A stretch of DNA of 62,100 bases from a virus, in IMG/VR virus record IMGVR_UViG_3300035034_000949, positions 1 through 62,100 of that record; one strand, given 5' to 3'. The translations under genes and the position numbers were made by a program. Each line of letters opens with the position of its first letter. The first letter of the stretch is position 1. A model generated the notes under the pieces. That model saw nothing but the letters and a program-made list of their open reading frames with translations. It was not told where the DNA came from and did no database searches. This document shows, piece by piece, positions 1 to 62,100 of the stretch.

Positions 1-263
1 CCGACACGCATGTGTAGATGCACTGCGGAGTCGTCGATGTGTTCGCTGTAATACCGGCCCATGCCGGTGCCCCCGCGTCCGGCGACCATAGGGTCGGCGT
101 ACTCACAGAACTGTGGAGGTGGGTTGATGGCAATGTTGCCACCTAACGAGGTGTTTGTGTATTTCTGACTGGCGGGGGTGAGTACGTATGGCGCCCTATC
201 CAGCTTGGGTAGGAAAAACGAACGTCGCACCCAGGCGGTGTCTTTGGTTGGGTTATAGGCCAT
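1..263 (-). CDS. Virion-type protein, 5' part only
   Basis: The reverse strand reads open from an ATG at 263 to the left window edge (87 codons seen), beginning MAYNPTKDTAWVRR and running through a Gly/Pro-rich stretch. A GGGAG ribosome site lies about 8 bases upstream. The gene follows the giant virion protein on the same strand, separated by that gene's terminator. In phiKZ-like genomes this neighbourhood holds structural genes, so a virion role is inferred from position only; I do not recognise the family. The C-terminus lies outside the window. Confidence 0.6.
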   Translation of the reverse strand, partial: MAYNPTKDTAWVRRSFFLPKLDRAPYVLTPASQKYTNTSLGGNIAINPPPQFCEYADPMVAGRGGTGMGRYYSEHIDDSAVHLHMRV

Positions 264-280
264 GGCACAAAACTCCCTAA

Positions 281-322
281 TAAAAATAAAGACCGCCCCG
301 GCGCGTTACACCAGGGGCGGTC
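281..322 (-). terminator. Intrinsic terminator of the giant virion gene
   Basis: GACCGCCCC (291-299) pairs with GGGGCGGTC (314-322). Read on the minus strand the hairpin is followed by TTTATTTTTATT, a U-rich tail. It lies 18 bases beyond the stop of the 340-6834 gene and just before the next minus-strand gene. Confidence 0.85.
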
Positions 323-339
323 TTGTGCTGTGTGGATCT

Positions 340-3300
340 CTAACTGGAAAGATCCACGATGGGTTTAAACGCCTCCTTCTGTCCTTGCGGGGGGCGATAC
401 CCCCGTTTGACCAGATACTCCGCTGGAGACTTATTGGTCTCTTTCTGAAACCGACCTTCCGCCAACAGAACCAGTTTATCCAAGTTATCACTCATGCGTC
501 TTTGGGTGGTCAGCTGTTCACCCAACACCGATTCGATGCGTGAAGCCGTCTCCAGGGTATGGCGACGTTCCTTATCGACTCGCTGTGTCAGGTTAGACTG
601 CTCCCGCTGCTCACGTTGTGTCTGTGCGCGTTTTTCAGCTTCACGTGATTCTTGAATGTCCTGTTCTGTTTCTGCCTCGGTCGTGATCGGGGTGCGTGTG
701 GGCTTTTCATCCACGACCGCGGGCGCTTCAGGACGGAACACCGCCGGAGTCAAAGACTCCTGGAACGATCCGTAGCTTTGCACCTTCGCGGCACCTGGAC
801 GTGTGACATCCCCTAGTACCCCCGCCGACTTAGCAGCCGCCACCGAGATCCCGTTCTCACTCAACCAATCACTCTTTCGTTGATTGGTCAGTCGAGTCAA
901 CTCAATGTCCGTTAAGGTACGGATCTGTCGATCCGTCTTGTCAGGATGTTGAGCCTTCAGGGCAGCCTCTGTAGCGGCCACTTCGTCGTCCCCTACCCAA
1001 TCCTTAGGTATAGACGCCAACAGCGCTTCCTCGCGGTCTGAGGCCTTCTCAGGGCGATCTATTGGGGATTGACCACGCCCATCCTCCGGCAAGCCCGGCT
1101 GATACGCCATGGCTCGCATGGCGGTTTGCTCAGCCGACCACGTTTCGCCTTCTCCATAATTGGATTCGGTCGGCGTGACGTTAGTCGACGCCGTGGAGGC
1201 CAACGCGGCCGGGTCGGTGGTGACGGGCACCTTCTGTCCGCCTGCGTAAGCGGAGCTGATTTCCACGGTGACGTTTTCGATGCCGATCGCTTGCAATTCC
1301 GTCTTTAAACGATCCAGGGTATCGACACTGCTGGTCACCATGTTCGGTGCTTCGTCCTTGCCGCACAGTAGGCATCCGTCGGTTTGGCGTGGGTAGTTGC
1401 CGTTATGAATGTAAATGTGGCGGTTCTCTGCCACCCCGTTTCCGTAGATCCAGGGTACCGGTAGGTGTGGTCTCACACCCGCCAGACCTGTGGACGTCTG
1501 CCATTTCAGCTTGTAGCTGCCCTCTGGGATCCTCTGACGCTGATTAGGCTCTTTGGTATCCGGTCCTGGGCGTTCAAGGAACTTGAACTCCAACACCTTA
1601 TCGCCCGTAGCCTTATCGATTAAGGCGGCGTCCGAGATGGTAGACTGCGCCGTCTGCTTATACCGCTTGATGCTGAGGATGTAGGGGGTATTAGCTTTAC
1701 TGGTCGCGGCGGAGTTTTTCAGCTCCTTTGCGGTAAAGCCACCCCACGTCCCAGTACCACCGCCAGCCCAGGACCCACTGGCTCCCCGGGCGTTGCTTTT
1801 AGGGGACCCGATGGTCGGAGATGATACGCCATCGCCGTATACCTCACCCGGGGGCGGTCGGTCGTCCACACGCGGCTTCTTGCCGGTCGTGTACGCACCG
1901 CGAGTCGGTATGTGCACCGCAGGCTTCTTCTTCTTAGCCAGCTCCTCCACTGCCCACATGTGCATCGCTTTGACTTGCTCAGCGGTGAACTCCAGAGGCT
2001 CTCCCCTGAAGGGGCCTGACATCAACCCCAGTGCGGAGTCAGAAATCGTCCCTGACAGACTGTTGAGGAACGCTTTCTTCTGATGCAGCTCTAAGTCGTC
2101 CACTTCCCCCAGCGGCACCCGGTCGTCGTACTGGTGTCGCAGGATCGCCCGATGAGCGGCCCAAGTCGGTAAGAACCGATCCCGGAACCACATCCCCGCC
2201 AGCTGAGGATCCATGGCCTCGTTTTCCCCTGTGAGACCTAGTATCTTAGCCAGGGTGTCGTCCTTGGGGTCGGGGGTGACCTGTGGCGTACCGTCTACCC
2301 AAGTGGTGTTATCTTCCAGATACGCCTCTAGGGTCATGACCAACTTCCGGTTTTCCTCGGAGTCGATGTTTAACCCGTAGTGGGCGTACCTGAGACGATC
2401 CAGGATTTTGGGTTTGTACTTCGTGGCGTACTGATACAGCTTATACCCACCGTACGCCAAACCTGCCACAGCCGCTGCCCCGAGTACGATGGGTGACGAT
2501 AGCACCGTACCTACCGCACTGGCGCCGGTGGCCAATGCGCCACCTACGACCTTAGCGGCACCCAGAGCAAATGGTGCGGCTCTGACAGCAAGACTGGCTC
2601 CTTTCTTGGCCACGGTTTTGATACCGCCCCACAGTCGTCCCATGATGCCCTTCTTACCGCCAGAAGTGGCGGCGTCGGCAGCGGTCGTCGCGGCAGTCGC
2701 GGCACCCCCACCAAGCAACTTAGCGCTAACCCACCCGGCAAGGCCCATGACGGCACCTTTGAACATGCCCATGTACTCACCGAACTTCTCAACGATGCCA
2801 CCCAGGGGCCCGAACAAAACATCCGCCATGGATTTCTTCTCGTACCCCAGGGTCTTGGACGCCTTACCAAGCTCTGGATCGTCCTCGGCTCCGTCCTCGG
2901 CGTCAGCGGTGGCGCCCTTGCGTCCTGCAAGGCGTTCTTTCCACCCGCCTGCGCGCAGTTCATCCTTCTCGGTATTCTCCTCGATACCTTTCATGGTTTT
3001 GGTCATTTGCGTCTGGGAGTCCAGTTGGCTTTGCTGGAGTTCGTCCAGTTTGTCGGTCCGCTTTCCCGTCATGTCGGTCAGTTTGGTCAGGATGCCTGTT
3101 TGCTCATCCCGGTCTTTATCGTTTTCCTCCTCGCTCTCGGTTGACTTAGAGAAGTACTTGGAGAAACTGTCCTTGATCGACCCCATGGCGCCGGTGAACT
3201 TATCGGTCACGGCCCCTAACGCGTCACTGCCTCCTGTGACAGGGGTTTTGGACGGTGTCCCTAATGCGGGCTCTGAAAAGTCCGCATCTTCCTGGGTGGG

Positions 3301-6300
3301 AGCCTGTGCCCCCTGAGGTGCAACATAACCGTCTGGAGCTGGCAATGCCAGGCTTTCGGACGGCGTTTTAGCGGATGGTTTGGGTGATGGTCCCTCGGAT
3401 GGCGGTGTGCCATCCGGACTGTCCTGTTTGCTCGGCCCGTCTGTAAAGCGAAGGTCCAATCGGCGAAGGATCGCCAACTGCTCGTCCCAGTACGACCAGG
3501 TACGCTCAGCTTGTTCTTCACCCAGGCCCCCTAGACGGGTCTTGCCCATGAAGCGGTCTTTGAGGTTTGTGGCCACATCGCCCACAAACTTACCCGCACC
3601 CTTGGTCGCTTTCCACAAGGTTCCATAGTAGGCCTTGACCAAGTCCACCCCTTTTTCGGTCAGGGTGCGGATGGGCTTCCCATCGGCCCCTACGACTTTC
3701 TCCAGTTCCTCCATCGACAGCACCACACGCCCGTCGGGGTCTACGATCGACCCGTCTATGTCAGCGTAGGTGTAAATGGGTTTACCCGTCACCTGTGACC
3801 GGTAGTGGCCTTTCTGTAGAAGATTGGCCAAGATACGAGGCGTACCCTCTCCCCGAACGTAGAGATCCTGTTGGCGAGTGAGTACGCCTTTGGTGAAGCC
3901 GTAAATGGCACGGGCTGTTGGGGGAATAAACCCTAAAAGCTGCTTACCGCCGCCCCACAGTGTTTCGTAGTACGACTTTAAGAACCCTGCGGCTTTGGTG
4001 ATGATGCCTTTTCCGTGTTTGTCATAAAGCCCCTTGGCCAGCTCCTCGGCCGTTAGTACCACCTCACCGGCTTTATTCTGGATCTCACCCTTGGCCGCTT
4101 TCAGGTCCTCCAGTGTCCACAGCGTCTCTCCGGTAAGGCCGTCGATATACTCACCAGCTTTGAGCTTGCTCATGTAAATTGCCGCACCGGCTTTGCCCTC
4201 AACGTACAGCTTCTCGATTTCAGCCTTGCCTTGGGTGAGGCGTTGGCCAATGGATCGAAGTAAACCCCCAGCCCCTTCTGCGACTGGTTTGACGACACCG
4301 CCTGCGGCTTCAACCACGTTGCCCATCAACCCAAACGCACCTTTGTAATAGGTTTGTAACCCGTCACTGGCGCCTTTGGCCACCTTGCCTACCCGACTGA
4401 CGATGCTCTTAAACACCGAACTGTTGGCCTGGTTAGGCCCACCGCCAATCGTGGCGGACTCGGGTATGATGGCCAGGATCTGCTTGAGCAGCTCGATTTG
4501 CTCGGCGGCTTCGGTTTTGATGCAGCAGTCTTCGATGACCTTGCGCACGGCGTCCATGCCGTCGCTGTTGGCCATGGTCGTCTGAGCCTTGGGCGTCGAG
4601 AGCCCTTGGATCAGTTCGTTGAGCTGGTCCGTCTGAGTCACTTGTCCCGATAACAGCAAAGGCAGATGCTGTACCGTGGAGTCGCTCATTGGCGAGACAG
4701 CCTCCGAAATCCACCGAACTGCATCTTCTATTTCTTTGGACGCTTGGGGGGCTTGCTGGAGGGTGTCCGTTTTGAACGGAGTTGTTCGTCGGTCTTCCAT
4801 ATCTGGACGGGTGTTTTGAACACCACGTAAAGCCACGTCAGTATCATCAGCAGCGTTACTATGCCCAGACGCCACACGAGTCTTAAATGTGCCATCTTGT
4901 CCCCTCTTGGCGATGGGTCGGCCGCTGAGATGCTCCGCGACGACGTCATGATCGATCTTACCTTGCGTGTCTATAAGACCCATCTGGATCATGTCGTCGC
5001 GGTACCCTGCTCCGAGCATCTTTTCTATGGTCTCTTGGATGTACGGTATACTTTCCCGCAAATCCCCTATTTTACCGTAAGTCTCACGGGTGGTGTTCTG
5101 CACCGTGGCGCTTTGGTAGTGGTTCCCGCTGCTGTCGTAGACGTTCTTGGTTAAGATGTCTGACAACAGTTTCTTATTGTCCTCCTGCACATAGTCGGAT
5201 CGACCGATCGCGGCTGGCAGCTCCTTGATCTCCGCTGTCTTGCCTTTGGACAGTTGGTCGTATAAGAAGTTCTCCAGCTCTTTTCGTTGATCGTCGGTGA
5301 CGTCCGCGCCCCCAAGCAGGCCGTCAACGGCCTCGGTCATGTTGCGTTGGTACTTATCCGAGGTACCACTGAACAAACGGTCTTGGACGGTTTTGGTTTT
5401 TTCTTCTGCGGCGGTGAACTGACCGGTCTCGGGGTTGTACTCGATCTTATCGACCGGCTGGCCATCCGCGACCAGCAGCCGCAGCTGATGCAGCTGCAGT
5501 GACAAATAGCCTGGAATCACATCGGTGATGGCCCGGGCTACGCGATTGGTGAAGGTGGCAGCTTCATCGGCGTCAGCAATTTGTTCGATGCTGACCTTAT
5601 CGATGCGGCCAAACGACGGCATCTGATCCTTGATGAAGCGTTCAAAGAACCCAGATGGGCCGGTGAGTCCGGATTCTGACTGCGACCAAGCCAGCAGTTT
5701 CTCCGGCGCTTCTTGGAGCATCAGTGCCAGACGTGAACCTAATCGTTTGACATTCGATTCATCAGCATCCTGGCCCATCTTTTTCAGAGCCGCTGAGATG
5801 CCTTTCTCCATCATCGCCTGCCCGCCGCTTGACCCGAGCATGTTAGCGACCATGGACAACGGTGACTGATCCATGCCTTCCGACATGCCCATGGTGTCCT
5901 GGAGACCGGACATGGTGTTGGTCAGACGATCTTTAACGGTGTTGATGGTGTTCCCCACCATCTTACCGCCCAGACTTTTGACATAACCCCCCACACCCTG
6001 TACAGCTTCGCGACGCAGATCCGCTTGTATTTCTCGCTTGGCTTCTTCAAAGGCCCGGATCTTTTGCGTCTCCGGCAGACCCGTGTTCTTGACGATCTCC
6101 GCCAGCGACTTATTCTCGGACTCCGCCTGACGTTTACCCAGCTCCAGGATATCCTGGAAGGTATAAAGTTGTCTATAGGTGAGCTCCAGGTGCTTTTGCT
6201 GGTACTTGGTCAGTACCTGATCCTGGTAGTCAGTTTGACGAGTGATGCCTGATCGTATAGCCTCAAGGACTTCCACTTGAGACATGTGGCGCTTTGTTTC

Positions 6301-6834
6301 CGCCTCTTCTTTTATGGCGAAACGCTCGGTTTCTGTATTATCGTCGACTTCTCGGGTCTCGGCTTCTTTTTCTTGGTTCAGTCGAAAAATGTCGGCCAGT
6401 GAGGCGGACACTTCGGCTTCGCGAGGATCAATGTTCTCGTACCCGCCACCGCTGTCCTCGTTCTCAGACCACCCAACCAGTTTCTCCGCCATCTTCTTAG
6501 GCAGGAACTTGTCAATGAGCGCTTTGTTTTGCCGAGCAAGACCTTTGGCCTGTTTGGCCACCGGTTCCATGGCGTCCTTGAGTTGCTCTTTGGTTTCTCC
6601 AACGGTATCCAGTGCCTCGAACGAAGATTCGTACTCTTTCGGCAACGAACGCTCAAGCGCTTTACGCACCACGTTCTTATCCGTCAATGTACCTTTAAAT
6701 CCCTCGATGGCGCTGTCTTTAATGATCGTTGTGGGTTTACGGTCGTCGACCGCATCGCTGGAATCTATGTCGAACTCGTCGAAGTTAAACTCGTCGAGAT
6801 CAAAATCGTCTAATTCAATATCTTTATCAGCCAT
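340..6834 (-). CDS. Giant virion protein, phiKZ gp181-like
   Basis: This 2164-aa protein is the largest in the window. Seen: an acidic start rich in Asp/Phe/Glu (residues 1-40); long helical, Glu/Lys/Gln-rich stretches; two tandem related segments at about 876-985 and 993-1105, each running from a LYV-Gly start through an Asp/Gly strand region to an AYYGTLW or SYYETLW motif; an Ala/Gly-rich set of probable membrane helices at about 1340-1470; and near 1715-1830 a domain resembling DUF5675, with IPEG, IHNGN and DGCLL motifs. Known: phiKZ gp181 is a tail-associated virion protein of about 2240 aa with peptidoglycan-degrading activity, encoded beside the virion polymerase genes as here. Inferred: a tail or injection protein that may act on the cell envelope. 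I could not identify a classical lytic active site. GAGG precedes the ATG. Confidence 0.75.
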   Translation of the reverse strand: MADKDIELDDFDLDEFNFDEFDIDSSDAVDDRKPTTIIKDSAIEGFKGTLTDKNVVRKALERSLPKEYESSFEALDTVGETKEQLKDAMEPVAKQAKGLARQNKALIDKFLPKKMAEKLVGWSENEDSGGGYENIDPREAEVSASLADIFRLNQEKEAETREVDDNTETERFAIKEEAETKRHMSQVEVLEAIRSGITRQTDYQDQVLTKYQQKHLELTYRQLYTFQDILELGKRQAESENKSLAEIVKNTGLPETQKIRAFEEAKREIQADLRREAVQGVGGYVKSLGGKMVGNTINTVKDRLTNTMSGLQDTMGMSEGMDQSPLSMVANMLGSSGGQAMMEKGISAALKKMGQDADESNVKRLGSRLALMLQEAPEKLLAWSQSESGLTGPSGFFERFIKDQMPSFGRIDKVSIEQIADADEAATFTNRVARAITDVIPGYLSLQLHQLRLLVADGQPVDKIEYNPETGQFTAAEEKTKTVQDRLFSGTSDKYQRNMTEAVDGLLGGADVTDDQRKELENFLYDQLSKGKTAEIKELPAAIGRSDYVQEDNKKLLSDILTKNVYDSSGNHYQSATVQNTTRETYGKIGDLRESIPYIQETIEKMLGAGYRDDMIQMGLIDTQGKIDHDVVAEHLSGRPIAKRGQDGTFKTRVASGHSNAADDTDVALRGVQNTRPDMEDRRTTPFKTDTLQQAPQASKEIEDAVRWISEAVSPMSDSTVQHLPLLLSGQVTQTDQLNELIQGLSTPKAQTTMANSDGMDAVRKVIEDCCIKTEAAEQIELLKQILAIIPESATIGGGPNQANSSVFKSIVSRVGKVAKGASDGLQTYYKGAFGLMGNVVEAAGGVVKPVAEGAGGLLRSIGQRLTQGKAEIEKLYVEGKAGAAIYMSKLKAGEYIDGLTGETLWTLEDLKAAKGEIQNKAGEVVLTAEELAKGLYDKHGKGIITKAAGFLKSYYETLWGGGKQLLGFIPPTARAIYGFTKGVLTRQQDLYVRGEGTPRILANLLQKGHYRSQVTGKPIYTYADIDGSIVDPDGRVVLSMEELEKVVGADGKPIRTLTEKGVDLVKAYYGTLWKATKGAGKFVGDVATNLKDRFMGKTRLGGLGEEQAERTWSYWDEQLAILRRLDLRFTDGPSKQDSPDGTPPSEGPSPKPSAKTPSESLALPAPDGYVAPQGAQAPTQEDADFSEPALGTPSKTPVTGGSDALGAVTDKFTGAMGSIKDSFSKYFSKSTESEEENDKDRDEQTGILTKLTDMTGKRTDKLDELQQSQLDSQTQMTKTMKGIEENTEKDELRAGGWKERLAGRKGATADAEDGAEDDPELGKASKTLGYEKKSMADVLFGPLGGIVEKFGEYMGMFKGAVMGLAGWVSAKLLGGGAATAATTAADAATSGGKKGIMGRLWGGIKTVAKKGASLAVRAAPFALGAAKVVGGALATGASAVGTVLSSPIVLGAAAVAGLAYGGYKLYQYATKYKPKILDRLRYAHYGLNIDSEENRKLVMTLEAYLEDNTTWVDGTPQVTPDPKDDTLAKILGLTGENEAMDPQLAGMWFRDRFLPTWAAHRAILRHQYDDRVPLGEVDDLELHQKKAFLNSLSGTISDSALGLMSGPFRGEPLEFTAEQVKAMHMWAVEELAKKKKPAVHIPTRGAYTTGKKPRVDDRPPPGEVYGDGVSSPTIGSPKSNARGASGSWAGGGTGTWGGFTAKELKNSAATSKANTPYILSIKRYKQTAQSTISDAALIDKATGDKVLEFKFLERPGPDTKEPNQRQRIPEGSYKLKWQTSTGLAGVRPHLPVPWIYGNGVAENRHIYIHNGNYPRQTDGCLLCGKDEAPNMVTSSVDTLDRLKTELQAIGIENVTVEISSAYAGGQKVPVTTDPAALASTASTNVTPTESNYGEGETWSAEQTAMRAMAYQPGLPEDGRGQSPIDRPEKASDREEALLASIPKDWVGDDEVAATEAALKAQHPDKTDRQIRTLTDIELTRLTNQRKSDWLSENGISVAAAKSAGVLGDVTRPGAAKVQSYGSFQESLTPAVFRPEAPAVVDEKPTRTPITTEAETEQDIQESREAEKRAQTQREQREQSNLTQRVDKERRHTLETASRIESVLGEQLTTQRRMSDNLDKLVLLAEGRFQKETNKSPAEYLVKRGYRPPQGQKEAFKPIVDLSS

Positions 6835-6966
6835 GGTTTAGCCTCATTTTATTTGGGCGGCTGAGCCTAGTATACTCATAGAGTAGTCCTTTAACTTAAG
6901 CCAATACATTTGTGATTCCCCGGTCGATTCGGTTTGGGGAACGCCGCACCTCAATGGAGAAGCCCC

Positions 6967-8949
6967 ATGGCTAAGAAGCCGCCGTTTAACTTGGAAATAC
7001 TTTTGGTTGATAAACGCAACCTGCAAGGCATCCCTCAGATAACAGTACTGGATATAACGGACGGGGCTACGGATAACCTTCATCCTGAAGGCTTATTCTC
7101 CACCGAGTTCTTTGGGCGTAAAGGTGAAGATAGGCGGGTTGAGCAGTTTGCGTACATCGACATGAACACCCGGATCCTGCACCCGATCCTGTACGATGCG
7201 TACAGTAAGTTGAAGGGTTTGTACAAGGGTATACTGGAGGGCACCGAATACGCGGTCTGGGACAATAAGGAAAAAGATTTTGTCCGAGATAACGAGTTGG
7301 ACGGGCAAACCGGGTACGCGTTCTTCATGAAACACATGGCGGACATCAAGTTTAAGCGGACGGGGTCGGCGGAGCGGGATGATCGCATCCAGTTGATTCA
7401 AAAGAACATGGACCGCGCTTTGACGAGGTACCTTCTGGTTCTGCCCGCAGGTCTAAGGGACATCGAAGAAGACGCGTCAGGTCGGGTAAAGAAAGACGAG
7501 ATCAATAAGAAGTACGCTCGGGTGTTGGGGGTGGCCAACCTCATCGGAAAGGACGGCGAAAGTCCTGCACAAGATGCCACCCGAAAGACCCTGCAAAACA
7601 CCTTAAACGACATCTACGCCTACATCAAAAACCTGCTGGATGGAAAGAGTGGGTTCATGTTATCCAAGTGGGCCAGTCGAAGCATTTTCAACGGCACTCG
7701 AAACGTCATCGCCTCTAAGAATGCGGTGCGCGAGTCATTAGACGCCGACAACCTGGCCTCGGTGACGGACACCGGCATTGGTCTGTTCCAGATCATGAAA
7801 GGTACCCTGCCCATCACCAAGTACGCCCTGCGTACGTTCATGGCTTCCCGATTCAGTACCCAAGAGGGTAACGTGGTCGTGGTAAATCGAAACACCTGGA
7901 AACCAGAGTCGGTCACACTCGATACGTCCGAAATCGACAGCTGGACGACTGGCGAAGGGCTTGAGAAAATCATCAATCGGTTTAAAGACGCCGCGGTGCG
8001 GCATCGGCCGGTGATGTTAGGGGATCACTATGCGTTCTTGGTGTATCAGGACGACCAAGGCTTCCGGGTGTTCGATAACATCGACGACCTCCCTGAGGGG
8101 TTCTCTTCGGACAACGTGCGACCTATGTCGTTGGTTGAAGTGTGTTACCTGTGTCAGTATCAAAAATGGTACACCTTTGGCGGGTACGTCACACGGTTCC
8201 CTGTGACGGGTACTGAGTCCACCTACCCCACCCGATTTTACACCCACACCACAACCAAAGCAAAACGGTTGTTGGAGTACGATGACCAATGGCAGCTTCA
8301 GACGGATAAAGTTGCTCGGGAATACCCGATATCCGACATGTCCTTTATGGACGCTTTGATACCCGATACGACTCGCTTAGCGGGTCTCGGCGCTGATTAA
8401 CGTGAGTACCTGTACTCGCATAGTCCATCCCTTTGGTAACGAAGGTGATGTTACTCTTTGAATTGCTGGAAGACCTCGTTAGATTCTTGCACCACAGTAC
8501 GGCGCGAAAGCAGCTCACTTAACGGTACTACGGTTTGACAAGCAAGAAGTAGAGAAAATCAGCAGCCAAGATCCTACGTACTGTCGTGAGGCAGGATATG
8601 GATAAGGTTCAACGGCCATCCCGTAGCTGGGAGTAGGACACGCAAGCTTAGGCGGTCCGAAGTGGAGAGCCCCTACTGAGGTAGGGTGAAGATATGGTCT
8701 CGTTCCCCGGTGAGAACCGGGGCAGCCTCCTAGAGAGGCGGTCTAGGGTTTGCGTCCTAGGCGAAGGCAACGTTCGACGGTGATACGTGCAGTGCGGATA
8801 TCGTGTACACCAACAACGGTTTAAAGGAGATTGACGATCTCCTCGATAACATCAACACCTTTGTGGATCCCCGAGGCGGGTTCCGCGCAAGCACCTCTAC
8901 CGACACGATAGAGTTGGTGCTCAACAACCTCACAGGCGACCCATTATGA
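6967..8949 (+). CDS. Virion RNA polymerase beta' N-terminal subunit, intron-split
   Basis: This CDS is two exons, 6967-8397 and 8773-8949, giving 535 aa. Exon 1 has the expected N-terminal beta' landmarks in weak form: a VLPAGLRDI segment like the LPVLPP loop, a SKWASRSIFNGTRNV segment where bacteria have the GKRVDYSGRSV region, and a VMLGDHYAF stretch matching VLLNRAPTLH. It ends GLGAD and then stops. Joining to TTC GAC GGT GAT at 8773 restores ADFDGD, the Mg-binding loop (F478-D481), followed by a 55-residue tail. I chose ATG 6967 because AATGGAGAA lies 8 bases upstream; an ATG at 6934 lacks this. The stop overlaps the beta start as ATGA. Position beside the gp181-like and protease genes points to the virion enzyme (phiKZ gp180 type). 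The beta' C-terminal part is not in the window. Confidence 0.82.
8398..8772 (+). ncRNA. Group I intron 1, in the beta' catalytic motif
   Basis: This 375-nt intervening sequence has stop codons in the exon frame, so it is not an intein. It carries group I core elements: AATCAGCAGCCAAG (Q-like), GTTCAACGGCCAT (R-like) and GAAGATATGGTCT (S-like). GGCCAT and ATGGTC can form P7. The boundaries satisfy the group I rule: the exon ends in T (8397) and the intron ends in G (8772). The splice rebuilds ADFDGD exactly. A stem GTGAGTAC/GTACTCGC lies near the 5' end. There is no endonuclease ORF inside. Confidence 0.87.
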
Positions 8950-11900
8950 TTCGTATGGACTTGTACCACCGCCAGTTCCAGGTAAGACGCTTCACTGAGA
9001 TGACCACGGATAAACACTTCGATCTGATGGCCATGCAGTTGCCGCGCTCTACTACCTTTCACTACTTGCCCGAGACGGAAACCGTGACTGGGCCGGATGC
9101 GGCTGATCCCATTTTGTCGGAGGTCGAACGGAACATCTACGTCGAACACATACACAAGTACCGTGGGCCGGTTGAGGGGCGTATGCGCGACTTGCCTCAC
9201 AATGAAGATCGCGAGGTAAAGGCGTTTCACCGCAGACACCGCCTGCTCAGACGGTCTAAAAAACGTGAGACCTCGGTGCGGGATGACAAATCGTTGTTGG
9301 TGGTAAACTACGCCCCGATACAGCACCATTACCTGTACACCCGTACGTACCGTACGGTGCATCAGAAGTGGATGAACCTGCACAACACGTTAATACTGGA
9401 AATGCTGGATCACCTAAAAACCACGGATCGGCTGCAGTTCGTGCGCATTGACGTGCCGGACGTACTGCCGACGCTGACCGCCATGCGCAAGGTGGCCAAA
9501 GAAGGCTGGTCGACGGAGACCATTAAGGCGTTTGATACCCCCGAAGCCATCAGTGTGATGGATGCGTATCTGATGCTGGATCCGGAATCCACCGGTTCCG
9601 TGTACGACCGGATCCCAAAAGAACACTGGCCCAGGATCCACATGATCTGGCGGTACCAGGAGCGGTGGTTCTCCATCAGCCTCGACACCCTCAAAGGGTT
9701 TACGTACGAAGTGGAGGGGGACGAAAAAGAACGCGACGTGGACGGAGTACGCAAGCGGTTCTTATCCTTGTTAATGACCCTGCAGGAAGCCGGGCGTGGG
9801 GGTGTATCGTCAACGGATACCGCCACGTACCTTACCAAGAAAGACAACGACGATAATGTCGATGACGAAGACGACGACGTCCTTGTAAAGGAAAAGGGAG
9901 ACGCTGTCCTGGAAAAGGATGCGGACGACCTGAATGGATTGGAGGAAGTGCCTGACGTCACCCCGGTGACAGAAACCCCCACAGCTAAGAGTATCCGAAA
10001 AACGGTGGATCAAGACCCTGAGCACTCGTTGATGGCGGTGGCTGACACCCTGGTCGAAGAGGGGCGCATGTCAGGTGCCGAATACCGTCGGGCCAAGAAA
10101 TTGTCCACGGCGTACAAGTCGGTCAAGCACCCGTTGACGAACGAATCGTTGGATAAGTTTGCCGTCATCACGTCAGACGATCTGGCGATCGAACCCGAGG
10201 TGTTAATGGGTCCGTCGACCGGGGTGCCGGACGACTCCATGCGCACGTCTTCCATCAACACGGTACGCGACCAGTACGTGGAAAAGGTCATGCAAAAGGA
10301 CATCACCAGTCACGTGTTGTCCATGCAACGCATGGGGGCGTCGGTCACCGACTACGACATAGAACGGCACGAAGATGCCGGCGGGGCGTACGAGGCGCAC
10401 ACGGTTCGGCTTCAGCCGTTGACCGGGTCACCGTCCACGTTGCGCTTCAAGTTACCGGTGGTCAATAAGGATGGGACGTTCACAGTCAACGGCATCACGC
10501 AGTACATGCGGTGGCAGCGAGGTGATCTCCCGATTCGCAAGACCGCGCCTGATAAGGTTGCGTTAACGTCGTACTACGGCAAGTGTTTCGTGGAGCGGTC
10601 ATCCAAGATCGCTTACGACTACGGGGCATGGTTGATCAAGTCCTTGATCGGGGCTGGATTAGATGATGATGATAAACGGGTGAGGGATCTTCGTTTAGGC
10701 AATGTCTTTTACCCCGATGTAAAAGTGCCCCGTGTGTACAGTACGTTGGCAAAGAAAGTGTCCAAGGTGACAGTCGGAGGAGTGGTATTGCAGTTAGACC
10801 GACACGAAGTCGAGAAGCTGTACGTCGACGACCTGCCTAAGCTTGAAACCTCAGGCTGGGTAGTGGTCGGTAAGAAGGCGGGTGAGTATGTCCTTATGCA
10901 AACCGATGACGCCGTAGGTACGTTGTACCTGAAAGGCGACAAAGGCCCTGTGGAATTAGGGACGATCGAGGAACTGGCCAATCTGGATGTAAGTGCCGCT
11001 CCGCTGGATGTGGCTGAGATTCGTCTGTTCAGTAAAAGCATTGCTTTGGGCATTGCTTTGGGGTATCTGTTGGGCTTCCGTGGTCTGTACCGGTCTCTGG
11101 GCGTGGTGCCCAGGATTGTGGCCTCCGGTGAGCAGATGCAGTTGCAGGACCACGAATACGCCATCCGGTTTTCAAACGAGTCGTACATCTTTTCGAGGGA
11201 CGATACCGAGGCGGCTCTGTTGCTCAACGGCTTTAACCAACACAAGCGGTTGGTGCAGCGATACTCCTCCCGGGAGTTTGAGAAACAGGACGTCTACAAA
11301 AACCTGCTGGAAGAAGTCGGTCTGGGCGTGAGGTACGCCCGCGAGCTGGATCTGATGGATAAGATGTTCGTGGACCCCATCACGTTAGGGATTCTTCAGG
11401 AGCGCAACGAGCCCGAGACATTTCAGGGGCTGTTGTACATGGCGAATGAACTGCTTTTAACCGACGACCACCCCCATGAGAACGATCTCAGTCAGCAACG
11501 CATTCGAGGGTATGAACGAATGACAGGGGCGGTGTATCAGGAGTTGGTGCGCGCAGCACGCGGCTATGCCATGAACCCCAACGCCAAAAAAGCAAAGTTC
11601 GAAATGAACCCTGAGGCGGTGTGGTATAATGTGCTGGGTGACCCGTCGGTCAACCTTAGCAAAGGCAATAACCCCATCTCCCAACTGCGTGAGAACGAGG
11701 ACGTGACGTTTAGTGGGGTAGGGGGGCGCAGCACCCGATCCATGGTGGAGCGGACGCGGCATTACCACCACAGCGATCTGGGGGTCATCTCCGAGGCGAC
11801 CGTGGATTCCGGTAAAGTCGGGTCAACGATCTACTTGTCTGCAGATCCTAACTTTACCTCGGTACGCGGCACCACCCGCCCTCGCACCGATGCAGATGGA

Positions 11901-13530
11901 CCAACGAAACATTTCAGCACGTCCATGTTGTTATCGCCATCGTCTGATAGAGACGATCCAAAAAGGATCAACACCGGTCCCTTTGACAGTAACGTGTCAA
12001 TCGCATAACTTCCCTAAAACGGGGACTCCTTCTTTTGAATAGCCTGGTGGCTATCATTGCTGCCATTGTTGTGACTTCACTGGTATTCAGAAGAAGACAA
12101 TCCGTTACGAAGTACCTCATCCTGAGGTATGTGTTCAACGGCCATCGAAAGCTGCGGCCCGTAAGAGGGCTTAGTGACATCCGTATAAAACCGGATGGTC
12201 TCGCACACGAGATTAAAGCAAGTAGAGTACAGCCCAAGCGCTATGGGGTTCCAGTATGGGGTAATCACCCAGTCATTCTGGATTAAATGGAAACGGGAAG
12301 CTCCCCACCTGCGGTATAGCAGAGGGAGATGAGATGGTCTGTTCCTACAGGTGACTGTAGGCGGGTGCCAGGTATCGCACCGGCTTTGATGCGCGATCAA
12401 AGTGGACAATAAGCAACTTCATCAGTATTCAGTACGGTTCCAGCATAGCCTCTAAGGGGTATGTGCCTGCACCGGTGCGCACCGGTATGGAGCGCGTTGT
12501 TGCACACCGCACCAGCGACCTGTTTGCTCAAACGGCTAAACAGTCGGGCAAGGTGGTCTCCCTAACGGACGATATACTGGAGGTGCAGTATAAGGACGGC
12601 ACCACCCAGGCGATTGAGATTGGTCGCCGTTACGGCACAGGGCCTTCCTCAGAGCAGATGTTCCCACACGAACTGGTCACCTCTTTGAAGGCGGGTCAGA
12701 CGTTGCGTGAGGGGGATGTGTTGGCCTACAACACGGGGTACTTTGATCCGGATCCATTGGATCCTAACCAGGTACTATTGAAGACCACCGCGCAAGCAAA
12801 AACGGTTCTGTGGGAGTCGCCGGATACGTTGGAGGATAGCTCGGCTATCTCAAAGTCGATGGCGGCAAGCATGGAATCCACCACCACCAAACTGAGGCAA
12901 ATTGTGGTGGACTTTGAGACCGTTGTCCGTAACCCTCTGAAAGTTGGGGCTGCCGTAGACTACGATGACGTCCTGTGTCTTCTGGAGGAACCTACAGCGG
13001 CTGCTGGCGGAAATCTATCAGAAGCAGCGTTAGACACCCTCAAGAAGATCGCGTCGAAAGCCCCTAAGGTGAAAGGTGCCGGGGTGCTGGAGCGCATTGA
13101 GGTCCTGTATAACGGGGAGTTAGAAGACATGTCTGAGTCCCTTCGGGCCTTGGCAAAATCCTCGGACAAACGCATTCGTGCTTTATCCAAAGCAAAGAAG
13201 CAGAAAGTCCAGTCGGGAAGTGTCGATAACTCTATGAGGGTCGCAGGTAACGAGCTGTCCCACAACACCGCTGTTTTGAAGTTTTACGTCACCGGGCCTG
13301 AGCCTGCTGGCGTGGGTGATAAGGTCGTGTTCATGGGGCAACTTAAGTCAGTCATACGGGACGTCGTTGATGAGCCTATTCTGACAGAGGACGGGGATAA
13401 AATCGATGCAATCTTTGGGTACAAGTCCATCGACGACCGCATTGTAAATTCTCCTGCTTTGGTGGGAACCGCGGCGTTGTTGATGGATGAAATCACCCAA
13501 CGCGCCGTCGCGATGTATTTCGGCGATTAA
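8946..13530 (+). CDS. Virion RNA polymerase beta subunit, intron-split
   Basis: Best model: exons 8946-11990 and 12433-13530, 1380 aa. Beta landmarks appear in order: an Asp-rich linker near residues 295-350; VNGITQYMRWQRGDLPIRK near 514, matching the bacterial 'ING-ERV' strand and fork; DRDDPKR near 1006, matching the E. coli 'DDANRA' loop; RTGMERVVAH just after the splice, matching 'GTGMERAVA'; and LKFYV...GVGDKVVFMGQLKSVI near 1296-1318, matching the catalytic lysine region 'VKVY...GDKMAGRHGNKG'. It ends soon after, without the bacterial C-terminal clamp. In phiKZ the virion beta is divided between gp178 and gp149; here both halves form one spliced gene. The start codon overlaps the beta' stop (ATGA), so translation is probably coupled. 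Confidence 0.83.
11991..12432 (+). ncRNA. Group I intron 2, in the beta gene
   Basis: This intervening sequence of about 442 nt separates the DDPKR and RTGMER parts of beta. It shares with intron 1 the R-like GTTCAACGGCCAT and an ATGGTCTGTTCC S-like segment that can pair as P7; TACCTCA/TGAGGTA forms a perfect hairpin just before R. With exon 1 ending at T11990 and the intron ending at G12432, the intron starts AACGTG, as intron 1 does after its first T. An alternative set of boundaries 11 bases downstream (12001/12444) keeps the same frame and length. No convincing ORF lies inside. Confidence 0.8.
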
Positions 13531-13556
13531 CAAAATGAGATCAGGAGTAAAGGTTC

Positions 13557-13772
13557 ATGAGTAGAAATGTAGAATCGGATCAGCGGTATCACAACCTAAA
13601 CGTCACCGCCAACGCCATCGAGCTGGTGGCTCAATCCATCCGTCACCTGAGCAGTGACGACATGCGTAAGAGCGTCAATGGGGAAGCGTTGACCTCCGAC
13701 GTGCTCCACGAAGCCATCGCGGCGCGCCTTCAGCGTAGGGTAAAGTCCCACCAATACACACGCCCCCAATAA
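13557..13772 (+). CDS. Small hypothetical protein (71 aa)
   Basis: A short ORF 26 bases after the beta stop, with AGGAG seven bases or so before its ATG. The predicted protein is helical and mixed-charge (NVTANAIELVAQSIRHL...LHEAIAARLQRR), with no motif I recognise. Its stop codon sits in the loop of the terminator that closes the polymerase operon, so it is the last gene of that unit. It could be a small polymerase-associated or virion protein, but nothing in the sequence proves it. Confidence 0.7.
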   Translation: MSRNVESDQRYHNLNVTANAIELVAQSIRHLSSDDMRKSVNGEALTSDVLHEAIAARLQRRVKSHQYTRPQ

Positions 13773-13785
13773 GGGGCGTGTTTTA
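13758..13785 (+). terminator. Intrinsic terminator closing the polymerase operon
   Basis: ACACGCCCC (13758-13766) pairs with GGGGCGTGT (13773-13781), followed by TTTTA. The stop codon of the 71-aa gene forms part of the loop. Confidence 0.85.
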
Positions 13786-13821
13786 GTCACCGCATCGCAC
13801 TTACCAGAAAGGATATAGTCA

Positions 13822-15279
13822 ATGATTACACACAATGCCGTAAGCGCGGCACAGTCGCTGATGCCGCTGCTCGACGCTGAAAACACACTGCTAACGGCTA
13901 AGGGTGACAGTCCCTTATCCGAACTGTCTCGTCTGACCTCCCGTCTGGGTACAGTGCCGGCTGATGGGTCTGAAATCGGCGACATGCTCATGGGTCAGGA
14001 TTTGCAACGTCTCTCCAGTGCCCGCAACGTGATGTCGGTACCTGAGCACGATGTGACCATGGAGGAGATCGCCCCGATCGTGGCCCAGGCCATCGGTGCG
14101 GTCATGTCGATTGCCCGTAACCAGGTCAACCCGATGGTCCGTTCAGTGGTCGAGTCGGTCGAAAAACGCTTGGACGAAGAAGGCTCGGTCGCCGATGTGC
14201 CATTGGAGGTGGTTCCACAATACCACCATGGCATCTGGCGCAACCCTGTCTTGGGGGACATGGTCGCCCGTTATGAAGAAACGCTGCAGCCCAGCTCGGA
14301 GGTGTTTCCCTTGTCAATCGGGACGGTTGAGGTGGACCTGATGGGTGCATTGAAAACCGGCATCGGTGACCTGGACAAAGACGTGCAGGCTCTGGTCAAC
14401 GCGGTAGGCGAGGCTGGCTTGCGGGATCTGTGGGATCAGTTCTTTGCAGAAACCGACCGCTCCCGCAACCTGAATCAGCAGCTGGATCACGTGAGTGTCG
14501 TTGCACCGTACCAGTTGATCTTGGTACACATGTTGGCGGTTCAATACGGGGAGTCTGTGCCGGATACGGAGAATGTGGATCTGGACGAGTTCCGCAACTA
14601 CACCACCACCCTTCGGGCCGCCTCCGGTCGCTTGATTGCTCGACGCATCGCGCTGTTGGATCGGGCCATTGCCACCAAGCAGATGGTGATACGGTTTCCA
14701 AGCGAAGACGGGATTCGGGCGTTGACTGGCGAGGGCCTTACTCTTCGCATTGTGGTTAATCACATGGTGTACAAGCGTTGGTTGGAAGACGGTGGGTGTC
14801 CGGAGATCCTATTGGGGTCGGCTCTGAGTGATCAGAACACCAACTACCAAGGGCTTCTGAACGACGCGGAGCGTTATAAGAAGACCTGGATGGATCATGA
14901 GCGCATGGTGCGTTTGGCCCGCCGTAACAAGGTGTTCAATTCGCTTCAGAATTACATCGGGTTGGCCGTGGCAAAAGAGATCAACGACATAGATCTTGAA
15001 ACCGTCCCCCACACACGCGAAAGCATGCACGCGGATTTGACCACCCACATCGGTCACATGTGTGCAACAGATGTGGAGAACCTGTACGAAACCGTCCGAC
15101 ATATTCTGTGCAACACGGTGTTCAAGCACACTGACGCCCTGAATATCCTGACTGAGTTCGACCGTCTGGCGGCGCAGTGTGATGAAAAAGACGACATGCG
15201 AGAGGTGGCAACACTGGTCGCGATCAACTACGCGACCGATTGGGTCGCAGGCATGATACAGCGCGATAAACGCGCTTAA
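13822..15279 (+). CDS. Virion-associated protein, phiKZ gp177-like position
   Basis: A 485-aa, mostly helical protein with no enzyme motif that I can see. AAGGATATAG precedes the ATG. It lies between the virion RNA polymerase genes and the prohead protease, in the same order as the gp178-gp177-gp176-gp175 block of phiKZ, where the neighbours are found in virions. The function is therefore inferred from gene order: a head or inner-body structural protein. The segment around residues 150-240 (EVDLMGALKTGIGDLDKDVQALV) looks coiled-coil-like. The next gene starts 16 bases after its stop. Confidence 0.65.
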   Translation: MITHNAVSAAQSLMPLLDAENTLLTAKGDSPLSELSRLTSRLGTVPADGSEIGDMLMGQDLQRLSSARNVMSVPEHDVTMEEIAPIVAQAIGAVMSIARNQVNPMVRSVVESVEKRLDEEGSVADVPLEVVPQYHHGIWRNPVLGDMVARYEETLQPSSEVFPLSIGTVEVDLMGALKTGIGDLDKDVQALVNAVGEAGLRDLWDQFFAETDRSRNLNQQLDHVSVVAPYQLILVHMLAVQYGESVPDTENVDLDEFRNYTTTLRAASGRLIARRIALLDRAIATKQMVIRFPSEDGIRALTGEGLTLRIVVNHMVYKRWLEDGGCPEILLGSALSDQNTNYQGLLNDAERYKKTWMDHERMVRLARRNKVFNSLQNYIGLAVAKEINDIDLETVPHTRESMHADLTTHIGHMCATDVENLYETVRHILCNTVFKHTDALNILTEFDRLAAQCDEKDDMREVATLVAINYATDWVAGMIQRDKRA

Positions 15280-15295
15280 CCGATAGGGGTTTTGT

Positions 15296-16012
15296 ATGTG
15301 GCACGGTATGACACGGAATGCGGCAAAAGTTACCGCAGGCCTTAAGAAGCAAGGTGACGCGGTGTATGCGTTGGGGCCGTGCCGCATCTACATTCCTAAA
15401 CGGTATGAATCAGCCGGCATGGCGGACATAGCGGAGTCGATCACCTTTGTGGGTATCTACGCCATCGCTGTCGGTGGGTACTACGCCGTGGACACCATCC
15501 CGGCGTTGATCAGCACCAGTCCGACCAACATCAACACCGTCAAGATCGACGATGTGGATTACTACGAGTTCGAGTACGAAAAAGGGTCTGCGGTCATTGC
15601 AAACACCAAACTCGTACAGAACAAGCTGTTGCTCTACAGTATCGACAGTGAGATCTACTCCAAAGGTCGGGTGCCTGGCTACTTGGACTATGAGGACATC
15701 GCCTTGTTGTTCGACCGGTCGGGTGAGTTTGGGGGGATGCGACTGGGTGCCAATAAAGCCGTCATGGCGATGATTGCCATGACGATTGCCCGGTCGGCAA
15801 AGGACGGTGTGACGTTCTACCGACATGTCATCAAAGACAAGTCTGACTTGGTCTCTAACCCCCCAGTCTTCATCGCACTGCGCAACATTGGCATCACCGC
15901 CTCCAACACCACCGCCAAGTTGCTCGGGTCGTACTTCGACAAGGGGCTGACCTCGGCACTCATCAACCCATCCGATCGCAACGAAGGGATCGAAGAACTG
16001 TTAAGGCAATAG
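15296..16012 (+). CDS. Virion-associated protein, phiKZ gp176-like position
   Basis: A 238-aa protein with a hydrophobic stretch near residues 48-62 (ITFVGIYAIAVGGYYAV) and an alpha/beta body (YYEFEYEKGSAVIANTKLVQNKLLLYSID). TAGGGGTTTT precedes the ATG. It is packed between the 485-aa gene and the protease with gaps of 16 and 10 bases, so one transcript probably carries all three. I do not recognise the family outside phiKZ-like phages; a head structural role is inferred from position only. Confidence 0.62.
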   Translation: MWHGMTRNAAKVTAGLKKQGDAVYALGPCRIYIPKRYESAGMADIAESITFVGIYAIAVGGYYAVDTIPALISTSPTNINTVKIDDVDYYEFEYEKGSAVIANTKLVQNKLLLYSIDSEIYSKGRVPGYLDYEDIALLFDRSGEFGGMRLGANKAVMAMIAMTIARSAKDGVTFYRHVIKDKSDLVSNPPVFIALRNIGITASNTTAKLLGSYFDKGLTSALINPSDRNEGIEELLRQ

Positions 16013-16022
16013 GGGAAACATC

Positions 16023-16781
16023 ATGGCGCAAGTGGCGTATGAAAGCACCGCGCTCAAAGGCACGGGCAAGCAAGGTAAGTTGAAATGTGGGCCTGATGGG
16101 TATTATCGGGACGTGATCGTGGGGGCCATCGGCATCCACAACAACGCGGGGCAGTTTTACGACATGGCCTCGGCGCGTAAATTCTTCGAGAAGCAGTCGG
16201 ATCTGATGAACCGCGTCAAGGGCGGGCACATGCGCGGGGAGTACGGTCACCCGAAACGTCACCCCGGCATGAGTGACAACCAGTGGCTGTCACGCGTATT
16301 GTCCATCGAGGAGACTCAGATCTCTCACCACATCCGGGAGGTGCGTCTCGTAGAAGGCGCTGTGATCGACCCTAAGACGGGTCGCCCGACGGTGGGGATC
16401 GTGGCAGAGCTCAAGCCCTCGGGGCCCTACGGGGAAGCTCTGGCGGGCTCTCTGGAGAACGAACACGAGAACGTGTGCTTCTCCGTCCGATCGCTGACCA
16501 ACGATCGGGTCACACCCTCACAGTGGATCAAGGAGATGCGTCGCATCGTGACGTGGGACTTTGTATTCCTGCCGGGTATCGAGGGTGCGAACAAGTACAA
16601 CTCGCCCTCACTGGAATCGGTCGATTGTACCGCCTTTACCGAACAGACGGTGCGCTCGGTGTGCGACGACATCCAATCGGGTAAGGTCAGTATGGAGTCG
16701 TACGGTGTGGACATGACGGACCTGGTACAGGACCTGTACCCGAAAGCGTTTGTGCACACGCCATCGTCCATGCGTTGGTAA
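16023..16781 (+). CDS. Prohead maturation protease
   Basis: This 252-aa protein matches the phage prohead protease family (phiKZ gp175, T4 gp21 type), serine proteases that cleave scaffold and head proteins during capsid maturation. The diagnostic GEYGHPKRHPGMS segment (residues 72-84) supplies the likely catalytic His76, followed by SHHIREVRLVEGAVI, and the ENVCFSVRS segment near 149-157 supplies the likely Ser154. The length is usual for the family. GGGGAAAC precedes the ATG. It is the last gene of the run from 13822 and is followed by a strong hairpin at 16788. Substrates would include the giant inner-virion and polymerase-neighbour proteins, by analogy with phiKZ. Confidence 0.88.
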   Translation: MAQVAYESTALKGTGKQGKLKCGPDGYYRDVIVGAIGIHNNAGQFYDMASARKFFEKQSDLMNRVKGGHMRGEYGHPKRHPGMSDNQWLSRVLSIEETQISHHIREVRLVEGAVIDPKTGRPTVGIVAELKPSGPYGEALAGSLENEHENVCFSVRSLTNDRVTPSQWIKEMRRIVTWDFVFLPGIEGANKYNSPSLESVDCTAFTEQTVRSVCDDIQSGKVSMESYGVDMTDLVQDLYPKAFVHTPSSMRW

Positions 16782-16787
16782 ACGATG

Positions 16788-16826
16788 AGTCTGAGGGGTC
16801 CGGTGTGGCCCCTCAGACTTTATGCC
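16788..16826 (+). terminator. Hairpin terminator with TTATGCC tail
   Basis: AGTCTGAGGGG (16788-16798) pairs perfectly with CCCCTCAGACT (16809-16819). The tail is TTATGCCC rather than a U-run. It closes the protease transcript. Confidence 0.8.
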
Positions 16827-16871
16827 CTTTGGCGATATGTATGATGGATAATTCGATAAGAGGGCGTAAGT

Positions 16872-17348
16872 ATGTTGATTTCACTGTTGGACGGCGTGCG
16901 TGAAGCCGTGGAGGGACGCGATTTGGATTTCGCGAAAGTGGCGGCGCTGGTGGGACACGCGAAAGAGATCCATTACAGCACAGTGCGCATTGCGGACAAT
17001 GTGCTGCAGATCGAGGAGGCGTTGGAGGAGGAGCAACTGTACGACATGCTGATCACGCTTCGGTCGTACGTCATCCTTTATGCCGAGTGGGAGTTGGGGA
17101 GAGATTGGTGGTCCGTGGTGGATTCGATAAAGATGGCCACCGGTGTGGTGTGTGGGCCCACCACCGCTAACTCGGACAGTAAACAAGAATACTACCGAAA
17201 AACCACCAACACCCCCAGCAAGTACATGGGCCAGTTTTCTGTAGATCAGGGGTCGGCTGCCAATGACCTGTGGCGCAACAACGATTGGTTGGCGGTGCTG
17301 TGGCTGTTAAGCTATCTTCCGATCCGATGGCTGGAGAAGCAGAAGTAA
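16872..17348 (+). CDS. Hypothetical protein (158 aa)
   Basis: A 158-aa protein with GAGGG about 7 bases before its ATG. The first half is helical and acidic (LQIEEALEEEQLYDMLITLRSYVILYAEWELG); the C-terminus is Trp-rich and hydrophobic (WLAVLWLLSYLPIRWLEKQK) and could sit on a membrane as a single amphipathic or transmembrane helix. It stands alone between the protease terminator and the next promoter-like site. No family recognised. Confidence 0.7.
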   Translation: MLISLLDGVREAVEGRDLDFAKVAALVGHAKEIHYSTVRIADNVLQIEEALEEEQLYDMLITLRSYVILYAEWELGRDWWSVVDSIKMATGVVCGPTTANSDSKQEYYRKTTNTPSKYMGQFSVDQGSAANDLWRNNDWLAVLWLLSYLPIRWLEKQK

Positions 17349-17370
17349 GTGTGGATTAAAAAAATACGAG

Positions 17371-17387
17371 TAGACATCATGGATATG
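17371..17387 (+). promoter_or_regulatory. Promoter-like motif TAGACATCAT + TATG
   Basis: TAGACATCAT (17371-17380) followed by GGATATG, with TTAAAAAAATA just upstream. It lies 98 bases before the 17469 start. Similar motifs stand before the genes at 33896, 39228, 57756 and 58609. Its promoter role is inferred from this recurrence. Confidence 0.5.
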
Positions 17388-17468
17388 CACAGGCACCATG
17401 TGTGACCTGAGTGTAGTTTCGAAACTATTGTTTGTATACACCCCAATCAAAGTACTAGGAGTTTTAAT

Positions 17469-17942
17469 ATGACCGAATTGACCGCACCGGCTGACGTAGT
17501 AGAGCTGTCCAAGAAAATCGAGAAAGTTATCGTTTTCGACGGTGGCGTCTCTAGCGCCGATGACAGCCAGTATCTGGCTAACCTGCCAGAAGGTGCCACG
17601 CCTGAGCTGGTCAAAGCCATGCAAGAGTACGACAACAAGTACATCTCTGCAACAGCACTGGCGTTCGGTAATCGCTCGATCGCCGAAATGAAGAAAGACA
17701 AAACCTTGAAGGAGACCCAGTTCTCCACCAACCTTGGCAAGGACACCGTCGCGGGCGTTTTCCGTCGTGAGTACGAGAAGCCACTCGGCATTCCCAAGGA
17801 CGGCGAGGAGCGTAAGTTTGAAAAGGCTTACGGTCAGCTCAACATGAGCTACAAGAAGAACGGCAGCGCTGGCAGCCGTGGCAGCCTGAAGAAGGTCCGG
17901 ACCGACCTGAACAATGAGGCACGTAAGTACCTCGGCGTTTAA
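17469..17942 (+). CDS. Hypothetical protein (157 aa), likely well expressed
   Basis: A 157-aa Lys-rich protein with an acidic, helical N-terminus and a basic C-terminal half (KKNGSAGSRGSLKKVRTDL). It is set up as its own unit: a promoter-like motif 98 bases upstream, a near-ideal TAGGAGTTTTAAT ribosome site, and a strong hairpin 18 bases after the stop. Such packaging suggests high expression, perhaps as a nucleic-acid-binding or virion protein, but I recognise no domain and this is inference. Confidence 0.75.
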   Translation: MTELTAPADVVELSKKIEKVIVFDGGVSSADDSQYLANLPEGATPELVKAMQEYDNKYISATALAFGNRSIAEMKKDKTLKETQFSTNLGKDTVAGVFRREYEKPLGIPKDGEERKFEKAYGQLNMSYKKNGSAGSRGSLKKVRTDLNNEARKYLGV

Positions 17943-17959
17943 AGGCACTTATGAACGAT

Positions 17960-17988
17960 CTGGGGGGTGATTGCCCCCCAGGTATGCC
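17960..17988 (+). terminator. Hairpin terminator with TATGCC tail
   Basis: CTGGGGGG (17960-17967) pairs with CCCCCCAG (17974-17981), followed by GTATGCCC with no U-run. Confidence 0.72.
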
Positions 17989-18119
17989 CTAGGTAGATGA
18001 TATGGCGGGGTACGTGCACACAGGGCCTGTGGAGCCCTATAAAGGGCATTACGCCACAGACCCATAGACACGCCTACCTCATCAACCTAATCTTCACCAC
18101 CAACGCCACAGGAGGCACT

Positions 18120-18614
18120 ATGGCACATCGCTATATACAGGGCGCGGAAGTATCCGACGCCGCCGAGTACCGAGTCATTCTGTCCACTGTGACATTGGAT
18201 GATGAAGCACATTCCACCTGGCTAGCGTTAGTTCGGGTGTTGGGTGGCGCCATCCCCACCGGCTTAGTAAGGGTGGAGTTGCTGGAACTTGCAGCCACTC
18301 ATGTGTTCTACTTGGAATCCGGAGACATCAACAGCGTTGACTTTGAAGATTTCAACACCCTGGCTGACATACTCATGCAGGGCAGTGGGATGGAAGAAAA
18401 AGAGGAAGGCGCCTCGGTGTACTGTGAAGTCATGATCCTCTTATCAGAAATCTTTGAGGGGTACATGAAAATGATGTTGCACATCCGAAAGCGGTTTAAG
18501 ATAAACCGAGAATCCATACAGCACATCGAAGTGCAGCGGCTCACCAATGTCGTTACCAATAACGACAGCTACACCGACGACGGCAGTTCCTCGTTTGTAC
18601 TCATTATGACCTAA
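18120..18614 (+). CDS. Hypothetical protein (164 aa)
   Basis: I place the start at ATG 18120 because ACAGGAGGCACT directly precedes it; the frame is open further upstream from 17997 but without a ribosome site. The protein is acidic, mainly helical, with a middle segment DFNTLADILMQGSGMEEKEEGAS and a Lys/Arg-rich later part (MLHIRKRFKINRESI). No family recognised. It is a single-gene unit bounded by hairpins at 17960 and 18619. Confidence 0.7.
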   Translation: MAHRYIQGAEVSDAAEYRVILSTVTLDDEAHSTWLALVRVLGGAIPTGLVRVELLELAATHVFYLESGDINSVDFEDFNTLADILMQGSGMEEKEEGASVYCEVMILLSEIFEGYMKMMLHIRKRFKINRESIQHIEVQRLTNVVTNNDSYTDDGSSSFVLIMT

Positions 18615-18618
18615 ACAC

Positions 18619-18645
18619 CAGGGGACACATGTCCCCTGATATGCC
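18619..18645 (+). terminator. Hairpin terminator with TATGCC tail
   Basis: CAGGGGACA (18619-18627) pairs with TGTCCCCTG (18630-18638), then ATATGCC. It lies four bases after the preceding stop. Confidence 0.72.
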
Positions 18646-18699
18646 GATCACGCATCACCACCTGCCCACTGTCGGGCTCTACCGGTAAGGAGAATTACC

Positions 18700-19056
18700 A
18701 TGGTTAATGTTTCTTTAGTTTCCGCAGTCCGTTCTTCGGTTATGGAGCAGGACCGTCAAATCGCCCTGCATAATTGTCATGTAGGGTGGGATGGGGCGAT
18801 GTCCTCGGACACAATCCTACAGGGTGTCATGGAGCGGTACCGCGCCATGGGTGCCGCCGACAAAGTCGCCGGGGGTGTGGCGTTCCGTCGTCGCTCTTTA
18901 AAGCACGTGGAACTCGTCATGAAGACCAGCTTCGATATAGAGCTGGTCCTTCTTTCCAACAGAGACGGCCATGTGACTGTCTGTGATAGAGACTACTTCC
19001 ATCAACATGAGGTGGATGACATCGCCTCATGGATGTTGGCGAGTGTCTACCACTAG
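18700..19056 (+). CDS. Hypothetical protein (118 aa)
   Basis: A 118-aa alpha/beta protein with TAAGGAGAATTACC before the ATG. The second half alternates strands and charged turns (LKHVELVMKTSFDIELVLLSNRDGHVTVCDRDYF). No family recognised. It is the last plus-strand gene before the convergent tail tube and sheath genes, and is followed by two terminators back to back. Confidence 0.68.
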   Translation: MVNVSLVSAVRSSVMEQDRQIALHNCHVGWDGAMSSDTILQGVMERYRAMGAADKVAGGVAFRRRSLKHVELVMKTSFDIELVLLSNRDGHVTVCDRDYFHQHEVDDIASWMLASVYH

Positions 19057-19083
19057 GTCGCTACGGCGATCTAGTGTCACCAT

Positions 19084-19110
19084 GTACCCTTCGGGGTACT
19101 TATTTTTTTG
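19084..19110 (+). terminator. Intrinsic terminator, UUCG loop and U-run
   Basis: GTACCC-TTCG-GGGTAC (19084-19099) with a stable tetraloop, then TTATTTTTTTG. The same CTTATTTTTTTG tail occurs after hairpins at 38193 and 45081. Confidence 0.9.
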
Positions 19111-19117
19111 TCTGAGC

Positions 19118-19157
19118 GGCATAGCAGGAGGGCACCACGCCCTCCTGCTACTATGCC
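19118..19157. terminator. Bidirectional hairpin terminator, repeated element
   Basis: GGCATAGCAGGAGGGC pairs with GCCCTCCTGC...TATGCC across a CACCA-type loop. It sits between convergent genes and gives hairpin plus TATGCC on both strands. The stretch from GCATAG to TATGCC recurs apparently identically at 38193-38231, with a variant at 56535. Confidence 0.85.
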
Positions 19158-19158
19158 A

Positions 19159-20022
19159 TTAACTTACCTGATTACCTTTCTCAATCGCGAGGTCTTCGGT
19201 GTAGCCCCGCTCAGCGCGGTTTACGTCCGCTGAGGAGTCTGCGATAAACGCATCACGATAGTACGGATTGGCTCCGGACAGGTTTGCTTCGTCCAGTTTC
19301 TTCTGTGCCAATTTCAACACACCTGCACCCACTTGCTGAATGCCGGTGAACTCGATAGAGATCTGACGGGTTTCACCGCCTGAACGCTTATCTTTGTTAC
19401 CGAGCACTTCAATGGAGGACGAGGGCTTCATGTTGGTGATCAACCACGCCTTCTGAGCCTTACGGCCTGTGGGGTCTGGCTCAACGTAAAGTACAGTTGC
19501 TGAGACGTAATCTGGCAGCAGGTCCTGTACATCCACATCGTCCTGATACACAATGCGTGGGTACTTGGTTTCTGGATCGCCCAACAGCGGGTAAATCCAG
19601 CCGTTCAACAAGAAGTTGGTGACGGACTCACCGTACTTCTCGGTCACGGTGTGGGAGGGAGTGGACCGTTCGCGCATGACGTTGATGACGTCTTGCTGAA
19701 CCTCGTTGGACCCACCAATCGGGGTATCGGAGTATTCTACACTGACCGAGGCGTCCAGACCTTCGATGGTCTCGGAATGCAACTCGATGATGGCCTTGAG
19801 GGCCTGCACAAGTGCATCCGGATCCGTCATGTTCTGGAAGCCCCGGGGCGCTTCCATCAAAAACGCAATGACCGGCTTACTGACGTAAGAGGCGTTTGAG
19901 ATGTAATTACCGATGTCCATGGAGTGGCCGTGTTGGCCACCGTATTTGAGGTTGGTCATGGGCGCTTGTGTCCCCTTAGAAACCTCGGTTTTATCTAAAA
20001 ACAGATCCTGATGACGACCCAT
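19159..20022 (-). CDS. Tail tube protein, phiKZ gp30-like
   Basis: A 287-aa protein directly downstream of the tail sheath gene on the same strand, the usual sheath-tube pair of contractile tails and the gp29-gp30 order of phiKZ. It has strand-rich segments expected of a tube protein (ETRQISIEFTGIQQVGAGVLKL, DYVSATVLYVEPDPTG). AGAGGAGTTTT precedes its ATG. The assignment rests on pairing, size and strand content; no short signature motif defines this family. It ends at the bidirectional terminator at 19118. Confidence 0.78.
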   Translation of the reverse strand: MGRHQDLFLDKTEVSKGTQAPMTNLKYGGQHGHSMDIGNYISNASYVSKPVIAFLMEAPRGFQNMTDPDALVQALKAIIELHSETIEGLDASVSVEYSDTPIGGSNEVQQDVINVMRERSTPSHTVTEKYGESVTNFLLNGWIYPLLGDPETKYPRIVYQDDVDVQDLLPDYVSATVLYVEPDPTGRKAQKAWLITNMKPSSSIEVLGNKDKRSGGETRQISIEFTGIQQVGAGVLKLAQKKLDEANLSGANPYYRDAFIADSSADVNRAERGYTEDLAIEKGNQVS

Positions 20023-20041
20023 CGTTTAAAACTCCTCTGTT

Positions 20042-22096
20042 TTAACCCGCGAACGCAGAGCTGCGCTCGGAGACGATGGTCACGTGGTTAACAGTGCGCA
20101 TCGTGGGTGCGTAGAACTTGATCTCGGTGCTCCAGGAGTATCCGAGGACTTCGTCGACGTTGGTGAAGAACGTCCGTGGCTCAATGATGACACGGCTGTC
20201 GTATTTGTTACGGACGTAACTGACGATCGCCTCGTCTGAACGCTCCAGGAACTGAGCGGGGCTCAGATCGGTACGACCCGTCAGATCACGCCACACACGA
20301 TCAGCTACTTTGTTCAAATCCGACGCAATGAAGGCAACAATCAACGAGTTCATCACGGATGTGTCGTTGTCGTAGACCGTCTGCATGGCCGGGAAGAACA
20401 AAGTACGTCGTCCAGAAGACTGTGCCCACACCAAACCGTTTGCCCAATCCAACGCCCGGACAGATGCCGGCTTGTACGCATTGGTCACGTCCTTCATGAA
20501 CCGGATTTCGTTGTTCGGGTAGACGTCAGGCTTGTTCGAGTTGTCCCACACCTGGGTGCCAGCACCCATGTAGTTAGCGAACTTCTGAGCCAACTCATGC
20601 GTCAGCGGAAGAATGCCGCGGTACAGTGAGCTGATCAGCTTACCCGATTGAGCCACCACCGCCGCACGACAAGCCGGTGTGCCGTGAATGTCCGACTCAG
20701 GGTACAGGCGCGCAGCCGAACGCAACGCCACCGCAATGGAGCTGTCTTCCGAAGGCAGATTGGGGGTTTGTGCAGCGTCCTGAGTGCTCACCACGACCAC
20801 GGTGTCCTTGCGGCGCCCCATGACAGTAAAGAGCGCTTTCTTGGTATCCAGACTAAAGCCTGAATCCCACACCGCAGAGACCGGGTAGCGCAAACGATCC
20901 AGGTACTTGATCTCCAAGTCGCCGAAGTTAGCCGCTTCGTTGGCCACCATCGTGTCAAACTCACCCAAGGACAGATCGCCGTCACTGCCGCCCTGTGCAA
21001 AGACCGTGCTGGTGGAGGTCAACACCAGACCACCGTCTGAGGAGCCCTCAACGACCAAGGTGTCGTAAGGTTCGTTGTTCCAGTTTACACCCGTAAAGAA
21101 GTTGACGGTGTAATGGGCACCTTCTTCTTGAGACAACGTATTAACCGCACTTTCGGCGGTGTGGATGTTGCGCAAAATGCCGTCGATGTTGTCCTGGTAC
21201 CAGGCCATCTGGCCAATGGGGCCTAGGTCGGGTGGGGTGTTGATCGTATCCAGATCCTGGTAGGATGGAAGGATGCGTTCGTCGGCGCCGATCTCTTGCT
21301 CTGTCCAGCGGTTGTAGGCGCCAGGCTTTAGAGCAAAGTCCAGTGAACGCTCACCGAACCGTGTTTCAACCACGTTGGCTGAGGTCCGTGCATCCGGTTT
21401 TTCGACAATCTGCAAACGGAACAGGTACGCCAACTGATCTTCAATAACGTTGGTGTTGACCGGGATCGAGGAGTCGGTGGTCGGTGCGCTGAAACGCAGA
21501 CCTACACGGTTACCCCAGTCACCGTGGTTCGGCATGGCGATATCCACAATGGGGTACAATGTGGACGGATCACCGGACGCATTGGTCATGGTGCCTGTGG
21601 CGGTTGCGGAAGAACCGAACTCACCAGCGGGTACGACCTCTGATACCCATTTGATTCTATGGCCGGCCGTGGTGGCACCGGTTGGGATCTTATCCCCGGA
21701 GCTATCCAGGGTGAACTTGCCGTCTGTCCCACGCTCGTACAGAGGGACGTCGTCGACAATGACATCCAGCGACAGACGCAAAGAAGCGGTTTTGGCACCC
21801 GTGGGTTTGAGTCGCTGAACCATCACGGCGTTACCCGCACCGTTGATGCGGTTGTACATCACTGTGGCGTGGTTGGCGAACTTGCTGTTTTCGACGAACG
21901 TTGGACGTCCGTACATGCGAATGGCGGAATCGCCGGACACTACGTGTGCTTCGTCGGTATCGCCGCGTTCTGCAAGCAACCAGACTAAAGGTAGGTGTGT
22001 CGGGATTTGTTCCGGCTGTGCGACCAACTGTCGCGTAGAGTCATCCCGCACCCCTTGAAGGATAGCGCGGGGCGCTGCATTTAATTGTACTGACAT
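20042..22096 (-). CDS. Contractile tail sheath protein, phiKZ gp29-like
   Basis: At 684 aa this is close to the phiKZ sheath (about 695 aa). The N-terminus (PRAILQGVRDDSTRQLVAQPEQIPTHLPLVWLLAERG) has the form of sheath proteins that begin with a 'Pro-Gly-Val' strand and loading domain, and the C-terminal 150 residues (ALDWANGLVWAQ, ELVDRVWRDLTG-like helices, RSDEAIVSYVRNKYD, FYAPTMRTVNHVTIV) match the conserved sheath C-terminal domain. GGGAG precedes the ATG. It is co-transcribed with the tube gene 19 bases downstream. It acts in the contractile tail around the tube. Confidence 0.87.
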   Translation of the reverse strand: MSVQLNAAPRAILQGVRDDSTRQLVAQPEQIPTHLPLVWLLAERGDTDEAHVVSGDSAIRMYGRPTFVENSKFANHATVMYNRINGAGNAVMVQRLKPTGAKTASLRLSLDVIVDDVPLYERGTDGKFTLDSSGDKIPTGATTAGHRIKWVSEVVPAGEFGSSATATGTMTNASGDPSTLYPIVDIAMPNHGDWGNRVGLRFSAPTTDSSIPVNTNVIEDQLAYLFRLQIVEKPDARTSANVVETRFGERSLDFALKPGAYNRWTEQEIGADERILPSYQDLDTINTPPDLGPIGQMAWYQDNIDGILRNIHTAESAVNTLSQEEGAHYTVNFFTGVNWNNEPYDTLVVEGSSDGGLVLTSTSTVFAQGGSDGDLSLGEFDTMVANEAANFGDLEIKYLDRLRYPVSAVWDSGFSLDTKKALFTVMGRRKDTVVVVSTQDAAQTPNLPSEDSSIAVALRSAARLYPESDIHGTPACRAAVVAQSGKLISSLYRGILPLTHELAQKFANYMGAGTQVWDNSNKPDVYPNNEIRFMKDVTNAYKPASVRALDWANGLVWAQSSGRRTLFFPAMQTVYDNDTSVMNSLIVAFIASDLNKVADRVWRDLTGRTDLSPAQFLERSDEAIVSYVRNKYDSRVIIEPRTFFTNVDEVLGYSWSTEIKFYAPTMRTVNHVTIVSERSSAFAG

Positions 22097-22150
22097 AGTA
22101 AAAAGCTCCCATCGATGGTGGCTGCTAGCAATCTTATGTTAAAAATCTTA

Positions 22151-22222
22151 CTCTATTCGGCCGAATGAGACGCTGTTTGCGTCTATACGATAAGACGTGC
22201 GTGTTACAGCTTTGCCGAATAG
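22151..22222. promoter_or_regulatory. Palindromes in the divergent sheath/22244 promoter region
   Basis: The 147-bp gap between divergent genes holds a perfect 12-bp palindrome ATTCGGCCGAAT (22155-22166), a second half-site GCCGAATAG (22214-22222), and between them a hairpin GAGACGC/GCGTCT (22167-22184). This could be an operator or RNA element; no regulator is identified. Confidence 0.4.
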
Positions 22223-22243
22223 AACCCAACTGGAGAGGCCAAG

Positions 22244-23170
22244 ATGATCCTTACCCCGTACCAAACCAGGGCAGGCAGTGTCTACGACACCGTCCAAATA
22301 TTAAATGAAATAAAGAAAGCGGAAGCTTTAGATTCCGAGGTAACCAGCCCTAGACTGGCGGGCGATGCTACTAACGGTCAGCTGTATTTCGTAACACAAA
22401 TGATGCCAGACGTGCCGGGGTTTGTGCACCCCATCATCGAGATGGATGATTCCAGCCAGTCTGTTAAGCACGCGCACCGGGTGTTTGTGGATGCACGACC
22501 TTACGCCACCCGTAAGCCGGATGGCCTGTGGCACATGCGTTCAGAAAACGATTTTGATGCGTTGATTCGAAGAGCAACGTTATCCTTGTTGTGGGCCGAG
22601 GGTGACGTCACCGACTTTCTAGCAATGGGTGAGATGCCTTTAAAGTTGTATCTTAATTGGGTAGGCAACACCGCCGGACGCCACCTGGCCATTGATCCTC
22701 TCACACAATTTCGCGTGAGTGCTTTGGCTGGGATGTTCTATCTAAGCAGCCATTACGAGAACGATCAGCTCAAAGAAGAAAAGTATCAGGTAAAGATGGC
22801 TGATAAAGTCGCCCGAGCCATGCGAGGTTCTTTGGACGAAGTTCTTGGATTGGTCTCGGGTTACCCGCCGCTGAATTCTCTGGAGGCGTTTGTCGAAGCG
22901 CTGCAGACCCGGGTTGGTTCTGTGCGTCTTGAAAATATCTCCATCGCCTACTTGTTCAACGTCGTCGGTGGGTCTTGGTTCGGTAATAATGCGCGTGAAA
23001 CAACGGCCATGGCACTGGACCACGTACCTACGTGGATCGGTCTTTTGTTTCAGGCCATGAACGATCGGTCGATGCGAAAAGCGGGGCTGTCTCAGCTGGT
23101 CAACACGTTGACGCGCGCACAAGAACACAAAGACTTCACTCGCTCAGTGGAGTTACTGCTTAAGGGGTGA
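22244..23170 (+). CDS. Virion-type protein, phiKZ gp28-like position
   Basis: A 308-aa helical protein with CTGGAGAGG before the ATG. It begins a plus-strand operon of four genes (gaps of 3, 3 and 64 bases) ending in the large terminase. The order sheath, this gene, 854 aa, 545 aa, terminase is the phiKZ gp29 to gp25 order. phiKZ gp26-gp28 are virion proteins, so a neck, head or tail structural role is inferred. No enzyme motifs seen. Confidence 0.68.
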   Translation: MILTPYQTRAGSVYDTVQILNEIKKAEALDSEVTSPRLAGDATNGQLYFVTQMMPDVPGFVHPIIEMDDSSQSVKHAHRVFVDARPYATRKPDGLWHMRSENDFDALIRRATLSLLWAEGDVTDFLAMGEMPLKLYLNWVGNTAGRHLAIDPLTQFRVSALAGMFYLSSHYENDQLKEEKYQVKMADKVARAMRGSLDEVLGLVSGYPPLNSLEAFVEALQTRVGSVRLENISIAYLFNVVGGSWFGNNARETTAMALDHVPTWIGLLFQAMNDRSMRKAGLSQLVNTLTRAQEHKDFTRSVELLLKG

Positions 23171-23173
23171 GGC

Positions 23174-25738
23174 ATGTCTGAGGTACTTCGTCAATTTGTG
23201 GTGGACAACATCTGGTGTACACCGGATCAAGACTATCAATCCATTTACCGACCCAAAAAGATCACACGCAAGAACGGTGTGTTCAAGCACGTCCAGACGT
23301 TGAGGGATACTTACCGATTACCCCGTGATGACGTGCAGTACCACGTGTATCAGATAGGCCAGGTACCACCCAGACTGTTGGGCTGGGAGGAAGGTGAGCG
23401 TCTGGTGTGGGTCAGCTTATCCGACCTCATCAACCAAAACCCGCTGATCGTAGACGCATACACCGCGTCGGGTCAGCAGTTTCCCCGGTTTGAAACTTAT
23501 CTGTTGTGGACGCCCTCCAAGAATCTGTTGGTGGCCGTACCTAGGCTGGCGGGTCATTTAGACCTGAACGTAGAGGACCTGTACTTAAGATTTTACACGA
23601 ATGCCTACTACGCATCGGATCGGTTTACCGGGACAGTCACCACCGCCAGCCACGGTCAACACATCACCACCGAGAGTGATCGGGTGGCGTTCCAGACGCG
23701 GTTCAACACGTATAAAGACCTCCCAAAGGGCGCCGTCAAATGCATCGTGGATGGGAAACTTATTAAAGTACCCTCCGCCATGACACTGCCGCTGGGCAGT
23801 TGGGCCGAGTTCGTCTACGACGCGTCGGTAAAATCGGTGGTGCGGGTACCGTACAGTGCGTTGCGGGTGTTCGAGTCATCGCTGGATGGGGTGCGCAAGT
23901 ACCTTCTGCACCTTCCGAAGGAAGCTGGGTCCACGATACATTACAAAGACGACCTGGACATCCATTTGTGGAAAAAGACGACCGAGTCCCTTCAGGACGG
24001 TACGTATTACCACCAAAACCAGCTCTCCCATGTGCGGATGCTGACGCACCAGGACTACGCCCTACCGGTCTCCACGTTGTCGCAGTACACTACCGACTTA
24101 ACACTGTGGCAGGACGTGACGTCGGTTGAAATCGAGGTGTGGGTGAGGCACAGCGGCTACGACCGACCCCTGGTACACGAACATCATCGGATTCAGGAGC
24201 TCTATAAGCTCTCAGACGATGAGATCGTACGAGCGATGCTGGGCAGCACCTCGGCCGTGGCCGAGTGGCGAGCCGAAGCACTGGAGGCTTCAGCTTACCC
24301 TACCATGATGCGCACCGGTCGACCTGGTAGCTTAGACCCTGTCACGATGTACGACGGACTTGGGTATAACGCGGCGACTAAGATCCTTTGTCCAAATCCG
24401 GCAATCGCTTACGAGTACCTGGCGGATGTTGTGGCGGATAGACCGCCACTGTGCCAACATGAATGCCTAGCGCTTGAGTATGCTCTGGGGCATCTGGTGC
24501 ACGCACAACGGGTCACGGGCACCGGAACCACGTACCGGACTCAGGGAGCGGCAGTAGAGGCGGTGGAGTTTTACCCAGGGCCTGTGGGCCCTAACAGCCA
24601 ACGGTTTTACGACGAGACGACCCTCACCGTGGCAAACGAGGTAACGGTGCACCTGTACAAATGTCCTCGGGTCGGTGGGGTGGCGAATCGCGAATGGGTG
24701 CGAGCTGATATTAGCGACTACACCGTAACGGTCGAGGATGGGCAGACCACCCTCACCTCGGGACTTAGCACACAGCAGTGGTCTACGGTGTTCCTGACGG
24801 ACGAAGGGGTAACCTTTTACGGTCAGACCTACCCGGCCAACCGTGACATCATCAAACTGACGCTGGGTGTGGGTGTGTCCCGCGATGGCGTGTGGGGGTT
24901 TGAGGCGGCCGATATACCGTTTGACTATATTCAGCTGATTTTGAACGGCCACTCTCTGGTAGAGGACATCGATTACACGGTAAACTGGCCGGACGTGGTC
25001 ATCCACACCCATCAGGGTCTGGATACCGAGACGGTCCTGCAGAGGGTTCAAGTGTTGATGATGGGACTCCCTAAAGACGCCCAAAACTATACGTCTAGAA
25101 AAGACGTTGGGTTTGTGGTCAACGGCCGTCTGTCGGACGACCACCGTTATCAGGTTCGTGACGATCGGGTTAATCGACTGATCGTAGACGGCGCCGTGGT
25201 GCGGGTGGAGGAGTCCCATTTTGCCGAGGATGGGCAGTTAGTGGGCCTCCCAGTCAATAGCGGCACCCCGTATTCAGTACGGACGCCCCCCATGGCGTTA
25301 TCGCCTATGGACGGACGGGATCGTTTCGAGTTCATTCAGGCCTCACGGGATCTGGACGATCGGATAGGGACCTGGATGACTGGACGTTACCCTCAGCCTC
25401 AAACCGACACCAGTGTGTTCCCGAGAAAGTACACCTTGGTCAGTCCCTTTCTAAGTACGATATTGTACGACATGTTGGACGGCATACTGCCGACCGATCA
25501 CCTGACCGACGCCAATGTGACCGACGTACAACTGTACGCTCTGTTAGACCCGTATTTGCCACTGTTGACATTCGACCCTGCGAGGCAGGCGTTGGACCCA
25601 CACGTGGCGGTACACCCCCACGGTCAAACTGCGCCGGTTGTGGTCACCCGAATGCAGCACACGGTGTTGGTGAGAGCCAACTACTTGATGTTGGGTCAGC
25701 GTGTCGAGACACACGAACTGTTACGCGTAGGAGCTTAA
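23174..25738 (+). CDS. Virion-type protein, phiKZ gp27-like position
   Basis: An 854-aa protein starting three bases after the previous stop (TGAGGC then ATG). It is strand-rich and Tyr/Val/Asp-rich throughout, with repeated beta segments (e.g. FDYIQLILNGHSLVEDIDYTV, VGFVVNGRLSDDHRYQV), typical of large tail or baseplate proteins. No catalytic motif is evident. Its position equals phiKZ gp27 in the terminase-sheath block. It is probably a structural protein of tail or neck; the exact place in the virion cannot be read from sequence. Confidence 0.7.
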   Translation: MSEVLRQFVVDNIWCTPDQDYQSIYRPKKITRKNGVFKHVQTLRDTYRLPRDDVQYHVYQIGQVPPRLLGWEEGERLVWVSLSDLINQNPLIVDAYTASGQQFPRFETYLLWTPSKNLLVAVPRLAGHLDLNVEDLYLRFYTNAYYASDRFTGTVTTASHGQHITTESDRVAFQTRFNTYKDLPKGAVKCIVDGKLIKVPSAMTLPLGSWAEFVYDASVKSVVRVPYSALRVFESSLDGVRKYLLHLPKEAGSTIHYKDDLDIHLWKKTTESLQDGTYYHQNQLSHVRMLTHQDYALPVSTLSQYTTDLTLWQDVTSVEIEVWVRHSGYDRPLVHEHHRIQELYKLSDDEIVRAMLGSTSAVAEWRAEALEASAYPTMMRTGRPGSLDPVTMYDGLGYNAATKILCPNPAIAYEYLADVVADRPPLCQHECLALEYALGHLVHAQRVTGTGTTYRTQGAAVEAVEFYPGPVGPNSQRFYDETTLTVANEVTVHLYKCPRVGGVANREWVRADISDYTVTVEDGQTTLTSGLSTQQWSTVFLTDEGVTFYGQTYPANRDIIKLTLGVGVSRDGVWGFEAADIPFDYIQLILNGHSLVEDIDYTVNWPDVVIHTHQGLDTETVLQRVQVLMMGLPKDAQNYTSRKDVGFVVNGRLSDDHRYQVRDDRVNRLIVDGAVVRVEESHFAEDGQLVGLPVNSGTPYSVRTPPMALSPMDGRDRFEFIQASRDLDDRIGTWMTGRYPQPQTDTSVFPRKYTLVSPFLSTILYDMLDGILPTDHLTDANVTDVQLYALLDPYLPLLTFDPARQALDPHVAVHPHGQTAPVVVTRMQHTVLVRANYLMLGQRVETHELLRVGA

Positions 25739-25741
25739 ACA

Positions 25742-27379
25742 ATGCCAACCTTTACGAGTGCTCAACTGGACCCCAATCGCGGGTTTCGGGTGTGGGCTGA
25801 AAACGAAGTGTTCTACCCAGGACACGATGGTTACGTCCCCAACGTCGGGGACTTGATCGTCAGCCTGCAAACGGGCTTTAAGCGAGTGACAGACGTCAAC
25901 TTCACGACAGGTGAGAGCCAGTCGGTGGGGTGGCGTGTCCCAGAGATCAACGGCGTCACCGGGGAAGATATCCTGATCGGTGCAGGCCCTGGCCACGTCA
26001 GTGAATCTTTCCGCATCTACGTGGATGAGAACGTTTTTCCAAACACGCTGACGTTTGACGGTCGATTGAAGATCCACGGCACCGCCGCCCGAGAAGTTAA
26101 GGTTTTTAGGGGGTCGGACATAGGGACCCAGGGCGAGGTCGTTTCCCGTATGTACGACCAAAACGGTCAGTTGCTGGGCGAGAACATCCCGATGGAGACG
26201 GTGTTGGACGAAGTAGGCACGTCGCTTGGGTACAAGGTACCGGTGGTCGGCCAATGTGTGGCCGATCTGAGCACTGGGGAGTTGTTGACCGCCGTTGTGT
26301 TTAACGACGAAGGGTCGGTGCTGTCCATCACCTCGTTGCTGGCCGAACGTACCGGGTATGTTCGCCGGTCTCAAGCCGCCGCAACGTATGTCGTCGATGT
26401 TCGCTTAGAATCCCCCTACCTGGACGCGGCGACTGAGGAGCTTCGGGTACCCATAAATCTTCCGTTGTCTAACGTCGCTATGGAGGGAGTGGTCACCTAC
26501 TCGGATGGACGGCAGGTGCGTGTGCCCATCGACGGTACCAAGATGCGCGTCGATGGCCTCAACAACTACGTCGCCACGATCGTTAATCAGACGGTGCCGG
26601 TGGTTTTGAAGTACACCCTGTCGGGGTCGGAGGTCAACTACACCGGAATGACCGGCTCGGAGTACCACGTGGCCCGAGCGTACCGTGTTCGCTCGATACA
26701 GGTAGATGGGGCCCACACCGTGAAGTTGTTCACGTACCCCTCCTGGAACGCAACCGATGCCCGGTATGAGCTTAAGCATTGGTTGGTGAACTTGGACCGT
26801 AACGTGTGCAGGGACGTAACACCGTTTGTGTCCATCACTCAGCAGAGCAGTCCGTTCAACCCGAATCGATATGGGGTAATGCAGAACCTGTCGTTTGTGT
26901 TGAATCTGAAAGACGCCATGCCGGCGCTTCGGGATTACCAGCACGTCCAGACCGTGGGTCTGAGTTTGATCGGGCCTGGCACAGACAGCAATACCCTGTG
27001 GACGGTGGAGTTTACGCCGGAGCAAGCCCCGCCGTACGGGTGGGGTCTGGAAGCGCAAATGGAGTTTGTGAACTCGGGTAATTGGCGCATGCGCCTTGGC
27101 AGCGGTGAGACGTCTCAGGCAAATTGGTTGTCTCAGGTGTACCGTAATCTGGAGCCGTTGTACGATGCGCAGGTGGAAACCTATGCCCCGGAACCTACCC
27201 ACTTTCGGGTGCAGTTTAAGAACACCGCAATCGAGTACAGCGTCAGCCAGTGGAACGCCGAAATGATCGTCCCTAACGATTATCAACCCGGTGAAACTCT
27301 GCTGATCACGTTCATACGCCGACTGTCAGGTCAAGATCTGATGTTGGGTGTGGCGGGGTTGTCGGTTAAACATACCTAA
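25742..27379 (+). CDS. Virion-type protein, phiKZ gp26-like position
   Basis: A 545-aa strand-rich protein starting three bases after the previous gene, with GGAGCTTAAAC before its ATG. It shares with its 854-aa neighbour an abundance of short beta segments and Asp/Asn turns (FRIYVDENVFPNTLTFDGRLKI, LSQPLMLGV-type ends), which suggests related structural roles. It corresponds in order to phiKZ gp26. A hairpin at 27387 follows the stop, so expression of the terminase gene downstream may be partly separate. Confidence 0.68.
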   Translation: MPTFTSAQLDPNRGFRVWAENEVFYPGHDGYVPNVGDLIVSLQTGFKRVTDVNFTTGESQSVGWRVPEINGVTGEDILIGAGPGHVSESFRIYVDENVFPNTLTFDGRLKIHGTAAREVKVFRGSDIGTQGEVVSRMYDQNGQLLGENIPMETVLDEVGTSLGYKVPVVGQCVADLSTGELLTAVVFNDEGSVLSITSLLAERTGYVRRSQAAATYVVDVRLESPYLDAATEELRVPINLPLSNVAMEGVVTYSDGRQVRVPIDGTKMRVDGLNNYVATIVNQTVPVVLKYTLSGSEVNYTGMTGSEYHVARAYRVRSIQVDGAHTVKLFTYPSWNATDARYELKHWLVNLDRNVCRDVTPFVSITQQSSPFNPNRYGVMQNLSFVLNLKDAMPALRDYQHVQTVGLSLIGPGTDSNTLWTVEFTPEQAPPYGWGLEAQMEFVNSGNWRMRLGSGETSQANWLSQVYRNLEPLYDAQVETYAPEPTHFRVQFKNTAIEYSVSQWNAEMIVPNDYQPGETLLITFIRRLSGQDLMLGVAGLSVKHT

Positions 27380-27386
27380 GTGTTTC

Positions 27387-27430
27387 GTAGGCGGGGTCGG
27401 CTGACGGCCCTGCCTACCTCTCCCTATGCC
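27387..27430 (+). terminator. Hairpin with TATGCC tail before the terminase gene
   Basis: GTAGGCGGGG (27387-27396) pairs with CCCTGCCTAC (27408-27417, one G.T pair); CTATGCC follows at 27424-27430, 14 bases before the terminase start. Confidence 0.6.
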
Positions 27431-27443
27431 GTGAGGCTCCCCT

Positions 27444-29576
27444 ATGGCGATTTTGTTTGAGAAAGACTGGTTGTCTCACCCAACCGCAATCGTGCATCAC
27501 GCCACCACCAACACGTCGTGGGTGGATTTTGCCGTACTGCTCAAGAGGATGGGGGTAAAAAATCACCTGTTTCACCTGGCGCTTTTAAACCCGGAGTTGG
27601 AACATGTTGATCCGTTTGATCCCCATTTGTCATTTGAAACGAAGAACATGATCCGGATGGAGGCTCAGTTTAATCCCTGGTACTTCTTTCGTGAGATCGT
27701 CAGAGTGCCGCCACAAGCGGGCCCTAACCCGGTGAAACTCCGAGCCAATCGAGGGAACATCTCCTTGTATTGGTCGTTTTTGAATCACATCGATTACGCC
27801 CTTGTGCAAATACGTCAGACGGGTAAGTCGGTTTCCACCGACTGTCTGATGGCGGGGCTGATGTACGTCTTCTCGTCCAACACCATGATGGGCCTGTTCA
27901 CCAAGGACGACGCCCTCCGGCGCTCCAACGTGGATCGACTGAAGCGGGTGCGGGATTTCTTACCCGGGTACATTTATACCAAAGACAAACTGGACATCGA
28001 TAACCAATCGGAGTTCTCCTACGAGACGTTGCAAAACCACTACAAAACCGCGGTGGGCCAAAAGAGTGAGATCGGCGCCAACAACATCGGTCGTGGCTTT
28101 ACCATGCCGGTGCAGCAGTACGATGAGGCGGCTTTCATTTCTCTATTGGACGTCACCATGCCGGCGGCATTGGCGGCGGGTAACGCGGCGCGTGAGGAAG
28201 CTGCGCTGTACGACAACCCATACGGCAACATATACACCACCACCGCCGGCCGTAAAGACACTAGGGTTGGGAAGTACGTGTATAAGTTCTTTCACCGGGC
28301 TGCACCGTGGACAGAGTCGTTTTACGACGCCCAGGATGAGAGGGAGCTGCACAACCTGGTGCTGACCAACGGCAAAGGTCGTAAGCTAATGATTCACGGG
28401 GTGTTCAACCACCGTCAGTTAGGGAAAACCGACGAGTGGCTGGCGAAGACGCTGGCGGAGAACAACGCCACCGGCTCCGGGGCGAACATGGACTTCTTCA
28501 ACATCTGGGAATCCGGGGGTGAAGAAAACCCCATAGACGCTAAGTTGGCGGAGGTCATTCGCGACTCAGAGCGGGATGCGGTGTTCAATCACATCTGTCG
28601 GGAGTATTACATTCTAAAATGGTACATTCCCGAGGGCAATGTGGATGCGTATATGCGTGAGAGTAAAACTGTGTTGGGACTGGATACGTCCGAGGCCATC
28701 GGTCGGGACGGTATCGGGTTTGTGTTATCGTCGGTGGTGAATATGGAAACCATTGCCACCATGTCGATCAACGAGACCAACCTGTATCGCTTTGGTAAGT
28801 TCTTAGCCTGGTTCTTGTGTGAGTACACACAAACCACCTTGGTCATTGAGAAGAAATCCAGTGCGCAAAACATCATTGATACTCTTCTGATCGAACTGCC
28901 CAAGCGAGGCATAGATCCGTTTACCCGGATCTTTAACCGCATTGTAGATGAGGCACCTAAAGGCTCTGAGGCCTACCGTGAAGTGGTGGGGACACCGATG
29001 AATCGTCGTCACCCGGAAGTTTACAGCAAGTACAAGAAATACTTCGGCTTTAACACGACCGGGGATTCTCGAAAACTGTTGTACAGTACCGTGCTGGGGT
29101 CTTATACCACCAAAGCTGCCGGAATGGTGTACGATAAAACGCTGATCCAGGAGATGTTGGGTTTGGTGATTCGGGATGGGCGCATTGACCACAGTGAAAC
29201 GGGGCACGACGACATGGTAGTGTCGGTGTTGATGGCGGAGTGGTTTGTTACCCACGCGAAGAATCTTAAGTTCTATGGCATCGATCCCATGACCATCAAA
29301 ACGTCGTCGTATAAGAAAAAAGCCGACATGCCACTGGAGGAACAGCTTCACGACTTTGAGCAAGAACAGCTGCAAGAAGAAATGTCCGCAATTTGGGAGG
29401 AACTCCGAAACACGTTCGATGTGTTTAAGATATCCCGACTGGAGAGTAAGATCTACCGACTGTCCTCCAAGCTGGTCGAGAGCGACGAAGACTACTTGTC
29501 GATTGATGCCATGCTGGAGCAGGCCTCGCAAGATCGAGAAAACAAACGCAAATCCATGCGACTGGGTAGACGCTAA
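27444..29576 (+). CDS. Terminase large subunit (DNA packaging motor)
   Basis: At 710 aa this matches phiKZ-type TerL (gp25). The ATPase part has QIRQTGKSVST near residues 121-131 (Walker A with GKS), a following helix 'LMAGLMYVFSSNTMMGLFTKDD', and QYDEAAFI near 226-233 (Walker B with catalytic Glu). The nuclease part includes TLVIEKKSSAQNIIDTLL and ends with SETGHDDMVVSVLMAEWF near 587-604, the usual last acidic metal-ligand motif of TerL nucleases. A charged helical tail (residues 640-710) follows. It packages and cuts genome concatemers at the prohead portal. No small terminase is recognisable nearby. Confidence 0.92.
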   Translation: MAILFEKDWLSHPTAIVHHATTNTSWVDFAVLLKRMGVKNHLFHLALLNPELEHVDPFDPHLSFETKNMIRMEAQFNPWYFFREIVRVPPQAGPNPVKLRANRGNISLYWSFLNHIDYALVQIRQTGKSVSTDCLMAGLMYVFSSNTMMGLFTKDDALRRSNVDRLKRVRDFLPGYIYTKDKLDIDNQSEFSYETLQNHYKTAVGQKSEIGANNIGRGFTMPVQQYDEAAFISLLDVTMPAALAAGNAAREEAALYDNPYGNIYTTTAGRKDTRVGKYVYKFFHRAAPWTESFYDAQDERELHNLVLTNGKGRKLMIHGVFNHRQLGKTDEWLAKTLAENNATGSGANMDFFNIWESGGEENPIDAKLAEVIRDSERDAVFNHICREYYILKWYIPEGNVDAYMRESKTVLGLDTSEAIGRDGIGFVLSSVVNMETIATMSINETNLYRFGKFLAWFLCEYTQTTLVIEKKSSAQNIIDTLLIELPKRGIDPFTRIFNRIVDEAPKGSEAYREVVGTPMNRRHPEVYSKYKKYFGFNTTGDSRKLLYSTVLGSYTTKAAGMVYDKTLIQEMLGLVIRDGRIDHSETGHDDMVVSVLMAEWFVTHAKNLKFYGIDPMTIKTSSYKKKADMPLEEQLHDFEQEQLQEEMSAIWEELRNTFDVFKISRLESKIYRLSSKLVESDEDYLSIDAMLEQASQDRENKRKSMRLGRR

Positions 29577-29582
29577 CGGCAT

Positions 29583-29625
29583 AGATCCTCTGTGAGCTCC
29601 TGAGGGGGCTCACAGAGGGGTATGT
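29583..29625. terminator. Bidirectional hairpin terminator
   Basis: CCTCTGTGAGC (29587-29597) pairs with GCTCACAGAGG (29608-29618) between convergent genes. The plus-strand tail is GGTATG; on the minus strand the tail is ATCTATGCCG. Confidence 0.85.
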
Positions 29626-30854
29626 TATCCGTAGTAGTCTTTGGCTAGGGTGCGTAGAAGCAGGTATATCAGAAGGCCCGTGCGGGCAGCTGATAAGGTA
29701 TTGGGGTTACGGATACCCGTTGCCAGGCGCACGATCTTCTCCGAGGTTTGTCGGATCTGCCGAACCGAGTCTTCGCTGTTTTTTGAGGCCATGAACACTC
29801 CACGCAAACGCAATACCACCGATTGGAAATCTTTTGGGTTGGGGATCGTGTCCCGGTGAGTCTGGACATAGTCCATGGAATACACCACCAACTCCTGCGT
29901 GAGCATCTGGATGTCTTTCGCCAACCGGCCTTTGTAGTTGTTGGTCATGAACGACAACGAATCCCTGAGGTGTTTTTCAGAGGTGGTGTGCATGATCTCC
30001 AGGGTCGTTTCGACCAGGTCGTCTTTAATGAACGACGTTTTGTCTTCGATGACCGTGTGGATGTAGCGTATGTAATCGCGCTCTTTGTTGATCACGTCGC
30101 GGATGAGTTTCTCACCGTCTTGCTCCCCGACCATACCACCTGAGGACACCCGGCTCTCCGACTCACGGATGCGGTAAAAGACATCGTTCATATCTTTGAC
30201 TAACTGTTTCAGTCGGGTGTGGATGTCACTGATGGCATAAAGAACTTTGTCATCGGGCGTATGGGTGAGGAAGGTCTTCTTATGGATCGAGCGGTCGGAT
30301 AAAAGTTCTTCGGCTCGGGCTATGAAGAGTTTCTTCCAGCTTCCATGTTCTTTAAGGGTAAATTTCCTAGACAGCGCCTTGTATGTGGCCTGAGCAATCG
30401 CCTCGTCCGCGGGGTAGGGGAAGAAACGGCTGAGTATGCTGCCCATCAATCGATACTGAAAGATCAGCGCCGTCAACAGCTCCCCTTCGCGCTTTAGCGG
30501 CTCTGATAGGCTGGATGTCCGTATGGCATGAATCAGCCAGATGCATGACTGGTTAAACACGTTCGGGGCGACCTTGTGTGTGCGGTTGACAGAGGGTAGG
30601 TTGAAAATATCCTCTTGCAACGCCATATCGTCAACCACCAACACTTCGTCGAACCAGGCGTTGTAGTCGGTCTGTTTAAACCGCATGGGGTGTACCCCCA
30701 ACAGATTCCCACCAAAAAAAGCAATGTGGTCTTCGTTCTTGTTGACAAACTGACTTTCGAATGTGCGAAGTTCCTGTATGATGGCAGGGGTGATGCGTAC
30801 GTCTGCGGTGTGTGTACGAAACACATCTTTTAATGTAATGGTCATGGTGGTCAT
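29625..30854 (-). CDS. Hypothetical protein (409 aa)
   Basis: A 409-aa helical, charged protein convergent with the terminase gene. The middle (YAISDIHTRLKQLVKDMNDVFYRIRESE) and following segments look coiled-coil-like. I chose ATG 30854; a TTG at 30860 and an ATG at 30845 are alternatives, and none has a clear ribosome site. No domain recognised. Its place next to the terminase suggests a conserved phiKZ-like core protein, but no role is shown. Confidence 0.65.
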   Translation of the reverse strand: MTTMTITLKDVFRTHTADVRITPAIIQELRTFESQFVNKNEDHIAFFGGNLLGVHPMRFKQTDYNAWFDEVLVVDDMALQEDIFNLPSVNRTHKVAPNVFNQSCIWLIHAIRTSSLSEPLKREGELLTALIFQYRLMGSILSRFFPYPADEAIAQATYKALSRKFTLKEHGSWKKLFIARAEELLSDRSIHKKTFLTHTPDDKVLYAISDIHTRLKQLVKDMNDVFYRIRESESRVSSGGMVGEQDGEKLIRDVINKERDYIRYIHTVIEDKTSFIKDDLVETTLEIMHTTSEKHLRDSLSFMTNNYKGRLAKDIQMLTQELVVYSMDYVQTHRDTIPNPKDFQSVVLRLRGVFMASKNSEDSVRQIRQTSEKIVRLATGIRNPNTLSAARTGLLIYLLLRTLAKDYYG

Positions 30855-30875
30855 CCACAAATGGGTGTCAAGGAG

Positions 30876-30906
30876 GTCATACAGTGAGGCAGGGTAACTG
30901 CCTCAC
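30876..30906 (-). terminator. Hairpin terminator with TATGAC tail (minus)
   Basis: GTGAGGCAG (30884-30892) pairs with CTGCCTCAC (30898-30906). On the minus strand it is followed by TGTATGACC. It closes the 30946-31797 gene. Confidence 0.7.
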
Positions 30907-30945
30907 CGGGTTGGTTGTGTCGAAGAGCTCCCTCACATCACATGG

Positions 30946-31797
30946 TCAGTGGGGCGTTCTGATCTGGGCGTGGTAGTTCATGTGCGTCTCATAGTACTCG
31001 CACATCGCACTCAACGCCCACTCCCTGGATTGGGGCGGTGCGTCTTGTTCGTGCAGGTGGGTTTTGTATATGGCCACCGAAATGGGGTTTAAGAGTTTTG
31101 GGGGTCGGACGATGTCTTTCTGTACCAGGGTCGAGGTGTCAGGGTCGTATTTCACCAACACCAGATTACCCACGGTGGGGTTCAGCAGGTAGCCCCTGAA
31201 GAGATCGCCATCCTGCGTTGACCACAGGAGGTCACCGCGGCACAAGATATCCAGCGCATCAGTCACCACCTTGGCCCGATACGCCTCCGGCAGACCTTTC
31301 AGCAAAAGTGCCTGTCGGCGGTCCTCTTTATCCAGATACCACCGAGCTTCCGCCTGGGCCAGTGTGAGATGATCCAGTGCGTCCTGATAAAGAAATGTGT
31401 GCCGATGGGATTCGTTGCGCGCCAGTGCCTCAATGGGCACTGCCCGTGTACCTACCCGCATCAACACTTGTTTCAGTTTAGGGTGCGTCCAGCGTGCGTC
31501 CAGGATCAGTTGGTATATTGCGCAGGCTTCCCGGCGGTCTTTTAGATCTTTCACCCCGGCCCGAATGTACAGGTCAGGACTGTACCGACACGACGTCAGC
31601 AAGAACTCCCCCTGGTCCTCTAGGACGTAGTCCTTGGTCTCGGCTGCGTTGCGGATGCGGGCGATCCACCGATACCGGCTCGCCACGGTGGAATGGGATG
31701 CTTTAAAGAACGTATCCACTAAAGCAAACCACGCCTCTTTTTTATCCGACAAGTCCTCAGTGGGGGTGGTACTTGGGAGGGCTTTAGACTTTGCCAT
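30946..31797 (-). CDS. Hypothetical protein (283 aa)
   Basis: The frame is open to 31881, but ATG 31797 has a GGAGT ribosome site and overlaps the end of the dCTP deaminase gene by 14 bases, so I take it as the start. The protein begins with a Lys/Ser/Thr-rich stretch and then is helical and basic, with many Arg/Tyr residues (RDRREACAIYQLILDARW, LAQAEARWYLDKEDRRQALLL). No family recognised. Transcription and translation are probably coupled to the deaminase. Confidence 0.65.
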   Translation of the reverse strand: MAKSKALPSTTPTEDLSDKKEAWFALVDTFFKASHSTVASRYRWIARIRNAAETKDYVLEDQGEFLLTSCRYSPDLYIRAGVKDLKDRREACAIYQLILDARWTHPKLKQVLMRVGTRAVPIEALARNESHRHTFLYQDALDHLTLAQAEARWYLDKEDRRQALLLKGLPEAYRAKVVTDALDILCRGDLLWSTQDGDLFRGYLLNPTVGNLVLVKYDPDTSTLVQKDIVRPPKLLNPISVAIYKTHLHEQDAPPQSREWALSAMCEYYETHMNYHAQIRTPH

Positions 31798-32368
31798 GGG
31801 TGACTCCGCGTTGGTCCTGGTATTTTCCGTTGCGTTTTTCATAGTCCGTCTCGCACGGACGCGCACCACGCATGAAGACAAACTGAGCGATGCCTTCGTT
31901 AGGGTACAGCAAAACCGGTTTCGGGGTCATGTTAGCGATCTCAATGACCACTTGCCCTCGAAACCCAGGCTCGATCGGCGATATGGCTAAGGATAACCCA
32001 GCCCGGGCGTACGTCGATTTACCCAAAGCAAGCACAAATACATCAGACGGTATGTCAAATACCTCAACGGTATGACCCAGAATAAACCCATGAGCGGGGA
32101 TCATGATGGGGCCTTCGTGACCCGACATGTCCACGGTGGTGAAATGGTCGTCATCGACTTTTTTAGGGTCAATGACGTTGCTGTTGGCCAGCTGAAACGG
32201 GCTGGCTATTTTAAACATCGACCCCAGACGGACGTCGTACCCATAGCTGCTGGGACCATAGCTGATGCAGTCGCCACGCACCAGCACATCGACGTAGGGG
32301 TCGATCATGCCCAGTTCGGCCAAGTCCAGTATGCTTCGGTCGTCCAGGAGGCCTGTGAGTTCTGTCAT
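31784..32368 (-). CDS. dcd: dCTP deaminase
   Basis: This 194-aa protein is a member of the dCTP deaminase/dUTPase superfamily, converting dCTP to dUTP for thymidylate synthesis. The deaminase form is shown by GYDVRLG (residues 45-51), the GKSTYARAGLSLAISPIEPGFRGQ block (109-132, with the catalytic Glu and the Arg/Ser phosphate-binding residues) and the closing NEGIAQFVFM. The length equals bacterial Dcd (about 193 aa). AAGGATAACT precedes the ATG. It would supply dTTP precursors for replication of the large phage genome. Its stop overlaps the next gene by 14 bases. Confidence 0.93.
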   Translation of the reverse strand: MTELTGLLDDRSILDLAELGMIDPYVDVLVRGDCISYGPSSYGYDVRLGSMFKIASPFQLANSNVIDPKKVDDDHFTTVDMSGHEGPIMIPAHGFILGHTVEVFDIPSDVFVLALGKSTYARAGLSLAISPIEPGFRGQVVIEIANMTPKPVLLYPNEGIAQFVFMRGARPCETDYEKRNGKYQDQRGVTHGKV

Positions 32369-32397
32369 GGTGAGTTATCCTTCGGAAATAGGGTAGA

Positions 32398-32415
32398 GGT
32401 GGGCCTAAGCCCACC
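32398..32415 (-). terminator. Short hairpin terminator (minus)
   Basis: GGTGGGC-CTAA-GCCCACC (32398-32415), between the stop of the 298-aa gene (32435) and the deaminase start; no U-run and no TATG tail. Confidence 0.55.
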
Positions 32416-32434
32416 CGGTATAGGGGGTCGGGGG

Positions 32435-33331
32435 TCAGTCAGCCTCGACCAAAGCCTGTTCAAATGGAACCCACATCATTTCTGAGAGGGCGCTGTCTTC
32501 GACGTTGAGGGTCAAGCCGGTGACCAGATCCAGAAGCAGATGAACGTCGTCATCCATACCCGCCACGTAGCAGTAGTGGCGACCGACTTCGCCGGTCTTA
32601 TCATTCAGAGGCGGTAGAAGGATGCCGCGTCCGATCATCAGCGTAGGGCGTTCGTCCAGATCCCCAATCGGAACATAGTCCGTGGCGCGGCGGGGGTCGA
32701 TCATCAGTTTGGTTTGGGTGATGGCGTCGACCACGCACACTACGTCTTTGATAGGTAGGGGTGTGAATGTGTCCACGTTCAACACCGTGAACGTGGTCTT
32801 ACGGTGGTCGAACACCAGACGGTACTGGGTCTGACACACCTCAAACGCATCCTTCAGCGCTGGGAAGCTGTCCGCCAGCCCCTCTTTTGAATTCTGCTCG
32901 ATGTCCAGCGCCGTGTCGCGAATCAGGGTTGCGATGCCGTAGTTGAGGATGTTGTACGTGGCAGACATGCTCTGGTCAGGCACAGACTGACCTTGCGGGA
33001 AGACCATCGAGGTGATGGTTCGCCCAGGATCCACCAGGTACATAAGTTGCCACATGGGCATCTCGCGGATGCTCAGGATGTTCTTCTGGAACAATTCATC
33101 AAACGGTGTATCTTCGTCCATATCGATCTCATACAGATCGAACACGTTATCGTCTTGGGTAATGAGTGCGGGAAGGTTGAAGTCCTTAGCGTTATCGGGG
33201 TCGATCTGGAACGCAGTAGCGACCAGAAGCAGTTTATCATTTGATGCCAGGGCATCGCACAAGGTTTCATACCCGACCACACTTTGTGTGGGGGTCGGTG
33301 CTGGGTAATCGTTCGCGGGTGCTTCGCTCAT
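32435..33331 (-). CDS. Hypothetical protein (298 aa)
   Basis: A 298-aa acidic protein with AAAGGATTC before its ATG. It starts with a Pro/Ala-rich stretch and continues as mixed alpha/beta (YETLCDALASNDKLLLVATAFQID...). A later segment (RRATDYVPIGDLDERPTLMIGRGILLPP) looks like a beta domain. No family recognised. It heads the minus-strand operon that runs through deaminase to 29625 and faces a 564-bp divergent control region. Confidence 0.66.
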   Translation of the reverse strand: MSEAPANDYPAPTPTQSVVGYETLCDALASNDKLLLVATAFQIDPDNAKDFNLPALITQDDNVFDLYEIDMDEDTPFDELFQKNILSIREMPMWQLMYLVDPGRTITSMVFPQGQSVPDQSMSATYNILNYGIATLIRDTALDIEQNSKEGLADSFPALKDAFEVCQTQYRLVFDHRKTTFTVLNVDTFTPLPIKDVVCVVDAITQTKLMIDPRRATDYVPIGDLDERPTLMIGRGILLPPLNDKTGEVGRHYCYVAGMDDDVHLLLDLVTGLTLNVEDSALSEMMWVPFEQALVEAD

Positions 33332-33790
33332 TAGATGAATCCTTTGTTGGGTTGTGTAGGTTTGGACACATGATCACCCCCCTGTTTATTTTTTGACAAG
33401 GGTCAGCCGCCTGACGGAGACGCTGACTACGTAGCGTAGCGTAGTAGGTATGTAGGTTAATATCTTTACCCTTACGGGTCATGGCTGTGTATGTGGATAT
33501 TCGGTAGATATATCCACCTTGCTACCTTAGACTAATGTTTCTTGTTAAAGTAAAAAAATATGCGCTTGATATATTTTAGGAAGAAGAAAAGCGGAATGAA
33601 GGAAGCGAGTGAAACGAAGCTGACTGAATGACAACCTTATCCCTTACGCTCTGTCGTAGGCGACACGCTAGTGGCGATGAAGACAGCCTTTGGAGAGGGG
33701 TATTTATACCTTCCTTTAGTAGTCTGAATAAGGCACACCCTTTAGATAGACCATGTGGTGAAACGGCAGGGTAGTTACTACTGGGCGTTT

Positions 33791-33819
33791 AGGAGGGCAC
33801 GAACGCCCTCCTTTTATGC
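33791..33819 (+). terminator. Hairpin with TTTTATGC tail, no gene upstream
   Basis: AGGAGGGC (33791-33798) pairs with GCCCTCCT (33805-33812), then TTTATGC. It resembles the core of the repeated hairpins at 19118, 38193 and 56535. Confidence 0.7.
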
Positions 33820-33844
33820 TGCATGTGGCCGAATAAAAAACAGA

Positions 33845-33862
33845 TAGACATCATCCCTATGT
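33845..33862 (+). promoter_or_regulatory. Promoter-like motif TAGACATCAT + TATG
   Basis: TAGACATCAT (33845-33854) followed by CCCTATG, with GAATAAAAAACA upstream, 51 bases before the 33896 start. Confidence 0.5.
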
Positions 33863-33895
33863 ACACACACCTACTACCTGTAAAGAGGAAACCTT

Positions 33896-34606
33896 ATGAT
33901 CCCCGTGTCCGTTGAAAATCTCCCCGCCTACGCGGAGAGCTTGACCGACTACCTGCGCGACAGAGCCGCTCTGGACGCCGTGAAGCTGCGTTTGAGCCAC
34001 CAGCGTACTAATAACCTTCCCGGTGATAAAGACACCGTGGCGTTGTGTCTGAAATACTTTGATGTGTACTACAGCTACTCAGACGACCAGAGCGTGTGGC
34101 GACGCGGTAACGCCGACGAACAGTGGCTCATCAAACACGACCTCTGGTTCGATCGGTGTGTATCAGTCGCTGAGACGTATCTGACCCAACAAGGACTTAG
34201 CCCAGTCCCTCCCACATACGACAAGGACACACACAACACGCTGAAGCTCTCCGCGTGTCGGCGGGGGATAACCGACGCGCAATGGGAGAAAATCGTGCTC
34301 CCTGTGGAAAAGGCGTTAATGGTGTTGGACGCCTACCCGTTGCCAAGGTCTGCGACCACTTACACTCTCCCTACCCAGGTTTGGGAAGGGTCTCGGGATC
34401 ACAAGGTGTTACTGGTGCCTCGGGCTGTGCGCGACGCCGCGGAGCAGGTGCGCATCGGCATGAATGCGGCAGTAACGCAAGGCATCCCCATCGATATCTG
34501 GATATCGTGCACCTCCAACAACGAGGACGATGTTTATCAGGTGTCTCATCGCAGGTTTCACATCTGGCCCACCGTGCCCAGATCAGTAAAGCGGGGTGGG
34601 GTATGA
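33896..34606 (+). CDS. Hypothetical protein (236 aa)
   Basis: A 236-aa protein with AGAGGAAACC before its ATG and a promoter-like motif 51 bases upstream. It is Trp/Tyr-rich in the first half (FDVYYSYSDDQSVWRRGNADEQWLIKHDLWFDR) with a helical middle and a strand-rich end. No motif recognised. Its stop overlaps the start of the membrane protein gene as ATGA, so the two are translated together and may act together. Confidence 0.7.
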   Translation: MIPVSVENLPAYAESLTDYLRDRAALDAVKLRLSHQRTNNLPGDKDTVALCLKYFDVYYSYSDDQSVWRRGNADEQWLIKHDLWFDRCVSVAETYLTQQGLSPVPPTYDKDTHNTLKLSACRRGITDAQWEKIVLPVEKALMVLDAYPLPRSATTYTLPTQVWEGSRDHKVLLVPRAVRDAAEQVRIGMNAAVTQGIPIDIWISCTSNNEDDVYQVSHRRFHIWPTVPRSVKRGGV

Positions 34607-34923
34607 CTCGGTTTGAGCGTGTCAAGATCTACATGGATGCCCTGGTGTGGTTTTGGGTGGCGCTGTCTACCGCTGCGGCTGTCTTGGTTGGGGGGTCGGA
34701 GGTGTGGTGGTCGATCGAGACTGCTGCGGGAGGTCTGACCCGCCTCGTCTTATTGTGGGCTCTGGCGATCGTGGTCTTGTTGGTCTGGGGGCTCCGTGAG
34801 AACCTCCTGCGACTGTGCGACGTGCCGCTGGTGGTGCTGACGCCTCTCCTGGCACCGTCTGTGGCCCTGCTGGTGATGCTCAGTGTCCCTGTGGTCGAAA
34901 CGGTCTCAGACATACATTATTAG
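34603..34923 (+). CDS. Small membrane protein (106 aa), three predicted helices
   Basis: ATG 34603 overlaps the previous stop (GTATGA). The 106-aa product has three hydrophobic segments: about residues 12-30 (VWFWVALSTAAAVLVGGS), 46-65 (LVLLWALAIVVLLVWGL) and 76-97 (LVVLTPLLAPSVALLVMLSV), with a short charged N-terminus. Size and topology fit a holin or another small inner-membrane phage protein, but no lysis enzyme lies nearby, so the role is open. A hairpin follows at 34925. Confidence 0.62.
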   Translation: MTRFERVKIYMDALVWFWVALSTAAAVLVGGSEVWWSIETAAGGLTRLVLLWALAIVVLLVWGLRENLLRLCDVPLVVLTPLLAPSVALLVMLSVPVVETVSDIHY

Positions 34924-34924
34924 T

Positions 34925-34948
34925 AGGATAGATACAGATATCTATCCT
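34925..34948 (+). terminator. A/T-rich hairpin
   Basis: AGGATAGATA (34925-34934) pairs with TATCTATCCT (34939-34948), directly after the membrane protein stop; there is no U-run, so it could equally be an RNA-stabilising element. Confidence 0.5.
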
Positions 34949-35000
34949 GAGATACACACCTGTCCTACGTCTAGGACGCTAACGATAAAAGGAAAAGACC

Positions 35001-35354
35001 ATGAAAGTTTCTTACGTAGTAACCCTGAACGCCCAAGAACTGAAGTCGGTAGCGCGCATCATGGAGGAAATAGCGCCCACCGAAGCCTTGAAACAGGGCA
35101 CGTTGAAAATAACGCAGAAGTCTAAGTTGACTTCTACTTTGGTAAAGTTCAAGTTAAAACGAACGGCCAAACTGGAGATGGAGATGGAGGTCTCCGAAGA
35201 TTACCTGGCGTGGTACGCCGACTCGGTGGAGCGCCTAGCCCCACTCGTTCGGGGATTAATCCCCCAGATGGTAAACTTGGGTGAGGAAGCGAAAAAGTGC
35301 GCCACCCGTGCACCCCAAGACACCGCCCCGATCACAGTGACGGACGACGAGTGA
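35001..35354 (+). CDS. Hypothetical protein (117 aa)
   Basis: A 117-aa Lys/Glu-rich protein with AAAGGAAAAGACC before the ATG. The N-terminal part alternates strands (KVSYVVTLNAQELKSVARIM, TLKITQKSKLTSTLVKFKLKRTAKLEMEMEV) and the end is acidic. No family recognised. Its stop overlaps the next gene's start (TGATG), indicating coupled expression. Confidence 0.68.
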   Translation: MKVSYVVTLNAQELKSVARIMEEIAPTEALKQGTLKITQKSKLTSTLVKFKLKRTAKLEMEMEVSEDYLAWYADSVERLAPLVRGLIPQMVNLGEEAKKCATRAPQDTAPITVTDDE

Positions 35355-35962
35355 TGATGACATGGGGGCAGCTAGCTGCCCCCACACAGTCTTTCTTTTT
35401 GGCAACGAGCGCGACCGCCATGACGCATAAAGAACTTTGCTTTACGTACAAGCTGCCACACAAGTGGGTACGCAGTCACGTAAAGCGTTACGAATCCACC
35501 GAGGCCGCCTTAGCGGCCTTTGAACACCCAGACCTCTCCGACTGTGTCAGCAAACACATTTCACGTCGGAGGTCGCAAGGTGAGGTGACTGACCACATCC
35601 ATACCACGTACAACGTGGGTCTGATTGACCTGATTCAGCGTTGGGCCGATCTGGGCTACCGGTTGACTCGCATTGCTTTTTGGTTAGACATTCACCCCGC
35701 CAACCTCAGAGATATGGTGTTTAAAACCGGGCACAAGATCCACTGGCTGGACAACCCGGCGTTGGATAACCGTGGTCAGTTGATGCGGTACCGCGTGAAC
35801 GACACCCCCACCACACTGACCGCCTTTGCAACACGGTACAATTATCAGGTGGGCGCTTTGTCGGACAAATGGCGCGACTTAACGGACGAACAGATGTCTA
35901 ATGAAATGACACGGATCGCAAAGGCTGCCGATCTGGTACAGGGTTTCCTGCGCGGACAGTAA
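35354..35962 (+). CDS. Hypothetical protein (202 aa), possible helix-turn-helix
   Basis: The frame is open from 35297; ATG 35354 overlaps the previous stop and a second ATG follows at once, so coupling decides the start. The protein is basic at the N-terminus (LPHKWVRSHVKRYES) and contains IQRWADLGYRLTRIAFWLDIHPANLRDMVFKTG near residues 95-127, which reads like a helix-turn-helix, and a second possible one near 160 (LTAFATRYNYQVGALSDKW). A DNA-binding regulator is a reasonable guess, not shown. Confidence 0.66.
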   Translation: MMTWGQLAAPTQSFFLATSATAMTHKELCFTYKLPHKWVRSHVKRYESTEAALAAFEHPDLSDCVSKHISRRRSQGEVTDHIHTTYNVGLIDLIQRWADLGYRLTRIAFWLDIHPANLRDMVFKTGHKIHWLDNPALDNRGQLMRYRVNDTPTTLTAFATRYNYQVGALSDKWRDLTDEQMSNEMTRIAKAADLVQGFLRGQ

Positions 35963-35977
35963 AAAAGAGAAGGATCA

Positions 35978-36093
35978 ATGCTTATCTTATGTATTGTTCG
36001 CAAGACAATACAACCGACGGATAACTCCACACTCCGTCGTGTTGTTTTCAGGATAGGGCGGTGCGCACATTTTTAGCACCGCCCTTTTTTTTT
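35978..36093 (+). ncRNA. Candidate structured RNA with three stem-loops (or 32-aa ORF)
   Basis: Three hairpins follow one another: GTATTGT/ACAATAC (35991-36011), CAAC-CGACGG/CCGTCG-T-GTTG (36011-36044), and AGGGCGGTGC/GCACCGCCCT (36055-36085) with nine Ts. This architecture is typical of a small RNA ended by an intrinsic terminator. It could also be the 3' leader of the previous mRNA. An alternative is a 32-aa ORF at 35978-36076 with AAGGA three bases before the ATG, which ends inside the terminator. Confidence 0.45.
36055..36093 (+). terminator. Strong intrinsic terminator
   Basis: AGGGCGGTGC (36055-36064) pairs with GCACCGCCCT (36076-36085); Ts run from 36085 to 36093. Confidence 0.92.
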
Positions 36094-36120
36094 ACCTACC
36101 TAGTGACATGGGAGAGTGGC

Positions 36121-36576
36121 GTGGGCGTTACCTTACCTTGGCGCTTATTCTGGACGACTAGCACGCTGACCGGTGCCCACCCGACTTTACCGGGGTGGAC
36201 AATACACCAATGGAGTGGGGATCTTGACGAAGTCAAAAGCGCCGTATTAGGCACGTTTTTAACCCAAATGATGAGCAACAAACCCATCTTATTGGATCAA
36301 GCTGCCAGCCATCGTCTGGACGGCTGGTCGATCTACGTCCCCATTACTCGAAAATACTACAATCGGTGCGTTCTTTGGGATGAAATCTGGCACACAGTGA
36401 CGGTTGACCAGGTGCCTGAAGACATACTGTCACACGCCATCGGTGTGCATGATATGCACGACGTAGTCGCTAGACTATCGCCTATCCGTGGCCATGAGTT
36501 TTGGAAAGACTGGCATCAGGAGGTTTACCGTGTGTTAGAAAACCCCCCTTGGACGACCATGATCCCCAAAGGGTGA
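36121..36576 (+). CDS. Hypothetical protein (151 aa)
   Basis: The frame is open from 36061, which lies inside the terminator, so I choose GTG 36121, preceded by GGGAGAGTGGC. The protein is Trp-rich (PWRLFWTTSTLTGAHPTLPGWTIHQWSGDLDEV) and alpha/beta. No family recognised. It follows the strong terminator immediately, so its promoter must lie in or just after the terminator. Confidence 0.58.
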   Translation: MGVTLPWRLFWTTSTLTGAHPTLPGWTIHQWSGDLDEVKSAVLGTFLTQMMSNKPILLDQAASHRLDGWSIYVPITRKYYNRCVLWDEIWHTVTVDQVPEDILSHAIGVHDMHDVVARLSPIRGHEFWKDWHQEVYRVLENPPWTTMIPKG

Positions 36577-36733
36577 CAGCTTTACCAGTTACGGTGCCGT
36601 CGTGTGACTTGTCTGCGGACAAGTTCTCTTACGTCGAGGTTTTTGTTACAACGGTGCGCTTTCTCATAGCGCGACACGTAAGGCCGTTAATGACAAGCCG
36701 ACCTTTTCAAGGGGTAACGACGGCACCCCCTTT

Positions 36734-36823
36734 ATGGCGACCCAGGATAGGTTGGGGTGTCCAAGCCCGGTTTGACACGGTCATCGATGTCATGTAGCAC
36801 TTGGATGTTACCTGGGTCGCCAT
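36734..36823 (+). ncRNA. Long nested stem-loop, candidate structured RNA
   Basis: ATGGCGACCCAGG (36734-36746) is a perfect 13-bp inverted repeat of CCTGGGTCGCCAT (36811-36823). Inside it TCCAAG (36760-36765) pairs with CTTGGA (36800-36805), extended by G.T pairs, and TGACA (36773-36777) pairs with TGTCA (36788-36792). The 368-bp gap 36577-36944 has no convincing gene. A terminator-type hairpin follows 21 bases later, consistent with a discrete transcript. Confidence 0.5.
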
Positions 36824-36843
36824 TCTATTGTGTGAAGTAGCCG

Positions 36844-36874
36844 ACACCCTGGGCATCAGCCCAGGGTGTTATGC
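36844..36874 (+). terminator. Hairpin terminator with TTATGC tail
   Basis: ACACCCTGGGC-ATCA-GCCCAGGGTGT (36844-36869), then TATGC. Confidence 0.78.
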
Positions 36875-36944
36875 TGTCGCTGTGTTGAAAAATACACAAG
36901 AAAACTATCGTAATAGTAACACTAACACCATTAAGGAGTCCGTA

Positions 36945-37370
36945 GTGACCACGAAGACCACCAAGCCTCTGATAAATTTAATGCCCGTAACGAACTTATC
37001 GGAACTACCGATCCGCCAGATCGTTGTGGATGAAGTCAGAAAAACCTTGCGGGTAGACGGAACACTCACGCAGTGCGTTTATATCAAATCCCAGGGAGCT
37101 CGATGGGGAGTCTGTTTATCTACCTGCGGCCCCCCGGTGGTCTTTGTAGCTAATAATGTCGACAAAGTAACCGTGTTGGGGTTTACGGCCCACCTTTGCG
37201 GACCGGTGGTTCGCATGGGTGTTGACTCGGACTCTATCCATCTGGTGGTTTCAGCCCCCGAAGGGGATGAGTTGTTCTACAGTATCTCACGCCGTAATTT
37301 GTCGTTTAATAACCCCCATGGGGAAATCGTCACCCCCGCCCACAAGGAGCTTTTGTATGCCGCAAACTGA
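36945..37370 (+). CDS. Hypothetical protein (141 aa)
   Basis: The frame is open from 36801, but GTG 36945 has TTAAGGAGTCC seven or so bases upstream and is the probable start. The protein is strand-rich (LRVDGTLTQCVYIKSQGARWGVCLS, VTVLGFTAHLCGPVVRMGV) and small. No family recognised. It overlaps the next gene by 14 bases. Confidence 0.63.
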   Translation: MTTKTTKPLINLMPVTNLSELPIRQIVVDEVRKTLRVDGTLTQCVYIKSQGARWGVCLSTCGPPVVFVANNVDKVTVLGFTAHLCGPVVRMGVDSDSIHLVVSAPEGDELFYSISRRNLSFNNPHGEIVTPAHKELLYAAN

Positions 37371-37728
37371 TGCGTTTATTGAGCGTCGCACGGAGGCGCT
37401 GGCGATGCAACACGCCGACGTGCTGACCGAGGTGCAGTCGGTGTGGCCGCAGGGTACGGTGGTGTTTGCTGACCCCAACCATCTGGTGCTGTGGGTTCTT
37501 CCATCGGTTCCGATGGATGAGTCCGATGAGTCCTACGACACCCTCCTGGAAAAAGCATCCACCGCCTTACGGTGGGCCTGCATTGCCCCTGATAATCGGA
37601 CATTAGAATCAGCATTGAACGGCAAGCTTTTACCAAATGCCACCTTGCACACCAACGAACACAACGTAGCGTGGCTTATACAAGACACTCCGTACTTTCG
37701 TGCGGGGAGTTTCAAACAAGACACCTAA
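37357..37728 (+). CDS. Hypothetical protein (123 aa)
   Basis: ATG 37357 has AAGGAGCTTTTGT directly upstream, inside the end of the previous gene. The product is acidic with a helical start (ERRTEALAMQHADVLTEVQSVWPQG) and an alpha/beta remainder. No family recognised. It lies in a three-gene run with 36945 and 37752 that ends at the bidirectional hairpin 38193. Confidence 0.66.
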   Translation: MPQTDAFIERRTEALAMQHADVLTEVQSVWPQGTVVFADPNHLVLWVLPSVPMDESDESYDTLLEKASTALRWACIAPDNRTLESALNGKLLPNATLHTNEHNVAWLIQDTPYFRAGSFKQDT

Positions 37729-37751
37729 ACCTTTAAAAAGAGAGTAAACCC

Positions 37752-38186
37752 ATGACCAATCTATTAGAATGGATAAAGAAGCCTGAAACGCGACTCAAAC
37801 CCACCGACTTAGCCTTCTTAGATAAACAGATGGTGGGTTTGATGGAAGCCAGCACGTACATCGAATCGATGGTGTTCAATAACCCACTGTCTGTGATCCT
37901 GGTGAAGTTCTCGGATTATCAGATCCAGTGCGCCATGATTAACACCGAGGAGGCTGATACACTAACCGCCCTAGCCAGTCGCCTCGAAGACTGGTATGAC
38001 GACTATGGCATCCGGGCGTATAGCATCAAACAGGCCTACGACAAGCAGGGCTTTTTGGTATCCGCCATCGACGGCAGCACCTACGCCCCGACCACACTGC
38101 CTGTCCCTGAGTATTCGGAAATCTGGCAGTGGGATGTGCCTTTGTCTATGAACCAACTCCCCATCGAAATCTTCGAGGTGATGTAG
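37752..38186 (+). CDS. Hypothetical protein (144 aa)
   Basis: A 144-aa alpha/beta protein with AAAGAGAG before its ATG. The central segment (LSVILVKFSDYQIQCAMINTEEADTLTALASRLEDWYDDYGI) looks like a strand-strand-helix unit. No family recognised. It ends the run of small plus-strand genes facing the convergent gene at 38247. Confidence 0.66.
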   Translation: MTNLLEWIKKPETRLKPTDLAFLDKQMVGLMEASTYIESMVFNNPLSVILVKFSDYQIQCAMINTEEADTLTALASRLEDWYDDYGIRAYSIKQAYDKQGFLVSAIDGSTYAPTTLPVPEYSEIWQWDVPLSMNQLPIEIFEVM

Positions 38187-38192
38187 TCGACA

Positions 38193-38243
38193 GCATAGCA
38201 GGAGGGCACCACGCCCTCCTGCTACTATGCCCCTTATTTTTTT
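38193..38243. terminator. Bidirectional hairpin terminator, second copy
   Basis: GCATAGCAGGAGGGC and its complement form the same hairpin as at 19118, apparently identical from GCATAG to TATGCC. It is followed on the plus strand by CCTTATTTTTTTG. It lies between convergent genes. Confidence 0.88.
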
Positions 38244-38246
38244 GTG

Positions 38247-39095
38247 TTAGCGATTGATGCCTATCTGAAGCGCCATGGTACGCCGCATCCGTTCAGTGTC
38301 GTTGGCGTGGGTGACCCGTCCCCATTTCTCCTTCAGTATTTCCTGGTACAACTCATTAGCGTCAGCGTACCCGTCAACGAAGTCCCCGATGGCGCCCAGG
38401 TTGATGCCACCGTGCAAGAACCCTTGATCCAACATCACCCGTTTGTGAATGTAGATGTACGCTTTGGTGGCCTGCTGTACCATGTCGGAAAACACGGGCC
38501 AGGAAGCGGGTGCTATGTTGGACAGTCCCGCATCGTGCTCCACGTTGCACCGAACAAAAGCGTTACCTGGCATCGGCGTCAACGACTTGACGAGAAGGAT
38601 ATTCTCCCCGATAAGCTGCACCGATGCTGACGATAGGTGTCCGGGAGACTCTGCACTGGACAATACGCCGGCTGCGACGTTGGATAAATCGCTTTGGTGG
38701 TTGTAATACCCCCGGCCGGACATGTTCCCATAGGCCCCATACGACCCATACGTCACCGACATCACCGAGGTGATAGCACAACCATCGGTACGATCCTTAG
38801 GGATATGATAAACGTGCATTCCATTATGATGCCGCTGTACAGGTAAGCCGTCAAGAGGCACCTCCAGTTGTTTACCGCCACGGATGTTGCAGTCGGGTAT
38901 GACCCGTGCGTCGATGACCTTCTCACGGATGCGGTGTTCCAGAGAGATCGCCAGACCTTGACGGATCGCCTGTCGATCCATGAACGCCATCTCCAGCACT
39001 TCCGGTGGTATGGTGTAATAAAGATCACTTAATGCTTTTTGAATGATGTTCACGGTATCCCCTTGGACCAGTAGGTGGTCGGTATAAAGCGTCAT
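38247..39095 (-). CDS. Probable phage core protein (282 aa), unknown function
   Basis: I start at ATG 39095; a TTG at 39110 in frame is possible, and neither has a clear ribosome site. The protein contains a Tyr/Gly-rich stretch (SVTYGSYGAYGNMSGRGYYNHQ) and ends with a helical segment rich in charged residues. I do not recognise a family. It lies divergently from the tubulin-like gene across a short control region, and convergent with the small-gene run. Confidence 0.62.
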   Translation of the reverse strand: MTLYTDHLLVQGDTVNIIQKALSDLYYTIPPEVLEMAFMDRQAIRQGLAISLEHRIREKVIDARVIPDCNIRGGKQLEVPLDGLPVQRHHNGMHVYHIPKDRTDGCAITSVMSVTYGSYGAYGNMSGRGYYNHQSDLSNVAAGVLSSAESPGHLSSASVQLIGENILLVKSLTPMPGNAFVRCNVEHDAGLSNIAPASWPVFSDMVQQATKAYIYIHKRVMLDQGFLHGGINLGAIGDFVDGYADANELYQEILKEKWGRVTHANDTERMRRTMALQIGINR

Positions 39096-39163
39096 AGGAT
39101 TCACGGTCAAACACCAAGTACTCGCTACACCTTATGACGATCGATGTCCCAAATCTTTTAAAG

Positions 39164-39173
39164 TAGACATTAT
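39164..39173 (+). promoter_or_regulatory. Promoter-like motif TAGACATTAT before the tubulin gene
   Basis: CTTTTAAAG then TAGACATTATACA, 64 bases before the ATG at 39228. It matches the site at 57701 in all ten positions and in the preceding AG. Confidence 0.55.
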
Positions 39174-39227
39174 ACACAGGTACACACCCTGTTCTTAGAC
39201 CATCCATCAAAAAGGATATCCATTATC

Positions 39228-40220
39228 ATGGCAAAAGACCACAAACCCAAATCCCGACTCACCCTATACTCGTGCGGCGGCGGTGGCATCAAACTGGGCC
39301 CTTATTTTGAAAACGCCGAAGTAAGAGACGGTCAAGCCGCCATTGACGTGACGTACGTGGATACGTCACTCTCCAACTTGCACAATGGCTTAGACCGCAA
39401 ACGCGCAGCCATCATCGAAGGCGTTGATGGTTCTGGTAAAGTACGTAAAGAGAATGCGTCCGCGATCTCAGAGTCCATCAAGAAACTCCTACTGGATCAC
39501 CCACCAGGTGATTTGTCAGTAGTGGTATATACAGGTATTGGTGGCACAGGATCTGTGGCTGGAATTTTGATCCACTCTGAACTGTTGGCCCGTGGCGAGC
39601 AGGTGATCTCAGTGATCATCGGCGGTGAAGAGTCCGCCATGGCGACCGATAACACTGTCGATACACTAAAGTCTCTGGATGCCATCTCACAAAAGCGAGG
39701 AAAGAACGTCGTCTTTGCGTATCAGCATAATGATCCCGATACGACGCGCGCTGAAGTGGACGCACACGTCCACACCACTATCGCCGCCCTGGCAGTTCTG
39801 GCTTCTCGTCAGAACGACGAGCTAGACACTCGCGACATTCACAACTGGATCAACTTCTCGGAAATTGACCGTTTGGATTTTGAGCCGGCACTGGTGCGGC
39901 TGCGTGTGTTCGACCACGAATCGGCAGTAGAAGGCGCGAATGACTACGACGTCATTTCCGTCGCCAGCCTGATGTCCAGTCCGTCGGTATCGCCCCCCGG
40001 GTGGCATCCGGACTACAGTGCCACTGGCTACTGTGATCTCAAAGCCATCACCGGCGAAGAGCAAGAAGGCCTACATTACCTCCTGACCCACGATGTGGAT
40101 AAGATCTACAACTACATCGCTCAGGTGCAGGCGAAGATCCAGGAGCGAAAGTCGGCGAGAAAGGTCGTCCAACGCTACGCGGAAAAAGGCGAAGCGGATG
40201 ATAACGGGTTAGTGCTGTAA
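39228..40220 (+). CDS. phuZ: Tubulin/FtsZ-like GTPase, probable PhuZ
   Basis: At 330 aa this fits phage tubulins (about 315-330 aa). The N-terminus has a strand and glycine loop YSCGGGGIKLG (residues 14-24), then a VDTSLSNLH strand-turn, and at about 101-111 TGIGGTGSVAG, which matches the tubulin/FtsZ signature GGGTGTG closely. Known: PhuZ builds a spindle that centres the phage nucleus in phiKZ-like phages. The polar C-terminal tail (IQERKSARKVVQRYAEKGEADDN) is consistent with a filament-forming tail. A chimallin-like gene elsewhere in the window supports the role. The protein is divergent, so the tubulin family is more certain than the precise PhuZ function. Confidence 0.68.
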   Translation: MAKDHKPKSRLTLYSCGGGGIKLGPYFENAEVRDGQAAIDVTYVDTSLSNLHNGLDRKRAAIIEGVDGSGKVRKENASAISESIKKLLLDHPPGDLSVVVYTGIGGTGSVAGILIHSELLARGEQVISVIIGGEESAMATDNTVDTLKSLDAISQKRGKNVVFAYQHNDPDTTRAEVDAHVHTTIAALAVLASRQNDELDTRDIHNWINFSEIDRLDFEPALVRLRVFDHESAVEGANDYDVISVASLMSSPSVSPPGWHPDYSATGYCDLKAITGEEQEGLHYLLTHDVDKIYNYIAQVQAKIQERKSARKVVQRYAEKGEADDNGLVL

Positions 40221-40258
40221 CCGCACTGACACAATCAGAAACCACAGAGGGCAGTAAG

Positions 40259-40351
40259 ATGTTTAACCTCGTGCTAGATATACTGCATTGGTGGGTCATC
40301 AACCTGGCAGCGTTTGGGTTGAAGCTTATCGCTAAGCTACCGATCTGGTAA
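40259..40351 (+). CDS. Very small hydrophobic peptide (30 aa)
   Basis: ATG 40259 with GAGGGCAGTAAG upstream opens a 30-codon ORF encoding a mainly hydrophobic peptide (MFNLVLDILHWWVINLAAFG...), which could be one membrane helix. It lies directly after the tubulin-like gene and before a terminator, so it would be co-transcribed. Short ORFs like this arise by chance; the ribosome site and position are the only support. Confidence 0.4.
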   Translation: MFNLVLDILHWWVINLAAFGLKLIAKLPIW

Positions 40352-42382
<2,031 letters not shown>

Positions 42383-42484
42383 GACCCCTCACACGACCTT
42401 TATTGTCAATACCTAGTACATAGGGCATGGTATGTCAGTAAAGTCCCTTGTAGGGACTCACAGAAACCCCAGATCGAGGATGTC

Positions 42485-43051
42485 ATGGAAGCGCGCCAAG
42501 TCACGTTAGTCAGTGTCAAACCTATGTTGATTCGATTACACCAGAGTGCCATGGAGCGGTACAAGGATGAGGTCATGGATTATTTGACCCCAAAAAAACT
42601 GAATCAGTTGGTTGAGGTTTATCTCTCCGATGAGATTGCACGCCGCATGGCGTGGGCTGTGCATGACGACACCATGTTGGATGAGTGTATTAATGATGTG
42701 TTTGGTCGAGCCCCGTGGCATCGGGGCGATACATCGTTGTACGAAGACATACTGGCACACGTCTACGACCCGTTAAGAGTGATGCTGTATAGGCTATTAG
42801 ATGAACACGGCATCACTGAGACGACCATGGACGTCTGGCACATAGAAGCCAGACCCCGCAACGAGTACCTATTCATCTGTAAAGGAGATTACCGTATCCA
42901 TGTCTGGAATCGCCTGGCGAAAGACTACCGCCGTACGACTGGTGTCCAGTGGGGGTTTGATCAAGGCCTTTATGGCTTTAGAGTCGCCGAAGCCTGGACA
43001 TTGCCCGGCGTCGGAGGAGCAATGGGTCTGGATCATCCGGGGGATGGTTGA
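42485..43051 (+). CDS. Hypothetical protein (188 aa)
   Basis: A 188-aa helical protein starting at ATG 42485 with GAGGATGTC just upstream. It has a central acidic stretch (HDDTMLDECINDVFGRAPWHRGD). The last 27 residues are Gly-rich and read less like the rest. It is the first of six overlapping or nearly touching small genes (42485-45071) after the ligase. No family recognised. Confidence 0.62.
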   Translation: MEARQVTLVSVKPMLIRLHQSAMERYKDEVMDYLTPKKLNQLVEVYLSDEIARRMAWAVHDDTMLDECINDVFGRAPWHRGDTSLYEDILAHVYDPLRVMLYRLLDEHGITETTMDVWHIEARPRNEYLFICKGDYRIHVWNRLAKDYRRTTGVQWGFDQGLYGFRVAEAWTLPGVGGAMGLDHPGDG

Positions 43052-43343
43052 TGCAGCCCTGTTAGACCATACGTCCCTGGACGACTACCTTCAATGGTTC
43101 TATAACCAAGCCTACCCCGCGGACATACAGCTAGCGTACACCGAGTTATCCATGTTTTTATCCAGAGAAGTCAACAACCTTTATACGGACTTATCGTACC
43201 GAGGCGACCACCCACTGGAGATCGACTACGGATTTCTACACAACTGGGATCTTCGCATCACCGGTAACATACCCACACCACCCCCAGACAACGACTGCCT
43301 GGGAGATTACATACCCAAACGACAAAGGCAAAACTGGCCATGA
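42972..43343 (+). CDS. Hypothetical protein (123 aa)
   Basis: The frame is open from 42900, where AAAGGAG is set rather far (12 bases) from the ATG; ATG 42972 has AAGGCC at five bases and ATG 43044 is also possible. The start at 42972 gives an 80-base overlap with the previous gene. The protein body (SEEQWVWIIRGMVDAALLDHTSLDDYLQWFYNQ) is helical and convincing. No family recognised. Its stop overlaps the next ATG (ATGA). Confidence 0.55.
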   Translation: MALESPKPGHCPASEEQWVWIIRGMVDAALLDHTSLDDYLQWFYNQAYPADIQLAYTELSMFLSREVNNLYTDLSYRGDHPLEIDYGFLHNWDLRITGNIPTPPPDNDCLGDYIPKRQRQNWP

Positions 43344-43825
43344 TTCAACACCAGTTACCTCGGTGGCAGTGGAACGCACACTGCCCTCGCTACGAAGCCA
43401 TCCCCACCCACGATGTCTTTTTGGCTTTGCTGCAGCTGTTCCCTAAAAGCTCTGAGGTCGATGTGATTCACCTATGCCGACACCTCCTGTCGACGACCTT
43501 TGATATATGGGCGATTGACAATCGACTTAAAGACCCATACATGCCACACCACCCCCCGATGTATGAGCCCCCTGTCAAAATGGAGAATAAAGCTTTACCC
43601 ACTTTCTACGACCGTGTCATGGACAGCGCCGTGTGGGGGGACATCGACATGGTGACCACTATGGTCGACAACCACGTAAAAGACACAGACTTTCGACGCA
43701 TCATTGAAGCGCTAGTGAACCGGCTGGAGATCTTTTACCCGCCCACCGGTTACGACTCCCTTCTGGACATCCATCTGAGCATTCATGACTGGATGCGCAA
43801 CGACATGGTCGTCTTCGTCAGTTAA
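43340..43825 (+). CDS. Hypothetical protein (161 aa)
   Basis: ATG 43340 overlaps the previous stop (ATGA), so translation is coupled. The 161-aa protein is Trp/His-rich at the N-terminus and helical later (FYDRVMDSAVWGDIDMVTTMVDNHVKDTDF). It shares with the preceding two genes a style of short helical domains and W-x-I segments (FDIWAIDNRLK), perhaps indicating distant paralogy. No family recognised. Confidence 0.62.
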   Translation: MIQHQLPRWQWNAHCPRYEAIPTHDVFLALLQLFPKSSEVDVIHLCRHLLSTTFDIWAIDNRLKDPYMPHHPPMYEPPVKMENKALPTFYDRVMDSAVWGDIDMVTTMVDNHVKDTDFRRIIEALVNRLEIFYPPTGYDSLLDIHLSIHDWMRNDMVVFVS

Positions 43826-43856
43826 CCCTTTATTGATAAACACCGATAAACAAACC

Positions 43857-44333
43857 ATGGAGGCCCTTGTGGGATACCATCGATACCTAATCCTCCCCAC
43901 CGCCCGCATCCTCAAGACGTTTCACGAAGAAACGTTCGTGCTGACCGACGTGGGGTTTGAGCTGGAGTACATCCTCGCAAAGCTCATCGAGCTGGTCGAT
44001 GAGGCACAGACTTTACGTGGGGAGTCTCCGGCGAACCACCATTGGCAAGAAGCGTTTGTCACGTCTGTCCACTACGAAGGTATGGCAGACTACTATGACG
44101 CTTACCAGGACTCTGTGCTTTCAAGCGCTTTGCGCAAACTGTATCGGAACATCTTGGCGGTATTCATTCACACCACCCCCGAGATTCACCCCGATGAAAA
44201 CATGGCGTACGCGCGTTTAGTGGCTGGGGACATCATCATGGGGATATACCGAATAAAAAGAATCACCCGATACGATGTTGAAAAACAGCGTCAACCACCT
44301 ATCTTATCAGGACCTATCCCGTGGCGACACTGA
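43857..44333 (+). CDS. Hypothetical protein (158 aa)
   Basis: I start at ATG 43857; the frame is open from 43785 but overlaps the previous gene there. No strong ribosome site is seen. The 158-aa product is helical and acidic (FELEYILAKLIELVDEAQTLRGESPANHHW...), ending basic. No family recognised. It overlaps the next gene by 13 bases. Confidence 0.6.
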   Translation: MEALVGYHRYLILPTARILKTFHEETFVLTDVGFELEYILAKLIELVDEAQTLRGESPANHHWQEAFVTSVHYEGMADYYDAYQDSVLSSALRKLYRNILAVFIHTTPEIHPDENMAYARLVAGDIIMGIYRIKRITRYDVEKQRQPPILSGPIPWRH

Positions 44334-44698
44334 TCTTAGTCGCACGGCCGTGCGAGATCACTACCCTGATCCAGTGGGTGTGCAACGAGTACTACTCGGA
44401 CACTCCCACGGACTGCCCTGTCATAAAGGATACGATAAGGCAGAGAATAAGCTCCCTTTTACAGGCTTATTTTGTGAGGGACGGAGGCAAACAACCCGAG
44501 GCCAGAGACACAGAACTGACCGAGGTTTTGGCTGAAATAGGCCATGAGCTTGAAAGAACCGTCACCGCATTGACTGAAAAGGGGTATCATATACGTTCTG
44601 TCGACACTTTTGCCATCGACGGATCAACACGGTTTATATTAACTATGCACACCGGAGTCCAAAATGAACAACCTTTACCCGTCACTGATACCGGGTAA
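44321..44698 (+). CDS. Hypothetical protein (125 aa)
   Basis: A GTG start at 44321 with AGGACCTATCCC upstream. The 125-aa product begins with a helix (ITTLIQWVCNEYYSDTP) and has a second long helix (RDTELTEVLAEIGHELERTVTALTEKG) followed by strands. No family recognised. It overlaps the next gene by 35 bases. Confidence 0.58.
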   Translation: MATLILVARPCEITTLIQWVCNEYYSDTPTDCPVIKDTIRQRISSLLQAYFVRDGGKQPEARDTELTEVLAEIGHELERTVTALTEKGYHIRSVDTFAIDGSTRFILTMHTGVQNEQPLPVTDTG

Positions 44699-45071
44699 TG
44701 TCATCAGCTTTGACGTCTACCCCAGTAACTACCTCGGGACCTTTTCCCACGTACGCGTGGAGGGGGTTCTGAGTTACGATACTGCGGTACGTAACGGGTT
44801 TGACCCGGTAGCCTTGCACGTTCGGGTTTCCCCGACGCTGCCCGATGACGCCCCGAATAACGCCCGAGATTATTCCTACGTCGTAGTTAGGGACCGCAAC
44901 AACCAGATTGCCATAATAGGCTTACCGTGGATCAAGGAGTCCACATTGATCGTCCACACCAATTATACTGCTGAAGTCACAGTAGAAGGTTTGAGTATGG
45001 GTGATGATGCTCGTTTGAGGCAAGTCCTGCATCAGAACGGATTCCACCAGGTTAACGTTCGCCTGAGGTAA
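44664..45071 (+). CDS. Hypothetical protein (135 aa)
   Basis: ATG 44664 with CCGGAGTCCAAA upstream. A 135-aa strand-rich protein (GNVISFDVYPSNYLGTFSHVRVEGVLSYDTAVRNGF...) that could be a small beta-barrel. No family recognised. It ends the ligase-linked small-gene run; a terminator with a long U-run follows at 45078. Confidence 0.64.
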   Translation: MNNLYPSLIPGNVISFDVYPSNYLGTFSHVRVEGVLSYDTAVRNGFDPVALHVRVSPTLPDDAPNNARDYSYVVVRDRNNQIAIIGLPWIKESTLIVHTNYTAEVTVEGLSMGDDARLRQVLHQNGFHQVNVRLR

Positions 45072-45077
45072 CCAGGG

Positions 45078-45114
45078 AAGGGGGGCTTAGCCCCCTCATA
45101 CCCTTATTTTTTTG
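45078..45114 (+). terminator. Intrinsic terminator, CTTATTTTTTTG tail
   Basis: GGGGGC-TTA-GCCCCC (45081-45095) followed by TCATACCCTTATTTTTTTG, the same tail as after the hairpins at 19084 and 38193. Confidence 0.85.
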
Positions 45115-45177
45115 TCAGGTCATTTTTTATGTCACCGGACGATTAAATAGACCACCTCACAAAAGGATACTTACCTC

Positions 45178-45567
45178 ATGAAAACCGCACCCCACTCCCA
45201 CTTAATCCCCGCCATACGGGCGTGGATGCTAGAGACGTTTGGCATTGTTCATATACACGCCACGGTGGATAAGTTATTTGATCCATTCCTGGTGGCCCGC
45301 CAAGACGGTGGCATCGTCACCCTGAGTGTGGGGCCGCATGCCACCCCGTCGTCTGACGTTGTGGATGGCAATCTAGAGTTCACCGCCCGTTTTGACGGAA
45401 CCACGTACCCGATATCCATACCCGCCACTGCCGTCATTGGACTGTCTGCTTTCAACCGTGTCGGCGACGATCGCGCGTATTACCCTATTCCGGAGTGGGA
45501 AACTACCCACCCCACCCAAACCAACGATAAAGAAACACCCAAACCCACTTTGCGCATTGTTAAATGA
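45178..45567 (+). CDS. sspB: SspB-like ClpXP adaptor
   Basis: This 129-aa protein aligns along its length with bacterial SspB, the adaptor that hands ssrA-tagged proteins to the ClpXP protease. Matching parts: an N-terminal helix (HLIPAIRAWMLETFGIVHIHATVD, like YLLRAFYEWLLDNQLTPHLVVD); IVTLSVGPHAT, like IVLNIAPRAV; DGNLEFTARFDGTTYPISIPATAVIGLSAFNR, like the groove-forming NARFGG...VSVPLAAVLAIYAREN; then a short polar linker; and a C-terminal PTLRIVK, like the ClpX-binding tail PALRVVK. E. coli SspB is 165 aa; the difference is mainly the linker. AAAGGATAC precedes the ATG. Inferred: it directs host or phage proteins to ClpXP. It directly precedes the DNA polymerase gene. Confidence 0.88.
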   Translation: MKTAPHSHLIPAIRAWMLETFGIVHIHATVDKLFDPFLVARQDGGIVTLSVGPHATPSSDVVDGNLEFTARFDGTTYPISIPATAVIGLSAFNRVGDDRAYYPIPEWETTHPTQTNDKETPKPTLRIVK

Positions 45568-45577
45568 GGTATACCCC

Positions 45578-47743
45578 GTGGCTAACCCATTTGTATTGCC
45601 TGTCGATGAGTACGGACGAGATTACAACATCGTCCAAGGGGCTCTGGAAGATGCGGCTCACTACTTGAGCCGTAACACCGGTGACAGTTACGAAACGTGC
45701 CTGGCCTACGCTAAAAAAGCCTTAATGCCAGGGGGTGTCATGGGGATGATCGATCCCAAAGTGAAGATGCTGCACCGGGACAACAGCAGTGACCGTGAGC
45801 GTGGGGTGACCACGTTCACCCAATATCTGAAACACGTTCAGGATCATAACCTGCTGATGGCCCCCACGATGACGGTGTATGACCGAGAGGAAAACAACCC
45901 CTCCATCTTGTCAGCGTACACCGGAGATCGGATTGAAGAGAGAAAGGTTTATAAGCGACGCAAGTTTGAGGCAGGGCAGCGCGGTGATGAATTGGCCAAA
46001 TCCATCGCGGACTCACAACAGTCTTCGTGCAAAATAGACGCAAACTCTCTATCGGGCGCTCACAACTCCGAGTACAGCATCTTGTTTGTAAAATCGGCAC
46101 ACAGCACCCTCACCTCGACGTGTCGGTCGGCCACGGCATACGCCAACGGCAACAACGAAAAGTTCATACAAGGCAGCCGACATTACTGGGAGCCAGACAC
46201 AGTCTACACCAACATCGCTGCGATATGCAACATGGCCGATCTCCCACGTGTCGATGAGGTGGTTCGTCGTTATGGGTTGGTGTACCCCACCCCAGACCAG
46301 GTCATGGACTGCATCGTCCGATCCACCCGACTGTACTGGTCATCTGACAAACACATGAAGCAGATACGTCACTACGTGATCGGTCTGACCGACGTCGAAC
46401 GCGCCGCCTTTATGTACGTAGGCGACCTGTATCACCTGGCTATCCTAAACCCAGAGATGGTGCGTGAGTTGTTTGATCGATTCATCCAACCCCCAAAAAC
46501 GCCAGTGGCTGACCCGGATGCGGTGTTGGCGGACTTGGACGAAGACATTTTGGTGTATTTGTCAGTGATGATGCAGGATGTCTTTCGCGGTAGGGAGTTT
46601 AAGGACATTGCCCAAACCGATCCAGACGGATGGTCTGCCCTGGCGAGTCAGGTGGACCGTGTCCGTGGTGCGTTAATGCATTACGAACCGCTCATTCAGA
46701 CACTCTGGGCCTCACCCGTCGCCCCGGCGTCGGTGGCGGTGTTGCCTAACGCTGTGAGACGGAGTGTGATCGCAGGCGATACCGATTCTACGATATTCAC
46801 CGTGCAGTGGTGGGTTGAGTGGTACCTGGGACAAATAGACTTCAGCGAAACGGCATACCGTGTCGCCGCCACGGTGGCGTACTTTACCTCTCAGATGGTG
46901 ATACATCTGTTGGCCACAATATCCGGTAACATGGGCATTTCCAAGCACAACCTGTTCATGTTGTCCATGAAGAACGAGTTTTGCTACCCGATCTTTGTGC
47001 CCACCAACCGATCTAAACACTACTTTGCGTACCAGTTAGCTCAGGAAGGCAACGTCTTCCGTGAACTAGGGTTGGAGCTTAAAGGGGCGGAGTTACGATC
47101 AGCGCAAACCCCTGCTGAGATAAAGGAGTTGGAAGTGGACATGATCAAAGAGATCATGGAAGGCGTCATGACAGACACCGTCATCGATGCAAAAAGCAAA
47201 CTGTACAAGGTCGCGCAGATCGAGCACCAGATCCGTAAGGACATCAAAGGCAGTTCGTCCAACTGGTTCCGAACCCGACAGGTCAAATCCAAAGACACGT
47301 ACACCAACCCGTATTCCAGCATTTGGCAGTATTACGAAATGTGGAACGAGGTCTTTGGTCCTAAGTATGGAATGGTGGAAGAACCCCCGTACATGGCGGT
47401 CAGCTTTAAGGTTTCGGCAAAAAACAAAACAGAAATACAGGAATGGCTGGACGGCATTGAAGACCCCGACATCCGGCATCGGTTAAAACACTGGCTACAA
47501 CGACGAAACAAGCAACAGATCTCTGAGATCATGTTGCCGCTGCCAGTCATTGATCGGGTAGGCGTGCCGGAGGAATTGATCCAAGGCGCCAACCTAGCCA
47601 AGGTTATTTACACGATCATGTCGCCGTTTTATATTGTCCTAGAAACCTTGGGGTTTTACTACCCAACCAAACCGTACATCCAGCTGGTTTCGGACGAGAT
47701 CACCGAACAGGATGTCGTTGCGTACTTTGAACCACCTGCTTAG
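45578..47743 (+). CDS. Family B DNA polymerase, C-terminal (palm/thumb) part
   Basis: I place the start at GTG 45578, ten bases after the SspB-like stop, with TGAGG before it; the frame is open from 45392. The 721-aa protein has motif B at about residue 153 (CKIDANSLSGAHNSEYS, like K...NSxYG) and motif C near 397-401 (IAGDTDSTIF, like YGDTDS) with two catalytic aspartates. Motif A (DxxSLYP) and the 3'-5' exonuclease motifs are absent, so they must be in another gene outside the window; the polymerase is split between motifs A and B. The long C-terminal part would be the thumb. It replicates the phage genome inside the nucleus, by inference. Confidence 0.85.
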   Translation: MANPFVLPVDEYGRDYNIVQGALEDAAHYLSRNTGDSYETCLAYAKKALMPGGVMGMIDPKVKMLHRDNSSDRERGVTTFTQYLKHVQDHNLLMAPTMTVYDREENNPSILSAYTGDRIEERKVYKRRKFEAGQRGDELAKSIADSQQSSCKIDANSLSGAHNSEYSILFVKSAHSTLTSTCRSATAYANGNNEKFIQGSRHYWEPDTVYTNIAAICNMADLPRVDEVVRRYGLVYPTPDQVMDCIVRSTRLYWSSDKHMKQIRHYVIGLTDVERAAFMYVGDLYHLAILNPEMVRELFDRFIQPPKTPVADPDAVLADLDEDILVYLSVMMQDVFRGREFKDIAQTDPDGWSALASQVDRVRGALMHYEPLIQTLWASPVAPASVAVLPNAVRRSVIAGDTDSTIFTVQWWVEWYLGQIDFSETAYRVAATVAYFTSQMVIHLLATISGNMGISKHNLFMLSMKNEFCYPIFVPTNRSKHYFAYQLAQEGNVFRELGLELKGAELRSAQTPAEIKELEVDMIKEIMEGVMTDTVIDAKSKLYKVAQIEHQIRKDIKGSSSNWFRTRQVKSKDTYTNPYSSIWQYYEMWNEVFGPKYGMVEEPPYMAVSFKVSAKNKTEIQEWLDGIEDPDIRHRLKHWLQRRNKQQISEIMLPLPVIDRVGVPEELIQGANLAKVIYTIMSPFYIVLETLGFYYPTKPYIQLVSDEITEQDVVAYFEPPA

Positions 47744-47751
47744 AACGAACT

Positions 47752-47788
47752 CCCTACCGACCTATGTGGTCGGTGGGGCATTTTATGA
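47752..47788 (+). terminator. Hairpin terminator with TTTTATGAC tail
   Basis: ACCGACC (47756-47762) pairs with GGTCGGT (47768-47774), extended by CCT/GGG, then GCATTTTATGAC. Confidence 0.75.
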
Positions 47789-47818
47789 CGTTGCCACCCT
47801 ACACTAAAGGAGCTTACT

Positions 47819-50326
47819 ATGGGTCGGGTAGAAGCCTACATGGCTGATCTTAAATACACCGTCCGTCGTCACGCTGAAGTGCAGGGGCAGTATCTCGGCG
47901 CGTTCATGGTGTTGGCTGAGGACGGCTCAGCCCATGTGGCGGACCAACACAACCCACACGCACTCACCCCCCTGAGTGTGGATTTGTCACACTTGAGAAA
48001 CTACCCCATCGCGGACAACGGGGAGGTCACCAACCCTCGGGTAAGTGACCGGTATGTGGATGTGCTGGGCGCCCGGCGGTCGGTCGAACATCGGATGAGT
48101 TCTATACGGGTCTTTGACCCGGTGTCGCCCTTGTCACCCGAGGATGCGTCCACGGTACCCACGAGGCGCCCTACGTTAAAGGCCACGGGCTTTCGTAACC
48201 GCTTTGGGTTAAACCGCCTTAAACGGGAGTTCCGTCTGACTCAGCAGGACACACAAGAAACTCACACCTTTGAGATCAACCACAACGAGATCCTCGTGCC
48301 GGTGGATTTGGATAACCAGACCACGCACCAATGGCAGTGTCGGGATGTGGCGGCGGATGGGAGTGCCTCCGCCTGGAGCCACCCTTGGTCGTTTTTTGTC
48401 GACGCATACGAGGTACAGACCCCCCTCGTGAGTGTAGTGGGTGAAGACCTGTCCGCCACCGGTCTGACTCCGACGTTTACGACCTCACCATACCCCACCA
48501 ACGTACAAGGCGATGTCCACATCGATACCCTCTGGCGTTTGGTGTTGACCTCCACTGAAACCGTTGTGTGGGCATTGTCTGACAGTGTAGGTCATCTGAC
48601 CTCCGTCCGACTGCCGGAGAACATCGTTGTGCCGGGTCAAACCTACCGTCTCGAAGCCAGTCACGTAGGGCGAGTCCACGGCACCACCCCGTTTGGGTTG
48701 GCGGAGTTTACCAGCTTAATGGTCACCACCCCACCCCCCAGTGTGTGGTTGCTTGATAACGACCAGGCCTCGACCGTGACGCCGTCGCTGCAACTTTCCC
48801 CGTTTCCTACCCAGGCACATCAAGACACCCTGGAGGAGATCCAGGTGACGGTGCACGACACTACTGGACCTGTGTGGGGGCGACGGTACACCGAAGACCA
48901 ACCGAGCATAACAGTATCTCGTCGCCTGATGTACGGGGCTGACTACACCGTCTCGGTGCGCTGGCGTGGTCGCCACTTTGGGTGGTCTGAGGCAACCGAG
49001 GTGCAGTTTAGCACCATGGCCGGCGGGGTACACGGGTACCTTACACCCCCGGGAACTTACCCCACCGACGTACAACGCACTGGCGGTTTTGGGGTAAGCG
49101 CACCGGGCGCGTGGGTTGAAACGACAGGCCCCCGGAGCCGAAGCCATCGTCAAGGGTCGGAGGTGTGGCGCACACACCTTACACAGGGCGCTGTCTTCAC
49201 CGCCCTGTCAGGCGATGCGTCACCGTTTAACGCTCTAGCCGCACACATACCGGAGACTGGGTCACACCGGCTTCTTCTTCTGTCCTTGGACGCGGACGGC
49301 GTACCCGGTGACGCGTTGGGGGTTTTAGAGGATGTGTACTCACACACCTTGTCCGACCCCAGGTTTCACGGGGTGTGGGACGGATCGGTCTGGTTGTCGG
49401 TACTGAGCACAACCCCCACCCATCAAGGTGTCATCTATGCCCAATACACCCTAAGCACCGGTGAGCTGACGGCCCACCGACTGGATGCCGGACCCGACAG
49501 TGTCTTTGAACGTTCCTTTTACGCCCCCTTAAACGGTAAGCAATACAGTGGGTATACGGTGCAGTATCGGAACGCCCAGGGCGAAGTGCACTCAAAAGCC
49601 ACAGGGTGTTGGGTATACGACGAATCAACGAATGCAATTAATGCACAGGTTGCGTACCACGCACCTGGAAGCGCCCCTGCGTCACCCAGTGAATTAGGGG
49701 TACGAGTGGTGGAGCGACGTGCACAGACGGATGAGTTGGTGATTGATCGGGGCGACGAAGTGGTTGTCTTGGATAAACATCTGGCGATCTCCGCGCGGTG
49801 GTCTCTGACCCTGCGCCATCCCGATGGACGTGTGTTTCCTATGCGCAGTCCCGTTGGTTCAGGCACCATTCCTCACACTACCTCGGTAGGCGCCTCGGTC
49901 ACCGGTGTGGTGTCTGCGGGTGTTGCAACGTACACCAACAACCACCTCCCTGAGTCGGTGATGGTGCTGTGTAGCACCACCGATCATGTGGATGTATTGT
50001 ACACCCAGACGCACCATACCGGCCTAAAGGCGGTGATGCGAATCCCCGACCCCATCAACCGTCTTTGGTACGTGGACTATGTCGACGCCGCTACCATCAC
50101 CGAAGGCGAGTCGTTCATGCCTCACACGGAATACGCCTGGGCTCGATGCGCAGTGGAGGTAACCCCCAGAGGAGGGTCGTGGCCCACGCCTCAGACCCTG
50201 ACCCGATTGCCGGTTATGTGCCGGGCGGGCACCGAGTCACCCGCGGTGGCCCTGTTCCAGTCGATCATCGACCAGAGCGCTACTGACCCAACACCATGGG
50301 GTACCCTTACGTACATCCACGAATAA
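47819..50326 (+). CDS. Fibre-type virion protein 1 (835 aa)
   Basis: First of three related tandem genes. The N-terminal part (about residues 1-110) contains DQHNPHALTPLS followed by SDRYVDVLGARRSVEHRMSS, a module shared in altered form by the next two proteins. Then come repeated strand-rich, fibronectin-III-like segments, each with a Trp and 'PTFTTSPYPT...DTLWRL' type motif (near 220-245, 320-345). The C-terminus holds further beta domains. AAAGGAGC precedes the ATG. Domain style and tandem paralogy point to tail fibres or surface appendages that bind the host; this is inferred, and no receptor is known. Confidence 0.7.
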   Translation: MGRVEAYMADLKYTVRRHAEVQGQYLGAFMVLAEDGSAHVADQHNPHALTPLSVDLSHLRNYPIADNGEVTNPRVSDRYVDVLGARRSVEHRMSSIRVFDPVSPLSPEDASTVPTRRPTLKATGFRNRFGLNRLKREFRLTQQDTQETHTFEINHNEILVPVDLDNQTTHQWQCRDVAADGSASAWSHPWSFFVDAYEVQTPLVSVVGEDLSATGLTPTFTTSPYPTNVQGDVHIDTLWRLVLTSTETVVWALSDSVGHLTSVRLPENIVVPGQTYRLEASHVGRVHGTTPFGLAEFTSLMVTTPPPSVWLLDNDQASTVTPSLQLSPFPTQAHQDTLEEIQVTVHDTTGPVWGRRYTEDQPSITVSRRLMYGADYTVSVRWRGRHFGWSEATEVQFSTMAGGVHGYLTPPGTYPTDVQRTGGFGVSAPGAWVETTGPRSRSHRQGSEVWRTHLTQGAVFTALSGDASPFNALAAHIPETGSHRLLLLSLDADGVPGDALGVLEDVYSHTLSDPRFHGVWDGSVWLSVLSTTPTHQGVIYAQYTLSTGELTAHRLDAGPDSVFERSFYAPLNGKQYSGYTVQYRNAQGEVHSKATGCWVYDESTNAINAQVAYHAPGSAPASPSELGVRVVERRAQTDELVIDRGDEVVVLDKHLAISARWSLTLRHPDGRVFPMRSPVGSGTIPHTTSVGASVTGVVSAGVATYTNNHLPESVMVLCSTTDHVDVLYTQTHHTGLKAVMRIPDPINRLWYVDYVDAATITEGESFMPHTEYAWARCAVEVTPRGGSWPTPQTLTRLPVMCRAGTESPAVALFQSIIDQSATDPTPWGTLTYIHE

Positions 50327-50352
50327 GTTGCTTACAACAGGAGAATTAACCG

Positions 50353-52794
50353 ATGACCATCAACGCCAGTAAATACTACGCCCTGACGCAGGTTTCGATA
50401 GATTATGAACGCATATACACCAACATCATCCGGGGGCAGTTTGATGTCGTCACGAGCGCATTAGACGCCGGCACACAGCACACTGACGATGAAGAAAACC
50501 CACACATCACCACCGCAGTAGCCGCAGGGTTTGGGGACATTGAAGATTACCGCATTGCGTCCGAAGCAGAATCTGCAGATGCCACACTGTCGGATCGGTA
50601 TTTGGATGTACAAGGCGCCCGAGCCTACGTCCGGTCGCGTTATTCATCGGTCAGTGGCACCGCTATCCCGACCGCGATGGCACCGGAGGAATCAACCGTA
50701 CTGGCCACGTTGCTCCCGGAACTGGTCGGGTCTGGGTACGACAATGCCTGGGGCGAGCCCCGGTTGACCCGTGAGTTTCAGGTCGCCTTGAAAGGCACCG
50801 ACTTCAAAGCGCTGGTGTGGGAAGGGTCAAACAACGCCGACACCACTACCGTGACCATGAATCTGGAGCATCTGGTGGAATACGAGTGGCGCTGCCGCGA
50901 CGTACCCACACACGGCCTCCTAGGCGGGTGGTCGATCGCAGGTCGCTTCGTCACTACTCAGGCCGAGGTGCACGCCGCTGTCATCCAGACCCAAGACGAT
51001 GTGCAGAACATGGCTTTGTCTGAAGCCGCCTTTAGTACCGAGGCGTTTTCATCCAACCCCGTCGACACTCACACCGCCACCACCTGGCGTCTATGGGACA
51101 CCGTAAGTCAGACGCAAATCTGGGCGTCGGTGAATGATGCGACAAACCTAACGACCATCACTTTACCCGTGAGCCCTCTGGAACCTAACACCCAGTACAC
51201 CCTGACCGCCACCCATCACGGCCAAGCCCTGGGCGAAGGCGATCCGGGCGAGCTGCAGTTCACTACCGCCAACGCGTATATTCACACCCCCACCGCCACC
51301 ATCGATGCGGTCGATGCGGCAATCCCAACTCAGCCAACGCTGGTGTTCTCACCCATCCAGACCACGGGGTACGCCGACACCCTGGCTCAGATCGAGATCA
51401 CGGTGTATAAGAACGACGTCGTTGAGGAAACCATTACCCTGGACGGAGAACTGGAGGAATACACCATACCGGTCGAATTGAACCCCACTGCTGTGTACCG
51501 TTTCACGGTGGCGTACCTTGGACAGCACCTCGCCCTCAGTGAAGCACAATCCCTGGGTCCCTTTACGGTGACCGAGTCTTCAGGCACGATACTGCAGGTC
51601 GACGAAGTGGTTGGGGAGACACAACAGATAAGCGATGTCCTCGTCCTGGATAACGGCACGACGACTTACCTGGGGACACGAAACGTTGGGACCAACACCC
51701 GTGCCATGATGGTGGCTCTGGCTAGCAACGACACGGTAGTGTACAGCAAAGAATACGACTCACCCCTGGATGGAGAGAACGCCCCCATTGGATCGGTAAC
51801 AACCGATGGATCTACGGTGTTCTATAGCAGACAGTCAGGCGCGGCGACGCACATAACCGCAATAAACACTGCAGGCGACGTGCTTTGGTCTAAGGAATTA
51901 AGCATCCCCACCTCGTCAGAAACGTTTGTTACCGGGATGACGTTCGGCAACGGAAACCTGTACGTGTCGGTGCAACACCTGGACTCGAATTGGGCAGGGG
52001 TCGTGGTACGTCTGTCGGACACAGGGGTGTTTGTGTCTGCCAGAAACTATACGCCCGCAATGGCCAACGAAAACAAGCCTTGGGCGCTGTGCGACGTCGG
52101 CGATGGCATCGTGATGATGGCAATGAACGCCGGAAACCCCACGTGGTGTAAGTACACGTACGACCTGGCCACGATGGTTTTCCATCGGTCCTACCCCGAT
52201 TCAGCCAACCTCACGCGATTCGATGGTGTGAACAGCATCGTCTATTCGGGCGGCGACGTTGTGTTCACGACCCCCCAGAAACGTACCGCGTTTTACGTAA
52301 ACGCAACAACAGGTGTGTTGTCGAAGATCGAACGTGTAGGGGAGGTCGGCAATAACCTTTCCGCGGTGATAGATAATGGGGCCTCAGGGGTCTACTATTA
52401 TCTTACGACACCGGGTCTATCGCTTTTTCCTACCCTGATGAAGAAAAGCAGTTCAGGTCAGACCGACTGGGTGGTGCGCTTTAACCAGGAGGCTGTGGGC
52501 ATCCCCACAGAAAGATTCGGAACACCGATCACGGTAAAGGGCGACAAGGTTCACGCTGCATTACTAGGTGACGGTGCGGCTTACGCCACACGGTTCCCAG
52601 TGGGCACTATCCCCAATACCATCCCCAATAACGTAGATCTATCGTTTGCTGATGTAACGATAACGGTTGCCGACATTTCAATCGCAGCCACCACCGCACA
52701 ACCGTTAGACACAGGGACGGCGGCGACAGTCACGACGTCCGATATCACCGTCACAGAAACACCGATCATCGGAGTCAGTCAATACGAGTTCTAA
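50353..52794 (+). CDS. Fibre-type virion protein 2 (813 aa)
   Basis: Second paralogue. Residues 1-110 carry DDEENPHITTAV and SDRYLDVQGARAYVRSRYSS, matching the first protein. Fibronectin-like segments with DTHTATTWRLWDTVSQTQIWAS and DTLAQIEITVYKN motifs follow. From about residue 415 the sequence becomes a series of blade-like repeats (VLDNGTTTYLGTRNVG, HITAINTAGDVLWSKELSIP), as in beta-propellers, and the C-terminal 60 residues are Thr/Ile/Val-rich. ACAGGAGAATT precedes the ATG. Likely a tail appendage; the propeller may recognise a surface glycan or protein (inference). Confidence 0.68.
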   Translation: MTINASKYYALTQVSIDYERIYTNIIRGQFDVVTSALDAGTQHTDDEENPHITTAVAAGFGDIEDYRIASEAESADATLSDRYLDVQGARAYVRSRYSSVSGTAIPTAMAPEESTVLATLLPELVGSGYDNAWGEPRLTREFQVALKGTDFKALVWEGSNNADTTTVTMNLEHLVEYEWRCRDVPTHGLLGGWSIAGRFVTTQAEVHAAVIQTQDDVQNMALSEAAFSTEAFSSNPVDTHTATTWRLWDTVSQTQIWASVNDATNLTTITLPVSPLEPNTQYTLTATHHGQALGEGDPGELQFTTANAYIHTPTATIDAVDAAIPTQPTLVFSPIQTTGYADTLAQIEITVYKNDVVEETITLDGELEEYTIPVELNPTAVYRFTVAYLGQHLALSEAQSLGPFTVTESSGTILQVDEVVGETQQISDVLVLDNGTTTYLGTRNVGTNTRAMMVALASNDTVVYSKEYDSPLDGENAPIGSVTTDGSTVFYSRQSGAATHITAINTAGDVLWSKELSIPTSSETFVTGMTFGNGNLYVSVQHLDSNWAGVVVRLSDTGVFVSARNYTPAMANENKPWALCDVGDGIVMMAMNAGNPTWCKYTYDLATMVFHRSYPDSANLTRFDGVNSIVYSGGDVVFTTPQKRTAFYVNATTGVLSKIERVGEVGNNLSAVIDNGASGVYYYLTTPGLSLFPTLMKKSSSGQTDWVVRFNQEAVGIPTERFGTPITVKGDKVHAALLGDGAAYATRFPVGTIPNTIPNNVDLSFADVTITVADISIAATTAQPLDTGTAATVTTSDITVTETPIIGVSQYEF

Positions 52795-52817
52795 CCCTAC
52801 CCTACAGGAGACCTACC

Positions 52818-55800
52818 ATGGCTAGGATCACCGACATCACCCGTGCTCTGACGGACAGTTTTGAGGAGTACGACGAAACACTTCGCCAGAAAATGGATGC
52901 GCTGAGTGCGGACCAGGTGGCCTTAGCCGACCATATCCTCGACGCGAACGACGATCACCAAGTCACCAAAGATCAAGTGGGCCTTTCGTTGGTGGAGAAT
53001 TACTCGGTAGCCACCCCTCTGGATCTCACCGCCATCCCGTTACCACAACGGTACGTGGATATGGCGGTCGGCATCGCGTACATCCGGGCGAACTCCAACC
53101 TGGCGCGCGTCATCAACACCGCCGACCCCGTCTACCCCATCGGTGACGAGGGCATCAGTACCGTACGACCCAAGCTCCGCGGGGGTCAGTACGACCATGC
53201 CTACGGCATCGCCCGACTCAACCGAACGTTCCAAATAACGCAGGTGGGGAACGATTGGACCGACCCCCTTGTGCTGGATGTGTCGGTGGCGTCGGACGAC
53301 TTGACATTACCCCTGGATCTGGAGAACTACCGGGGGTATAAGTGGCGTTACCGGGACACGTCGGTCGACAACCTGGAGGGCGTGTGGAAGGAGGCGACGT
53401 TCCAAACCCAGTATGAGATCGTACTCACCCCCACGGTCACCTTACCGGATGAAGGCGGTGTGACCAACACATCGCTAACGCCCAGGTTCCAGGGATCGCC
53501 GTTCACGGTCAACGATGGGCAGGATACCCATCTCTCCAGTGTATGGCGGGTGTACAATGCCGAAAATGCGGTTGTGGCCACCAAGACCATCACCTCCGGC
53601 GATCTGACCCAGTGGGTGCCCGACAGTCCCTTGCCGAACGGTGAGAGTCTGAGAGTGGAGTTGGAGTACACAGGTGCCTCCTACGAACCCTCAGGCGTTT
53701 CAGCGTTAGCCTTCCAGACGACCCTGGGCGATATTGTACCTCCGACACTAACAGCCCCTGAGGGCGCTACAGACGCCCTAGAGGCGACGGTTACCTGGAC
53801 AGGTACTTACCCTCTTAACCTGGACACCCATGCCGCGACACGGCTTCAGGTAGCGCGCGATGCCGCGTTTACGGATATGGTCGTGGATTTTGGGTGGTCG
53901 TCTACGGACAAGACCCAATACCAGATCGACCGCCTCAGGGACTTGACCATGTACTACTTAAGAGCTCAGGTCCGCGGTGAATCGCTGAACGACAGCGACT
54001 GGTCGAACACAATCACCGTCACCACAGGGGTGATTGCAGGCCTTGGTGTGGAGGTGAGCACTCAGGATGAGGTGGTGCTGAACGACGGCTCCGAGTACGC
54101 GTTAGGGGGCTACGTGGGCAATGCCTCACCCACCCCCGCGGTGTTCTTTCGTGATTCCACGGGACAGATTTATGACCAGTCTCTCCTGTCGCTGGTCAGC
54201 GGCAACGGCGAAGTCATCGCAGTGGAGACTTATCTGGGCGGTACGGTGGCCTTGGTTCGGGACAACCTGGGTGATGATCACCTGGTGCTTCGCTACAGCG
54301 ATGCCAATGTATTGTTGTGGACGAAACGCATCGAGGAGGTCGTGCCGTCGGCGTTGGTCTGTACCGATCAGATCTACGTCGTAGGACACACCGACGCGGC
54401 TCCCACGCAAGACTTCTTCAATAGCTCTGGGCGCATTACCGCTTTGGATGCCCAAGGGGATTCGCTGTGGTCCACCGTGATCGGGGGTATAGCGGCCGAC
54501 ACCCTGACTGGCGCGGCGGCGACCGCGGGTGGTTTGGTGGCTGTGGGTCAGCAGACCTCTAGCCTAGGCTCGACCCTGGCCACACAGGCAGGCGTTGTGG
54601 TTTTTGTGTCTGCCTCTGGACAGGTCACCAAACAGCGCTCCTACGGGCACGCAACCGACATTGACTATCGGGACGTGACTCGGCTGACCGATGACTTATT
54701 CATGGCCGTGGGTCAGATTGCTCAATCGCCGGCGTACTTTGTGATGAATGCAAACGGTGACATGCTCAACCATCAGATCTTCACCAGCGATCATGAGGCC
54801 ATCACCTCGGTAGAAGCTGTTGATGGCGGGTCAGTCATCGTGTCATTGTCCAAAGCAAACAGCCATTCGTTGGCCAGACTCTACACCACCCACACCGTCG
54901 AGTGGGCCTACACGATCTCGGAGACCGCCTCACAAGGATCGTTAGGCATCACCAGTAAAGGCATCGAGTGGGTCTCATCGTTTGTGTCGGGTGGGTCACT
55001 TAAGGGCGTTGTGTTGAGACTGCCCAGCACCGGGGGGTTAAGTACCCTGCCGTATTCGGTGGATTGTGAAATTGTCCCAGTGGCGCTCGTCACGACGGCG
55101 TCTACTACAGGCATTCCTGTGGACGACGTAGGTCCTTGGTCCGATTGGGAAGAAGTTCAACTCGGCTCGTATCGGGTGGGCTCCAGTGTGCCCCCCGACA
55201 ACCAGCTGCCGGGGACGGTGGACACCGCCACTCAGGAATATAAGGACCATTTCTGGGCAAACGGGGGGACTCACAACTCTGGCGGCTATGGGAGCTGGAA
55301 CGAACAGGAAACCGTGGAACGCTACGAGTTTAGAACCGGTCCGGCCTACAACCAACCCTATTACACCCCACCCACTGAATACTTTGCCAGACCTGACCAA
55401 TACCCTTTACAACAAAATACAGGAATGCACCAGTATCGGATAAGGCCAGATAATTTGATCTGTAGCACTTCGCTAACCTTCGATCAAACATACTACTACG
55501 AGGTAGAGGCCACGGACCGATCGAGTGCCCACATCGCTATGGCGGATAAATACCCGTCGTTCGATAGAATTTCTGTGGCCTACGCTGTTTATGGTTTAAG
55601 AGACTATTCATCAATATCAGCGTTTATTCAAAGTAAGGCCACTCACGGCCTCATTGGATCATCGACGTATGACCAGGTGGAAACATCGCCGGGAATATGG
55701 ACGCTAACCATTAGGGAGGTTGGGCGCCCTTGTGACTATTGGTTAACGAGGGTAACTTCGTACAGGTCATACAGCCAGACCACGTACCGCTACTACCCGA

Positions 55801-55931
55801 AAGCTTTAACGCGCACCCGTGTCTACGAGCCGGTGTTGTTGTCGCACACATCGACCCCAACCACCGTCACACCCCAATCACCCACACTGCAGCCTGCTGT
55901 ACCCATTACCCAGATCTATTCCATCTTTTAA
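52818..55931 (+). CDS. Fibre-type virion protein 3 (1037 aa)
   Basis: Third paralogue. The N-terminal DANDDHQVTKDQVGLSLVENYSVAT (residues 35-59) resembles the 'HVTKAQVGLGNVDNT' repeat of tail fibres, followed by PQRYVDMAVGIAYIRANSN. Fibronectin-like segments (DTHLSSVWRVYNAENAVVATKT) and propeller-like blades (about 410-720, e.g. ALDAQGDSLWSTVIGG) follow. The last 270 residues, Tyr-rich, are unlike the other two proteins, and their DNA (about 55430-55760) is visibly more A/T-rich. ACAGGAGACC precedes the ATG. It could carry the receptor-binding tip (inference). Confidence 0.7.
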   Translation: MARITDITRALTDSFEEYDETLRQKMDALSADQVALADHILDANDDHQVTKDQVGLSLVENYSVATPLDLTAIPLPQRYVDMAVGIAYIRANSNLARVINTADPVYPIGDEGISTVRPKLRGGQYDHAYGIARLNRTFQITQVGNDWTDPLVLDVSVASDDLTLPLDLENYRGYKWRYRDTSVDNLEGVWKEATFQTQYEIVLTPTVTLPDEGGVTNTSLTPRFQGSPFTVNDGQDTHLSSVWRVYNAENAVVATKTITSGDLTQWVPDSPLPNGESLRVELEYTGASYEPSGVSALAFQTTLGDIVPPTLTAPEGATDALEATVTWTGTYPLNLDTHAATRLQVARDAAFTDMVVDFGWSSTDKTQYQIDRLRDLTMYYLRAQVRGESLNDSDWSNTITVTTGVIAGLGVEVSTQDEVVLNDGSEYALGGYVGNASPTPAVFFRDSTGQIYDQSLLSLVSGNGEVIAVETYLGGTVALVRDNLGDDHLVLRYSDANVLLWTKRIEEVVPSALVCTDQIYVVGHTDAAPTQDFFNSSGRITALDAQGDSLWSTVIGGIAADTLTGAAATAGGLVAVGQQTSSLGSTLATQAGVVVFVSASGQVTKQRSYGHATDIDYRDVTRLTDDLFMAVGQIAQSPAYFVMNANGDMLNHQIFTSDHEAITSVEAVDGGSVIVSLSKANSHSLARLYTTHTVEWAYTISETASQGSLGITSKGIEWVSSFVSGGSLKGVVLRLPSTGGLSTLPYSVDCEIVPVALVTTASTTGIPVDDVGPWSDWEEVQLGSYRVGSSVPPDNQLPGTVDTATQEYKDHFWANGGTHNSGGYGSWNEQETVERYEFRTGPAYNQPYYTPPTEYFARPDQYPLQQNTGMHQYRIRPDNLICSTSLTFDQTYYYEVEATDRSSAHIAMADKYPSFDRISVAYAVYGLRDYSSISAFIQSKATHGLIGSSTYDQVETSPGIWTLTIREVGRPCDYWLTRVTSYRSYSQTTYRYYPKALTRTRVYEPVLLSHTSTPTTVTPQSPTLQPAVPITQIYSIF

Positions 55932-55946
55932 TTCAGGAGAGTTATT

Positions 55947-56531
55947 ATGTTGTACTTTAACACCACCACCAACGAACGTTACAATGACCGCACACTGGCG
56001 CTGGCTAACCTGCGCCCTGAGGACAACGACGTCCACGAACTGCACGTCGTGCGCCCGGACATCGATGCCCGATACGAGGTCTACCACGACACGCAACAAG
56101 TAGAGACCGTTGAGGGTCAGTTCCGTGTTAAGTTTGATGTACTAGACCGGCCACGTGAGAAGCTGATTGCCTCGGCGACTGACATTCACCGTCACGCTGT
56201 GGCGCTGATACGCGAAGGCGACATTGTCATCCAGGGCCATGGCATCAAATCCCCTGTCGAAGCATTGACAACGTTTAAAGCGTGGCGGACGGCGGTGAAC
56301 GCAGGCTTGACCTTCGAACCCAACTCCTCCCCTTTCACCACACCGACCCCTGAGATGACTCAGGCAGTGTTTGATGACATGATCGCCGGACTGGAAGATC
56401 ACCTCCTGGCCTGTGACACCGTAGAGTCGTCAGTGGGTGACTACCTGTCGACCGTCACCGCCCAGACGCTGAAGACCGTTGAGCCGTTAGTGTGGGCTCA
56501 GGGTGAGTACGACGCACTCATGGCCGCATAA
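55947..56531 (+). CDS. Possible tail-fibre assembly protein (194 aa)
   Basis: A 194-aa protein 15 bases after fibre protein 3, with CAGGAGAGTTA before its ATG. The N-terminus (LYFNTTTNERYNDRTLALANLRPED...ELHVVRPDIDARYEVYHDTQQVETVEGQFRVKFDVLDR) looks like the tail-fibre assembly or DUF4376 proteins found after fibre genes. The rest is helical. The role is inferred from position and the N-terminal style. It ends the fibre operon at a hairpin terminator. Confidence 0.55.
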   Translation: MLYFNTTTNERYNDRTLALANLRPEDNDVHELHVVRPDIDARYEVYHDTQQVETVEGQFRVKFDVLDRPREKLIASATDIHRHAVALIREGDIVIQGHGIKSPVEALTTFKAWRTAVNAGLTFEPNSSPFTTPTPEMTQAVFDDMIAGLEDHLLACDTVESSVGDYLSTVTAQTLKTVEPLVWAQGEYDALMAA

Positions 56532-56534
56532 GCA

Positions 56535-56573
56535 GCATAGCAGGAGGGCGTAATGCCCTCCTGCCTTTATGCC
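56535..56573. terminator. Bidirectional hairpin terminator, third variant
   Basis: GCAGGAGGGC (56540-56549) pairs with GCCCTCCTGC (56555-56564), flanked by GCATA and TTTATGCC. It is a variant of the hairpins at 19118 and 38193, between convergent genes. It overlaps the last codons of the minus-strand gene. Confidence 0.85.
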
Positions 56574-57634
56574 GTTAGCCACTCTTTTAATATTTCAAAG
56601 TCCACTGCAAGTTCATCGTCCACATCACTGGGCAACCAACGGCTGCGCTGTGTTCTAACGATTGTCTTTAGTAACGCTTTTTGCTCAGTCTTGTTGCGCC
56701 GTGACTCCGTTAGAAAATCGTACGCACTCCAGAACTTTATAATGGGCAAGTACGCCACCCAGAACCACCACAGCGTTTGGTTATTAAACACCACATCCGG
56801 TGGCGTCGTTAGGGCGTAGTACGTATCGTGGTGGATGGTGGGTATGGATGAAAGAAGGTCCTCCAGCGACAACCCTTTGCGGTACAGTTGAGACAGATAC
56901 TCATCCAATGAATCGTCCAATTTGTCCACGTAATCAATTTGGTAAAAAGCACTTTTCTTTTCGTCGGTCAGACTGTCTGTCCCTAGCAATCGATCATAGA
57001 GCCGGTTAAAGACCACCCCATCCAGATGATCCTCCATCATACTGGGTAACGCCACCATCATGACAAAGTGAGCCACACTCAACCGATACTCATCTAGGTA
57101 CGACCTCTCAGACTCACGCCACTTACGAAAAACCCACATCAGCATGGGGTAGTTGATGCTGATGGCACCCCACCCTATAGCTTGACGTGTTTCCCCATCC
57201 AGGGGCTGTAGGCTCGGCATCACCACCGGGTGTCGATGCACCCGAATAGGCCGCAGGTCTTGCCAGGGCGTGTAAGTGTCAAACTCTGCGTCGTGCACCA
57301 TGATGGCTTCGGATACACCCAGCCCATAGAACGGACCCGGGTAATGTATTGACCCACGGTTTACGCTGGACGTTAAGTCCAAGCTGTTGGCCACCTCGTA
57401 CATGATGTCTCGGGCAGAGTCCAGAAAAGACCGGTCTGATGCAGACCATGGCAGGGGGCTACTTTGTATCAGCCGCACCAACAGATGCCGACCGTCCACC
57501 CGCTGTATTTCGTTCCGGTAGTACTCTTGATGCTTTATGAGATTGGCCTTCAGGCCATTTTGGACGTAGGGGTATCTGGGCAAACGGATACGGTGACGAC
57601 CCACCCCAATAGGGGCGGTGAGATAATCAAACAT
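56567..57634 (-). CDS. Probable structural protein (355 aa)
   Basis: A 355-aa protein rich in Trp/Tyr/Arg, helical, with a C-terminal charged helix. GTGGGGGTTG precedes the ATG. Segments such as RSYLDEYRLSVAHFVMMVALPSMMEDHLDG and FWVAYLPIIKFWSAYDFLTESRRNK suggest long helices. I do not recognise the family; conserved phiKZ-like virion proteins of this composition exist, so a structural role is a guess. It is divergent from the 57756 gene across a promoter-like motif. Confidence 0.6.
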   Translation of the reverse strand: MFDYLTAPIGVGRHRIRLPRYPYVQNGLKANLIKHQEYYRNEIQRVDGRHLLVRLIQSSPLPWSASDRSFLDSARDIMYEVANSLDLTSSVNRGSIHYPGPFYGLGVSEAIMVHDAEFDTYTPWQDLRPIRVHRHPVVMPSLQPLDGETRQAIGWGAISINYPMLMWVFRKWRESERSYLDEYRLSVAHFVMMVALPSMMEDHLDGVVFNRLYDRLLGTDSLTDEKKSAFYQIDYVDKLDDSLDEYLSQLYRKGLSLEDLLSSIPTIHHDTYYALTTPPDVVFNNQTLWWFWVAYLPIIKFWSAYDFLTESRRNKTEQKALLKTIVRTQRSRWLPSDVDDELAVDFEILKEWLTA

Positions 57635-57700
57635 GCGACAACCCCCACGGGTACGGTAAATGTAGTTATACGATGAGCCCTGGTTTAAAATTATCTGAAG

Positions 57701-57710
57701 TAGACATTAT
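57701..57710 (+). promoter_or_regulatory. Promoter-like motif TAGACATTAT
   Basis: TTTAAAATTATCTGAAG then TAGACATTATAAG, 55 bases before the 57756 start; identical over ten bases with the site before the tubulin-like gene. Confidence 0.55.
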
Positions 57711-57755
57711 AAGAAGGCTACGTCCCACGCTTCATCACCGATAAGGAATGCTAAC

Positions 57756-58388
57756 ATGTACTACAACCCTATGGACACCCAGATTGCCAGAAGAACCAAA
57801 ACCGCCGACGGGGAGTTTACGCTCTACACCGACGGTACGGTCAAACGCCCCGACGGGGTCGGCAAGGACATCAACGATATGTTGGACGAGCCTATGGTGG
57901 TTGATAACCACCCAGGAAACGTCTTCCAGGTCATCGGTGACGTCATGTACGTTGCTGCCTTGAAGAAAGACCGGTCGGTTATTGAGGACATGCTTTATAC
58001 CGATGACGGAGAACCCGCCCACCATTCGTTGGCGTACATCATCGCAGTGGACTGGCGCACCTGGACACGGGTGTGGGATCGTGAGATCGGGCTGGGCGGC
58101 TTGACCGCGATGTCGATCACCGACGAGGCCATTTACGTGGCCGGTTTCCGAGAATACACCACCAACGCCGATGTAAGAACCATCGTTGCTAAAATCGATC
58201 TATCCGGAGACCTACTCTGGATGCAGGAGATCGAAGCGGCATCCACCCCCCACCCTACGGAAATAGACGTTCGTCCTAAAGAGATTTCTATTTACGTAGA
58301 TTCCTACAACACTTTCATGGATAGAGTACTCCGTTTCAAACTCGATTTGACAACCAAAGGGATCATACAGGACATAAACACCCTGTAA
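57756..58388 (+). CDS. Propeller-like protein (210 aa)
   Basis: A 210-aa protein with AAGGAATGC before its ATG. Blade-like repeats (YIIAVDWRTWTRVWDREIG, MSITDEAIYVAGFREY, AKIDLSGDLLWMQEIEA) resemble the propeller segments of the fibre proteins at 50353 and 52818, so it may be a detached part or accessory of them. Unlike those genes it has its own TAGACATTAT promoter-like motif. Family not certain; role unknown. Confidence 0.6.
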   Translation: MYYNPMDTQIARRTKTADGEFTLYTDGTVKRPDGVGKDINDMLDEPMVVDNHPGNVFQVIGDVMYVAALKKDRSVIEDMLYTDDGEPAHHSLAYIIAVDWRTWTRVWDREIGLGGLTAMSITDEAIYVAGFREYTTNADVRTIVAKIDLSGDLLWMQEIEAASTPHPTEIDVRPKEISIYVDSYNTFMDRVLRFKLDLTTKGIIQDINTL

Positions 58389-58395
58389 AAAAAAA

Positions 58396-58450
58396 GGCCC
58401 CGTGACTATGTTATAGATGACTCCGTCATCGCGACAATCCTACCGGGGTT
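58396..58450 (+). other. Structured region before the chimallin gene
   Basis: GCCCCG (58397-58402) pairs with CGGGGT (58444-58449) around an inner hairpin GATGAC-TCC-GTCATC (58416-58430). A run of nine As precedes it, so on the minus strand it would look like an intrinsic terminator; on the plus strand it could be an untranslated RNA structure after the 57756 gene. Confidence 0.45.
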
Positions 58451-58544
58451 GTCCTAGGGATCCAATGCGCATATTTGCTCAGGATCATCACCCTTTTGTC
58501 TACAGACGCTACGACACAACCCCCTGTGGATGAAACTATCTCAG

Positions 58545-58555
58545 ACCGACATTAT
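58545..58555 (+). promoter_or_regulatory. Promoter-like motif CCGACATTAT before the chimallin gene
   Basis: ACCGACATTATCAGT, a two-base variant of the TAGACATTAT motif, 64 bases before the 58609 ATG. Confidence 0.42.
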
Positions 58556-58608
58556 CAGTCTGGGTTGCACTACACCAACCTCCCAAACATAACGGAGAAT
58601 ACAAAGCT

Positions 58609-60492
58609 ATGGCTATTAACAAAGGTTCTAACGATCAAAACCCCACGCCAGATGCAAACGCATCGGTGGACGAAAACAAATCCCAGCAACAGCCTGAATT
58701 CCGCCGCCGGTCGATCTTTGAGATCAACCGCACACACCGTCGGAACATCAGTCGCTCACAGATGGGTGAAGTTGTATCCAAGTGGCGCGATGTGATTGAA
58801 AGCGTCATAAAGAACCCGACCATGAATGAGGCGCCGGATGCGCATCAAATCTTGGTCTTCAACGGCGAAACCAACAACACGCCGTTCTCGGCGTTGATCC
58901 ACGTGACCAAGTCTGTGGACGGCAACAAGGTAGCCGTGTACCATACGCTGATGCTGGAGGGGTCAGCTGAGCCGCTGCAGCCTGAACTGAAGCGCATGAG
59001 TCAGATGGAAATCGAGGTGAAGCGCACCGCAGGCGACGCCTACGATGAAACCATGGCGGAGAAGATCCGTGCGTTGGTGGCAGATGCTCTGCCGACATAC
59101 ACCCTGGCATCTTCAGACTACACCGTTATATCGTCCGAGAACAAGCCGGAAGACGAGTCCGCCAAAGCGGTACTGTTTTTCAGCAACGCGGCCAACGAAG
59201 CGATCCTGGATCGCATCGAAGGCGTAGCGCCGTTCTCTATTCAGGCGTGCTTTGATCCTCAGCAAGATAGCCTTCGCGGTCGCCTGGAGTACGACCCTGA
59301 GCCCATGGATAACGTGAACGGTCTGCCTGTACGTTCTGACATCCACGTCGCTGTAACAGCACACAGCCGTGACAACCACGGTCAGTCCATGCGTATCACT
59401 GAAGTCGATGCGTACGTGGATCTGGTGTTGGATCAAGACTCTATGATGAGCGCGTCCAACGCGTACACCAGCGGACTGCCAAACCAGTTTGGTCCACAAC
59501 AACCCGTGGATCTTCAGCGCTACTACCCACGTGCCGTATTGACACGTGCGGATAACCACTTCAACATGATTTCGTTGGAGACCGAGCTTCTGGCTCTGGT
59601 GACTGTGGCACAACTGTCGAAAGACAGTGGTTACTCCGGTGTCTGGCGTCCACGTAAGGGCATCAAGCAAAAGGACGATCTGCGTGACATCGGCGCGGTG
59701 AATCTCGAACTGGGTCTGGTCAAGGATCCTAAAGATCCTAACAAGCGTGTGCGCATAAACACCAAATCCGACGACTTCCGTGATAACGATGCGTATCAGT
59801 TGATCCGCACGGTGATCAAGGATCAGTTGATTTACTCACTGGACATCGAGCAAGGTGGCGAGCACAGTTGGGTACAGAAGTTCTTCCTGATGGCAACGGC
59901 TGATGATGCACAAGGCCAAAAGGCGCACCAGGCACTGATTGACGCAGCCGACAACCTGACCAGCGGCTTCTTCCGCCAGTACTTTGATCCGAAAGACCGG
60001 ATCGCCGTACACGATGGGAACCGCATTCAGTCGGGTTACTACGTAGACGCGAAGGGCAACCGCCGCGACCTGCGTGAGGTGGATCACCTGGCCATGTTGA
60101 ACATGTTCGGTGAAACCAACATGGAAATCGTGGATCGCTTCGCAGATACGTTTGACCGTACCAACGAAGACATGGATGTGCGGTTGCACTTCCGCAGCCA
60201 GATCCTGCGTGAGGCCGTAGGTGAGATTCACGTGAAAGGCTACGCCGATCGTGTGAACCTGACGCCTGCGTTCATGAACGCACTGGTCACCGCGTCAGCG
60301 AAAGCTGAACTGTCCATCGATCCTGCTGCTATGCATCAGCAGTTCAACTCCGCCCCCCGTGGCAACGCGCACATCGCACGTTTCGCAAACCAAGGCTTCA
60401 CAGGCGACATTTACGCCTCACGCGGCCCCACTTCTGCGTTTCAGCGTGGCGGTTTCATGGGCAGCAGCTTTAACGGTAACAACAACTGGTAA
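58609..60492 (+). CDS. chmA: Chimallin-like phage nucleus shell protein
   Basis: A 627-aa protein, the size of known chimallins (about 600-630 aa; phiKZ gp54, 201phi2-1 gp105). It has a polar, disordered N-terminus (residues 1-30) followed by RRRSIFEINRTHRRN, a long alpha/beta body, and a flexible Gly/Phe/Asn C-terminal tail (about 590-627), as in chimallin, whose tails link subunits of the sheet. The next gene is a beta' N-terminal subunit, the same pair as gp54-gp55 in phiKZ; this order is the strongest support. ACGGAGAATAC precedes the ATG. The protein forms the shell that encloses replicating phage DNA. A strong terminator follows. Confidence 0.8.
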   Translation: MAINKGSNDQNPTPDANASVDENKSQQQPEFRRRSIFEINRTHRRNISRSQMGEVVSKWRDVIESVIKNPTMNEAPDAHQILVFNGETNNTPFSALIHVTKSVDGNKVAVYHTLMLEGSAEPLQPELKRMSQMEIEVKRTAGDAYDETMAEKIRALVADALPTYTLASSDYTVISSENKPEDESAKAVLFFSNAANEAILDRIEGVAPFSIQACFDPQQDSLRGRLEYDPEPMDNVNGLPVRSDIHVAVTAHSRDNHGQSMRITEVDAYVDLVLDQDSMMSASNAYTSGLPNQFGPQQPVDLQRYYPRAVLTRADNHFNMISLETELLALVTVAQLSKDSGYSGVWRPRKGIKQKDDLRDIGAVNLELGLVKDPKDPNKRVRINTKSDDFRDNDAYQLIRTVIKDQLIYSLDIEQGGEHSWVQKFFLMATADDAQGQKAHQALIDAADNLTSGFFRQYFDPKDRIAVHDGNRIQSGYYVDAKGNRRDLREVDHLAMLNMFGETNMEIVDRFADTFDRTNEDMDVRLHFRSQILREAVGEIHVKGYADRVNLTPAFMNALVTASAKAELSIDPAAMHQQFNSAPRGNAHIARFANQGFTGDIYASRGPTSAFQRGGFMGSSFNGNNNW

Positions 60493-60515
60493 CAGTTCGT
60501 TACTGGCGGCATAAA

Positions 60516-60546
60516 AAGGAGCCCTTCACGGGGCTCCTTTTTTTCT
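60516..60546 (+). terminator. Strong intrinsic terminator after chimallin gene
   Basis: AAGGAGCCC (60516-60524) pairs with GGGCTCCTT (60531-60539), followed by a run of Ts to 60544. Confidence 0.92.
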
Positions 60547-60570
60547 TTGATCAATCAATAAGGAAGTGCT

Positions 60571-61809
60571 ATGCAAACACTGTCGGGTATTCACATAGAG
60601 CCCGTATCTCACGAACGCTTGTTCAGCACCCTTCAACACCAACCTGCCATTGTGAACGACTACGACATATCGTCCGATGTCGACAAGCAAACCTTAAACG
60701 ACTTGCTCTTTACGGAGTACGATGGTGACACTCTAAGCGCGGTACCCTCATGCTCATGCGGCCATTTATCCGGCGGTGAGTATGAAGGGCTACTATGCCG
60801 TGAGTGTAACACCGAGGTCTGCTCGATCACCGAACGACCTTTGGAGTCGGTGCTTTGGATGCGAGTGCCTACGGGTATTGATGCTTTCATCACACCTGCC
60901 GCGTGGCGTAAGCTGTCTAAGCTTCTCCACATACCGAACTTCGATACCCTGTCCTACCTGACGGACCCACAGTACGTGTGGGGTGGTCGTGGGGATGCGG
61001 CTAAGAAGTTTGTTAACCTAGGGCTGCCTCGGGGACTGAACGAGTTTTACCGTAACTTTGATAAGATCATCGAAACGATCTTTGAGTCCACCACCATCAA
61101 ACCCTACCATCGTAAGGTCGTCGGGCCTGAGTGGTTGTCTAAGTATCGTGACAGGATATTCACACGATACCTACCCATCCCATCTAAGATGGTGTTCATC
61201 GTGAAAAAGCCGCCAGCGGCCAGACGATGTATGCGGACATGAAGATGAAGGGGTGTCTGGATGCGATACGCACCATCAGCTCGATTGAGACCGCCACCAT
61301 GGGCGTCTCAGAACGCACCCGCAACTCCCGTACGGTAAAAGCCATACGCCAGCTGGCGGAGTTCTACTACGCCTTCTATAAGGGGAACATCTCAGGCAAA
61401 AAGGGGTGGTTGCGTAAGGCTATATATGGCACACGGTTAGACTTCACTGCACGTACCGTGATCAGTTCGATCTTCGGACCCCATGAGTACGATGAGATCA
61501 TAATCCCCTGGAGCCTATCGGTGGAGTTGCTCCGACTGCACCTGACGAACAAACTGCTCCGACTGAACTTTACCCCCAACGAAGCCAAAGGTAAAATAAA
61601 CCAATCCATCCGACAGTATGATTCGTTGATCAGCGACCTGTTGGACGAGCTCATTAACGAATCCACGAAAGGCCATCTCAGCGTGGTCCTCCAGAGAAAC
61701 CCGACTTTAATTAGAGGCTCTGGACAACTGCTTAAAGTACGTCAGGTAGGCCGTGACCCCGACATCAACACCATCCGTATGTCGGTGCTTATTTGTCGGG
61801 CCTTCAATA
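60571..61809 (+). CDS. Non-virion RNA polymerase beta' N-terminal part, 5' exon, with frame change
   Basis: Exon 1 of a phiKZ gp55-like subunit. From ATG 60571 (AAGGAAGTG upstream) it shows the beta' zinc finger CSCGH...LLCREC (residues 61-84). Frame one stops at 61242, while the continuing protein is in the -1 frame from about 61206: ...SKMVFIV-KK then AASGQTMYADMKMKG. The switch falls at GTGAAAAAG (61201-61209), so one extra A, or slipping back one base, restores one protein. The second part has KKGWLRKAIYGTRLDFTARTVISS (like GRFRQNLLGKRVDYSGRSV) and VVLQRNPTLIRGS (like LLNRAPTLHR), ending VLICRAFN, the bacterial 'VCAAYN' directly before ADFDGD. There the gene is interrupted by intron 3. 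The rest is outside the window. Confidence 0.8.
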
Positions 61810-62100
61810 AAATAGGTAGACTAAGCTTATTTTTCGGTATCTTTACTTTGTAGTTAGTACGGTATTCTATAACTAACACTTAGCAAGGTATCTCTCATGC
61901 ACAATAACGATCTCGATTATCCCACAGTAGACGGAGTGGTATTCGTCTGCAACCCACATGACGTAATAGTAGAATGGAGGGACATACCCGGGTACTCTAA
62001 GTACCAAGCTTGTAACCTAGGACTGATACGCAATAGAATCAAACGATTTGCGTCTAGACTCTGCGAAACAAAGACCTCTAAAGGTACTTATCTAAAGACG
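61810..62100 (+). ncRNA. Intron 3 (5' part), before the ADFDGD codons
   Basis: After the Asn codon AAT (61807-61809), where the catalytic motif should continue, the frame runs into AAAATAGGTAG and a TAG stop at 61851, and an HNH endonuclease ORF begins at 61897. The insertion site is next to the codons for the metal-binding loop. The group I core lies beyond the window, so the intron class is inferred from introns 1 and 2 and from the endonuclease. Confidence 0.68.
61897..62100 (+). CDS. Intron-encoded HNH homing endonuclease, 5' part
   Basis: ATG 61897 (AAGG about 6-9 bases upstream) opens a frame still open at the window edge (68 codons). VEWRDIPGYSKYQACNLGLIRNR matches the NUMOD4 domain (W-x-DIPGY-x-x-Y-x-V-S-N-x-G), the DNA-binding part at the front of many phage HNH endonucleases. 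The catalytic HNH part would follow. Such enzymes cut intronless copies of the target gene and spread the intron. Its A/T content is higher than that of the flanking exon, as expected for a mobile element. Confidence 0.83.
   Translation, partial: MHNNDLDYPTVDGVVFVCNPHDVIVEWRDIPGYSKYQACNLGLIRNRIKRFASRLCETKTSKGTYLKT

Follow-up and report, generated by a model that had tools for sequence, protein, structure and literature searches.

The gene-free 368-nt gap at positions 36577–36944 of the 62.1-kb IMG/VR virus record studied here (the window) holds, with a probability that we put at about 0.93, a conserved structured RNA. In the most likely arrangement the + strand would encode two adjacent small structured noncoding RNAs, units 1 and 2, and a hairpin of a type used by this phage (36844–36869) would end the region. 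The gap folds strongly, its helices are conserved through paired changes, the same plan (TAT, G ... C, NCC) recurs in other phages, and in two relatives a copy lies in a tRNA cluster. Each unit has a closing helix of about 11 bp with a G directly after TAT (or TAC), a C at its end and usually N-C-C behind it, which would amount to tRNA acceptor-end geometry. Given this likeness to a tRNA end, the units may be excised by the enzyme that trims tRNAs. Most likely they would be made within a longer transcript, host RNase P would cut before the first G of each (between C36592 and G36593 and between T36735 and G36736) and the released units would then persist as stable RNAs that act in trans; a target RNA or protein would perhaps be contacted through the inner bases of unit 2, which are invariant. 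We rate the mechanism as a whole, two small noncoding RNAs released by RNase P, at slightly under an even chance. The features are listed in the table.

Features of the gap and its downstream border
Feature	Positions	Strand	Basis
Unit 1, a structured domain of 135 nt; closed by helix GGTGCCGTCGT/ACGACGGCACC; lead TAC, tail CCC	36593–36727	+	Repeat, fold, pair changes in L002
Unit 2, a structured domain of 86 nt; closed by helix GGCGACCCAGG/CCTGGGTCGCC; lead TAT, tail ATT	36736–36821	+	Repeat, fold, pair changes in L002
Invariant core, left part GGTTGGGGTGTCCAAGCCCGGT	36750–36771	+	Identical in L002 (alignment)
Invariant core, right part GTAGCACTTGGATGTTACC	36794–36812	+	Identical in L002 (alignment); last two bases in closing helix
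TATG, possible late-promoter motif	36733–36736	+	G is the would-be +1 and first base of unit 2; motif from the accessible part of PMC4666361
Hairpin ACACCCTGGGC/GCCCAGGGTGT (36844–36869), then TATGC; putative transcript end or punctuation element	36844–36874	+	Repeat, pair changes in L002
AAGGAG and GTG start of next ORF (36945–37370)	36933–36947	+	Sequence; ORF product without counterpart in L002

Its genes mark the window as part of the genome of a phiKZ-like jumbo phage of the nucleus-forming type: among their products are a PhuZ-type tubulin (39228–40220), chimallin (58609–60492), a divergent DNA polymerase of family B, an NAD-dependent ligase, subunits of a multisubunit RNA polymerase and proteins like phiKZ gp28 and gp29. 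The best matches of the window among named phages are to Xanthomonas phage LucasX (PhuZ 44.4%, DNA polymerase 37.6%). The gap is flanked by two + strand ORFs, one of 171 aa that ends at 36576 and one with a GTG start at 36945, and unit 1 begins 16 nt past the upstream stop codon. Pfam and PHROGs searches with the two flanking ORFs gave no match, and neither has a relative in IMG/VR. Two further ORFs overlap the gap, one of 98 aa (36501–36797) and one of 189 aa started by TTG (36801–37370). The region has no close DNA relative among the named phages; a single 22-nt match to unit 2 was taken as chance.

The 13-bp arms to which the earlier note had drawn attention (36734–36746 and 36811–36823) are perfectly complementary and 64 nt apart; the stem that they form consists of the closing helix of unit 2 and two A-T pairs. 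A second repeat of equal rank, overlooked in that note, has 11-bp arms at 36593–36603 and 36717–36727, 113 nt apart. The 90-nt element that the 13-bp arms delimit folds at -41.5 kcal/mol (z = -3.73), a value that none of 200 shuffles equalled, and the whole gap reaches a z of -5.30 (0 of 100 shuffles as good). The minus strand of the gap folds equally well (z = -6.30), so folding does not give the strand; we infer the + strand from the TAT and NCC features and from the neighbouring genes. A perfect 13-bp repeat with a spacer of 40–130 nt is not rare in a sequence of this size, appearing somewhere in the 62-kb window in 11 of 100 dinucleotide shuffles; inside the 368-nt gap such a repeat is rare (3 of 5000 shuffles, spacer 3–130 nt). 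The window holds three perfect repeats of at least 11 bp (spacer 40–130 nt), two of which adjoin in this gap. As to the two stems that had been described as nested within the 13-bp arms, the apical one (TGACA/TGTCA) is supported by base changes and the middle one is ambiguous, because the inner bases of unit 2 do not vary: GGGGUG may pair with CACUUG, or GUCCAAG with CUUGGAU.

One close relative was found, contig IMGVR_UViG_3300031223_000034 (L002), whose ligase and DUF7484 protein match those of the window at 59% and 86%. Unit 2 aligns with it in blastn at 81.7% over 93 nt, and the two flanking ORFs give no alignment. All three helices are present in L002. The closing helices of units 1 and 2 each have seven pairs the same, four of 11 changed on both sides and none broken, while the third hairpin has seven of 11 pairs the same, three changed on both sides, one changed on one side and again none broken. 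RNAalifold, given the window and L002, shows a further pair change, located in unit 2's apical hairpin. The unit 2 stretches GGTTGGGGTGTCCAAGCCCGGTT and GTAGCACTTGGATGTTACC are identical in the two phages, with a 1-nt indel just before GGTTGGGGTGTCCAAGCCCGGTT; no reading frame can be shared across an indel at this place, next to the invariant core, which argues against a conserved protein. An invariant core within a covarying stem is the pattern that functional RNAs display. The comparison is the check for compensatory changes that the earlier note had proposed, and it supports the noncoding RNA suggested there. We found no relative that keeps an ORF through the region and has lost the pairing: L002 retains the pairing and its indel breaks the frame. 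Within IMG/VR, searches with core patterns found the element in the L002 contig only, other matches being unrelated sequence. Among 84,980 bacterial and archaeal species, each represented by one genome, a long gapped pattern of the core had no match and an 18-mer had three scattered ones, so that no host origin or target was seen.

Units of the same plan (TAT, a helix that begins with G and ends with C, then N-C-C) are also present in LucasX and in three further relatives, L051, L030 and L033. Both L002 units read TTTAT, a stem that opens with GG and closes with CC, then ACC and TTTT. A strict scan of 109 records (3.38 Mb, both strands, the L002 contig being included several times) for stems of at least 10 bp with a GG start after A or T and NCC behind returned only the L002 units, one in LucasX (44045 onward in MW825358; locus L007) and one in L051. 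In LucasX and L051 the unit is found on the side of the DUF7484 gene that it occupies in the window, at a distance of about 3.0 kb in LucasX and about 1.8 kb in L051, compared with 1.4 kb in the window. When the rule was relaxed to TATG with no more than one non-pair in 11, L030 and L033 also gave units. These two records are near-identical, rank among the next closest relatives as judged by the DUF7484 protein, and have their units on the side of the DUF7484 gene that faces PhuZ. Each has two units, of which one starts 4 nt (L030) or 7 nt (L033) past a tRNA-Leu gene, with tRNA-Met next, and between L033 and L030 four of the 13 pairs of its helix are changed on both sides and one is broken, while the helix of the other unit is unchanged. 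A weaker candidate with a TAC lead and an ACC tail occurs in L061 and L062, in a gap downstream of PhuZ. LucasX gave ten matches under the loosest rule; a TAT lead combined with full pairing (12 of 12) occurs only at 44045. Among the phages in which a unit was found, LucasX is the sole isolate. A looser-scan match in the window at 59096 (10 of 11 pairs) is inside the chimallin gene and was taken as chance. Most scanned relatives have no unit under these rules; the whole-genome scan of phiKZ yielded one match, in a structural gene, and no unit, and none was seen by eye in the 720-nt gap of FLC9. MAFFT found no alignment of the unit interiors.

The association between lead and tail was counted over 88 loci (the window, L002, L007, L020–L025 and 79 of the 80 relatives' loci, the eightieth being L002's own contig). 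These contain 157 stems of 11 bp with a G start, a C end and a span of about 60–160 nt. An NCC tail follows six of the eight stems after TAT, compared with seven of the 149 after other triplets. Unit 1 of the window is one of those seven, and the two TAT stems without NCC are window unit 2 (ATT) and the L030 unit beside tRNA-Leu (TCA). Fisher's test gives 2.3e-6, or 5.7e-4 once the five units that gave rise to the rule are left out, and 0.0055 if near-identical loci are in addition counted once.

Because the helix ends resemble RNase P substrates, the RNA-processing site proposed in the earlier note is plausible as a predicted point of cleavage. Like tRNAs and tRNA-like substrates, the units start their helix with G and have N-C-C after the last pair, and one of them lies in a phage tRNA cluster; unlike tRNAs they have no cloverleaf or T-loop and escape ARAGORN, and the CCA is incomplete in the window. 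ARAGORN found no tRNA gene in the window, nor in the L002, L007 and L051 loci. RNase P makes use of an unpaired RCC, according to the accessible part of PMC12710915. The position in the tRNA cluster of L030 and L033, where RNase P acts anyway, favours release by this enzyme; against it stand window unit 2, which lacks the CC tail (ATT), and window unit 1, which lacks the TAT lead.

A phage RNA of comparable build is the C4 antisense RNA of P1 and P7 (RF01695), for which the original work is reportedly that of Hartmann in 1995. According to the accessible part of PMC5320573, RNase P cuts C4 RNA out of a larger transcript at a GGW motif where the P1 stem begins on its 5' side, and loops a' and b' of the RNA pair with the targets. 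We located and scanned the P1 C4 RNA, which starts with UUAUGGUGGGG (UUAUGG) and ends with CCUGCCACC; these ends match those of the units. Shared features are a long closing stem, a phage origin and, in L002 and LucasX as in P1, a UAU-GG start behind a U-rich lead and a CC-A-CC end followed by U-rich sequence; inner hairpins may be shared as well. In contrast, only the closing stem and flanks match, the interior sequence of the units differing from that of C4; the units here form a tandem pair in a phiKZ-like phage, and window unit 2 has no CC tail. The UAU-GG start and the C-A-CC end occur together in both L002 units and in LucasX, whereas in the window unit 2 has the start with an ATT tail and unit 1 has TAC-GG and CCC. 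Inner hairpins P2 and P3 are predicted for the L033 and L030 units beside tRNA-Leu; the other folds differ. Among the Rfam families scored against the single regions, C4 ranks first for L002 (24.1 bits) and second for LucasX (21.8 bits), in both through the closing stem and flanks alone and far under the gathering score of 45. The window and L051 have no C4 match at an E value of 10, and none of the 50 relatives' records scanned (of 80 relatives' loci) passes the cut-off. With the Rfam cut-off not reached, we regard the units as C4-like and not as C4; by analogy they look, and may work, like C4 RNAs. The c4-a1b1 target (RF03163) has no match at its gathering score within the 62.1-kb window. 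When the interior of unit 2 was compared with the 62-kb window and with 17 kb of L002, its longest pairings lay at sites with no correspondence between the two, a weak negative for an antisense target because only these 62 kb and 17 kb were searched. Of all the families in Rfam 15, one alone reaches its gathering score in the window, the group I intron, at a site outside the gap, and the gap region gives nothing credible at E 10, riboswitches included; low-scoring matches to microRNAs and other families in the window, L002, LucasX and L051 regions were taken as chance.

More tentatively, the units may belong to a new class of structured small RNA in nucleus-forming jumbo phages, with a tRNA-acceptor-like end, release by host tRNA processing and action in trans, either as antisense RNA or as bait for host defences that target tRNA. 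Such RNAs would sometimes form tandem pairs and sometimes lie inside phage tRNA clusters. These phages have been studied mainly through their proteins. Rfam has no family for such a jumbo-phage element, and the literature that we covered on phiKZ and jumbo phages, which took in few subscription papers and some articles in part, describes no small, noncoding, structured or tRNA-like RNA of this kind. If the proposal is true, it raises the question of how an RNA with a tRNA-like end is processed and exported, given transcription inside the phage nucleus, and giant phiKZ-type phages would join the temperate ones in producing a small RNA by the C4 route.

The main alternative, rather unlikely if still worth serious consideration, is that the units are primary transcripts of the phage non-virion RNA polymerase, with TATG as a late promoter, the first G of the helix as +1 and no part for RNase P. 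The accessible parts of PMC4666361 and PMC12809450 describe the late promoters of the phiKZ non-virion polymerase as TATG with the G as start point. The window encodes parts of a multisubunit RNA polymerase, and all units start at the G of a TATG except window unit 1 and the weaker L061/L062 candidate. A promoter nevertheless leaves unexplained both window unit 1, which begins TTACG, and the NCC tail that accompanies the TAT lead; to our knowledge no promoter is tied to a helix with such a tail. Furthermore, the P1 C4 RNA has the same UUAUGG start, and TATG is common, with 285 occurrences on the two strands of the window. A TATG promoter and RNase P could both be true.

We consider it improbable that the region is a cis-acting mRNA element, such as a 3'-end stabiliser, a block to readthrough or the leader or attenuator of the downstream gene. 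The location just past a stop codon, between two + strand ORFs and with a hairpin at its end, would suit such an element, but it is conserved in L002 where neither flanking ORF is, units occur in other gene contexts including a tRNA cluster, and no riboswitch in Rfam matches. Very unlikely is an origin in tRNA genes whose middle degenerated while the ends needed for processing survived: the acceptor-like ends, the tRNA-cluster position and the broken tRNA halves in L030 and L033 would agree with this, yet unit 2 shows its strongest conservation with L002 in its interior and paired changes preserve the helices, neither of which decay would give, and ARAGORN detects no tRNA in the window. Little more than a slight chance attaches to a cruciform-extruding DNA element serving as origin, terminus or packaging site. 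The replication or packaging role raised in the earlier note has as its sole hint the change in sign of the GC skew near 36 kb, where the cumulative skew peaks, and it is not supported: the core sequence is strand-asymmetric, TAT and NCC mark one strand, and the skew maximum of LucasX is at about 139 kb, away from its unit, with only a local change near 40–45 kb, the matching place. Chance or protein-coding sequence, for which the overlapping 98-aa and 189-aa ORFs and the frequency of a lone 13-bp repeat in 62 kb might speak, has a negligible probability and is refuted, as far as one close relative allows, by the compensatory changes and the indel beside the core in L002, with the rarity of the repeat in shuffled gaps also against it.

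The third hairpin, which had been called terminator-type, is real as a hairpin, but it has no U-run (its tail is TTATGCTGTC) and is absent from an intrinsic-terminator scan. It shares with intrinsic terminators a short, G+C-rich stem and a location downstream of the units, and differs from them in having TATGC in place of the U-run, as at other gene ends of this phage. TATGC directly follows a perfect hairpin of at least 8 bp at 12 of its 64 sites in the window, compared with 1 of 221 for TATGA, TATGG and TATGT together, so the third hairpin appears to be one of a set of punctuation elements of the phage. The sites in the window (16821, 17983, 18640, 19119–19157, 33815, 36870, 38193–38231, 40387, 56535–56573 and 60513) lie where genes end and, if the genes converge, on both strands; the copies at 19119 and 38193 are identical over 39 nt. 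In the LucasX locus (L007) 6 of 20 TATGC sites follow a hairpin, and in the PhiPA3 locus (L023) 6 of 44 TATGC and 5 of 37 TATGT sites do so. The element may be a phage-specific terminator, a promoter or both.

Several minor observations were made in these records. The GC skew of the window changes sign at about 35000–38000 although the genes on both sides are mostly on the + strand. In L051 a protein with RRXRR and HNH domains, which we take to be of the IscB kind, is encoded at 9600–10853 on the minus strand and ends about 60 nt upstream of the unit. On the minus strand of L030 (about 3660–3935) and L033 (about 4060–4100) there is a 5' tRNA half (GGGCCTATAGCTCAGTTGGTC...), and the L030 stretch also includes the matching 3' half (...GGTTCAAGTCCTGTTGGGCCCACCA), the halves lying on either side of tRNA-Met; they may represent a split or interrupted tRNA gene. 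The group I intron of the window (8398–8720; RF00028, 58.8 bits) separates two ORFs with matches to families of the RNA polymerase beta subunit. The RNA polymerase family phrog_3148 extends across ORFs 8946–12008 and 12463–13530 with a minus-strand ORF between them, which would be either a split subunit gene or a second interruption.
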